Virus record (IMG/VR): IMGVR_UViG_3300050821_002462
Span: 1 to 34,880 of that record
Length of the DNA stretch: 34,880 nt
Direction: 5' to 3' (one strand)
Origin: a virus
A program made the position numbers and the translations under genes. The notes beneath the pieces were generated by a model. That model did not search any database. It worked only from the letters and a program-made list of their open reading frames with translations, and was not told the DNA's origin. Positions 1-34,880 of the stretch are shown here, piece after piece (the first letter of the stretch is position 1; each line of letters starts with the position of its first letter).

Positions 1-2131
1 GAGCCGCCGTCGTTTCGGTCGCGCGCATCGCCATTTCGCCTTCGACCTTATCGAATAACTGCTGCGCATCACCCGGAAAGAGGGCGTCAAGCTTGGCGCG
101 ATTGGCAGTCGCCTTGGCGAACAGCATTCTGGCGGCGGAGAAATCCCCCGAAACGCCGTCTAGCCGGTCATGCAGCGCCGAGAGCGCGCCGGTTCGCATG
201 GCGTCGAGTTGATCGGGCGTCTTAGCAGCAATGCTGCGTTGGAGATCCTCAATCCTCGTTCCGCTCTTGAAAAGGCCCGTTCCTTCCTGAAGAGCGTCAT
301 TTTCCGCCATTTTCGCGGAGTAAATGGCGTCGCCGGCCGCAAGATTGGGGTCGGCCTTAAGCACCTGATCCAGTTGGCTGCGTACAGCCACCGCCTGGCG
401 GATGGCGTTGGAACCCCCGGTTCGTTGCAGCGCCTCGATACGGTCGTCCATTGCCTGCCGGGCGCCCATCAACGCCTCAGGATCATCCTTTGGCACGAGC
501 GTCCGTCCGGTCGGACCCTGAACAGATTTCGTCAGATCCCCCTTCGCCTTTTGCAGTACGTCCTCAACGGACCCGCTGAACTTTGGCAACTGCGCGTCAA
601 TATAGTTCAGCACTGGCTGAATGTTCATCGGTTGCGCGGTGGACCGGAATGCGTTGTAATAGGGCGCAGCGGCTGTGCTGGCGTCCGTCTTGATCGCTTG
701 CTGGGCTGCCGTCAGATCGGGCCGCGGGCCGATGAATTGCGACGCCGCGTCGCCAACTCTGTCATCTTTCCCGGCCGCCCGTCCGATCATGCTGCGGCTT
801 ATGATTGAGTTTGGCTTGCCGCCGAGCGCCGCTAGGCCCCCCGTAACATTCGCTAGTTCCGGGTCGACGTCCGCGAGAACGGCTTCCGGTCCCATTCTGG
901 TCATCGCCGCCTGCGCATCGGCCGGCGTCAGGCCGAGTTCCGCCAACTTGGCGGCAAGATAGCGGGAGCCGGAATTGACGCCGGATATTGCATTCGTCAC
1001 CCCGCGCAGCGCGGAACCCGCCAACATCCCCACGCCTGGGGCGGCCACGCCAAAGACGCCACCGAGCGCCGCGGCTCGTTCTGCGTCCTGTGGACTTCCG
1101 CCGCGCGCTAATGCATCGGCGCCGCCGATTAATGATCCAGTCGCCCCGCTGGCAAGAGAACGAGCCGCCAATGATCCTGCGCCAAGGCCAAATGCCCCCG
1201 GCGCCGCCACCATCGCGGGCAATGTCCCCGCAGCCGCGCCGCCGATACGTCCTGCAAGCGCCGTCTTGGGATAAGCGGCAGTCGACGCATTCCCATAATT
1301 CTGAATGTCCGAGAGAGCCTGATCGTAGGGCTGTCCCGTAGCCTGCGATTGGCCAAATGCCGTAAGCCTCTGCATGCCAGCCTGGGCATATGGGCCAACA
1401 ATAGGAATGCCGCCGAAAAATCCTGTTGCAGCGGCATTGGCGGCCGATGGCGGCGGGATAGGCGGCGACCCTGCGGGACGCGCGGGCTGCGGCGGGGTCT
1501 CCGGTTGCGGGGGGCCGGGAGGAAGGGGAGTTTCCGGCGCTGTGGAGATTTCATACCCAGCCAGGGGGTCTGTTATTTGGGCTGGCGGCGCTGCTGCTTT
1601 CGGAGGGATCGCGAATTCTTCCTTGGCCGGGGCTGCCGAAGAAGACGGCTGATTGGCTATTTCATATCCCGCGAGAGGATCGGCTAGCATGTTAGCGACG
1701 TTCGTCGCGTTAGCGGCCGGAAGATTGGCCGATGGCCCAGCCATGTGCCCAACTGCCGCGTGCGCTATGTCATCCTGAGACAATCCACCAGATCGGTTAA
1801 CGCCGGTAAACCCGGTTATGCCCTGTTTCGCGGCCCCCATCCAAGGACTCCAGCCGTTTTGCGACACATACTTCATCGCAAAATCGATCTGCTGCCGGAT
1901 GGTCGATGGATCACGCGCATCGAGCCCGGTCGCCTTGGTGAATAGGTCTCCGATCCCGGAGTTCGGCATGCTGGGATTGAGGCCGCCATAGTGGAACTGG
2001 AACGGCCCGAACGACGATCCGCCATCGCCGACATATCCGCCCGCGCCCTCGCCTTTGAAGACGCGCAGCGCAATATTCGGATCGATGCCGTTTTGTAGTG
2101 CAGACGTTGCGATAGCCGCCGAGATGCCCAT
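1..2131 (-). CDS. Giant internal virion protein with N-terminal lytic transglycosylase-like domain (partial)
   Basis: The frame is open from ATG at 2131 to the left edge (710 complete codons, 3' end missing). Residues about 12-110 look lysozyme/transglycosylase-like: a candidate catalytic Glu28 in FKGEGAGG and the substrate-cleft-like stretch SSFGPFQF (39-46). After a Pro-rich linker holding two DPLAGYEI copies (151-158, 188-195), Gly/Ala-rich segments resemble membrane-inserting zippers, followed by a long helical part. It is the last of four injection-type genes, the place of P22 gp16. Such proteins are ejected with the DNA and locally open the peptidoglycan. Function is inferred from motif and position. 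Confidence 0.8.
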   Translation of the reverse strand, partial: MGISAAIATSALQNGIDPNIALRVFKGEGAGGYVGDGGSSFGPFQFHYGGLNPSMPNSGIGDLFTKATGLDARDPSTIRQQIDFAMKYVSQNGWSPWMGAAKQGITGFTGVNRSGGLSQDDIAHAAVGHMAGPSANLPAANATNVANMLADPLAGYEIANQPSSSAAPAKEEFAIPPKAAAPPAQITDPLAGYEISTAPETPLPPGPPQPETPPQPARPAGSPPIPPPSAANAAATGFFGGIPIVGPYAQAGMQRLTAFGQSQATGQPYDQALSDIQNYGNASTAAYPKTALAGRIGGAAAGTLPAMVAAPGAFGLGAGSLAARSLASGATGSLIGGADALARGGSPQDAERAAALGGVFGVAAPGVGMLAGSALRGVTNAISGVNSGSRYLAAKLAELGLTPADAQAAMTRMGPEAVLADVDPELANVTGGLAALGGKPNSIISRSMIGRAAGKDDRVGDAASQFIGPRPDLTAAQQAIKTDASTAAAPYYNAFRSTAQPMNIQPVLNYIDAQLPKFSGSVEDVLQKAKGDLTKSVQGPTGRTLVPKDDPEALMGARQAMDDRIEALQRTGGSNAIRQAVAVRSQLDQVLKADPNLAAGDAIYSAKMAENDALQEGTGLFKSGTRIEDLQRSIAAKTPDQLDAMRTGALSALHDRLDGVSGDFSAARMLFAKATANRAKLDALFPGDAQQLFDKVEGEMAMRATETTAA

Positions 2132-2134
2132 CGA

Positions 2135-3430
2135 TTATTGTCCGGCCGGCGCGGCGACAGCGCCGACTTGGCGCGCATCTCGAAGTGAATTGATAAACTT
2201 ATCGTAAGCGGGATTAGGTTTATCGGGCGTGGACTTCGGACCAAGGCCCTTCATGACCGAGGCGCGTTCTTGCGGCGTCAGTAGGTCGAAATTGAAAGCT
2301 TTCTCGTCATAGTTATTATAGAAACTAGACTTAAAGCCCAAATAGTTGTTCTTATACCCATCTTCCGGATGCTGCATCGCATATATCTGCGGCATGGCGA
2401 TGTCCATGCGGTCGAGCGCGATCTGGTTCTTGGTCTGTCCAAGGATACCCGGTTTCGACGCCATCGTGTTCGGGGACGAGACGAGCGATTGATGCAATCC
2501 CTCGTCGGATCGTCCAGCACTACGAGACATGCCGCTATAACGGTTCAAGAGCTTGTTGACCTCATCGCTCGCTTGCGCATCGGTTGCGTCTGGCGCAATA
2601 ATTCCCGCCTGAATCAGGCCGTTGCGGATCTTGCTATAATTGGCGGTCTGCGGCCCGAAATTCTCTCCGCCCATTTGTTCGATCATTGGGAGGGCCATCG
2701 TCAGCGAACGCATGTTGCCCGCCATGGTGGAGGATGTCTGCTGATCGGCTTGGAATGCCTGCATTCCGGGGCCGAGTCCCTGTGGAGTAAAGCCGCCGCC
2801 CTGGCCCTGAACTGCCTGCGCCTTCGGGACGACTCCAGACTGACCACCGGGCGTCGTCGTCGGAACCATTTCCGCTCCCGTAGCGGGGCCGGCGGCCGAA
2901 ATGCCAAGCTGGGCCAAATAGGCCCGTTGGGCGTCCTGTCCCGCTGAATCCGGCGGGAAGCCCGCGGCGACGCTCTGCCATACATTCGCGGGGATGTTTG
3001 GATTGCGTACTGCTGAACGCGCTATCGCGCCGAGGAATGCGGTTTGATTGAGGTTCTTTTGCCCCTGCAACGCCGCTAGATCACCCAGCGCAACCTGACC
3101 GGCCGCCGCGCCCTGCTGAATCAGGGCGGTTCCCTGCTGGATATTCTGGCCGCGCATCGCGGTCGCGTCTTGCGTGTATTGCGAGCCGGCGATCCCAGGA
3201 ACGCTGCCAGCGTTTGCGAGAGCCTTGTTGTAATCGAACCCGCTCGGGCCCATCGAACCCGTCAGCGCCCTTCCCGCCGCGCCCTGCGCGTTGAAAAGCT
3301 GTTGCGCCCGCTGGTTCTGTTGCAACTCGATCATCAGCGGGATCATCTGCAACGGATTGCCGCCCAGCGCGGATTGCGGCGGTTGCGGATAAAGCCCCTG
3401 AATCGGATTGCCTCTGGCGCCTAAGCCCAT
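2135..3430 (-). CDS. Internal virion / DNA-injection protein candidate
   Basis: 431 residues, starting at ATG 3430 and ending 3 nt before the giant protein gene. The N-terminal two thirds is Gln/Ala/Gly-rich and helical (QQNQRAQQLFNAQG at the front), and the C-terminal part is more ordered and aromatic (about 360-400). No catalytic motif is visible. Position between tail genes and the transglycosylase protein matches the P22 ejection-protein block (gp7, gp20, gp16). I do not recognise a named family; the structural role is inferred from context and composition. Confidence 0.7.
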   Translation of the reverse strand: MGLGARGNPIQGLYPQPPQSALGGNPLQMIPLMIELQQNQRAQQLFNAQGAAGRALTGSMGPSGFDYNKALANAGSVPGIAGSQYTQDATAMRGQNIQQGTALIQQGAAAGQVALGDLAALQGQKNLNQTAFLGAIARSAVRNPNIPANVWQSVAAGFPPDSAGQDAQRAYLAQLGISAAGPATGAEMVPTTTPGGQSGVVPKAQAVQGQGGGFTPQGLGPGMQAFQADQQTSSTMAGNMRSLTMALPMIEQMGGENFGPQTANYSKIRNGLIQAGIIAPDATDAQASDEVNKLLNRYSGMSRSAGRSDEGLHQSLVSSPNTMASKPGILGQTKNQIALDRMDIAMPQIYAMQHPEDGYKNNYLGFKSSFYNNYDEKAFNFDLLTPQERASVMKGLGPKSTPDKPNPAYDKFINSLRDARQVGAVAAPAGQ

Positions 3431-3570
3431 TGCGGTAACATCTTTCTCTTGCTATCTGGAGCCTGCGCAGCGGCGTGGAAGGACACGCAAGGATGTCGCA
3501 CGATTTCATCAGTCTGGTTGACCGTGCCAACTGCCAGACAGCCGGTTTCGAGTCCGGCCTGCGCGTTCAT
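3421..3570 (-). CDS. Small hypothetical protein (49 aa)
   Basis: Short frame from ATG 3570 (MNAQAGLETGCLAVG) to TAG 3421. Its start overlaps the stop of the upstream gene as ATGA and its end overlaps the next gene by 10 nt, filling what would otherwise be a 136-nt gap. The coupling pattern, repeated at many junctions here, is the main evidence. No domain recognised. Confidence 0.55.
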   Translation of the reverse strand: MNAQAGLETGCLAVGTVNQTDEIVRHPCVSFHAAAQAPDSKRKMLPQWA

Positions 3571-4139
3571 TTAGCCCCCTGTTGATACTGAGAAATCAGC
3601 CCTTGCATGATCTGGCTATGATTCTCTGGGTCATAGTCTCCCTGCGGTGTCCCTGGCTGGGGCGGGGCCATCTGGTGATGGGCGAGGACCGCCGTCGCCG
3701 CTTGGTCGGAGCGCGTCATGTAGGCTTCCAGCCACTTTTTCTGTTCGAACGGCCGATCGGGAAAGCTCGCCAACTCCCTCACGGCGTCCGCGGGCGTAGC
3801 AATGCCTTCGCTGACCAATTTCGTCACGCCGTCAATCACCTTGGATCGAACGTCGGTTTTGCCGCAGTCTGGATCAGCGAGGAGAGACGCGCATTCGCTG
3901 GAGATAGCGCCAAAGTGGCGGAGCGCGGCGACGGTCTGCTGGTGAGAAGGGGGAGGAGGCGGTGCGGCCGGACCCGCGCCTCCTGCTCCACCCATTCCGG
4001 ATTGCGGCGAGCCCTGGCCTGTCGGCATGGGAGATCCACCCATCGATGGGCCGAGAAAGCCCTGCGTCAGTGCGGGACCACCCGGCTGTGGATTGGGCGC
4101 CGGGGGAGCGCCGCCGAGCGCGGAAAGAGCATTTGCCAA
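3567..4139 (-). CDS. Virion-associated hypothetical protein, Pro/Gly-rich N-terminus
   Basis: 190 residues from a TTG start at 4139, preceded by GGGGGGATTTAAGA, a Shine-Dalgarno-like run, with the upstream stop only 2 nt away. Residues 10-65 are Pro/Gly-rich and disordered; 70-150 look helical (QQTVAALRHFGAISSEC onward). An ATG at 4132 exists but is in another frame. It sits in the injection-protein block; small proteins of this kind accompany ejection proteins in podoviruses, but I cannot name the family. Confidence 0.65.
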   Translation of the reverse strand: MANALSALGGAPPAPNPQPGGPALTQGFLGPSMGGSPMPTGQGSPQSGMGGAGGAGPAAPPPPPSHQQTVAALRHFGAISSECASLLADPDCGKTDVRSKVIDGVTKLVSEGIATPADAVRELASFPDRPFEQKKWLEAYMTRSDQAATAVLAHHQMAPPQPGTPQGDYDPENHSQIMQGLISQYQQGAK

Positions 4140-4141
4140 TC

Positions 4142-4819
4142 TTAAATCCCCCCGGCGGCGGCAAGCTGTTGGTCGGTTATGTTGCCAAAGATCCCGGAAT
4201 TGTTGGCGCTGTTGCTCCCCAGAACGGAGTTGAGGAGATAGGCGTTACCAAGACCAGATACCCCGCCCGCGAGGGCGTTGGTCGTCCCCAATGTCCCTGA
4301 TGCGAGCGCATTACCGCCCGCAGTGGCTGACTGGCCTATGCCCTGCCCGACCGCAGTCGAATTACCGGCGAGAGCGGCAGCCGCCCCCGTCCCCATGTTG
4401 GCGAAATTCTGCGCGCCTTGCACATAGTTGCCGTAATATGTCCCTGCGAGGCCGTTATTATAGTCAGAAACCGCCTTAGCCAGAGGCCCCGTAGATCCCC
4501 CCAAGCCTTCAGCGGCGAGCGTGTTTTGAGCCTGCTTTGTTCCCCATTGGCTCTGAAACTGGAATCCGGGGAGCTGCGACAATGTTGATGCGGCTGTCCC
4601 AGGCGTTAACAGGGACTGGAGAGTGGGAAGGACGCCTTGGCCAGCCGTGTAGTATGGCGAGAGCGCCCCCTGCGCCTGCCCGAACATCGCGAGTTGAGCC
4701 TGAATGGCCTGTTGCGTGCCCTGCTGCTGCTGCTTCGCCGCTGACTGGGCTCCGAGAGCCTGAATCCCGGCGCCCGCCAGGGATGTCGCGCCAAGGACGC
4801 CCGCCGCTCCAAGTCCCAT
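4142..4819 (-). CDS. Internal virion / DNA-transfer-like protein, Ala/Gly-rich
   Basis: 225 residues, ATG 4819, with GAGG about 9 nt upstream. An N-terminal small-residue hydrophobic stretch (GAAGVLGATSLAGAGIQALG), a helical Gln-rich segment (about 28-55) and a long Ala/Gly/Asn C-terminal region suggest a protein that inserts in or crosses the envelope, like the ejection proteins of P22-type phages. It follows the sulfotransferase gene with the stop 1 nt from the start. Family assignment is by composition only. Confidence 0.65.
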   Translation of the reverse strand: MGLGAAGVLGATSLAGAGIQALGAQSAAKQQQQGTQQAIQAQLAMFGQAQGALSPYYTAGQGVLPTLQSLLTPGTAASTLSQLPGFQFQSQWGTKQAQNTLAAEGLGGSTGPLAKAVSDYNNGLAGTYYGNYVQGAQNFANMGTGAAAALAGNSTAVGQGIGQSATAGGNALASGTLGTTNALAGGVSGLGNAYLLNSVLGSNSANNSGIFGNITDQQLAAAGGI

Positions 4820-4820
4820 C

Positions 4821-5903
4821 TCAATCGCCTCGCAAATTCAATCGATAAACCTGACCGTCAGGTCGGGCGCCCAAGCGGCTGTACAGCGCGCCCATCTTCG
4901 GCCCGGAGCCTCTCGGACCCGCACGAAACCAGATTTCATCTGCGCCGCCCTCACGAGCTGACCTCACCGCGGCGCGTTGTAACTTTGTCCCCAATCCGGG
5001 GATGTCCGGAGAGACATAGAATGCCGTCTGCGTGGCAATCCTCATGTTTTGTCCTTCGAGGGATGGCCCATAGATGGTCGCCAGATACCCAAACATCCGG
5101 CCATTCGACCGGCCGGTCAGAATCTCCAAAGAACCAAGAGCGTCCAAGGCCCGGAAAAGTGGGATGTTCTTGGTTTCGAAGGAAAACGGAGGTTCTCCAA
5201 CCGCCGTCGAGTGTTCGGCGAACAGATGCTGTCCGTCCCGATACCAACTTTCGAAAGACTCCCGTTGGATGGTCATTCCCTCTGGAGGGTTCGTTTTCTT
5301 GATCGCCAAATCAGCCAGCATCGCATGTCGCGCCACAGCGGCCGCGCCGACAAGTTGGGGACGATAGGCCGCCTCGTAGCGCATGAGCGCCGGCATCGAG
5401 CATTGAAGATTCATGGCGTCTAGAGTCTGCCACCATTCGGAATCATGCTTATAGGGCAGGCAATGCTCAAATATCCGCGCGCAGACACTTTCTTGTTTTA
5501 GGTCGGAAAATTCGACAGAAAGAACATTCGGCAGGCGCAATGCCATTTGGCGTAATTTCGCGTCAAATCGCCACATAGCGCGAATTAGCTCTGGTCGATC
5601 AAAGGCGAACTCGCCGCCCATATCGAGCCGCATCAAACTCTCGACAACCTCCTCAACAGGCCTTCGCACCACGACCACGCGGGCGTCCGGCCGATATTTC
5701 GGCAGCAACCGCCAAAACGGCGCGGCTGCGGTCTCGCATGTCCCTGTATTGGGCAGCGAAAGCCATGCCTGGACATCAGCCAGACTGCGAACGTGGCGCA
5801 ATTCCTCATGCGAACATGTCCACCGGCCATAGGTCAGGAACCGCGATAGCCAGGCGGTGCGCGATCGTGGTAGGGCGAAGACAACGAAGGGGGCGCTAAA
5901 GAT
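4821..5903 (-). CDS. Sulfotransferase-like / GNAT acetyltransferase-like fusion, apparent ATC start
   Basis: The N-terminal half looks like a PAPS-dependent sulfotransferase: P-loop-like FALPRSRTAWLSRF at codons about 9-22 and a 3'-phosphate-site-like VVVVRRPVEEVVESL further on. The C-terminal third looks like a GNAT domain (GRMFGYLATIYG, then FYVSPDIPGLGTKLQRAAV). The first standard start, TTG at 5801, would delete the P-loop. The frame is open upstream to TAA 5919-5921 without ATG, GTG or TTG before the P-loop, so I place the start at ATC 5903, preceded by GGGGTTGG and overlapping the end of the upstream small gene. A frameshift joining the upstream frame is the alternative. Substrate unknown; surface or virion modification is a guess. 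Confidence 0.75.
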   Translation of the reverse strand: MFSAPFVVFALPRSRTAWLSRFLTYGRWTCSHEELRHVRSLADVQAWLSLPNTGTCETAAAPFWRLLPKYRPDARVVVVRRPVEEVVESLMRLDMGGEFAFDRPELIRAMWRFDAKLRQMALRLPNVLSVEFSDLKQESVCARIFEHCLPYKHDSEWWQTLDAMNLQCSMPALMRYEAAYRPQLVGAAAVARHAMLADLAIKKTNPPEGMTIQRESFESWYRDGQHLFAEHSTAVGEPPFSFETKNIPLFRALDALGSLEILTGRSNGRMFGYLATIYGPSLEGQNMRIATQTAFYVSPDIPGLGTKLQRAAVRSAREGGADEIWFRAGPRGSGPKMGALYSRLGARPDGQVYRLNLRGD

Positions 5904-6036
5904 TTGCCAACCCCAATTTTATGTTTAACATTTTGACGTAATTGGCGAGCTTACGATATTGAATTGGATCTAAATTATCTGGTGCGGTGAATGACCAGCC
6001 ATGACCACTCCACCAAGATATGTGGGGCTTTTTCAA
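5896..6036 (-). CDS. Small hypothetical protein (46 aa), TTG start
   Basis: Frame from TTG 6036, overlapping the tail-fibre gene's stop as TTGA, to TAG 5896. The product begins MKKPHISWWSGHGWSF and ends MLNIKLGLANL; its aromatic-rich composition looks protein-like. It bridges the gap between the fibre gene and the sulfotransferase and its last codons overlap the proposed ATC start, suggesting translational coupling. No family recognised. Confidence 0.6.
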   Translation of the reverse strand: MKKPHISWWSGHGWSFTAPDNLDPIQYRKLANYVKMLNIKLGLANL

Positions 6037-6848
6037 TGCGTCCGCCTCGCGCCGATAAATCCGCCGCCACTGAGCGTTCCCCCGGCAAACGTGATGTTTG
6101 CGCTAAGATGCGCCGTCGCGCCCGCACTGAGGCTGATTCTCATCATGCCCACTGGAGAAACCTGGGCGAGCGCGGCGCCGAACGTCTCTTGAAGCAAGAG
6201 ATATGCGCCCCCGTTGGGCGCCCCCGGGTCAGTCACCGAGGTCGTATTTATCCAGGCTCTCACTATGCTGGTTGTCGTTCCCGCAGCCGGCGACGTGCTA
6301 AAATTAGCCCACACATCCCAATCACCGGGCGAAAGCGCGATCGACGCGACATCGGCAGACGCCCCGCTCGTCAATGACACCGTATTGGTATTGGAGATAT
6401 ATTCGCCGATGTTGCCCGAACTTGCCGCCGCGCTCCCCGCTACGCCTGGATATTGACCGAGGAGGGTCACAAGATCCGCCGAGGCGATGTCCCGAAAAGT
6501 CGGCGTTGCGGCCGCGCCGCTGACTGGGCCTGCGAGGAAGACGTTCGCCGCTTGCGTTGCGAAATTCGCCCCGGTGAGGAATGCCCATTGCGGCGCGGAA
6601 GCGCCAACCTCGAGCAACTTTCCCGGCGCGCCGAGGGGCAACGTCTGCCAGAGCAGCAGTCCTCTATATAGAAGTGACCCCTCGGCATTGCCGATGGAGT
6701 CGAGGGCAGCGCTGACACCGGCGCCCGTATTGGTCCTCGTATAGAGAGAGAGGAGAAACGAGTAGAACTCTTTGGTCGAGTCCCCGATATTTGGATTGAC
6801 GATCGGCGAATTGATGCCGGGGATCGCCGATGGGAAGAACGAGGACAT
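6033..6848 (-). CDS. Tail-fibre-like protein
   Basis: 271 residues from ATG 6848, which overlaps the upstream stop as TAATG; longer in-frame starts exist but would overlap the tail-hub gene. N-terminal part carries FYSFLLSLYTRTNTGAGV. The middle has TFRDIASADLVTLLGQ, the kind of segment seen before receptor domains of short fibres. The C-terminal part is Thr/Ser/Gly-rich and beta-like (SIALSPGDWDVWANF, ending GGGFIGARRTH). Lies directly after the gp10-like tail hub. A host-binding role is inferred. Confidence 0.65.
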   Translation of the reverse strand: MSSFFPSAIPGINSPIVNPNIGDSTKEFYSFLLSLYTRTNTGAGVSAALDSIGNAEGSLLYRGLLLWQTLPLGAPGKLLEVGASAPQWAFLTGANFATQAANVFLAGPVSGAAATPTFRDIASADLVTLLGQYPGVAGSAAASSGNIGEYISNTNTVSLTSGASADVASIALSPGDWDVWANFSTSPAAGTTTSIVRAWINTTSVTDPGAPNGGAYLLLQETFGAALAQVSPVGMMRISLSAGATAHLSANITFAGGTLSGGGFIGARRTH

Positions 6849-8287
6849 TACGCTCCATGCATGATCGGCTCGAGATATGCGCCTTGCAAGGCGCAGGGGC
6901 CAGGATAGACCCACATCAATTCGTACACTCGATCACGCGCCATCCCGAGGCCTCGCCAGCGGATCAGTGACCGATAGAAGCCGCTTGAGCCTATCAAGCC
7001 CGATGACTGCCCGGTGGCGAAGTCGGCAACGAAGGAAACGTGCGTGATTTCCTTCATGTCCGCCATTTGGTGCGGGAAAGTCCTCTTAAAGACGATGGGC
7101 GTGCCGTTGTCCGTGTAGAATTTCGGATCGAGGGCGTAAATCGAACCGTTTGACCAATCCTGCCCGACTATTGTCGTCGGGTATCCCAGTTGAGGCGTCG
7201 GCGCGATTGCGCTCTCCGGCGCGCGATAGCCCCCAACTGAAGCGCAGAATGAAACCGATTCCCGATGCGGTATGCCGTTCTTGTCGATGAAGGTCCGCCG
7301 ATGCCATTGCTCGGTCGCGAGATCGTATCCCCATGATATGTCTGCTGTCGGAAAATGAAAGACAATGAACGTATGGCCGCCCTGCTGAAAGGTCATCGCA
7401 ACGCAATCGTCGATCCGCGTATAGGTCGACCATTCGTATTCGAGAGCGCGGGTGGAAATTGCCTTGACGCCGTACCCTTTAGTCTCGACGGCTAGCGCCT
7501 GCCCCTGCGGATTGCGCGAAATCCAGTAGAGGTTGATATCGGCCTGAACAAGGGAATATGGCGCAGCGCAACCATAGGGGACGAATGTATTTGGCCATTC
7601 CTGATAAGGGAAGGGCACCGACCCTGCTAGATACCAGACTTCAGAGCTTTTCGATCCGATTAGCCACGCCTGCCGCAGATTGAAAGCGAGCGTGACGATG
7701 GGATCAGGGGCAGAATCCTTGTTGGCGGTTTGCAGTGCGTTGAAAGTGATCGAGTTCGGGTTGGAGACGATCCAGGCATTTGTGCCGGGATTGTTGAACG
7801 CCATGAAAGTGTCGGCGAAATCCACTCGCGTGGCGCCGACGAATGTCCCCGTCGTATCCACGATCGGGGCAAAGCCGGTATTGCCAGCCAGCGTGAGCTG
7901 ATAGCCCAACGGGCTGCCGTCGACAATGACTAGGGTCGTCCCGTTGTCGGACATCGAGACGGGCGTCGATAAAGGATAAGAGAGCGTCCCGAGGGGAGTG
8001 GGGCTCCACTTCCAACTAGCGTCGATTGCATAGACGGACTGGCCGACGACGGCGTATAGCGCGCCGTTGGACGCGCAGAACACCCCGCGGCCCTGGCCCT
8101 GAGTGGGAGGCGCAGACAAAAACCGCTTGCCCTCGCGCGGGTAATGCGTGACCGGAGTGTCGGGCTCTGCGTTTTCCGGGTTGAGTTCCGGAAACAGGTT
8201 TTCGCAAATGAGATAGTTCGCGATGGCGTCGCGCGCCTGATAGGCCCCGGACGTGAGAGGAATCAGGTTCTGTGAACGAACGGGCAC
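6848..8287 (-). CDS. P22 gp10-like tail hub / packaged DNA stabilisation protein
   Basis: 479 residues from GTG 8287 (TAGTG overlap with the upstream stop). The pattern follows P22 gp10: FMAFNNPGTNAWIVSN parallels the YAWSKDGTDSWFITD region of gp10, DPIVTLAFNLRQAWLIGS parallels the DGIIGIGTWRDFIVCFGS region, and INLYWISRNPQGQALAV follows in the expected order. The family plugs the portal channel after packaging and forms the tail hub. Near the C-terminus, GSSGFYRSLIRWRGLGMARDR has the usual RWxxLGxARDR motif but lacks the Asp-box (DGGHTWSN-like) segment that I associate with the position just before it; that segment ends the neighbouring protein instead. Confidence 0.85.
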   Translation of the reverse strand: MPVRSQNLIPLTSGAYQARDAIANYLICENLFPELNPENAEPDTPVTHYPREGKRFLSAPPTQGQGRGVFCASNGALYAVVGQSVYAIDASWKWSPTPLGTLSYPLSTPVSMSDNGTTLVIVDGSPLGYQLTLAGNTGFAPIVDTTGTFVGATRVDFADTFMAFNNPGTNAWIVSNPNSITFNALQTANKDSAPDPIVTLAFNLRQAWLIGSKSSEVWYLAGSVPFPYQEWPNTFVPYGCAAPYSLVQADINLYWISRNPQGQALAVETKGYGVKAISTRALEYEWSTYTRIDDCVAMTFQQGGHTFIVFHFPTADISWGYDLATEQWHRRTFIDKNGIPHRESVSFCASVGGYRAPESAIAPTPQLGYPTTIVGQDWSNGSIYALDPKFYTDNGTPIVFKRTFPHQMADMKEITHVSFVADFATGQSSGLIGSSGFYRSLIRWRGLGMARDRVYELMWVYPGPCALQGAYLEPIMHGA

Positions 8288-9561
8288 TATACCAGCCCCT
8301 TGGGCCTATAGTTCGACCACGTATGTCCGCCGTCGTTCGAATAGCGCATGAAGAGAGACGGGATCGGCTGTGGTGAGGTAGGAGAATAGGGCGTTTGAGG
8401 ATTGCCGGGGTATGGGACCGAGCCAGACGGAGGCGGGGGCGGAGATGTGGGGCCGAACATATACATTGACGTGATGTTCAGCCCGAGGATATCGACGGGT
8501 GTTATCGGATTGGTCTGCCAAGACCCGCCGCTGATAACGGTGTCCAGTTTGTAGATTGTGTCCGTGCCGAAATTCTGAAACCCAACGGCGAAAGCGAGAT
8601 CGTTTGCCGATACTGCGGCCTTCATCGCCCAGAGTTGCGCCGTCACGCTAGGAGGCGTCTGGAATGTCCATGTCGCCCCGGAATCGACGGAGGTCGCGAC
8701 ATAGGACTGATAGGGATAGCTTCCATTGCCCTGAACGCCGGAGAAGCAGACGATAAGCGATGCACCGTCCGGCGACATGCCACAGGAAGAAAAACCGCTG
8801 CCGCCATTAGCGAAATTGGTCTGATTGGTTCCGCCAGGAACCGGAGGGGCAATCTGGCTCCATGTCGAGCCGGAGTTGTTCGAAAGGTAGATGAATTGAT
8901 CCCAGGTCGAGACAAACAGCACCTTCGTGCCTGCGGCCGAGCAAACGAGCTGGCTGTTGTTTTCCGTGTTTGGATTTGCGGTGCCCGTTGGCGGCGCCGT
9001 CACATCCGCCCAGGTCACCCCGCTATTGGTGCTCTTGGAGAGGAAAAGTGTGCCTCCGGTCGATTGGCTAGTCGACGTCATATAGAGGATCGACGCGCCC
9101 TTATTGATGGCTGCGCGGCTCCAGAATCTCCCTGTCCCGAGGCCGGTAATATCGCCCCACGTCACCCCGCCGTTGATCGAAATGCGAGGATAACTCAGGG
9201 TCGAATCGACCCAATTGCTCGGGAGCGCCAGAATGACGCCGGCCGAACCACTAACCGCGCCGGAGAAGAATGTCTGATGATGCGCGGCCGTGCCGTCCGA
9301 TGTCGGCCCGGTCGGATTTATGAACGTCCAAAGACCGCCGGCATTGCGCGTGATGTTTAAGGCAGATTCGTTTGGAAGGCCGTTGTATTCGGCGTCGAAT
9401 GCGACGCACGTTTGCGCGTCGCCGTCGTTCGGCGCCATTTGTAGGTCCGTCCACTCCCCGGCGGAGGTCAGGGTCGTGGATATGGTATAGGTCAGGCCGA
9501 GGTCTGTCGTGGTGAACAGATGGCAGGAGTCGTCAAAGAGATAGACGGTATAGGCCGACAT
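8287..9561 (-). CDS. Asp-box (BNR repeat) beta-propeller-like virion protein
   Basis: 424 residues, ATG 9561. At least five Asp-box motifs are visible: SINGGVTWGD, STNSGVTWAD, SNNSGSTWSQ, SVDSGATWTF and C-terminal YSNDGGHTWSNY. Such repeats form sialidase or VPS10-type propellers, but no sialidase catalytic residues are identifiable. The C-terminus follows a Pro-rich linker and resembles the piece absent from the adjacent gp10-like protein. Position among tail genes suggests a structural or carbohydrate-contacting tail component. Confidence 0.75.
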   Translation of the reverse strand: MSAYTVYLFDDSCHLFTTTDLGLTYTISTTLTSAGEWTDLQMAPNDGDAQTCVAFDAEYNGLPNESALNITRNAGGLWTFINPTGPTSDGTAAHHQTFFSGAVSGSAGVILALPSNWVDSTLSYPRISINGGVTWGDITGLGTGRFWSRAAINKGASILYMTSTSQSTGGTLFLSKSTNSGVTWADVTAPPTGTANPNTENNSQLVCSAAGTKVLFVSTWDQFIYLSNNSGSTWSQIAPPVPGGTNQTNFANGGSGFSSCGMSPDGASLIVCFSGVQGNGSYPYQSYVATSVDSGATWTFQTPPSVTAQLWAMKAAVSANDLAFAVGFQNFGTDTIYKLDTVISGGSWQTNPITPVDILGLNITSMYMFGPTSPPPPPSGSVPYPGNPQTPYSPTSPQPIPSLFMRYSNDGGHTWSNYRPKGLV

Positions 9562-9570
9562 CTCTCTAAC

Positions 9571-9750
9571 TCACATCGTCTGGTCAGCGCGCGTCAAGCC
9601 AGTCAGCATGTTATCAATCTGTAGGAGAATGCCAAGCAAGTCTGGAAGAGGCTTCCAATCTGGCGCATCGGCCTTCCAATGCTTATCCCAAAGATAAATA
9701 GCCATACGCCGCGCGTTGACTAGTGCTTCTTCTTCCACTGTCCTCTTCAT
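9571..9750 (-). CDS. Small hypothetical protein (59 aa)
   Basis: Frame from ATG 9750 (MKRTVEEEALVNARRMAIYL) to TGA 9571, with the upstream stop TAG one base before the ATG. Trp-rich centre (LWDKHWKADAPDWKPLP) and an amphipathic C-terminal helix. Fits exactly between two tail-region genes. No family recognised; expression is inferred from tight packing. Confidence 0.65.
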   Translation of the reverse strand: MKRTVEEEALVNARRMAIYLWDKHWKADAPDWKPLPDLLGILLQIDNMLTGLTRADQTM

Positions 9751-9751
9751 T

Positions 9752-9940
9752 CTAACTCACTGCCCCAGGCAAAGGAGGCCACCAGGTGATCGTCGCCCGC
9801 TTGCGTGAGGCATAAGCATCCGCCTCCGCCTTGGATGGCAACACCAGAGATGGCCTGACTGGGGCATCCGAAGGATAAAGCGAGAGACGGAACACTCCAT
9901 CCCGGGTATCGAACCAGCCATAATACCGGCGGCGGATCAT
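9752..9940 (-). CDS. Small hypothetical phage protein (62 aa)
   Basis: Starts at ATG 9940 in a TAATG overlap with the preceding gene. Aromatic-rich N-terminus (MIRRRYYGWFDTRDGVFRL) and C-terminal TITWWPPLPG. A longer frame through here on the same strand is a shadow of this gene and its neighbour. Role unknown. Confidence 0.65.
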   Translation of the reverse strand: MIRRRYYGWFDTRDGVFRLSLYPSDAPVRPSLVLPSKAEADAYASRKRATITWWPPLPGAVS

Positions 9941-10347
9941 TACTGACCAGCCCATACTCCGGTCTTGGCGCACCATACGATGCGAGAAGTGTGAGCATTG
10001 AGCGATAGGCTCGTCGTGTTGTCGATCGTGTCCTGCGCCGCCGTAATCGGATTGTTGGCGATCGAGGGATAGATCGTGCAGTTATTCGCCGTATTGTTGT
10101 AGAACATAAGGCATGAGCCCGCATAGGCAAAGGGCAGTGCAACGCCGAGGCCCGTCGATGCCGTCGACGTGTCGATCTCGACCAGCATATTCTGGCCCGC
10201 AAGCTGGGTCGCGCCGCTCTGCGCCGATCCTGCCGCCACGACGCCGGAGATGGAACTGAAGTTAACGCCCTGCGCGATGCCGTTCACCCAAACGCCGTCG
10301 ATTAACTGAGGGCCAGTTCCGGGCGGGGGCTGAATTCCTACTGTCAT
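9940..10347 (-). CDS. Beta-rich structural protein, decoration/fibre-like
   Basis: 135 residues, ATG 10347, overlapping the upstream stop as ATGA. The second half alternates hydrophobic and Asn/Thr residues (SCLMFYNNTANNCTIYPSIA, then AQDTIDNTTSLSLNAHTSR) and ends VWCAKTGVWAGQ, a pattern common in small phage capsid or fibre modules. A similar ending occurs in the exported protein at 23748..24392. Lies between the gp4-like adaptor and the tail hub. Confidence 0.65.
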   Translation of the reverse strand: MTVGIQPPPGTGPQLIDGVWVNGIAQGVNFSSISGVVAAGSAQSGATQLAGQNMLVEIDTSTASTGLGVALPFAYAGSCLMFYNNTANNCTIYPSIANNPITAAQDTIDNTTSLSLNAHTSRIVWCAKTGVWAGQ

Positions 10348-10544
10348 GGGTCTATTCCTTTATTGTGAGCATCTGGCTCGGGGTGGCGCGCTAACTCTTG
10401 CTCGGCGAACATCGCCCGGCAGCGATAGAAGTTGAGTGCGTCAAGGACGTTCTGGATTGCGTCGACGGGCGTGAAGGGATCGGCCCAACCCATGCGCCGA
10501 ACAGTTTCCTCGTCATCGGGGAGTCGTTTAAGATTGACGCTCAA
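10344..10544 (-). CDS. Small hypothetical phage protein (66 aa)
   Basis: ATG 10544 (MSVNLKRLPDDEETVRRMGW), ends in an ATGA overlap with the next gene. Central DPFTPVDAIQNVLDALNFY followed by a basic helix. Helical, soluble. Located just after the gp4-like adaptor; function not recognised. Confidence 0.7.
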   Translation of the reverse strand: MSVNLKRLPDDEETVRRMGWADPFTPVDAIQNVLDALNFYRCRAMFAEQELARHPEPDAHNKGIDP

Positions 10545-10556
10545 GGAAGTGTTCCT

Positions 10557-11333
10557 TTATTGCGAGTCACTGTCCCCGCGGTAGTCGTAAGCTCTGTTCC
10601 GGGTTCGCAGGGCGCGCGGCATGACCAGAGTCGACATGGCCGTATTGCCGAGGCGGATGGTGTTGAGCGCATCCCGCGCAAGCGCATTGATGGCCGGATC
10701 GGCGGGCATCTGGTAGACGGCGCGAAGCCGCTTCACGAGACACCAGTTTAGCGCCGCCTCGTATTCCGGCGGGAAGTTGATCTGCTGCTGAAGGCTCTGG
10801 AAACGAGGCAGGACAACCTTAAAGCCGACATGCATCTCGTAAATCGTCGGCTGCGGAATTGGCCAAAAGCGGAGGATTCCGACCGGCCATTGCGGATCGT
10901 AGAACACCTGCCAGGGCAGCGTGCCGATGAATTTGACCGTGATCCGCGAATAGTCCTCCTTCGAGGGGATGATATAGATCGGGATATCGACCGGCGTACC
11001 GCCCGAGGGAATCTGTTGGGTGAAGCGAAGGAAGGCGTATTCCAGCCGATCAGGACGTGGGTTTATGTTGACGTCCTGATTTAGCCCAACGGTGTATGTG
11101 TTGGCTCCGTTTGACGTTATGGCGTAATCTTCGAGCGCGTAGCAGAGCCATCTCTTTCTCGCCCATTGGGCGAGCAACCAATTGACCTGCGTGAACGCCC
11201 GGTTGAGGATCGGTTGCTCGATCTGCTCGTCGATACCGACAATGCCCGCGTCGATCAGCGCATTTGCGAGCAATTGCCCGCAATTGCTGATCGGCAGCGC
11301 AGGTTCGGCCGGCGGCGGCGAGCCGAGCGGCAC
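10557..11333 (-). CDS. P22 gp4-like head-tail adaptor / tail accessory factor candidate
   Basis: 258 residues, ATG 11333. The start of the fold resembles gp4-type adaptors: LLANALIDAGIVGIDEQIEQ, then NRAFTQVNWLLAQWARKRW. Later segments include NPRPDRLEYAFLR, IPSKEDYSRI and LPPxYE-type NFPPEYEAALNWCLVKRL. It is longer than P22 gp4 (166 residues) but placed correctly, after coat and before gp10. In P22, gp4 binds the portal ring and extends the tail hub; the same role is inferred here. Confidence 0.7.
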   Translation of the reverse strand: MPLGSPPPAEPALPISNCGQLLANALIDAGIVGIDEQIEQPILNRAFTQVNWLLAQWARKRWLCYALEDYAITSNGANTYTVGLNQDVNINPRPDRLEYAFLRFTQQIPSGGTPVDIPIYIIPSKEDYSRITVKFIGTLPWQVFYDPQWPVGILRFWPIPQPTIYEMHVGFKVVLPRFQSLQQQINFPPEYEAALNWCLVKRLRAVYQMPADPAINALARDALNTIRLGNTAMSTLVMPRALRTRNRAYDYRGDSDSQ

Positions 11334-11336
11334 GAC

Positions 11337-12170
11337 TTACTCCGTGACGCCTGGAGGAGAGGCCTTGAGGACTTCAGCCTTCAGGCGCTCCAGGCCCCAA
11401 CGCTTGTCAACCTTGAGGCCAAGCCGCTCCGCCTCGGCGATCCACGAATCATGCTCCCCCGCCAGAGCAAGGGCCTCGCGATCTTCAGCGGTCTGCGCGT
11501 ATTTGTATAGCGGGTTTTCCTCCTCATGCGCCAGATCAGCGACAGCCTCCTTGGTCTTCTTCCATGCCTGGAAGGCGATGAATTCTTGCCATTCGGCGTC
11601 GTCAATGGCGGCTGGCTTGGATGGGCCCCCAGAGCCCTGCAATGCCCCGGCGACGGCCGCCGCGACCCGCGGGATAAGATCGTCTGCCAGATCGCGCTGG
11701 GTCTGTGCATGGCTCTGTGTGGCCGGAATATAGTTCTTCCCCGGCCCTGGCTTGTTGGGGTCGAACCGGGTTGTTCCCGCCCATGGCTTTGGACGCCAGG
11801 GGGAATCGTCGTTCCAATCCCAGAGGGCCCGGAGGCCAAACCGCTGCCGCTCTTCCTCAGTCGCCTCCCGATAGCCGACGCCTATTTCCGCCGCCTCCTC
11901 GGCGTTCTTGCAAATCATAGGCTCTTCGGTTGGATGGTAGAACCATGCCGGATAGGGCTGGAAGCCACCCCGGTTGAAATACTTGGCTAGTTGCTTGATC
12001 TTGCTCAGATCCGGAATGACCGGATTCGCGGGCGGAGGATTCCATGAAATCGTCTCGCCGTCTGAGAGCGTGACCTTCATGCCCTCGTCAAGATCAGATG
12101 ACATCCTGCCCACCGCTGATCTGGGAGGAAGTGCAGTGCCTCTTTCGTCAATCGCGAATTTCAACGTCAT
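11337..12170 (-). CDS. Hypothetical virion-module protein with LEM/HeH-like C-terminus
   Basis: 277 residues, ATG 12170. The middle is Pro/Trp-rich (WDWNDDSPWRPKPWAGTTR) and the final 35 residues (SWIAEAERLGLKVDKRW, then GLERLKAEVLKA) resemble small helical LEM/HeH-type modules found at the ends of phage structural proteins. It is the first gene after a strong hairpin (12194-12219) and sits between coat and the adaptor. Possibly a head-completion or head-fibre component; not identified. Confidence 0.6.
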   Translation of the reverse strand: MTLKFAIDERGTALPPRSAVGRMSSDLDEGMKVTLSDGETISWNPPPANPVIPDLSKIKQLAKYFNRGGFQPYPAWFYHPTEEPMICKNAEEAAEIGVGYREATEEERQRFGLRALWDWNDDSPWRPKPWAGTTRFDPNKPGPGKNYIPATQSHAQTQRDLADDLIPRVAAAVAGALQGSGGPSKPAAIDDAEWQEFIAFQAWKKTKEAVADLAHEEENPLYKYAQTAEDREALALAGEHDSWIAEAERLGLKVDKRWGLERLKAEVLKASPPGVTE

Positions 12171-12193
12171 AATGTCAGCTATTCCCTATTGAG

Positions 12194-12219
12194 CCGGCGG
12201 CGCGGGCTTGCGCCGCCGG
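12194..12219 (-). terminator. Strong GC hairpin between coat cluster and tail genes
   Basis: On the transcribed strand CCGGCGGCGC, loop AAGCCC, GCGCCGCCGG: a perfect 10-bp stem with 6-nt loop. The following CTCAATAGGG is not U-rich, so this is not a textbook intrinsic terminator. It could attenuate transcription or protect coat mRNA ends. Confidence 0.5.
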
Positions 12220-12223
12220 GATA

Positions 12224-12412
12224 TCAGGCGAAATCCTTATTCAGGACGCGATAACGGTCGCCAAAAGCAACGGTAAGTTCTTTCGCGATTTCACTTGCCA
12301 TCTCATAAGTCTTGAACTGGCCGACAAGGCGAAAGTCAGGGGCGAGGACAACAAACGCAAATGTCCCCAAGAGCCGCTGGATACGGGCGGCTTTTGCTTT
12401 TGGCATCTTCAT
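12224..12412 (-). CDS. Small basic hypothetical protein (62 aa)
   Basis: ATG 12412, nine bases after the coat stop, ending just before the hairpin. Lys/Arg-rich N-terminus (MKMPKAKAARIQRLLG), then VVLAPDFRLVGQFKTYEMAS. Co-transcribed with coat; a capsid accessory role is possible but unproven. Confidence 0.65.
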   Translation of the reverse strand: MKMPKAKAARIQRLLGTFAFVVLAPDFRLVGQFKTYEMASEIAKELTVAFGDRYRVLNKDFA

Positions 12413-12421
12413 CCGATGTCC

Positions 12422-13681
12422 TTACGGAATGGCGTCCGCGACCGAGACCGCCCATTCCGGCCGCGGCATCGCCGAGCCGAATAGGATGTCCAAGCGATCG
12501 ACCGGTTGGTCAGTCGTCGGCTCGTAAACCACGAGCGAACGCATGGAGAGAGTGTCGTAATTGTGCCGTGCGGCCGCAATGACGCCCTTCTCGTTCGGCG
12601 GAATCCACAGCGGCGCCACAACCATCGTGATCGCATCCGGGCTATAGGCGATGTTCTGCCGATAGGTGGCGGAAGCGTTGGCAAACGGCGTGATCACTGC
12701 GTTGGCTGCCGGCGACGCCGTAACAGTCTGGTACTGCTGCGGGGTGTAAGGCAGTCCCGCATAGGGCGTCGAAGAAGCCGGCGGGATCAGCGCGGGATAG
12801 ACCGGGATCGACGTCGCCCCTGACGCCACGTTGGCGGTGACGACGAACTGCGCTAGGATGCCGAGCGACTGAAAAGTCGTCCGGTTAACGGCATTGACAC
12901 CCGCGACCGTGATCACATCCCCCTGGTTGAGCGTCCCGGAAAGCGCTGAGATCGTGAGCGAATTGCCGGTTTGCCCCGCAGTGGTGATGCTCGCCGTGGT
13001 TGCGGTTCCGGTCGTATGAGAGACCACGGACTGATCTTCAAACCACCGGAATTGCAACGCCTCATACATCATCGCCGTATTGTATTGGTCGCTGATGTTC
13101 TTGACGGGGTTCAGGAGACCCCTCAACGCCAACTGGACACGGGTGTCGGAGCGCGGGGCCAGCACAACCTTGCGCATGCCTTGCTCGCCGAAGTTCGGCG
13201 CCGAGTTCTCTTCCAAAATCGCTCTCGCTAGAGCGAATGGCGCATCGTTCACCGCGAGGATGTTGTTTGAGGCATCGACGTTAGCAACAATGTTGCGCAC
13301 GTTCGGCGCGGTATTAGCCATGATTTGGACGGCCACATTACCGGCGAGCGCATTGGTGCGGGGGAGAACAATTCTCTCCATGTAATCGTCAACATCGAGC
13401 GTGGTTTCCGCCGAGGTGAACGCCACATCGATATGCCGCTGCGTCGCGACGGTGATGAGGAACTGCTGTTCGACCGTGTCCTGAATGCTGATCCCCGGCC
13501 CGTCCGTGACGGTGTACTGATTGGGATAGCGGACGCGAAGCTGTGCGCCGAAACGGGCGCCTTCATCCCCGAACTGGTCTTCATATTGTCGGTTGATGTT
13601 CTGCAAGAAGTAGTTGGTATTCAAGAACATTCTGATGGCATACCGAGTAATCATACTCGGCGTGAGGATGTTGTTGGCCAT
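12422..13681 (-). CDS. Major capsid (coat) protein, P22 gp5-like
   Basis: 419 residues, close to P22 coat (430). ATG 13681, preceded by AAGGAA. N-terminal MANNILTPSMITRYAIRMFL, the helical IVLPRTNALAGNVAVQIM (about 104-121) and the domain around QLALRGLLNPVKN fit the HK97/P22 coat fold. Residues about 225-340 contain a beta insertion (NSLTISALSGTLNQGDVITV) comparable to the P22 coat I-domain, where GDKISFAGV-type sequence occurs. It follows scaffold and precedes gp4/gp10, the P22 order. The identification rests on order, length and insertion pattern. Confidence 0.85.
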   Translation of the reverse strand: MANNILTPSMITRYAIRMFLNTNYFLQNINRQYEDQFGDEGARFGAQLRVRYPNQYTVTDGPGISIQDTVEQQFLITVATQRHIDVAFTSAETTLDVDDYMERIVLPRTNALAGNVAVQIMANTAPNVRNIVANVDASNNILAVNDAPFALARAILEENSAPNFGEQGMRKVVLAPRSDTRVQLALRGLLNPVKNISDQYNTAMMYEALQFRWFEDQSVVSHTTGTATTASITTAGQTGNSLTISALSGTLNQGDVITVAGVNAVNRTTFQSLGILAQFVVTANVASGATSIPVYPALIPPASSTPYAGLPYTPQQYQTVTASPAANAVITPFANASATYRQNIAYSPDAITMVVAPLWIPPNEKGVIAAARHNYDTLSMRSLVVYEPTTDQPVDRLDILFGSAMPRPEWAVSVADAIP

Positions 13682-13833
13682 GGCCGGGATTCCTTGTGGA
13701 CCGCGCGGCGCGCGGAAAGAGCGGCCTTTCGCCGCAGGTTTGCCTGATCCCGGTCAGGAGATTGCTAGGGAGAACCCCGATAACGTCTCGGGTAGCGAAC
13801 CCGGTTTAGAGCCCCGGTAGGCTTAGGCTTGCT
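13682..13833 (-). other. Scaffold-coat intergenic leader with hairpins
   Basis: 152 nt without a gene. On the transcribed strand it holds GGGT-TCGCT-ACCC and GCGGC-GAAAG-GCCGC, the latter followed by TCTTT, then the coat ribosome site AAGGAA. No convincing sigma70 promoter. Perhaps a leader that raises coat translation or trims the scaffold-coat mRNA. Confidence 0.4.
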
Positions 13834-14673
13834 TTAAAAGCGACCGCCGCGGCGCTTCTGCATCATTTCTTGAAATCCGCGGGTAAACTCTTCATCGGAC
13901 GCCTTGTCATCGCGCCAGTCGACGGTCTTCGATGTGCTCGAATTGAGGGCCGGGGCCGGCGCAGGGGCCTTGCTGACGCCCCTCCCGACTGCGGCAGGCT
14001 TGGCGGCCTCGGCTGCGGCAGGAACCGCCTGTTGGGCCTTCATGGTCATTCTGGTTAGCTCCGCAATGCGATGTTCCGGCCGCATATTGACGAGGCCGAC
14101 CGTCTTATCAATGTCCTGCGCAAGTTCATGCAATAGTTCATGCGCCTTATCGCCCCCGACCGCCAAGACGGAATGGACGAAAGGATCTTGATCCGCCCCG
14201 ACTGCGCCGAGATTGCGAATGGTGTTTGTGAACTCGGCGCCGTATTGCGAAGTCCCGCGAGCGCGAAGGGTTTCGACATCACGCAGGAAAAGCTTGTATT
14301 CCGCCATCCGGTCGATCGCCGCGGCGTCAAGCGGGGGCTGGGGCTGTTGCGATCGAGGCAAGTCTTGCTGTGACGCCGGACCCTTCGATAGACGATCGAC
14401 CATCGCACGTAGATCGGCATTCTCACGCGCGACTTGCGCCGCCCGCTCCTCTGCCTCTCGTCGACGAGCGCGCTGCGCCGTCAGTTCGCCGATAATCGGG
14501 TCGGAAGGCCTCGCCCTGGCCGGCGGTTGGACCGGCTCGATGGGCTTTGCGGCCTCGTCGACAAGAGGCTCGATGAGATTCGGCGTTGCCGCTAGCGCGC
14601 TCGGAGCAGCATTGTCGGCCTCTGCGGGGGCCGGAGCTTCGTCTTTAACTTCCGTTTCTGCTTCAGGGTCCAC
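13834..14673 (-). CDS. Scaffolding protein
   Basis: 279 residues from GTG 14673, which directly follows the upstream stop (TGAGTG). Highly charged and helical: acidic Ala/Pro N-terminus, then a long coiled-coil-like stretch (TAQRARRREAEERAAQVARE, then NADLRAMVDRL) and a basic tail (MMQKRRGGRF). P22 scaffold gp8 (303 residues) likewise binds coat with a basic C-terminal helix-turn-helix. Immediate position before coat supports the call. Confidence 0.8.
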   Translation of the reverse strand: MDPEAETEVKDEAPAPAEADNAAPSALAATPNLIEPLVDEAAKPIEPVQPPARARPSDPIIGELTAQRARRREAEERAAQVARENADLRAMVDRLSKGPASQQDLPRSQQPQPPLDAAAIDRMAEYKLFLRDVETLRARGTSQYGAEFTNTIRNLGAVGADQDPFVHSVLAVGGDKAHELLHELAQDIDKTVGLVNMRPEHRIAELTRMTMKAQQAVPAAAEAAKPAAVGRGVSKAPAPAPALNSSTSKTVDWRDDKASDEEFTRGFQEMMQKRRGGRF

Positions 14674-15129
14674 TCAATGCCTCGTCATGTTGATCTTGGC
14701 CGCGCCATTGGCCAGCGCGGCGCGGAAATTTGGGTTTGCGCCAAACTGGTCAAGAATCGCGCGATTGATCGCACGATCGCCCTCGTACTGGGCAGTTCCC
14801 GGCTCAAGTTGCAGACGCACGTCCTTCTCTTGCGCACCTTTGGAGGCCATCGCTTGCAGAATAAGAGCTAGGTGCATCTTATGCTTGTCGGCCGGGGGCG
14901 TGTTCGGGTCCGCCAGGCGCGAGGCATACATCGCCCGCGCTGCGGTCACAAATGTCTTCCAATTGGCCTCGGCGAAAGCGTATTCGTCCGGCCAGTTGAT
15001 GCGGAACTTCTCGCTCCGGTTCATGCCATGATAGACGCCGGCAATCTCCTGCGCGTCCTTATAGAGCATTTCCATCAGCTTGAAATATTCGTCGCGGCCG
15101 ATACGCTCGCCGTTGATGGTGATGTGCAT
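14674..15129 (-). CDS. Hypothetical protein of the portal-scaffold interval
   Basis: 151 residues, ATG 15129 (MHITINGERIGRDEYFKLME). Mainly helical with an aromatic centre (NWPDEYAFAEANWKTFV). Abuts the scaffold gene. No motif recognised; common position for capsid-assembly accessory proteins. Confidence 0.65.
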   Translation of the reverse strand: MHITINGERIGRDEYFKLMEMLYKDAQEIAGVYHGMNRSEKFRINWPDEYAFAEANWKTFVTAARAMYASRLADPNTPPADKHKMHLALILQAMASKGAQEKDVRLQLEPGTAQYEGDRAINRAILDQFGANPNFRAALANGAAKINMTRH

Positions 15130-15171
15130 CGCCTATTTGCGCCCAAACGTCACGTTCTTAGTTGCCCTTAC

Positions 15172-15327
15172 TTATTGGTTGCGGAAGGTCCAAATCTCAC
15201 GTGTATCATTGATTACGACCGTCCAAAGATCGTCATAGTCGAAACCGTAGTCGCGAAACAGGATCGCCCAGCCGCGGCCATGAGGGGTATCTACCTCCAT
15301 TGGAGGGTCTAAGCGTAGGATGAGCAT
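15172..15327 (-). CDS. Small hypothetical phage protein (51 aa)
   Basis: I choose ATG 15327 because it adds LRLDPPMEVDTP, a conserved-looking opening; a second in-frame ATG is at 15300. The body reads GWAILFRDYGFDYDDLW and ends TREIWTFRNQ, a type of short protein seen near phage head genes. Function unknown. Confidence 0.6.
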   Translation of the reverse strand: MLILRLDPPMEVDTPHGRGWAILFRDYGFDYDDLWTVVINDTREIWTFRNQ

Positions 15328-15363
15328 CGATGCCTAGCGCGCTGTGGGAGAAGGGGAGAGGTT

Positions 15364-15468
15364 TCAGAAGGTGTTCCACCAGAGGATAAACAACACCAGG
15401 GGAGTCACGAGCCCAAACCACACAACCTCAAATATGAGTATATCCCAGTCCCGGGTAAGATATTTCAT
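15364..15468 (-). CDS. Small membrane protein (34 aa)
   Basis: Frame from ATG 15468 (MKYLTRDWDILIF) to TGA 15364, preceded by GGCAGGTG. One predicted transmembrane helix (EVVWFGLVTPLVLFILWW). Too short and too isolated from lysis genes to call a holin. Role unknown. Confidence 0.5.
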   Translation of the reverse strand: MKYLTRDWDILIFEVVWFGLVTPLVLFILWWNTF

Positions 15469-15475
15469 CACCTGC

Positions 15476-15640
15476 CTAGCGCGTTCTTTTCTTGGCGCGA
15501 GGATCGTCCCGGCTCTGGCTGCCTGGAGTCCACCCATCGCCCTCAAGAGTCTTGCGCGGGAAGTCCTTGTCCGCCTTCATGTCGCGGAGGTTGTCGCTGC
15601 GCCGACTGATCGGCGCTTCGTCCTTGCCGTTCACTTTCAT
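15476..15640 (-). CDS. Small charged hypothetical protein (54 aa)
   Basis: ATG 15640 overlaps the preceding stop as ATGA; stop TAG 15476. Starts MKVNGKDEAPISRRSDNLRD and ends with a Lys/Arg tail (DDPRAKKRTR). Likely disordered and nucleic-acid-friendly. Part of the micro-gene chain. Confidence 0.6.
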   Translation of the reverse strand: MKVNGKDEAPISRRSDNLRDMKADKDFPRKTLEGDGWTPGSQSRDDPRAKKRTR

Positions 15641-15786
15641 TTGCGCTTGCCCTTCTTCGAGGCTTCGGCGCGTCGCTGTACGGCATAGCCGATCGCCGCG
15701 GCCTGTGCCTTTGGTTTTCCGGCCCGAATTTCCGTCGCTATGTTCTCGGAGCGGGCTTTGTCCGAGGTTCCTCGTTTCAACGGCAT
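15637..15786 (-). CDS. Small basic conserved-type phage protein (49 aa)
   Basis: ATG 15786 (ATGA overlap), product MPLKRGTSDKARSENIATEI then RAGKPKAQAAAIGYAV and a basic tail. This opening, with NIATEIRAGKPxxQAxAI, is typical of a short protein widespread in phages of Proteobacteria. Function unknown. Confidence 0.7.
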   Translation of the reverse strand: MPLKRGTSDKARSENIATEIRAGKPKAQAAAIGYAVQRRAEASKKGKRK

Positions 15787-15953
15787 CAAACTTCCTCTCT
15801 GTGGGCCTCGGCTAGCGTGTTGTAGGCCGCAGCGACCAGTCGGGATTTCGACGATCGATCAACCGGAACCATCTGCCCTAGGCGCTCGTCGAGGCGAATT
15901 AGGCCCGTGTCAGCCAGAGCCACACGCGCAACGCGAATCTGTTCATCGCTCAT
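15786..15953 (-). CDS. Small hypothetical protein (55 aa)
   Basis: ATG 15953 (MSDEQIRVARVALADTGLIR), three bases after the SleB-like gene; ends in an ATGA overlap. Helical and mildly acidic. No family recognised. Confidence 0.6.
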   Translation of the reverse strand: MSDEQIRVARVALADTGLIRLDERLGQMVPVDRSSKSRLVAAAYNTLAEAHREEV

Positions 15954-15956
15954 TGC

Positions 15957-17669
15957 TCAGTAACCTCCACCACCACCGCTGGAGTCGAACGATCCGCCGG
16001 ACATATCCATGCTCCCGCCACCGCTGAAGTCGAAGGCGCCGGATGTATCCGTGCCGAGATCCGTCACGCCGCCGCTGCCAAAATCGGGGCCATAGCTCGG
16101 GGCATAGCCTCCGATATTCGAATAATCTGAGGTATTGATGCCGAGATCGTTGCCGTAGGTATAGACAGGTACGCCGTATCCACTCACTCCAGCGTCTGCT
16201 CCGTAGTAATAGCCAGGATCAGGAACGGACCCTCCGCCGTAGCCTCCGGTGGGTATCCCTGCTTGGTCAAGCAACTGAGATGTATAATCGCTGTTCGTGT
16301 TGAACCCCATATTGCCCAGGAGGGCATCGGACATGGTGGATGCGCCCGCGGCCGGATACCCATAGCCATTTGCCCCCGATTGAAGGATCGGAAACCCAGC
16401 CGAAGACAGATTAGCCGCCATCTGGCCAAAAGGAACGCGCCCATACGCGGTTCCAAACGGATCAGCCGCTTCCTGCGCGAAATTACCAAGCGTATATTGC
16501 GGCGGGACAAATCCGGGAGCCGGCGTGTAACCTAGTCTATTGGAGAAAACATTATTTGTTGCCGCAGTGCCGCCGCCCAGGGGGGCGCCCCCGGATGCCG
16601 CCATTCGCGCACCATCGGGAGACGTTTGCGCGAGAAAGTATAAAGCGTTACCAAGCTGGCCCATATTGCCTAGAGTCCCATTTTGCAGGGCTTGAGCAAT
16701 TTCCTGTGCGCTGGCGCCGACTTGCGATTGCGGGACTATGCGCCCAGGACCGCTAGGGGAATTCAGGTGGCCGGCAAATTGCCCCGGCGCATTCGCCTGC
16801 CCAAGAAGATCGCCATACTGGGCAAACGTAGGATTGGCAGCACGATTGGCGAGAACCGCCGCAACGGCGAACTGCCCAGCCTGACTATCTCCTGCCTCAC
16901 TCTGAATAACCTGAGCAAGCGTGTATGGGTTTGAGAAACCTCCCCCAAGATTTCCCATCATCTCGCCGGCGTTCTGGCTTGGCAGATCGGCCGGATTCAC
17001 CTGCTGTTGTTGCTGCTGCTGCCCAAACGCCTGCGCCTGCGCCGGAGACAGCCCCATAGACTCAGCCATTGCAAGTGACTGAGGCGATATCGAGCCACCA
17101 GAATCAAACGAACCTGAAAGCGCGCTAGACTGCGGCGCCTGGCCTGCGTTGAACGGAGTGCTCGAGCCTCCGCCTCCGCCGCTAAACAGTGCGCCTCCGT
17201 CGAGGAATCCCCCGCCACTACCATATGGAGAGCCGCCGCCGACCGAGCCCGGCGAGGATGGCGCTCCAAACCCGCCGGAGAGAGCCGAACCGCCGCCGAA
17301 GGCCGAGGAGCCTCCGCCAGGGAATGATCCGCCGCCGCCCTGGCCTAAAACCGTCAGCGTGCCATAGCCGGAAGACGACGGAATATAACTCTGCGGCGAG
17401 CCATAGTTAGGCGAAGATTGAGGGAATGGCGAACTTCCGGGTAGGCCAGTCCCCGCATTTGCCCCGCTTCCCCACGCAGGCGGGACAAAAGTCTCATTTC
17501 CCCATGCCGACTGAATAGGAGTGCTAAAGCCGCCCCCAAACTGATTAGGAGAACCCCCCATCTGGTTCGGGAAGCTGCCCCCGTTCCCCGCGCCGCCAAA
17601 GCCGCCCGAGCCAAATATCGACGAACCGTACCAGCCATTTGCGGGGCCGGCTGTAACTACCTGGGGCAT
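15957..17669 (-). CDS. Gly/Ser-rich virion protein with central SleB-like cell wall hydrolase domain
   Basis: 570 residues, ATG 17669. Residues 1-245 and about 400-570 are low-complexity Gly/Ser/Tyr sequence (FGSGGFGGAGNGGSF; ending DSSGGGGGY). Between them, from residue 247, NPYTLAQVIQSEAGDSQAGQ and FAVAAVLANRAANP match the opening of the Hydrolase_2/SleB fold, with candidate catalytic Glu259 and a following LLGQANAPGQF. SleB-type enzymes cleave peptidoglycan. Located between portal and scaffold, it may be a virion-borne hydrolase with flexible arms; an internal-core or adhesion role is also possible. Confidence 0.7.
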   Translation of the reverse strand: MPQVVTAGPANGWYGSSIFGSGGFGGAGNGGSFPNQMGGSPNQFGGGFSTPIQSAWGNETFVPPAWGSGANAGTGLPGSSPFPQSSPNYGSPQSYIPSSSGYGTLTVLGQGGGGSFPGGGSSAFGGGSALSGGFGAPSSPGSVGGGSPYGSGGGFLDGGALFSGGGGGSSTPFNAGQAPQSSALSGSFDSGGSISPQSLAMAESMGLSPAQAQAFGQQQQQQQVNPADLPSQNAGEMMGNLGGGFSNPYTLAQVIQSEAGDSQAGQFAVAAVLANRAANPTFAQYGDLLGQANAPGQFAGHLNSPSGPGRIVPQSQVGASAQEIAQALQNGTLGNMGQLGNALYFLAQTSPDGARMAASGGAPLGGGTAATNNVFSNRLGYTPAPGFVPPQYTLGNFAQEAADPFGTAYGRVPFGQMAANLSSAGFPILQSGANGYGYPAAGASTMSDALLGNMGFNTNSDYTSQLLDQAGIPTGGYGGGSVPDPGYYYGADAGVSGYGVPVYTYGNDLGINTSDYSNIGGYAPSYGPDFGSGGVTDLGTDTSGAFDFSGGGSMDMSGGSFDSSGGGGGY

Positions 17670-17723
17670 CGTTTAGCCGTGGACCTTCTCGCGAACAAGC
17701 AGGAATTTAGCCATTTTCACTGA

Positions 17724-17969
17724 TCATTGGCCGCTCGCGGAGGGCGCGGGCGCGGGTGCCCTAGCGGCTGTTCGTCGCGCGACTTCTCGGACACTCAATA
17801 GTAGCCGTTCGTCGCGCGACTTCGTGTCCATGACATAGTCATATGCGTCGGCTGAACCTACCCACCACCGCTTTGTGGTCGTTGTCGTCCCATTATGGAA
17901 ACTGTCGAGAATATCGCGTGCATGGCGAAGGCTGCCTACGACCTTGGCCAACGCCTCGAGTTCGCTCAT
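17724..17969 (-). CDS. Small hypothetical protein after portal (81 aa)
   Basis: ATG 17969 overlaps the portal stop (ATGA). Helical N-terminus (LEALAKVVGSLRHARDILDS), a Thr run (NGTTTTTKRWW) and an Ala/Pro C-terminus. Coupled to portal; role unknown. Confidence 0.65.
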   Translation of the reverse strand: MSELEALAKVVGSLRHARDILDSFHNGTTTTTKRWWVGSADAYDYVMDTKSRDERLLLSVREVARRTAARAPAPAPSASGQ

Positions 17970-20257
17970 GATCCGCTTCCTGCGGGCGTGGGCGCATTGG
18001 CCTGCATATTGGCCTCATGCTCCTGCTGTGCTGTGGCCATGGCCATCTCGTGCTCCTGCTGCGCCGACTGAGACTGGCCTTCAATGTCAGACCGATTGGC
18101 GTCGACGATCGATTGCAGGCCGACCGAATGGCTCTCAGCCATCAATTCATGCTGCATTTCCGCCTTTTGCCGCGGGGTCAGCGTCAGCCTCTCAATCGCC
18201 TCGATCTGAGCCTTCATCCGGTCGGTTTCCGCCCGGTGGGCCTCGATATCGCGCTTTTCGTCCTTGCCCTTGAGGGCGATTTCCTTAAGGGCCAGCTTCT
18301 GCACGAGCTCGGCATTGAGCGATGCGAGTTTCTGCGCCTGCGCCTGGAGCGCCTGCAATTGATGCTGGAGGCCCATAACCTGCGGGTCTTTGGCGTCATC
18401 GAATAAGTAGGGTTTGAGGGCCTTGATCTCCTTTTGCAGGCGCTCTTGGATCTTCTCCGCACCTGGGAAATCGCCGTACTTGAACAGAAGATCGCCAATT
18501 ACGCCCGCCAATTGCATGTTTTGCTGCAAAATCATTGACATCGCGCCCCAGGCTTCCTGCCGCTGGGTCGCGTAGTCAGGGCCCGGGTCGGATACGCACT
18601 CATATTCCCCAAGCGAGGGGTTGAAGGCGAGCCGGATCGCCTCCTCGTCGTCCTTTTCTTGTTTCAGCTCCTCGACCGGCGTCTCAAGCGTCGGATCGAT
18701 GCTGATCCAGCGCTTGTCGCCGTCCTCGTCCATCACCTGAAGGGCGCGTTTGGTGTCGTAAATCTTCGGAATGAGGTCGATTAGCTGCGTTCCGACATTC
18801 CGAAGCATATCTCCCTGATGCTCCGGGAAATGATAGGTCGCGGTGTCGCCTTGTTGCTGTCTTTCACCAATCGCCTTGCCGGATGCGGCCGATTGCGTGT
18901 CATTTTCCCCCATCTGGGCCTGAAATTGCCCGGAAATCATCATCATCTGTCGTTCAGTGGACTCCAATAGCTGGATAACGACCGGATTTGGCTGCGGCGG
19001 CGGGATCTTCTGCGGCGGATCGATGCGCTGAAGCTCGCTAGGAGCCTCATCGTCGACGTCGTTATAGGTCATCACCGCGTAATTCTTGCGGTTACCGTCC
19101 TTCCACTGCTCCTGCCCCTCAGTCGCCCTCGCCGGGGCGAGCCATTGGCTCTTTGTCGCGCTCCCAGCGTACTCAGCCGCGCTCGAGGCTGCATAGTTCA
19201 GTAGGTGCTGGGCATTGATCAGGGGCCTCGTATGGCCCTTGCGGTCCAACGTCCCATCGATCACCAGTTCCCGGCCGACGCACCTTGAGATGGGGATGTA
19301 CTTTCCCGCCCAAGGGCCTCTCTCAACGATCTTATTACCGGCAATCATAAACCATTCGACCTTCGGATTGAAAACCTTGCGGGTTTTCCCGTCAATCCGG
19401 CTATTTTTGATGTCATCCATCAGGGCGTCAAACAGTTCCTGGCCGCTTTCCTCTTTGATCTCCGAGGCCAGTTTTTCGATATATTCGCCACTCTCGTCCT
19501 GACGAAAGGCAACTAGCGTATCTGGCCGATCGCTCTTGCGATGATATTTGCAAAGAAGGATTTCCTTGTCGGATATCCACTCCTCCATATCCGTCGCATT
19601 GACGAGCGGCGAAGTTCCGACTTGATCTGCGTATTTTGGATATTTACGCTTGAACTGCTTGCGGCTCATCCTCTCGAATTCAAAGCCAAAATTGGCGTCT
19701 AATCCGTCCGGCTCAGTGATCCATGGATCTAGATAAACCGCAGTGGGATCGCGCGCCGCCTTGAGATAAATGTCCTGATCGAAAGAGCGCTCAGATACAT
19801 GTTTGGTTTCGATTATGATGTAGCCGATCCCGCCATCGACCTGCTGTTCGGCAACCTTGCGCCGATGCGTCTCAAACCGGGAGATGTTCTGAATGCGGCG
19901 GACAATGCTCTGATAAACCTCGGCTGACTTGTACGACGCGACGCCGCCCATCGGCTTGATTTTGATGCCATAGCCGTTTTTCATCATCTGGTTGATGATG
20001 AGATCGTTATGCACCCGCGTATTGTTGATCGTCAGGCATGGCATATCCTGCCCGTCCCGATCCTCGTAAAGCCCTTTTTCCCATTGCCATTGGTTGCGGG
20101 GATCGCCGTTAGCGAATTTGATGTCCTCGCGCGCCCTCTCGTCCTCGACGCCCTGCCATTCCTTGCAGGCCTTCCAGCGCTCGACGGCTTCGCGGATGAT
20201 GCCGTCGTCGCTATCGGTGTCCGTGTCGTCCTGGGCGACGCCGTCCGCGTACAGCAT
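17966..20257 (-). CDS. Portal protein, P22 gp1-like
   Basis: 763 residues (P22 portal is 725). ATG 20257, directly after the methyltransferase stop. Typical N-terminus: FANGDPRNQWQWEK, LTINNTRVHNDLIINQMMKN and a following PMGGVASYKSAEVYQSIVRR. A central DPTAVYLDPWI segment and a long helical Gln/Ala C-terminal barrel (LQHQLQALQAQAQKLASL) also match. Forms the dodecameric ring through which DNA is packaged, with TerL docking below and gp4-like adaptor outside. Confidence 0.9.
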   Translation of the reverse strand: MLYADGVAQDDTDTDSDDGIIREAVERWKACKEWQGVEDERAREDIKFANGDPRNQWQWEKGLYEDRDGQDMPCLTINNTRVHNDLIINQMMKNGYGIKIKPMGGVASYKSAEVYQSIVRRIQNISRFETHRRKVAEQQVDGGIGYIIIETKHVSERSFDQDIYLKAARDPTAVYLDPWITEPDGLDANFGFEFERMSRKQFKRKYPKYADQVGTSPLVNATDMEEWISDKEILLCKYHRKSDRPDTLVAFRQDESGEYIEKLASEIKEESGQELFDALMDDIKNSRIDGKTRKVFNPKVEWFMIAGNKIVERGPWAGKYIPISRCVGRELVIDGTLDRKGHTRPLINAQHLLNYAASSAAEYAGSATKSQWLAPARATEGQEQWKDGNRKNYAVMTYNDVDDEAPSELQRIDPPQKIPPPQPNPVVIQLLESTERQMMMISGQFQAQMGENDTQSAASGKAIGERQQQGDTATYHFPEHQGDMLRNVGTQLIDLIPKIYDTKRALQVMDEDGDKRWISIDPTLETPVEELKQEKDDEEAIRLAFNPSLGEYECVSDPGPDYATQRQEAWGAMSMILQQNMQLAGVIGDLLFKYGDFPGAEKIQERLQKEIKALKPYLFDDAKDPQVMGLQHQLQALQAQAQKLASLNAELVQKLALKEIALKGKDEKRDIEAHRAETDRMKAQIEAIERLTLTPRQKAEMQHELMAESHSVGLQSIVDANRSDIEGQSQSAQQEHEMAMATAQQEHEANMQANAPTPAGSGS

Positions 20258-20983
20258 CTATAGCCCTAACCCAAGCCGCCGCTCGATACCTGCGATGTAT
20301 TCCGCTTCGCGCTCAATCCCGATGGATGAGCATCCGAGATTCCTAGCCGCGACTAGCGTGCTGCCAGAGCCAGCGAACGGGTCAAGGACCGTCTCGCCCT
20401 GAGATGCGACAACCGAAATGAGCGCACCCATAAGGTCAAGCGGCTTTTCAGTCGGGTGGCCGCCATGTCGAATGGGCTTGAAAGAAAGAACGTTGCCCAC
20501 ATCCCTCCGACGAGGAGGAGAGCCGACTCCCTTAGTGAAGTGAAGGATCATCTCGTGCTGATTGCGGAAGCACGACCCCATGCCGAAATACGTCTTGTCC
20601 CAAATAAGCAATCCGGCATGGCGCAAATCAGCGCTCTCAATTGCCCCAGCGAGCGCCGGCATCATGCGCCAGTCTATGAAGCATAGGACATGGCCGCCAG
20701 GCTTAAGGAGACGCTGCCATTCGACGGCGCACGTCCGCATAAGCCATACGAAGCCGTTCGTCGTTAGGCTGTCGGTCCCGAACCACGCAGTGTCTTCAAC
20801 GCCGCGTGTCATTGACTTTCTGAGGCCCTTTGCACCTTCTCTGCGCGTCCCGCTGGAATACGGCGGATCGGTCACAACCGCATCGATTGATTTGTCGGCA
20901 AGCGACCGCATTACATCGAGGCAATCGCCCCGATTGAGCCTTATCTCAACCAAAAGGAATGCCCCGCCTAGTGCCGCATCCAT
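20258..20983 (-). CDS. DNA methyltransferase, beta-class N4-cytosine/N6-adenine type
   Basis: 241 residues from ATG 20983, overlapping the TerL end by 16 nt; a TTG at 20953 is an alternative. Catalytic motif IV TDPPYSSG (38-45) comes first, and the SAM-binding motif DPFAGSGST (201-209) last, preceded by HPTEKPLDL (176-184): the order of beta-class enzymes. A transfer of a methyl group from SAM to an exocyclic amine in DNA is expected. Insertion between TerL and portal suggests cargo placed in the late operon, so virion-bound DNA may be modified before packaging. Target sequence cannot be read. Confidence 0.85.
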   Translation of the reverse strand: MDAALGGAFLLVEIRLNRGDCLDVMRSLADKSIDAVVTDPPYSSGTRREGAKGLRKSMTRGVEDTAWFGTDSLTTNGFVWLMRTCAVEWQRLLKPGGHVLCFIDWRMMPALAGAIESADLRHAGLLIWDKTYFGMGSCFRNQHEMILHFTKGVGSPPRRRDVGNVLSFKPIRHGGHPTEKPLDLMGALISVVASQGETVLDPFAGSGSTLVAARNLGCSSIGIEREAEYIAGIERRLGLGL

Positions 20984-22434
20984 CCGGTTCCGAGCGACTT
21001 GGGAGAACGATCCCCGATCGTTGGAATCTTGCCGGTCTGGGCTTTCATCTGGTCCCTCGGGTGCCTGTACCCAGAGGCAAAAGTTCGCGCCGCATCGGCC
21101 CCGTGGCTCGCCCAATCGTGTTTTGGAGCATCACGGAACATCTTGAGTTTATCGTCCCATTCCCGATGGTAGGAAGACAGCGCGTCTATGCCGCGCTCGC
21201 AGCGTTTTTCGTCGATATATGCGGCGTCCAAAATACGCCTGAAAGCGTTTATCCCGTCGTTTACGTTCCCGCTTTCGACAACCTTGGGCGTTACGCCAAG
21301 GCGGCGCATCGTATTGACTCGGTTCCCGTCAGGGTTCCCAAGCTGCTGATGCGCTAAGTCATGCGGGAAATAGTGCGTCCCGTAGATCCAGCGATGCTCT
21401 TTTCTCTTGTCCTCGAGCACCTGCGCATAAAACGCTAAATCGGTCGGGCCGGCCGCCTCATAGTAATCTACGAATCGGTACTCTCGTCCAGCAACCTGAA
21501 TAAACCAAATGCCAGTAGAGTCGGAAGCGCCAAGATCCCAGCTAGTATGCACCAGATTGCCGCGGTCGATAGGAACAGAGCAAATGCGCCCTTCGCTGCG
21601 CATTCTCGTAATGGCCGCGCCATAGTACGAACCGAGAAGCGCCGCTTCGAATGAGCAGAAATACTCCTGATCGAAGAACGAGCGGCCTTCGTCGGCTCCA
21701 TATTCATGCTGCATCTCGCGCAATTCAGAGGCTAGTTCATCCTCCGAAAAGACTCCCGTCTGCTTCGCAGTCAGGACTTCCGCGAACCAACTTGGCTCGC
21801 TACGCGCAAGGGTCAGCGTTTTCTTGGCGTGGTTGTTTCCGCGGGGAGTGGTAATGAAGAGAGCCCATCCTCCATTCTCAGCAAGGATTGGCCGGAGAAA
21901 GGCCCACGCATTAGGGTCAGCAATAGCCCATTCGGATAGGACGATTCCCCTTGGAGCCGCGCCCACGAGGCTGTCGTAATTGTCTGATCCGACAACTCGC
22001 CATAGACTTCCGCCTGTGAGGCGGATCGCCATTTCCTGCTCGCGGGTTGATTCCCTAAACTCTTTCGGAAATGCTTGGTCAATCCGGCGCAATCCTGTGT
22101 GGCTATTGACCGCATCCCAGATCACCTTGCGGCCCTGAGAGGCCTCCGGCAGCATATGCCAGTATTCGCCCGTCTGGGCGATCGCCTGTTCGGCCGTCCA
22201 GTTCAGCGCCAAGTCGTCCTTGCCGCTGCGCCGATGCCAGATCGCGCAGGCCCGCTTGCCGCCACCTTGCAGATAGTCCCACAGGGGTTGCTGATAGGGT
22301 CTTGGCGTCCAGTTGCGGAGCTCCCGGAGCCGAGTCAGCTTGCGCTGAAGCAGCAACTCCGGGAGTAAGAGCGCATCAAGTTGTTCGGGGGAGGGGACGA
22401 ACTCGATGAGGCGCTCTATTTCTAATGCGTTCAC
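20968..22434 (-). CDS. Terminase large subunit (TerL)
   Basis: 488 residues, GTG 22434 (GTGA overlap with the upstream small gene). ATPase: Walker-A-like HRRSGKD (67-73), Walker B GIVLSEWA with Glu168, coupling motif TTPRG (196-198 region). Nuclease: SWDLGASDS with Asp300 and C-terminal SHGADAART with Asp447, the RNaseH-like metal site. TerL packages DNA through the portal and cuts the concatemer. It leads the classical head gene order. Confidence 0.9.
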   Translation of the reverse strand: MNALEIERLIEFVPSPEQLDALLLPELLLQRKLTRLRELRNWTPRPYQQPLWDYLQGGGKRACAIWHRRSGKDDLALNWTAEQAIAQTGEYWHMLPEASQGRKVIWDAVNSHTGLRRIDQAFPKEFRESTREQEMAIRLTGGSLWRVVGSDNYDSLVGAAPRGIVLSEWAIADPNAWAFLRPILAENGGWALFITTPRGNNHAKKTLTLARSEPSWFAEVLTAKQTGVFSEDELASELREMQHEYGADEGRSFFDQEYFCSFEAALLGSYYGAAITRMRSEGRICSVPIDRGNLVHTSWDLGASDSTGIWFIQVAGREYRFVDYYEAAGPTDLAFYAQVLEDKRKEHRWIYGTHYFPHDLAHQQLGNPDGNRVNTMRRLGVTPKVVESGNVNDGINAFRRILDAAYIDEKRCERGIDALSSYHREWDDKLKMFRDAPKHDWASHGADAARTFASGYRHPRDQMKAQTGKIPTIGDRSPKSLGTGWMRH

Positions 22435-22529
22435 CCACCAGCCGCCTTGCGGCCCGTATAGCTTCCGAGCGCTGCCGCGGCCGCCATGAGGGCAGACAAC
22501 GCCACAACCAAAGAGACGAAACAGATCAC
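22431..22529 (-). CDS. Small membrane protein (32 aa), GTG start
   Basis: Frame from GTG 22529 (GTGA overlap with the upstream stop) to TGA 22431 (GTGA overlap with TerL). One hydrophobic helix (VICFVSLVVALSALMAAAAA) and a basic tail (GRKAAGG). Double coupling is the main evidence. No basis to call it a holin. Confidence 0.55.
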   Translation of the reverse strand: MICFVSLVVALSALMAAAAALGSYTGRKAAGG

Positions 22530-22726
22530 CGAGGCTTCCCGGCTAGTGGGACCGAGCAATTCTCGGGCATGGGGGGCTTCGTGCCGCCCGGGTTCGAATT
22601 GCCCGCCGACTCGGAGGGCTTCATGTTGCCGTAGCCGGACTGGTTGTTGAGCGCCATCGACGTTCCGGAGGTTCCCCTCTGAGTGCCGATCGAGTTCGCG
22701 CCGTCGTAGTTCATCTTACGTGCCAT
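22526..22726 (-). CDS. Small disordered hypothetical protein (66 aa)
   Basis: ATG 22726 with AAAGGATAAG upstream. Gly/Asn/Ser/Pro-rich throughout (GTQRGTSGTSMALNNQSGYG). Lies just before TerL where small terminase often sits, but has no helical DNA-binding core, so I do not call it TerS. Confidence 0.6.
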   Translation of the reverse strand: MARKMNYDGANSIGTQRGTSGTSMALNNQSGYGNMKPSESAGNSNPGGTKPPMPENCSVPLAGKPR

Positions 22727-22766
22727 TGCCTTATCCTTTCAGTTTGGTTTGAATTTGGCAGTCGAC

Positions 22767-23129
22767 TTATGGTGTCGTCGTCCCGGTGCCGGCTGGATAA
22801 GTCTGGGCCACGCCCGCCGCAATAAGCGCAAGGCTGAACGTATTGCCGCTCAACCCAACCACTTGCAGCGCGGCATCGTTAAGCGAAACGCCACCAACCC
22901 AACCGGATGGAGACACTACGCAGTTAAACATGACCGTCCCTGCGGGAGCGGCCGATGCCAGACCAGACGATACTACCGTAGGGGTGCATACCGTCCCAGT
23001 AGATGCCGGCCCCGTGAGTGTGAAACTAGGTACCGTGAACGTCGCCGCTTGAGCCTGAATGGGCAGGCCCAAGAAGCACAAGGCTAGAAGCAGGGCAGGA
23101 AGTCCCCACTCGATAGGCGAGTGGCTCAT
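22767..23129 (-). CDS. Exported hypothetical protein with signal peptide (120 aa)
   Basis: I choose ATG 23129 (MSHSPIEWG) over an earlier in-frame start because it places LPALLLALCFLGLPIQAQAA as a signal peptide with likely cleavage after AQA. The mature part is Thr/Ser/Val-rich and beta-like, with two Cys (GTVCTPTVV, MFNCVV). Seven bases after the preceding gene. Possibly displayed on the host surface or periplasm; function unknown. Confidence 0.6.
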   Translation of the reverse strand: MSHSPIEWGLPALLLALCFLGLPIQAQAATFTVPSFTLTGPASTGTVCTPTVVSSGLASAAPAGTVMFNCVVSPSGWVGGVSLNDAALQVVGLSGNTFSLALIAAGVAQTYPAGTGTTTP

Positions 23130-23136
23130 GCCAGGG

Positions 23137-23733
23137 TTACGGTCCAGTAGCGGTCGGGATCGGCTGCGGAACCGTGGTCGTATGTGTGAGGTCGAGGGTG
23201 ATCGCCTTCGGTGTCGTATCGGCGACGATATCCACAACCTGCACAAAGGCCGTAAGCCCAGCGCTATCGCTGACGGTGATGAATAGGTCTGGCGCGGCCG
23301 GCGAGGCAGGGTTCGCGTGGGCCTGAACCAGGGCGCTGATGCTCACCGAGGAGCCATTGATGACTGCGTTGAGGCTCGCGGGGATGCTCGACACAACCGA
23401 GAACACGTCCCCCGCGGGAGCCGGCACTGGCTGTCCAGCCGCGTCGTCGACAAGGATCGGAATCGTCTCGATCACGTCGTTTGCAAGTTCCAAGTTTGCC
23501 ATGATTTTTCCATTCCTAGTTATGGTGGGGAGGGCTAGGCGAATGCTTATTGGTACAGGTGGGGGCGGTGACTCTACCGCCTTCGCTATGGCCGCCGTTG
23601 CGGCTTCTATCCCAGCCAGGATCGGCTGTTGACTTGCCATCGACGATGCGATGCTCGCCAATGACGTTGACAGGCTGTTGAACGTGGCCTTCGTTGGCGC
23701 ATCCAGTTGGATCTGTATTGGAAACGACGCCAT
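23137..23733 (-). CDS. Hypothetical protein, helical N-terminus plus beta-rich C-terminus (198 aa)
   Basis: Start ATG 23733 (MASFPIQIQLDAPTKATFN), 14 nt after the upstream stop; a longer frame overlaps that gene. Residues 15-55 form a Ser/Ala helix region, then a beta-sandwich-like part (LANDVIETIPILVDDAAGQP; ending TTTVPQPIPTATGP). An internal ATG at 23502 with AGGAATGG before it could give a short second product of the C-terminal domain. Not recognised. Confidence 0.6.
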   Translation of the reverse strand: MASFPIQIQLDAPTKATFNSLSTSLASIASSMASQQPILAGIEAATAAIAKAVESPPPPVPISIRLALPTITRNGKIMANLELANDVIETIPILVDDAAGQPVPAPAGDVFSVVSSIPASLNAVINGSSVSISALVQAHANPASPAAPDLFITVSDSAGLTAFVQVVDIVADTTPKAITLDLTHTTTVPQPIPTATGP

Positions 23734-23747
23734 CACGAAGATTATGG

Positions 23748-24392
23748 TTAGACCTTGAACCACGCATTTGCCGCGGCGCCGTAACGGTACTTGAACGCCG
23801 TGCCGGCTGTGCATGCCGCGGCGCTGAATGCGGGCTTCAGTGTGGTTGAGGCCGGGGCCGCGTTTGCCGCGATCGTCAGGTTGCCGACCGTTGTCTGCGT
23901 GCAGACCACGACCGCGAACTGGCCTTCGACCGGATTGGCAGGCAATGTGATCGTGTAGGCCGAGGCATCGGTCCCGTCGACCATCAGATACACAACGCCC
24001 GGGCCCATGGTCGTGCTAGCGACCGTGGTCAGGTCGACGACCCCTCCCTGCGCCAACTGTGGAAGGCTCATGAACGCGGTCTGGGTTGGGCCCGCCGATG
24101 CCCCGCCGGCCGAAGCCGACGTGCCAGGCGTGAACAGGTCGACGATCCCAACCTCGGTCCCGCCAAACGTGCTGGGGCCGGCCGGAACTGTCTGGGCGCA
24201 GATTGAGCCGGTCGAGCCTTGGCCAGTGCCGGTGATACCGCCGAGGCTGCCCGTCCCGGTGACTGTGGACGCGCAATAGGAGGGATAGCCAATGCCTGGG
24301 AGGGTCTGGAAAGAGCCGCCGGCAAAGGCATTCGAGGAGGCAAGGATAGCAGCGCCGGCCAGCAGGCCGAGCGCGATGGCAGTGCGCTTCAT
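23748..24392 (-). CDS. Exported beta-rich protein with signal peptide (214 aa)
   Basis: ATG 24392 with GGAG nine bases upstream. A clear Sec signal peptide (MKRTAIALGLLAGAAILASS, then NAFA) and a Gly/Thr/Ser-rich mature part. The last 60 residues (TLTLPANP-like TITLPANPVEGQFAVVVC; ending AAANAWFKV) resemble the C-terminal module of the 135-aa structural protein at 9940..10347. Signal peptides are unusual in a phage late operon; may act at the host envelope. Confidence 0.65.
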   Translation of the reverse strand: MKRTAIALGLLAGAAILASSNAFAGGSFQTLPGIGYPSYCASTVTGTGSLGGITGTGQGSTGSICAQTVPAGPSTFGGTEVGIVDLFTPGTSASAGGASAGPTQTAFMSLPQLAQGGVVDLTTVASTTMGPGVVYLMVDGTDASAYTITLPANPVEGQFAVVVCTQTTVGNLTIAANAAPASTTLKPAFSAAACTAGTAFKYRYGAAANAWFKV

Positions 24393-24492
24393 GGTTTCAT
24401 TCTCCGAGGGGACGAGCTGGACCGCGCACTGAACGCAGCGCGTTTTACGCTTTAGGGGATGGGTGGGATGCCGCTACGCTGGCAAGCCCTGA
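24393..24492 (-). other. Intergenic stretch with 12-bp inverted repeat arm
   Basis: 100 nt without a gene. Contains AACGC-AGC-GCGTT (24432-24444) and TGCCGCTACGCT (24469-24480), whose exact reverse complement lies at 24562-24573 inside the upstream gene. Also holds the ribosome site for the exported protein. No terminator U-tract. Confidence 0.35.
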
Positions 24493-24693
24493 TCACTCAG
24501 GGTTCACGCTCACCACCTGTCGGAGTACCCACTCTCCGGCCGGATGAGACGCTGTCCAGCGAGCGTAGCGGCAAACTGAAAAAGGGGGCGGCCCTGGTTT
24601 CCACTCGGGAAAGAACTTCCACGCCTGATAAATTCTTCCGGCGGGCGTCCGCACGAACCAATGCCCCCTGTAGTAAAACAGCCTGAGATTCAT
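24493..24693 (-). CDS. Small aromatic-rich hypothetical protein (66 aa)
   Basis: ATG 24693 directly follows the upstream TGA. Trp/Tyr/Arg-rich (RLFYYRGHWFVRTPAGRIYQ; AWKFFPEWKPGPPPF), which favours this frame over the alternative four bases away. Second gene of the late operon. Role unknown. Confidence 0.6.
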   Translation of the reverse strand: MNLRLFYYRGHWFVRTPAGRIYQAWKFFPEWKPGPPPFSVCRYARWTASHPAGEWVLRQVVSVNPE

Positions 24694-24864
24694 TCACGCG
24701 CCCTTGGGCTTGGTGAGCACGAACCAGAAAGTGTCATTTGGGCGCTGCCGGTGCAGCTCCGCGAGCACATGCTGCTCGACGAAATTAGATGGCGGGGTTG
24801 TCTCGAAGCATCGGATCTCGTGGGTTCCGGCTAGCATTGCGCAGAACGTGATCAGGGGCATCAT
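24694..24864 (-). CDS. Small hypothetical protein (56 aa), first gene of late leftward operon
   Basis: ATG 24864 after AGAGGGAGATG, a good ribosome site. Product opens MMPLITFCAMLAGTHEIRCF and ends FWFVLTKPKGA. It heads the leftward late transcript, just across from the rightward promoter. A leftward TTGACT (24916-24921) exists upstream but no good -10, so late promoter is not assigned. Confidence 0.6.
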   Translation of the reverse strand: MMPLITFCAMLAGTHEIRCFETTPPSNFVEQHVLAELHRQRPNDTFWFVLTKPKGA

Positions 24865-24924
24865 GGCTGCATCTCCCTCTTAGATGCACTCTTTGTTGCA
24901 CACTTTTCTCAGGGAAGTCAAGAA

Positions 24925-24977
24925 AAATAGTGCAAATAGTGCTTGACACGATCCATAAACAGTGCGATAAACAGTGC
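24925..24977 (+). repeat. Four direct copies of AAAYAGTGC
   Basis: AAATAGTGC at 24925-24933 and 24934-24942 in tandem, AAACAGTGC at 24957-24965 and 24969-24977. The last two overlap the spacer and -10 of the rightward promoter. Probably operator sites for an unknown regulator acting on the divergent region. Confidence 0.7.
24943..24971 (+). promoter_or_regulatory. Sigma70-type promoter of rightward island
   Basis: TTGACA (24943-24948), 17-nt spacer, GATAAA (24966-24971). It precedes the 52-aa gene at 24997 and lies within the AAAYAGTGC repeats. Confidence 0.7.
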
Positions 24978-24996
24978 ATAAGAACAGAGCAAGCAG

Positions 24997-25155
24997 ATGT
25001 CTCTCATGATCAACTCCCCCCGTATCCGCTGCCACAAGGCAACTGACGGAACTTGGACCGCCACGCTCTATATTGAAGGCCGCTGGCATGCTCAGATGCA
25101 CGGATTCGCGTCACAGTCGCAGGCCCGCAATGCTATCCAAGCGCGATATCTATGA
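24997..25155 (+). CDS. Small hypothetical protein (52 aa)
   Basis: ATG 24997 after the leader GAGCAAGCAG; stop TGA overlaps the next ATG (ATGA at 25152). The sequence CHKATDGTWTATLYIEGRWH followed by SQSQARNAIQARYL looks like a compact beta-beta-alpha fold. First gene of the rightward island. Function unknown. Confidence 0.65.
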   Translation: MSLMINSPRIRCHKATDGTWTATLYIEGRWHAQMHGFASQSQARNAIQARYL

Positions 25156-25583
25156 TCAAGGTCGAGGACATCGAGGCGGCCCGCGAATTTGGGCCCCCGA
25201 CTTGGTACGCCTATCTGGTCGTCCACCCCGTGACGAAAGTTCCGCTTTATGCGGGGATCACGGCAAGCATCACGGGACGTAGCGCGCAGCACATCGCACC
25301 TAGCAGTCCCGTCCGCGCTATCTTGGGTGATCTAATACCAGAGATCGTTGTGGTAGGGCGGTACGAGACCAAGGACGAGGCAATAGACCACGAAATCAGG
25401 CTAATCAACGAAACACCCAATTTGCTCAATCAAATCAGCAGTCGCGCCACAGGAAGGCCGAGGCTGGGCGAGGAACACAAGACGATCGAAGCTAACCGAC
25501 CGTGGGAAGAGCAAGGAATCTCTCGCCGCACTTGGTATGCAAGGCGCAGGAAAGAGAAGAAAGTTCATGAGCAGAGCGAATAG
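25152..25583 (+). CDS. GIY-YIG-like nuclease candidate
   Basis: 143 residues. YAY (19-21) and YAG (33-35) in WYAYLVVHPVTKVPLYAGIT match the two GIY-YIG half motifs; Arg43, Glu81 (EAIDHEIRL) and Asn93 are at fitting distances for the family's catalytic core. The C-terminal stretch PWEEQGISRRTWYARRRK resembles a DNA-binding helix-turn-helix. Coupled to the upstream gene by ATGA. Could be a homing-type or host-DNA nuclease. The half motifs are degenerate, so a catalytically inactive relative is possible. Confidence 0.55.
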   Translation: MIKVEDIEAAREFGPPTWYAYLVVHPVTKVPLYAGITASITGRSAQHIAPSSPVRAILGDLIPEIVVVGRYETKDEAIDHEIRLINETPNLLNQISSRATGRPRLGEEHKTIEANRPWEEQGISRRTWYARRRKEKKVHEQSE

Positions 25584-25586
25584 GTG

Positions 25587-25615
25587 TTGACGCGGCGGAT
25601 AAACAGTGCAATAAA
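25587..25615 (+). promoter_or_regulatory. Second island promoter, copy of the first
   Basis: TTGACG (25587-25592), 17-nt spacer, AATAAA (25610-25615). The segment 25599-25643 matches 24955-24999 at 42 of 45 positions, including the leader and ATG. Confidence 0.7.
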
Positions 25616-25643
25616 CAGTGCATCAGAACGGAGCAAGCAGATG
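25599..25643 (+). repeat. Duplicated promoter-leader (second copy; first at 24955-24999)
   Basis: 45-nt direct repeat, three mismatches, ending at the start codon in both copies. It carries two AAACAGTGC elements (25601-25609, 25613-25621) around the -10 box. Sequence diverges immediately inside the genes, so the leader, not the gene, was duplicated or conserved. Confidence 0.8.
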
Positions 25644-25841
25644 ACCACTTACGTTGAAGACTGCGCAGGCAAAAAGGCTGATTACCGCGTCTATTACCGA
25701 AAAAACGGCAAGCTGAAAGTGTTCTTTGACGCCATGTTTGCCTCCTCACCCGAAGAGGCAAAAGCCTTGATGCTTGGTTTTGCCAAAGAGCTTCGCATGA
25801 AGGTCGAGATCATTGGCGTTAAGGCAGAAGCAAGCAGATGA
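25641..25841 (+). CDS. Small hypothetical protein (66 aa)
   Basis: ATG 25641, immediately after the duplicated leader; an upstream in-frame ATG at 25584 would lie before the promoter and is rejected. Product reads TTYVEDCAGKKADYRVYYRK then FASSPEEAKALMLGFAKEL. Ends in an ATGA overlap. Unknown function. Confidence 0.65.
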   Translation: MTTYVEDCAGKKADYRVYYRKNGKLKVFFDAMFASSPEEAKALMLGFAKELRMKVEIIGVKAEASR

Positions 25842-26002
25842 CCATCCAACGCCTTCGCCTAGCAGACACATTCAAGCGCACCTCCCCGTTCGCGTGGCTG
25901 GCCTTCCAAGCCGTTCGCCCGCTGGTTGAGGGCTATGCTTATCGCCTCATCCAGTTGGAAGAGATGAGCAAGGCAGTCGACGCTGGCGTAGTTTTCGGCT
26001 GA
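25838..26002 (+). CDS. Small hypothetical protein (54 aa)
   Basis: ATG 25838, preceded by AAGCAAGCAG as in the duplicated leader, in an ATGA overlap. Sequence RLADTFKRTSPFAWLAFQAV then VEGYAYRLIQLEEM. Helical. Unknown function. Confidence 0.6.
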   Translation: MTIQRLRLADTFKRTSPFAWLAFQAVRPLVEGYAYRLIQLEEMSKAVDAGVVFG

Positions 26003-26015
26003 AGGAACAAGGGAA

Positions 26016-26219
26016 ATGACGGACGAGCAATTTGAAACTATCATGACCTTGCTGAAACAGATCGAACGGCGTCTATGGGCGCAGGAAGCGCGTGCCAACG
26101 GACTCGTCCCCGCGACCCAAGAATTCGCATCTCATATGCAGCTCGCGGCAAGGGTTGAGCTAGGCATCTCACGCCGCTTACAGCTAGCGGCACAGAAAGA
26201 GAAGGAGCAAGGGAAATGA
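26016..26219 (+). CDS. Small helical hypothetical protein (67 aa)
   Basis: ATG 26016 after AACAAGGGAA. Amphipathic helices (EQFETIMTLLKQIERRLWAQ; RRLQLAAQKEKEQGK) suggest a coiled coil. The same leader block GAxCAAGGGAAATGAC precedes the next gene. Unknown function. Confidence 0.6.
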   Translation: MTDEQFETIMTLLKQIERRLWAQEARANGLVPATQEFASHMQLAARVELGISRRLQLAAQKEKEQGK

Positions 26220-26419
26220 CTGATTTCTTTGAGAAGGTGAAAAAGCTCAACCAAGATCCGGCTTACATCCGCGACACATTGGATCGGCTGGAGAAAGCTA
26301 ATAAAGCCAAGGAGGCGCGCAAGGCGCAATTCAAGCTCGGACCCCCAGTGATAATTAAGAGCGGCCCCGTGCGAATGGTCCCGCCGCAATATCGCAAGGG
26401 AGGTTCGCACAGCAGATAA
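26216..26419 (+). CDS. Small charged hypothetical protein (67 aa), last gene of island
   Basis: ATG 26216, ATGA overlap, preceded by GAGCAAGGGAA. Lys-rich N-terminal helix (DFFEKVKKLNQDPAYIRDTL) and a Pro/Gly C-terminus. Only 12 nt separate its stop from the stop of the convergent early gene; GGGTT-CT-AACCC (26427-26438) there could be a weak terminator. Confidence 0.6.
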   Translation: MTDFFEKVKKLNQDPAYIRDTLDRLEKANKAKEARKAQFKLGPPVIIKSGPVRMVPPQYRKGGSHSR

Positions 26420-26431
26420 ATAGCGGGGGTT

Positions 26432-26803
26432 CTAACCCTTCGCCTTAGCCAGCAGCGCTCTAACCGCTGCGGCCCGTTCGGCATCGGTAAACGTAATCCG
26501 GTGCTCGATCGGTTGCTCCGGATCTCCTGCGACGATCTGAGGAGCCTTGCCCCAGCCTCGATCTAGAATGGCCTGAGCCGCGCCAACTCGGGCTGCCGCC
26601 GGCTTTGAACTATCCTTTACGATTGATTTCAGGGCGTTTATTGCATCTGCGGTACATTCCTTTGCCGCAGCTTTAACGTCCTGAATTGCCTGTTTGGCAA
26701 TTACCGTTGCCAGTTCATTTGCCGGTTTCTTCGGGCGTCCATTTGGGTTTGGGCTCTTCTGTCCTGGCTTGAAGGATGTTGAGCGCTTACCGCCGCGAGG
26801 CAT
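26432..26803 (-). CDS. Small terminase candidate / DUF5681-like protein (123 aa)
   Basis: ATG 26803 (MPRGGKRSTSFKPGQKSPNP), with NGRPKK next, a typical opening of a phage family often annotated near terminases. Then a helical core ending AAARVGAAQAILDRGWGKAP and a C-terminal helix. The start overlaps the upstream gene by 17 nt. It closes the early operon, separated from TerL by the rightward island. TerS is my inference; a general DNA-binding role is equally possible. Confidence 0.55.
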   Translation of the reverse strand: MPRGGKRSTSFKPGQKSPNPNGRPKKPANELATVIAKQAIQDVKAAAKECTADAINALKSIVKDSSKPAAARVGAAQAILDRGWGKAPQIVAGDPEQPIEHRITFTDAERAAAVRALLAKAKG

Positions 26804-26975
26804 CGGAAATCCGCCATATAGGCCACAATCGGGCCAACTCAGAGAGGCAAACGCTCTCCATGAAGCAACCTTGATAGCTGGCAATCCATCGGCCGCGTTC
26901 GTAATGGATGTGAGGCCGCGTAAGCCTCGGTCCATGGCCGGCGCCGAGCCCGCTTGCGTAGAGGAGAGGCTTCAT
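26787..26975 (-). CDS. Small hypothetical protein (62 aa)
   Basis: ATG 26975 in an ATGA overlap. RPHIHYERGRWIASYQGCFM then SELARLWPIWR look protein-like and rich in Trp and Arg. Tightly packed between neighbours. Unknown function. Confidence 0.55.
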   Translation of the reverse strand: MKPLLYASGLGAGHGPRLTRPHIHYERGRWIASYQGCFMESVCLSELARLWPIWRISDASRR

Positions 26976-27259
26976 TCCATACCCAAGGCGATGGCACGAT
27001 CATAAAGGGCCAGGATATCTTCCTTGGTGGTTTTCGGCCAGTCACTGTATTGCGTGACGGCTCCCCAGCCAGGAGGTAGGGCCTTAAAGAGAAGCCTTGC
27101 TTCCGGTGAGTTGAGTGTCGGCGCTTGGATCGCTCCCAAAGCGCAAAAGCGCTTGCCATCCTCCGAAACCATGGCTCCACGGCACAAGCCGCCGCGTACA
27201 ATCCTCTCACGCCCGGCAAGCAGATTCAGGACAGTCTGAGGGATAGTCTCGTGCTTCAT
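26972..27259 (-). CDS. Hypothetical protein with CALGAI motif (95 aa)
   Basis: ATG 27259 (MKHETIPQTVLNLLAGRERI). The segment LCRGAMVSEDGKRFCALGAI resembles the Cys-containing GxxCALGAI motif of DUF6197-type proteins common in phages and actinobacteria. The rest is helical. Early operon; function unknown. Confidence 0.65.
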   Translation of the reverse strand: MKHETIPQTVLNLLAGRERIVRGGLCRGAMVSEDGKRFCALGAIQAPTLNSPEARLLFKALPPGWGAVTQYSDWPKTTKEDILALYDRAIALGME

Positions 27260-27426
27260 GGCCAGCCCACGATAGGGATGAGGAGAAAAAGGGGGAGGCT
27301 CACAGGGGAGCGCTCATGGTCGGAGACGGTGGAGTTGCGGGACTGCAACAGTCCTTGACAACTATCGCCCACCACTCCCGGAACGGAGCGAGAAAAGCCG
27401 GTATCTGATTTTCGAACGGGTGTCAA
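27256..27426 (-). CDS. Possible Ser-rich small protein (56 aa), TTG start
   Basis: Frame from TTG 27426 (TTGA overlap with the upstream stop) to TGA 27256 (ATGA overlap with the next start), filling a 163-nt gap exactly. Product MTPVRKSDTGFSRSVPGVVG; ends LPLFLLIPIVGWP. The overlaps support a gene, but composition is odd and the DNA also holds TTGACA and a perfect hairpin GGACTG-CAA-CAGTCC (27340-27354), so it could instead be a regulatory gap. Confidence 0.35.
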   Translation of the reverse strand: MTPVRKSDTGFSRSVPGVVGDSCQGLLQSRNSTVSDHERSPVSLPLFLLIPIVGWP

Positions 27427-27617
27427 CGAGGTTCCAGCAGAGATTTGTGGAGCATGGCGAGCCAATTTCCCTCGGCACCAAGATCCTCGCCTACATCTGA
27501 CCACATCTCCGGAGTCACCGTCTTAAGCGTGCGGAGGACTTCGGCAAGGATGGCGCGAACGTCACTTTCATCACCATAGGCGCAGCACTCCGCCACCAAT
27601 TCCTCATACGCGCTCAT
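27423..27617 (-). CDS. Small acidic hypothetical protein (64 aa)
   Basis: ATG 27617 in an ATGA overlap with the NusG-like gene. Helical and acidic (MSAYEELVAECCAYGDESDV then AILAEVLRTLKTV). Its coupling to the NusG-like gene suggests joint expression. Unknown function. Confidence 0.65.
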   Translation of the reverse strand: MSAYEELVAECCAYGDESDVRAILAEVLRTLKTVTPEMWSDVGEDLGAEGNWLAMLHKSLLEPR

Positions 27618-28309
27618 GCTAACTCCAATGCGCTTGGCTTCAGGGTTGTGGATGTCCGGCGCCCAAATAGATCCAAGTCAACCCGGATACCGGCCTTCGA
27701 GAACGCCTCGACTAGGCCTTGGAACCCAGTAAGGGGCCCATCGCCGATTCGGACCGCGTCGCCTATTTTGAATGTTCGCGCCCACGCTGGGATCTTCGTT
27801 TCGTCCCATTTGCCGTCGATTTCTGCCTCGTTGATGGCGCGGACCGCCCGTTGATCAAGCGCCCAAGGGCCAGCCGAATCGCCGATGATCTCGCTGATTC
27901 CGTCATGCACCCATGCGGAGAGAGGCTCCTCGACCTCACCGACGAACAGATACCGGCCGAACACCGCGGTTTGATGTATTCTCTTCCGGCGCCCTACCCG
28001 TGCGCGCGCCTGATAGACCGTCTTCCGGCCGAGTGGGCAATAGGCCACGAACCCGAGCTCGTTCAGGTCGAGCGCCACGCCTCGAGCCATCTGCGGTCGG
28101 CAGACTGCGACCACCCAGCGGCGGACCTCATCCATCGGAAGGGCTCTAGGCGCCACAAGGACGGGGGCAGGAAGCTCATGAATGCCTGTCTGGCGGCTAC
28201 CTATGCCGGATATGGATCTTTGCGCCCTGGCGGCCCGCGCTAGCGATCCTGGGTCCATTCCAAGGGCGCGCGCCCGCTTGCGGAGCACCTCGAGTTCAAT
28301 CTTGCCCAT
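27614..28309 (-). CDS. NusG/RfaH-like transcription antitermination protein
   Basis: 231 residues from ATG 28309 (MGKIELEVLRKRARALGMD), preceded by GGGAGAAG and overlapping the upstream gene by 14 nt; an earlier in-frame ATG is at 28366. A helical N-terminal extension (1-58) precedes a NusG N-terminal-like domain (62-160: RRWVVAVCRPQMARGVALDL, AVFGRYLFVG) and a KOW-like C-terminal domain (180-229: FKIGDAVRIGDGPLTGFQG). NusG paralogs bind RNA polymerase and suppress termination, so this may extend early or switch on late transcription. Confidence 0.8.
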   Translation of the reverse strand: MGKIELEVLRKRARALGMDPGSLARAARAQRSISGIGSRQTGIHELPAPVLVAPRALPMDEVRRWVVAVCRPQMARGVALDLNELGFVAYCPLGRKTVYQARARVGRRKRIHQTAVFGRYLFVGEVEEPLSAWVHDGISEIIGDSAGPWALDQRAVRAINEAEIDGKWDETKIPAWARTFKIGDAVRIGDGPLTGFQGLVEAFSKAGIRVDLDLFGRRTSTTLKPSALELA

Positions 28310-28532
28310 TGGACTTCTCCCTCTCGGCAAGTATCGCGTCGGCAGCTTCGTAAGCTTTTTTCGCAAGAAACTCGGCGCTAGATGGAGATCTGGAGGCCGG
28401 AAGTCCGATTAGGCCGCATAGCGCCTGCCCAGCGAACCAGTCGCGGATCGTCATGCCTTCGTGGGCAACCTCACCCATGCTGCCGTGCGACGGGAACGCA
28501 GGCCCTCCATCATCAAGCTCAGTCTTGCCCAT
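28296..28532 (-). CDS. Conserved-type small phage protein (78 aa)
   Basis: ATG 28532 (MGKTELDDGGPAFPSHGS). The motif GGPAFP, then GMTIRDWFAGQALCGLI and KKAYEAADAILAEREK, is a frequently seen short phage protein of unknown function. Overlaps both neighbours by 14 nt. Confidence 0.75.
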   Translation of the reverse strand: MGKTELDDGGPAFPSHGSMGEVAHEGMTIRDWFAGQALCGLIGLPASRSPSSAEFLAKKAYEAADAILAEREKSNGQD

Positions 28533-28848
28533 GATCGTCTTCCTTCGGCGCGAGGATGGATTTCAATTCGGGTGAGATCGTTAGCGGCGTGGCTCCGTAT
28601 TCGGCCATCGTCTCCCCGATCGGGCGAAAGTCTGGCCTTCGCTTGGCCCGCAGCGGCTCCAGACCTTTGGCCAACTCAGAGAACAGCCTGGCAACGCGGA
28701 ACCGCATCAGAGGATCTATACGAGGACTGCGCCTGTCCTCCTCTTCTCTCTCTCGACGGTCCTTGAACCTCTGCGACAGGATGATTTGCTCATCGGTGAG
28801 CGCCGCCGACGTATTGCTGGATTGGGGGGATTGCTTTTCGAATTTCAT
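28519..28848 (-). CDS. Hypothetical protein of replication region (109 aa)
   Basis: ATG 28848, overlapping the replication gene by 59 nt. Charged helical N-terminus (TDEQIILSQRFKDRREREEE), then a Leu/Arg middle (RFRVARLFSELAKGLEPLRA). Its position after the replication protein suggests a helicase-loader-type partner, but no motif supports that. Confidence 0.6.
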   Translation of the reverse strand: MKFEKQSPQSSNTSAALTDEQIILSQRFKDRREREEEDRRSPRIDPLMRFRVARLFSELAKGLEPLRAKRRPDFRPIGETMAEYGATPLTISPELKSILAPKEDDHGQD

Positions 28849-29608
28849 CGTAGTTGCCCTCGAGGATCTTCAGCGCGTTTGTGGGATTGTTGATCCAGTC
28901 GAACGTGCATGGCGATCGGCCCTTGTCGCCGCGCAGGAAGGGACTTCCCCTTATTTTGGCGAAGATGCGTTCGTAGTTCTGAGCTTCGCGAATGCGCGCG
29001 AGAGCGGAAACCTCTCGTGGGCTCCCGGCCTTGATTTCCTCGATCTGGGGCAGGCCAAGCTCGCCAGCTAGGGCGTTCCATTGCTGGCCAAGCTCTCGTA
29101 ATCGAGAACGAGCATTGCCTAGCTTCGCCTTCTCGATCTCGATCTTCAAATTGATGGCTGGCGGCTTGCCGTCAGCAAGAGATGCGTCAGCATCTCTAAT
29201 GGTACTGGTACTAGGTACTAGATCAGGCGCGAGGGTTCGCGAGGGTTCGCGAGGGTTCGCGATGGTTTCTGATTTATCCGGAGGATGAGGAAGCTTTGAC
29301 TTAGAAGGATGGTCTATTTTCTGGTGTTTGCAGAAATTTATCACCTGTAGGTAGGCGCTTCCTTCTACCGTATACCTCTGGATGCAATGTTCTCGTTCAA
29401 GCTCAGTAAGCCATCCTTCGATAAGGCTCGGTGCATCATCGTCGAAGGGGAAAAGAAGGCTCGCGAGCATTCGCGAGGATGCGCGAGACCTACCTTCGTC
29501 GTCGACTTGGGTCCACAATTGGATGAACAAAAGGCGTGCATCCCGGGACACTCGCCCCATGCTCTCGGACTGCTGGAACTCGGGCTTGATGGTGCGAATG
29601 CGGCTCAT
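28790..29608 (-). CDS. Replication initiation-like protein (lambda O analogue candidate)
   Basis: 272 residues from ATG 29608 because MSRIRTIKPEFQQSES is the characteristic opening of a family of phage replisome organisers; an earlier in-frame start at 29662 lacks this. N-terminal winged-helix-like domain about 1-100 (ARLLFIQLWTQVDDEGRSRA, LEREHCIQRYTVEGSAYLQV). A linker at about 100-140, encoded by tandem DNA repeats, leads to a C-terminal domain (EIEKAKLGNARSRLRELGQQ; FDWINNPTNALKILEG). It probably binds the origin and recruits helicase. Architecture, with iterons in the linker, parallels lambda O. Confidence 0.75.
   Translation of the reverse strand: MSRIRTIKPEFQQSESMGRVSRDARLLFIQLWTQVDDEGRSRASSRMLASLLFPFDDDAPSLIEGWLTELEREHCIQRYTVEGSAYLQVINFCKHQKIDHPSKSKLPHPPDKSETIANPREPSRTLAPDLVPSTSTIRDADASLADGKPPAINLKIEIEKAKLGNARSRLRELGQQWNALAGELGLPQIEEIKAGSPREVSALARIREAQNYERIFAKIRGSPFLRGDKGRSPCTFDWINNPTNALKILEGNYDEIRKAIPPIQQYVGGAHR
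29178..29345 (-). other. Candidate replication origin inside the replication gene
   Basis: Clustered elements: perfect inverted repeat AGAGATGC-GTCA-GCATCTCT (29178-29197); three GGTACT units (29201-29206, 29207-29212, 29214-29219); three exact tandem decamers GCGAGGGTTC (29229-29258) plus a fourth, GCGATGGTTT (29259-29268); then an AT-richer tract (about 29290-29345). They encode the linker (about residues 114-127). The combination resembles lambda ori. Confidence 0.6.
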
Positions 29609-29651
29609 GCGGAGCCAACGTAAGGATGGGCGGCATAAGCGATCCTCACGA

Positions 29652-29852
29652 CTATCCCTCAATCTCAGCGATAAATTCCTTCGGCAGGCGCGATCGCCAC
29701 GACTGCAAAAGCATTAGAGTCAGTGTCGCGGCTTTCAGCCCAGGCTCCAGATGCTCCCACTCCTTGGGCTTCATACTTGGATTGCCGCGGCGCATGGCAT
29801 GGACAGCGGCGACATCGACGGCTGACGTCTGTGCATGAAGGGAGGCTTTCAT
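29652..29852 (-). CDS. Small hypothetical protein (66 aa)
   Basis: ATG 29852 in an ATGA overlap with the C5 methyltransferase. Helical with MKASLHAQTSAVDVAAVHAM and EPGLKAATLTLMLLQSW. No recognised motif. 43 nt separate it from the chosen replication start. Confidence 0.6.
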   Translation of the reverse strand: MKASLHAQTSAVDVAAVHAMRRGNPSMKPKEWEHLEPGLKAATLTLMLLQSWRSRLPKEFIAEIEG

Positions 29853-31708
29853 GTCTTCGCCTTCAACTCAGCATCGATCCGCGCAGCTATCCAACGGACA
29901 CAGGGAACCGCCCAGCTATTGCCGAGGGCTTTGTAGCGAGGACCGTCGGGACACTCTTCGGCGGGCTTACCTCGCCAAGGGATGCGGGTATAATTGTCAG
30001 GGAATCCCTGTAATCTTTCGCATTCTTTGGGGGTAAGGCGCCGCACGGCCCATTGATGGATTGCGAGTGTGGAATCTGTCTGATTTTCGCGAACCGTCGC
30101 AGCAACATCGTCTGCGTCTGACCACCAGCCAGCCCCCGAACTAACGGCAGCCGCCACATAGCTCCGGCTTGACCCACCGCTTGCGGCGCGAATGTTGGCG
30201 GTATCGTGCGGCCCCTCGAATTGCGCCCCGCCCTCGCGCCCGCGCATGTCGAAGGCGACGGCATGTGCTTGGGTGGTCGATAGCGTTGGACTTATTTCCC
30301 CAAACGTATCTGCGCTACCTTTGTTGGCCTGCATATCAATGCCGCCAATGTAGGCAACGGCGATGCTATGCCCGTCCGTATCGAGCGGGCCGCTCATGTC
30401 GCCGTATTGGAGGACATCGGATTGGCGCGCGTCGAAGGCGATGGCAGGCATAACGCCAGCGTTCGCATGGCTGCGCGTGAAGCCGCCAGCGCGCAGCGTC
30501 GGCGCCAAGTCGTTCTGCGCATCAGCGCCGTCGTCTTTAGCCGTGAAGCATATCGGCACAATCGGCGTGCCGCGCCCCGTGCCGTCCTCCGTACATCCGT
30601 CGCTCTTGGTTAGTGCGTGCGTGCGCTCTCCCGTCGCGCAGGGGATGAGCAGAATACCGCGCGGTGATGGCTTTGACGCCAGCGAGGATGGCACGGGATC
30701 CGCGGCATGGGCACTCTGAGCGCGAGCGCGCAGGGTGTGAGCAACGAGGTCAGTGTGGTCCCGGTCATCGCGGGCCTTCATCGTCGATGCGGTGCCGTCG
30801 ATTTTGTACTCGCTAAACGACACCATGCGGGCGGCGACGGCTAATCCTCCCCCAAGTTCAAAGTCGGTCCCAAGTCTGCCACCGCCCTCAGTGCGCGCGC
30901 TAGGAGTTCCGGCAATTCCTTGCCCCGCTTCTCGGCTCGGCGGAGAATCCCGGTACATGCCTTGGGACTCAAATAGAACCGCTGCGGGATCGGCCCCGTT
31001 TCCAGGATCGTAGACAACGAACAGACGCGCGCGTCGTTGGGCCAAGCCGAAATATTGAGCGTCGAAAACCCGCCATGCCGCCCGGCCGAGAGGCCCGGCA
31101 ACCATGCCGACACCCGGCCATCGTGTGACATGCCCCTCTTCGAAAGCGACTTCGTTTCCATCGTCGTCAGGTTCTGTTCCGGCGTCTCTCCATCTCCAGA
31201 ATTTGTTGGATTTTCCGTGCGCAGGTTTTGCGACCGGCTCGATGGGACCATCTCCCCCGACAAGCGCTCCCAAGAGACAGCCGAAGGCGTTGTCTTTGGT
31301 CGATAGTGTTCCTGGGACATTTTCCCAGAGGGCATTCCGCAATCCATGAGATCCAGCAAGTTCATGAGCAAGCACCGCAAATGCGAGAGTGAGATTTCCG
31401 CGCGCATCAGCGAGCGACATGCGTTTGCCCGCGACCGAGAACGCTTGGCATGGCGTCCCGCCGCAGAGAATGTCCACGATCGGTGGTAAGAGCGCGATCT
31501 TCGTGAAGTCGCCGAAGTTAGGCACGCCATTGCCCGTTAGTGGCTCGTCGGGCATGTTTGAGCCGTAGTGATGCGCGAGCACCGCAGATGGGAAAGCCTC
31601 TATTTCCGCGAAGCCGACGGCGGTCCAGCCAAGCGGAGCGAATGCGACTGAGGCCGCTTCTATTCCGCTGCAAACGGATAGGAAGCTAATTCCCACCGCC
31701 CGCCTCAT
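29849..31708 (-). CDS. C5-cytosine DNA methyltransferase (Dcm-like), long variable region
   Basis: 619 residues, ATG 31708 (overlap 23 nt). Motif I SVCSGIEAASVAFAPLGW (11-28), motif IV GGTPCQAFSVAG with catalytic Cys87, motif VI WENVPG (128-133), motif VIII AQRRARLF (223-230), motif IX RRLTPKECERLQGFP (about 556-570), motif X GNSWAVP (596-602). All key residues are present. The region between VIII and IX is about 320 residues, with repeated TL-type units (VAHTLRARA, APTLRAGG, SPTLSTTQ), far longer than in simple enzymes. Likely protects phage DNA from host restriction. Confidence 0.9.
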   Translation of the reverse strand: MRRAVGISFLSVCSGIEAASVAFAPLGWTAVGFAEIEAFPSAVLAHHYGSNMPDEPLTGNGVPNFGDFTKIALLPPIVDILCGGTPCQAFSVAGKRMSLADARGNLTLAFAVLAHELAGSHGLRNALWENVPGTLSTKDNAFGCLLGALVGGDGPIEPVAKPAHGKSNKFWRWRDAGTEPDDDGNEVAFEEGHVTRWPGVGMVAGPLGRAAWRVFDAQYFGLAQRRARLFVVYDPGNGADPAAVLFESQGMYRDSPPSREAGQGIAGTPSARTEGGGRLGTDFELGGGLAVAARMVSFSEYKIDGTASTMKARDDRDHTDLVAHTLRARAQSAHAADPVPSSLASKPSPRGILLIPCATGERTHALTKSDGCTEDGTGRGTPIVPICFTAKDDGADAQNDLAPTLRAGGFTRSHANAGVMPAIAFDARQSDVLQYGDMSGPLDTDGHSIAVAYIGGIDMQANKGSADTFGEISPTLSTTQAHAVAFDMRGREGGAQFEGPHDTANIRAASGGSSRSYVAAAVSSGAGWWSDADDVAATVRENQTDSTLAIHQWAVRRLTPKECERLQGFPDNYTRIPWRGKPAEECPDGPRYKALGNSWAVPCVRWIAARIDAELKAKT

Positions 31709-32138
31709 GCTTCATCCTGCGGACGAGCGCCGCAGCTTCGAACTCGCTGATTGTCGGATCGCGATAGATATCGGCGAGATCGGCAGGAACCCAGGCCGGG
31801 ACGCGACGCAACTTAGAGCGCCGAATGTGGATCGTCCTGCCCTTCGCAACCTCCGCCAGAGTCTCGCGCCGCTCGATGATCCAATCCGCCAATTCACCAA
31901 GCAGGCGGGCGCGGACCGGTGGATGCTTGACGCGATGAATGTGGAAAAGTTTGCGCGCCGCCGTCGCCTCGATCTGCGAGAGGGCGCGAACGGCGTTGGC
32001 TTGGCGAAGATAGTCGTGTCGTTCCCGCCGCCCGCGCTTAAGGAGTTCCTCGACATCTGGCGGGACCGGAGCGATCTTGCGTTGCTCTCGGTACAGTTTG
32101 GCGCGGATGGCATCGGGAGAGGGCTCGTGGGCGGTCAT
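31686..32138 (-). CDS. Hypothetical protein between methyltransferases (150 aa)
   Basis: ATG 32138 (MTAHEPSPDAIRAKLYREQR) in an ATGA overlap. Basic and helical, ending WVPADLADIYRDPTISEFEA then ALVRRMKHEAGG. The C-terminal pattern resembles alphaproteobacterial small DNA-binding proteins but I cannot name a family. May assist the flanking methyltransferases. Confidence 0.6.
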   Translation of the reverse strand: MTAHEPSPDAIRAKLYREQRKIAPVPPDVEELLKRGRRERHDYLRQANAVRALSQIEATAARKLFHIHRVKHPPVRARLLGELADWIIERRETLAEVAKGRTIHIRRSKLRRVPAWVPADLADIYRDPTISEFEAAALVRRMKHEAGGGN

Positions 32139-32731
32139 GCCGCGGCCTCGCGCCACGACATGCGCCTAAGCTCTATCGGCCCAGCGCGCTTTCCTGGCTC
32201 AAAGACGAACCATGCGAACGGGGCGCAGCTATTGCCGTTCTTTGGGCCTTCCCAGCCGTCCCGGTGCATCATTGGGAGGCGTTCGATCCCCGCCCAAACG
32301 CGGCGCAGATGTGTGTCGATCAAATCCTTGCGGCCCGAGCCTTCAAGCGTGGCGAGGCGCAACAGGACGACCACCTTGCAGCCGAGTGCGAGGCCATGCC
32401 GGATGAATTTGTCCTGAATTTTGTAAGGAGGATTGGTGACGATGACTGAGCGCAGTGGGCTCTCTTCCTTCAGAAAGTCCCAGCCTGTGTGAACGCCATC
32501 ATGTCGTCCCGGATAGTCGATGAGGTCACAAGCGAGGACCGGGATGCCGTTGGCCTCAAGCACTCTCATGATTGCGCCGCGGCCGGCACACGGCTCCCAT
32601 ACGTTTTCGCCAGGGGTTAGCTCCCCCGTGCGGATGAGTGCCAGCGTTGCGCACGCTGGCGTTTCGTACAGATCATTGCCGCGATCCGCGAAAGAATGCC
32701 GTTGCATCACGGCGGTTCGCATTGTGCTCAC
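32135..32731 (-). CDS. NPPY-type DNA methyltransferase candidate (198 aa)
   Basis: ATG 32731 in an ATGA overlap. SAM motif I EPCAGRGAI (46-54) precedes catalytic motif IV TNPPYKIQD (99-107): the gamma-class order. Short length leaves little room for target recognition, so it may be an orphan phage adenine methyltransferase or act on another substrate. ETPxxAT-type start (DLYETPACATLALI) is common in these phage enzymes. Confidence 0.75.
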   Translation of the reverse strand: MSTMRTAVMQRHSFADRGNDLYETPACATLALIRTGELTPGENVWEPCAGRGAIMRVLEANGIPVLACDLIDYPGRHDGVHTGWDFLKEESPLRSVIVTNPPYKIQDKFIRHGLALGCKVVVLLRLATLEGSGRKDLIDTHLRRVWAGIERLPMMHRDGWEGPKNGNSCAPFAWFVFEPGKRAGPIELRRMSWREAAA

Positions 32732-32982
32732 CCGATGCTCGCGATCTTCGAGGTGATCATGCGGATGACCGGATGGCCGGCGTATTCGTTTAAGAGATTG
32801 CCGGTCGTCTGAAGCTTGGCGCGAAGGGCCTCGTTTTCAGCCCGGAGAGAGACCAGTTCCCGGCGCAGGGCCATATGTTGACGCATGTAGGCGCGTCGGG
32901 CGTCCGTGTTTGGATAGGGATGGTGGTGTTCGGTAGGATCGTAGCCCGGGGCGCTATGGTTTAGCTTTCTGTGGTCAGGCAT
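32728..32982 (-). CDS. Coiled-coil hypothetical protein (84 aa)
   Basis: ATG 32982 (MPDHRKLNHSAPGYDPTEHH). His-rich N-terminus and leucine-heptad helix (ALRRELVSLRAENEALRAKL). First protein gene of the early operon after the Cro-like gene. Role unknown. Confidence 0.65.
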   Translation of the reverse strand: MPDHRKLNHSAPGYDPTEHHHPYPNTDARRAYMRQHMALRRELVSLRAENEALRAKLQTTGNLLNEYAGHPVIRMITSKIASIG

Positions 32983-33025
32983 TTCACAACCTCATTTGGA
33001 ACAACTTGCGGGTTGTAAGTTTCTC

Positions 33026-33053
33026 TTGACAACATAGCGATATTCGCTATTCT
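33026..33053 (+). promoter_or_regulatory. Rightward promoter with embedded operator, antisense to the Cro-like gene
   Basis: TTGACA (33026-33031), 16-nt spacer, TATTCT (33048-33053). The palindrome TAGCG-ATATT-CGCTA (33035-33049) fills the spacer and shares TA with the -10. It points through the Cro-like gene in antisense toward the repressor-like gene at 33381, as lambda pRE does. Confidence 0.7.
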
Positions 33054-33071
33054 CGCGCCGAACGGCGGAAC

Positions 33072-33314
33072 TTATTGATCCACGCCAATATCTTGTGATT
33101 CGGACGGAAGAAGGTCTTCAGCGCTGATGGGAACGCCCAATTGTTCCGCCGCTCGCAGGATGGTTCGATGCAGCGATTGAGGAATCTGGCCGCCGGTGCC
33201 GCCTACGCTTCTCGGGCGTTTCCAGTTCGAGACTCGGGTGGGGTGGCGACTGACAATCTCGGCAACCTTGGATGTGCCGCCCAATTTTTTAACGATCGAC
33301 GAAGCAGGTTCCAT
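33072..33314 (-). CDS. Cro-like helix-turn-helix regulator (80 aa)
   Basis: ATG 33314. Helix-turn-helix core LGGTSKVAEIVSRHPTRVSN with recognition helix ending NWKRP, followed by GGQIPQSLHRTILRAAEQLG. It is transcribed leftward as the first early gene. The promoter's -10 ends only 9 nt before ATG, so the mRNA should be nearly leaderless. Likely binds the TAGCG-N5-CGCTA sites, competing with the repressor across the intergenic space. Confidence 0.75.
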   Translation of the reverse strand: MEPASSIVKKLGGTSKVAEIVSRHPTRVSNWKRPRSVGGTGGQIPQSLHRTILRAAEQLGVPISAEDLLPSESQDIGVDQ

Positions 33315-33322
33315 AGCGATAT

Positions 33323-33351
33323 TGTCTAGCGACCAGCGCTAGGTTTGTCAA
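33323..33351 (-). promoter_or_regulatory. Leftward early promoter (pR-like) with embedded operator
   Basis: TTGACA (33346-33351 on the minus strand), 17-nt spacer, TAGACA (33323-33328). Operator TAGCG-ACCAG-CGCTA lies at 33327-33341 (plus strand), overlapping the -10. A second imperfect site (33314-33328; 7 of 10 arm bases) overlaps the start codon. Confidence 0.7.
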
Positions 33352-33380
33352 GCCGCCGTAGCGAATCGGACTAATGTCTG

Positions 33381-33854
33381 ATGAAAAGGTATGTGCTATC
33401 TTCACCCATGTTTGCCGGGTGGGTGAGAGCGGCAATCGCTAAGTTCGGCACCCAGGCCGAACTCAGTCGGCGCTTGTCCGCATTGCTAAAGCGAGAGATT
33501 CATGCTGCGGCGGTCAACAAGCTCGCCAGCGGGAAACGCGCGCTGGCCGCCGACGAAATGCTCGCCATCGCGCAAATTGCTGATTATCCGGTGCTTATTT
33601 CATTAACGGGGGACACATTGGACAAAAGCAACGGTCAGAGATCCACCTTCAACGAAGATCACCTGATCAGATTATTTTCCTATGCTCTACAATGGAGAGG
33701 ACTTGATGCTGGGGCCGCTCGAAACCTAGCTGCATCTCTATTAGAAGCCGCCCGCAATCATCCTGATCGGACAGATTCTGTGCTAAGTGATGACCAACTA
33801 GAGACGGTTGCTCGCGCCTTAGTAGCTGCACTCGGGTCTCAACGGCAGCAATAA
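33381..33854 (+). CDS. CI-like repressor candidate without peptidase domain (157 aa)
   Basis: ATG 33381; a later in-frame ATG is at 33408 and neither has a strong ribosome site. The helix-turn-helix region is FGTQAELSRRLSALLKREIH then AAAVNKLASGKRALAADEML. The C-terminal half is helical (LSDDQLETVARALVAALG) and has no S24/LexA-type autoprotease motif, so direct RecA-triggered cleavage is unlikely. Divergent from the Cro-like gene, it completes a lambda-style switch. Confidence 0.7.
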   Translation: MKRYVLSSPMFAGWVRAAIAKFGTQAELSRRLSALLKREIHAAAVNKLASGKRALAADEMLAIAQIADYPVLISLTGDTLDKSNGQRSTFNEDHLIRLFSYALQWRGLDAGAARNLAASLLEAARNHPDRTDSVLSDDQLETVARALVAALGSQRQQ

Positions 33855-34064
33855 GAAAACCCATCATTCCCCCGCCTGATTGCATGTCGTTTTTCGCTTA
33901 TCTTTTGAGCGCTAGCCTGCCACCGACCAGCCGCTGATTCCGGCTCTCGCATAGGTCTTTCTACCTATACGTTAGGGGCGACGGCTGTCAAATCACGCAT
34001 TTTTGATCTGCCTCCACAGATGTGTGGTGGTCTGTGGATAGCGCAGATCGCTGTATTTTATCGC

Positions 34065-34092
34065 TTGACAAGCTAGCGAATAACGCTATGGT
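34065..34092 (+). promoter_or_regulatory. Rightward early promoter with embedded operator
   Basis: TTGACA (34065-34070), 16-nt spacer, TATGGT (34087-34092). Operator TAGCG-AATAA-CGCTA (34074-34088) occupies the same place as in the 33026 promoter. Confidence 0.75.
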
Positions 34093-34138
34093 GGTTCTCG
34101 TTCGAAGCGCTTTTCTCCCCCTAGTAAGCGCAACGGAC

Positions 34139-34190
34139 ACCGGGCCGCCTGCTAGCGTCCTCCCCAGACCGGCGGCCCGGTTCTTTTTCT
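34139..34190 (+). terminator. Intrinsic terminator / attenuator in the leader
   Basis: ACCGGGCCGCC (34139-34149) pairs perfectly with GGCGGCCCGGT (34171-34181) around a 21-nt loop, followed by TTCTTTTTCT. It lies about 45 nt after the predicted start of transcription and before the 34210 gene. It either ends a short RNA or gates the operon. Confidence 0.85.
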
Positions 34191-34209
34191 TAGGGAGAGG
34201 GAGAGGGCC

Positions 34210-34437
34210 ATGAAGATCAAAACGTCATTCGATTATCCGCCCATTCCGGTTCGTTCATTCGATTGGAGCGCGATTGACACCGACACTTATGATGGCGATC
34301 CCCGCAGCCCAATTGGGTATGGGGCGACAGAACAAGAAGCAATCGGTGATTTGCTCTCGCAGATGGAAGAGGACGCTGAAGCCTCTTACGAGCAATCACT
34401 AAGCTATTTCAACCGCTACATTGCGGGGGATCGGTGA
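34210..34437 (+). CDS. Small hypothetical protein (75 aa)
   Basis: ATG 34210 after a strong polypurine ribosome site. Sequence includes SPIGYGATEQEAIGDLLSQM, a HicB-like GxGxTxxEAxxDL pattern, and an acidic C-terminus. Whole HicB fold not evident and no HicA partner is next door. Starts the rightward early unit. Confidence 0.65.
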   Translation: MKIKTSFDYPPIPVRSFDWSAIDTDTYDGDPRSPIGYGATEQEAIGDLLSQMEEDAEASYEQSLSYFNRYIAGDR

Positions 34438-34649
34438 TGCCGCACCGTGATCAAAAGACCTTCGATGAAGGATGGAAAGCGTGGGGTGATGGGGCCGACG
34501 CCGACGAGAACCCTCATCCGTTCGGGGCCTACGAACACCGCGCATGGCTCGATGGCTGGATGGCCGCCGAAGAGGATTTCGAGCATCAGGAGTCCGAACG
34601 CGACGACTACGGCGATCGCGCAGACTTTGAATACGACCGTAACCGTTGA
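34437..34649 (+). CDS. Rmf/CrpP-like small protein (70 aa)
   Basis: ATG 34437 in a TGATG overlap; GTG 34434 is possible. FDEGWKAWGDGADADENPHP followed by AYEHRAWLDGWMAAEED has the GW...NP...W..GW layout of ribosome modulation factor-like proteins, which are frequent in phages. Acidic tail. Ribosome binding is inferred from the pattern only. Confidence 0.6.
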   Translation: MPHRDQKTFDEGWKAWGDGADADENPHPFGAYEHRAWLDGWMAAEEDFEHQESERDDYGDRADFEYDRNR

Positions 34650-34671
34650 TCCCCAAAGCAAAGAGGAGGGC

Positions 34672-34880
34672 ATGATGGCCGACCGATGGAGAGAATTTAA
34701 GCGCAACCCAAGCTTCATTTTCAAGCCGTGGATGAAGACGGTCGATGATCTTCAAGACCAGATCGCGGAGCTGATCGCGGCGGTGAAGGAAGCCGAGCGA
34801 CAACTTCAATATCTCGACGAGCGCTGGCCAACCGGGTCCACTCCGGTAGTGCGCACCCGCATCAACGCCGTCATCGCCAA
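34672..34880 (+). CDS. Hypothetical coiled-coil protein (partial, runs off the edge)
   Basis: ATG 34672 (second ATG 34675) after a strong AAGAGGAGGG. 69 codons are visible: MMADRWREFKRNPSFIFKPW, then a helical stretch (TVDDLQDQIAELIAAVKEAE). Continues the rightward early unit beyond the window. Function unknown. Confidence 0.65.
   Translation, partial: MMADRWREFKRNPSFIFKPWMKTVDDLQDQIAELIAAVKEAERQLQYLDERWPTGSTPVVRTRINAVIA

Follow-up and report, generated by a model that had tools for sequence, protein, structure and literature searches.

The window analysed here is a complete virus record from IMG/VR, 34,880 bases long, and it encodes a tailed phage whose portal, large terminase and major head genes all lie on the minus strand. 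Placed between the small-terminase-like and large-terminase genes is a group of plus-strand ORFs (24997-26419), which opposes the flanking minus-strand genes at 24392-23748 and 26935-26432. Judged from its sequence, this is an opposite-strand, moron-like island. Its genes, promoter-like blocks and repeats are collected in Table 1.

Table 1. Genes, promoter-like blocks and repeats at the opposite-strand island (window coordinates)
Feature	Position	Strand	Remarks
56-aa ORF behind block C	24694..24864	minus	no family found
Diverged tandem pair AAAGTGTGC AAC AAAGAGTGC, period 12	24906-24883	minus	in block C
Promoter-like block C: TTGACT (24921-24916), 18 nt, AACAAA (24897-24892)	24892..24921	minus	firing leftward (putative)
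Tandem pair AAATAGTGC AAATAGTGC, period 9	24925..24942	+	flanked by the -35 boxes of blocks C and A
Promoter-like block A: TTGACA (24943-24948), 17 nt, GATAAA (24966-24971)	24943..24971	+	TGC before -10
45-nt promoter-leader, first copy	24955..24999	+	ends in ATG of o1
Tandem pair AAACAGTGC, period 12	24957-24965, 24969-24977	+	over spacer and -10 of block A
o1, 52-aa protein	24997..25155	+	kept in three other phage contigs; predicted beta-beta-beta-alpha
GIY-YIG nuclease-like domain with C-terminal GRPR...RPWEEQGISRRTWYARRRK helix-turn-helix-like tail	25152..25583	+	candidate autorepressor
Promoter-like block B: TTGACG (25587-25592), 17 nt, AATAAA (25610-25615)	25587..25615	+	TGC before -10
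45-nt promoter-leader, second copy	25599..25643	+	ends in ATG of o3
Tandem pair AAACAGTGC, period 12	25601-25609, 25613-25621	+	over spacer and -10 of block B
o3, 66-aa ORF	25641..25841	+	no significant family match
o4-o6, small ORFs (54, 67, 67 aa)	25838..26419	+	no significant family match; island end
Small-terminase-like ORF	26432-26935	minus	DUF5681, PHROG small-terminase match; convergent, 12 nt from o6 end

The word AAAYAGTGC has eight exact matches in the window, both strands counted, against 0.21 expected, and the largest number in any of 100 dinucleotide shuffles is one. Six of the eight are island copies, all on the plus strand (24925, 24934, 24957, 24969, 25601 and 25613), four of them within 24925-24977 and two within 25601-25621, exactly where the original prediction had put them. 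Within the window, clustering of the word is restricted to the opposite-strand island, and Tandem Repeats Finder, run over the whole window, returned four arrays in 24877-25622 (24877-24906, 24925-24942, 24954-24981 and 25599-25622). The remaining two exact matches are single copies within leftward late ORFs (17184-17192 and 21368-21376), and are perhaps due to chance.

The first and second promoter-like blocks, A and B, have the -35 and -10 boxes with 17-nt spacers that had been described around the repeats (TTGACA-17-GATAAA and TTGACG-17-AATAAA). The 45-nt block ending at an ATG is likewise real, with three differing positions between its copies, and it forms part of a longer similarity of 71 nt at 82% identity (24929-24999 and 25573-25643) which ends at the starts of o1 (24997) and o3 (25641). 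These two genes are unrelated, as had been proposed: they have no similarity to each other, and the idea that they are paralogues was rejected as no alignment was obtained. The 3' end of the duplicated leader, AGCAAGCAGATGACCA, recurs exactly at 25829-25844 ahead of o4, as a re-used ribosome-binding site.

The repeats had also been described as lying always in the same orientation. This does not hold: the minus strand has a diverged pair in block C (24906-24883). It is identical to 25601-25624 at 20 of 24 positions, whereas the best match among 20,000 shuffles of the 59-bp stretch holding it was 17 of 24, with none reaching 18. Each of the three blocks has two copies of the word, 12 nt apart, over its -10 region, those in block C being diverged. 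The -10 of block C, AACAAA, is a poor one, matching TATAAT at three of six positions, and its spacer is 18 nt. It had been suggested that the first repeats, lying between divergent transcripts, might also control the late operon; this is made more plausible by block C, a minus-strand copy of the promoter block directed into the leftward genes.

When the TTGAC sites of the window are ordered by tandem periodicity, blocks B, A and C take ranks 1, 2 and 3, with scores of 12, 11 and 9. A simple promoter scan of the window found no promoter excess and missed all three, A and B because the scan accepts only -10 hexamers ending in T. No RNA families were matched in the region and the RNA folds of the leaders are not special. 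At the end of the island, a hairpin at 26405-26460 is no better than shuffles, and a clear terminator was not found.

The tandem pair, with up to two mismatches allowed, had 29 matches in 26 of 385 alphaproteobacterial genomes, compared with about 39 for a reversed-pattern control, and is thus at chance level across these genomes. The tandem word ATAAACAGTGCNATAAACAGTGC had no matches in viral contigs, and a search of 24600-26400 against phage records found no DNA similarity. Seven stretches of viral contigs matched AAAYAGTGCN3AAAYAGTGC, but were judged from their flanking sequence to be chance occurrences. The proposal of a dedicated regulon is supported by these results, since the arrangement looks phage-specific and the word clusters only at the island.

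The protein encoded by 25152-25583 matches the GIY-YIG profile PF01541 with an E-value of 7.2e-4 and 20.2 bits, under the curated cut-off of 22.6. Its predicted model (pLDDT 68) was compared by Foldseek, where the first 13 matches listed are all GIY-YIG proteins, and by VIA, where the first 14 listed are, among them the catalytic domain of I-TevI (Z 7.2 over 76 residues). Both profile and fold indicate a GIY-YIG domain in this protein. The tail is helix-turn-helix (HTH)-like by sequence, and the model has helices at residues 117-120 and 125-142, without a fold match for the tail. It resembles, we assume, the DNA-binding domain of Hin, with a GRPR arm and HTH, and would then fit an AAA tract beside a G+C-containing core. 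No relatives of the whole protein were found in viral contigs, plasmids or phages, and in 297 genomes the tail alone was matched; its motif, RPW..G.SRRTWY, is present in 11 of the 297, in unrelated proteins of other mobile elements.

The model of o1 has a pLDDT of 86; the structures that it matches are of several kinds, dsRNA-binding-like ones among them, and all score weakly (Z at most 5.7). An integrase-arm (AP2-like) domain was also considered for o1, but no such fold is among the matches listed. A search with the o1 relative of contig L192 as query found none in phages, and none was found in plasmids; weak, partial matches in three of the 385 genomes were left out of the counts. For o3, the single match (L195) covers 28 residues in a different context and was left out of the comparison, and there are no clear relatives.

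Relatives of o1 were found in three of 13 candidate stretches in viral contigs: L192 (62% identity), L193 (62%) and L194 (55%). All three belong to islands that run against the structural or terminase genes beside them. Ahead of o1, L192 carries TTGACG with GATACATTC GATACATTA GCTACATCG, and L193 has TTGACA with GATACATCT GCTACATTA GCTACATCA; each array consists of three tandem 9-mers (GMTACATY), the middle copy of which gives the hexamer at 17 nt. The L192 repeat pair occurs only at its island in the 18.9 kb contig. L194 fits the pattern only in part, because the array in its divergent control region (AAAAACCATT, 3.8 copies, period 10) lacks a TTGAC box and lies at least 177 nt ahead of the first island gene. 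Also in L194, a G+C-rich leader block, CACGCGGGGCCTCCGGGCCTCGCTCCCCATTTCA, is repeated before two adjacent genes (about 3951-3990 and 4215-4255), the second of which is the o1 relative. The known o1 islands number four, amounting to about three independent cases because L192 and L193 are closely related.

Closer relatives of the phage differ at the place of the island. In L114 and L115, with 77 and 84% identity to the window in the major head protein, there is no island, as all plausible genes between TerS and the homologue of g23748 run one way; the absence rests on these two relatives. L020, a prophage of a Beijerinckiaceae MAG that is close by TerL and head protein (81%), has at the same place a different opposite-strand insert without o1. 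This stands behind TTGACT AATCGTGCC AAATTGTGTC AAATCGTGTC, three 10-nt repeats (AATYGTGYC), and the repeat pair is found only at the insert in the 3.8 Mb genome. The layout of an opposite-strand island with tandem repeats in its control region thus recurs in other phages. An ORF of L020 also has the RPW..G.SRRTWY tail; it overlaps another plausible ORF, and the sharing may mean little because the tail is widespread.

In blocks A and B, as in L192, L193 and L020, a hexamer with a 4/6 match to TATAAT stands exactly 17 nt from the -35 box, within the array; in random stretches, 5% hold a match of at least 4/6 at any of three spacings. The tandem arrays score 11 (A), 12 (B), 11 (L020), 10 (L192) and 9 (L193), and such scores occur upstream of 0.7-3.3% of 3,734 ORFs in the loci compared, where only 35 upstream regions score at least 11, 61 at least 10 and 123 at least 9. 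A wider scan for TTGAC with tandem repeats gave eight sites of at least 11 in the window plus L003-L100, with none in one shuffle of each, and five sites of at least 10 in 79 further loci; these sites include the two of the window and that of L020, and several others look like coding repeats.

The islands also differ in the candidate DNA-binding proteins that they encode, one in each o1 island and of three kinds in all. Those of L192 and L193 encode a ribbon-helix-helix (RHH) protein matching PHROG 4738, 'transcriptional repressor', at E 5e-10, for which there is no Pfam match, and that of L194 encodes an HTH protein matching PHROG 2328, also 'transcriptional repressor', at E 0.001. No RHH match was obtained among the island proteins of the window. 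Across the o1 islands, word and candidate DNA-binding protein change together while o1 is kept, a pattern that favours the variable protein over o1 as the one that reads the word. The regulator, which the original prediction had called unknown, need not be wholly so, since a candidate is present in the island and in each of its relatives.

It is suggested that an island-specific repressor uses the AAAYAGTGC copies as its operator units, arranged in tandem and head to tail. The operators would overlie the -10 of the rightward promoters A and B and, in diverged form, that of the leftward promoter C, and one more pair stands between the divergent -35 boxes. Bound repressor would block RNA polymerase, keeping expression of the island (24997-26419) and its divergent neighbour low. 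The GIY-YIG and HTH protein is the best candidate for this repressor, and may be an autorepressor in the manner of I-TevI of phage T4. We infer promoter activity, binding, repression and the identity of the binding protein from the DNA and its relatives, and give this reading as a whole a probability of roughly 45%. Its parts differ in strength. The repeats probably act as operators, while it is slightly less than an even bet that the repressor is encoded within the island, and its identification with the GIY-YIG-HTH protein specifically is tentative. Comparison of the islands favours a repressor encoded in them over a separate regulator, whether of the whole phage or of the host.

Elsewhere in the window are two further sets of repeated elements. 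TAGCGA-N3-TCGCTA-like palindromes at 33035-33049, 33314-33341 and 34074-34088 lie around an HTH-like gene (33381-33854) and a Cro-like gene (33072-33314), and appear to be a separate, immunity-type operator set. At 29228-29267, inside the replication-initiation gene (28790-29662), CGCGAGGGTT is repeated four times head to tail; these iteron-like repeats mark a candidate origin.

Several other readings of the repeats must be weighed against an island-encoded repressor. It is doubtful, though a serious possibility, that an activator or repressor from elsewhere in the phage, or a host factor, reads AAAYAGTGC. The window does encode such proteins in the HTH-like (judged by eye) and Cro-like products just mentioned, and two distant single copies of the word exist; however, the immunity region bears different, palindromic elements with no exact copy of AAANAGTGC, and the chance-level occurrence of the tandem pair in the alphaproteobacterial genomes speaks against a regulator encoded elsewhere or by the host. 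A regulator nearer at hand would be o1, or o3, autoregulating through the repeats as a beta-beta-beta-alpha DNA binder. As the first gene behind block A and the conserved gene of the islands, with a model at pLDDT 86, o1 has some claim to this role, but it is unlikely to fill it: the repeat words differ between the window and L192/L193 despite the 62% identity of o1, its structural matches are weak and mixed, and o3 is without clear relatives or family.

Alternatively, there may be no regulator, the tandem look being incidental to a recently duplicated strong promoter-leader with a -35 box, an extended -10 (TGnRATAAA) and a ribosome site. The similarity of blocks A and B extends into the ribosome-binding site, as copying would leave it, and the word provides the TGn of the extended -10. 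Mere leader duplication is nevertheless improbable, given that block C, on the minus strand, retains the pair but little of the rest, that the pair at 24925-24942 lies outside any -10, and that other phages have arrays of different words at the same place. Iterons and integrase arm sites typically consist of 9-12 nt repeats set head to tail, and the form of the arrays would fit sites of a replication or recombination protein. This is very improbable, as the arrays follow promoter boxes, iteron-like repeats of another word sit in the replication gene, and an integrase was not seen among the window proteins scanned, which are part of the full set.

A search of the literature on such islands, repeats and GIY-YIG autoregulation, mostly outside subscription journals, gave no description of this arrangement. 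Several known systems nevertheless resemble it in one respect or another. I-TevI represses its own promoter, and likewise joins a GIY-YIG nuclease to a separate DNA-binding part whose site overlaps that promoter, so that polymerase is occluded; its gene, however, lies in an intron, and its operator is similar to its homing site (PMC2988022). The window protein is a free-standing ORF and only a putative repressor, with tandem 9-mers at three promoter blocks, and the sites overlie the -10 of block A, upstream of its gene. Omega/parS of plasmid pSM19035 has short, non-palindromic tandem repeats over promoters and a small repressor from the same unit, and is closest to L192 and L193 with their RHH protein; its repeats are heptads in 7-10 copies which also serve as a partition site (PMC9499535). 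In the window island, no RHH protein was recognised and no partition ATPase noticed.

The pid moron of P22 is similarly a small late-region locus set against its neighbours, where relatives have nothing or another insert, but it is a single 86-aa gene, and the available text makes no mention of a repeat array or a repressor of its own (PMC3573128). The operators and stoperators of Cluster A mycobacteriophages are asymmetric sites for one phage repressor, also present at a promoter; they are spread genome-wide and stop elongation, whereas the window sites are tandem and island-confined save for two single copies (PMC9283540). Cluster K start-associated sequences are repeated leader elements just before the starts of unrelated phage genes, but precede many genes, and the extended ones have 17-bp inverted repeats in place of tandem direct repeats over the -10 (PMC3203893).

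As we read it, the island would be an opposite-strand moron under tandem-repeat autorepression, each kind being known by itself. A broader and more speculative proposal, which we hold to be doubtful, is that these are exchangeable control cassettes of phage late regions: the blueprint (-35, 17 nt, 9-12 nt head-to-tail repeats over the -10) would stay with islands of the o1 type, while the fold of the repressor (GIY-YIG nuclease-HTH, RHH or other HTH) is swapped together with the operator word, and here a nuclease repressor would silence two further promoters, one aimed at late genes. If true, the islands would form a compact natural series in which unrelated repressors, each with its matching DNA word, work from one promoter plan. 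Such a series could show how a repressor and its operator come to be exchanged together, and the window would provide an example outside T4 of a nuclease that serves as a repressor. The islands would also offer a starting point for work on a family of 52-aa phage proteins (o1) undescribed in the libraries searched here.

Three minor observations concern other genes. L020 encodes, away from its island (3372-3548), a 53-aa RHH protein that is 40% identical over 45 residues to the RHH protein of the L192 island. In the window, 27614-28366 on the minus strand encodes a NusG-like protein with a match to PHROG 6386 (transcription antiterminator, E 1.3e-18), and a small ORF at 34434-34649 matches ribosome modulation factor below the threshold (Pfam RMF, E 0.0038).

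Follow-up and report, generated by a model that had tools for sequence, protein, structure and literature searches.

A palindromic candidate operator in the promoters of a predicted lambda-like immunity switch of alphaproteobacterial phages

Three perfect copies of the palindrome TAGCG-N5-CGCTA, each embedded in a promoter, are very probably the repressor-binding sites of the dormancy switch of a temperate phage. They were found in a viral sequence of 34,880 bases (the window), which is a complete IMG/VR record, classed as linear and possibly a fragment. The sites lie in what would be the immunity region of this temperate tailed phage, whose host is probably an alphaproteobacterium. Comparison of the sequences with those of related loci makes it highly probable that this region works as a lambda-like immunity switch, in which one operator would serve both the repressor and the Cro-like protein in the OR and OL promoters. 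The two proteins, encoded by divergent genes, would bind a single palindrome with the core TAGCGA-N3-TCGCTA. This operator would lie within the cro/lytic promoter (OR1, helped by OR2) and within the opposite early promoter (OL1, helped by OL2). The repressor on the operator would cover the gap between the −35 and −10 boxes, so that both promoters would be switched off, and Cro would act at the same sites. Binding, repression, and cooperativity at the OR and OL sites are predictions of this model. Observed directly were the sites with their promoter geometry, their conservation in relatives, and the covariation of the outer operator base with a recognition-helix residue in both proteins.

The three copies are the only perfect ones in the window, and they occupy the positions given in the preliminary description of this DNA (Table 1). 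Shuffled sequences contained 0.01 copies on average, and none of 100 shuffles reached three. Each copy lies between a TTGACA −35 box and a −10 box that begins with the last TA of the palindrome, at offsets of 3, 4, and 3 nt from the −35; both statements had been made before and were confirmed by direct reading. The generic sigma-70 scan flagged only sites 1 and 3. The −10 box of site 2 (the cro promoter), TAGACA, is weak. Two rightward promoters and one leftward promoter had been proposed, and these orientations were recovered; however, site 1 has no gene of its own, and its promoter runs antisense through cro. The operator is, to our knowledge, unlike those of lambda and P22 in sequence.

Table 1. 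Positions of the candidate operators, promoters, and genes in the window
Feature	Position	Strand	Remarks
Site 1 promoter, TTGACA-N16-TATTCT	33026–33053	+	Rightward; −35 at 33026–33031, 3 nt, operator TAGCGATATTCGCTA at 33035–33049, −10 at 33048–33053; flagged by sigma-70 scan
Site 2 (putative OR1), cro/lytic promoter, TTGACA-N17-TAGACA	33323–33351	−	Leftward; −35 at 33351–33346, 4 nt, operator at 33327–33341, −10 at 33328–33323; geometry as in 43 relatives
Site 3 (putative OL1), early promoter, TTGACA-N16-TATGGT	34065–34092	+	Rightward; −35 at 34065–34070, 3 nt, operator at 34074–34088, −10 at 34087–34092; corresponds to relatives' distal promoter-embedded site
Putative OR2, imperfect operator TAGCGAATCGGACTA	33359–33373	.	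2 mismatches; 32 bp from OR1; spacing of 30–34 bp kept in 35 relatives
Putative OL2, operator TAGCGCAGATCGCTG	34039–34053	.	1 mismatch; 35 bp from OL1; relatives' distal-pair spacing
Imperfect palindrome over cro start codon	33314–33328	.	2 mismatches; no site there in relatives
Cro-like HTH protein, 80 aa	33072–33314	−	Near carph-isopro family; recognition helix from residue 25 (Pro; Arg in relatives)
Repressor, N-terminal CI/XRE-type HTH, without S24	33408–33854	+	Recognition helix from residue 33 (Ala; Arg in relatives)
Terminator-like hairpin with T-rich tail	34140–34189	+	In leader of OL1 promoter, before its first gene
First ORF of OL operon, 75 aa	34210–34437	+	Homologue beyond OL in loci L008 and L019
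Antiterminator gene	27614–28366		Leftward operon

Sites with two or fewer mismatches are concentrated in the same region. Seven were found between 33.0 and 34.1 kb, whereas their frequency in the remainder of the window predicts 0.46; when the region was shuffled 2000 times with dinucleotides preserved, seven sites were never reached. The imperfect fourth site that had been described over the start codon of the Cro-like gene is present, but relatives have no counterpart of it and it is possibly a chance occurrence. The putative OR2 and OL2, both absent from the preliminary description, are better supported as extra sites, and their distances from OR1 and OL1 fit the spacings of the relatives. 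Another site that had not been described, a one-mismatch operator at 33427–33441, lies within the start of the repressor gene; it could be a displaced OR3 or a product of chance. At the position of OR3 in the relatives, no counterpart was found in the window. It should be mentioned that the profile built from the relatives scores OR1 and OL1 of the window at only 5.9 and 10.6, because their outer bases differ; the scores of the relatives are usually above 15. As in a lambda-type switch, the repressor and cro genes of the window diverge and are separated by promoters containing candidate operators, and a second operator region occupies the early promoter beyond the repressor gene (site 3 with OL2). 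That the compact switch envisaged at first is a single immunity switch with promoter-embedded operators is well supported by 43 related loci sharing the motif and its promoter spacing, but the layout is the lambda-like one of two regions and has more than three sites.

These relatives were gathered through Cro. After removal of duplicates, 43 distinct loci besides the window were compared, all of them alphaproteobacterial where named. Relatives of the Cro-like protein occur in viral contigs, in the genomes of Bradyrhizobium, Bosea, Ancylobacter, Ochrobactrum, and Xanthobacter, and in the phages phiLM21 and Pben1. The repressor used as a query gave no match in viral contigs and phage records, and the first OL gene gave no relative in viral contigs. 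The operator GTAGCGATAATCGCTAC, or a similar sequence, overlaps the cro promoter in all 43 loci. A TTG-type −35 box is located three to five bases before TAGCG in most of them, and the −10 box begins with the last TA of the site; this means that the spacing of motif and promoter seen in the window recurs in related phages. The distance from the −10 box to the cro start codon has a mode of 12 nt, and a leaderless cro mRNA is therefore predicted.

Further sites in the relatives were located with the profile. Copies of the operator are found upstream of that in the cro promoter at about 33 and 58 bp: OR2 is present in 35 of the 43 loci at 30–34 bp from OR1 (mostly 33 bp), and OR3 in 21 (mostly 58–59 bp). 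In addition, 31 of the 43 loci have a distal pair of operators beyond the repressor gene, mostly 0.7–3.3 kb away. The two members are separated by 30–35 bp at 30 of these loci, and the outer one is in a promoter pointing away. This arrangement is a lambda-like OR/OL layout, in which site 2 of the window corresponds to OR1 and site 3 to OL1.

When all viral contigs were searched for the −35/operator pattern, 102 stretches were obtained, compared with 112 for a control palindrome. These raw counts are no better than the control and are not evidence; the clustering is. Clustered copies were found in 31 of the 102 stretches and in none of the 112 controls, and a cro relative was found in 38 and in none, respectively. 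A pattern search with the operator form of the window yielded one related cro locus (L321), together with unrelated phages having similar palindromes. Several TAGCG-N5-CGCTA palindromes beside TTGCAT or TTGACA −35 boxes were also seen in L322 and L342 (the same four sites, which in L342 lie within 5 kb), in L334 and L343, and in L339. No relative of the Cro or the repressor of the window was found at these loci, and their palindromes possibly belong to independent switches with a similar operator.

The outer bases of the operator bear on the question of which protein reads it. In the AlphaFold2 models (mean pLDDT of 87 for Cro and of 77 for the repressor, with higher values in the repressor HTH), helix 3, which is the recognition helix, starts at the residues listed in Table 1. 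This first position is occupied by Arg in 36 of 39 repressors and in 39 of 41 Cro proteins, and Arg is replaced in both proteins of the window. The outer G:C pair of the operator is kept in the relatives and is absent from all six half-sites of the three perfect copies in the window. The presence of the outer G agrees with Arg in Cro at 59 of 60 loci and with Arg or Lys in the repressor at 53 of 57. Furthermore, the L321 locus has Val and Pro at the corresponding positions and again no outer G, which supports the arginine rule. The pattern is strong, but two to five changes are enough to explain it on the tree, so that the independent events are few. The simplest reading of this covariation is that the repressor and Cro both read the same operator, with the residue that opens each recognition helix probably in contact with the outermost base pair. 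The equivalent residue of the 434 and lambda repressors also contacts an outer pair.

A single repressor had been thought to silence all three promoters. The promoters do share the operator, but the covariation points to both HTH proteins. A role for the repressor alone, with other targets for the Cro-like protein, would account for one sub-class of operators: those of the GTATCGA type, in place of GTAGCGA, are confined to loci (L011, L024, L033, L047, L048, and L049) where NRSILNKI forms the recognition helix of the repressor, and the Cro helix is unchanged there. This alternative is nevertheless quite unlikely, since the first residue of the Cro recognition helix follows the outer base at all but one of the loci, and in the window the Arg is missing from both Cro and the repressor. 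Binding of a host regulator instead of phage proteins is highly improbable, because in 43 loci, which span several genera, the sites are found at fixed places around the phage cro, and their sequence changes along with residues of the two phage regulators.

The Cro-like protein reaches 33.1 bits against the carph-isopro family (NF046037), below the curated cut-off of 38. The N-terminal HTH of the repressor is homologous to that of the divergent repressors of the relatives, and its start at 33408 (MFAGWV) is preferred over the ORF start at 33381 because the relatives begin at the former position. The repressor of the window has no Pfam match and hence lacks the S24 domain that 34 of 39 aligned repressors carry, so RecA-dependent self-cleavage is an unlikely route to induction. 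Beyond cro, most large ORFs are oriented leftward; they include methyltransferases and the antiterminator, followed by terminase, portal, major head protein, and head-closure genes. The repressor gene and those from 34210 onward are oriented rightward. This bulk of leftward ORFs suggests that the cro promoter is the main lytic promoter. Site 3 would drive the opposite, rightward early operon; a homologue of the first gene of this operon lies beyond OL in a Bradyrhizobium retamae prophage. The strong hairpin in the OL leader and the antiterminator gene together suggest antitermination, and no such hairpin was found in the OL leaders of the relatives. In many of those leaders (e.g., L007, L022, and L026), a CCATC-like stretch is located just past the OL −10 box and is perhaps a leader signal. 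The second OL gene (34434–34649, + strand) shows a weak likeness to ribosome modulation factor (Pfam E value of 0.0038, below the cut-off). The cytosine C5 DNA methylase ORF (29849–31708, − strand, 619 aa) matches Pfam in two stretches, which suggests a long insertion. A search of Rfam gave no match.

Site 1 is located 3' of cro, at +264 relative to the cro start, and its promoter, which matches 10 of the 12 consensus bases, runs antisense through cro toward the repressor gene. This site is peculiar to the present phage in the material searched. Among 59 distinct cro loci, 87 perfect core palindromes were counted, and 85 of these fall in three canonical intervals; the other two are one at L042 (short gap, −149) and a distant one (+7806). 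No core palindrome was found between −15 and +3000 of the cro start, an interval represented by at least 600 bases in 58 loci. The relatives of the methyltransferases (54 loci) were tried as a guide to site 1 and rejected, as no clustered copies of the motif were present there. The scan flagged no terminator between site 1 and the repressor gene; by eye, a weak hairpin before T6 is seen at approximately 33265–33291. The antisense region 33056–33320 showed no unusual RNA fold (z of +1.0), and inspection by eye found no −35 box for a leftward promoter at site 1.

Lying downstream of cro and directed back across it, antisense, at the repressor gene, this predicted promoter has the position and orientation of lambda PRE. 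In contrast to the activator-dependent PRE, site 1 has a consensus −35 box, which argues against the need for an activator, and the operator of the repressor itself is built into it. It is conceivable, although tentative, that site 1 is a self-limiting and activator-free establishment promoter, a counterpart of PRE that the repressor and Cro would turn off via the shared operator. Its RNA, made early in infection, would be both repressor mRNA and antisense cro RNA, and the promoter would later be silenced by the repressor through the same operator as the lytic promoters.

Site 1 might instead be a functionless relic of an OL-type promoter left after module exchange, a doubtful but possible explanation. 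No relative has a site at this place, and the gene behind cro differs from that of the relatives, so the region has been rearranged. The perfect palindrome and the intact promoter speak against a relic. Moreover, the outer bases of site 1 are A/T as in the window's own form of the operator, not G/C as in the relatives; this is expected if the site was kept in step with the regulators, although unconstrained drift could also yield A/T. It is unlikely that site 1 has no working promoter and is an operator that, just behind cro, acts as a roadblock to lytic transcription in the leftward direction. Repressors on DNA can halt an elongating polymerase, and site 1 does separate cro from the remaining genes of its operon, but a roadblock needs no promoter, and the one at site 1 is complete, its operator starting 3 nt after the −35 as at site 3. 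The establishment role is favoured over that of a relic or a roadblock.

The window resembles lambda in the −35/operator/−10 logic, in the divergent repressor and cro genes with promoter-embedded operators between and beyond them, several per region and at near-regular spacing, and probably in the use of the same sites by both proteins. It differs from lambda in the unrelated operator sequence and in the extra operator-bearing antisense promoter behind cro. The spacing of OR1 and OR2 is about 24 bp in lambda and about 33 bp in the group of the window. Unlike lambda-type repressors, that of the window is devoid of the C-terminal S24 domain for self-cleavage and cooperativity. The best fold matches of the Cro model are Xfaso 1 Cro and N15 Cro (PDB 3bd1 and 6on0), with about 20–28% identity, Foldseek E values above 0.01, and an unrelated operator.

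Among known phages, Sinorhizobium phage phiLM21 and the phiLM21-like prophages have a homologous Cro-like protein and a divergent repressor. The Cro-like protein of phiLM21 shares 52.8% identity with that of the window over 90% (E value of 1e-15), the homology extending over the whole domain. Unlike the window, phiLM21 has the S24 domain and lacks site 1. In this group, locus L014 carries OR1, OR2, and OL sites of the same motif. A 2025 survey of phiLM21-like prophages sought operators of the lambda or 16-3 type and reported them absent (PMC12429752), operators could not be predicted for Brucella phage BiPBO1 (PMC4729917), and in related Sinorhizobium prophages the repressor and Cro genes were named with no operator (PMC5537653). 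A description of the present operator was not found in the literature searched, from which subscription papers were excluded. As a precedent, Hall et al. (2005), cited in PMC4488713, described for lambdoid phages how the recognition helices of Cro proteins correlate with the half-sites of their operators.

These results give a concrete candidate operator, with its layout and spacing, for a group of alphaproteobacterial phages including phiLM21, and a testable residue-to-base rule that would be common to repressor and Cro. If the role proposed for site 1 is true, the extra antisense promoter of one phage could favour lysogeny without an activator.
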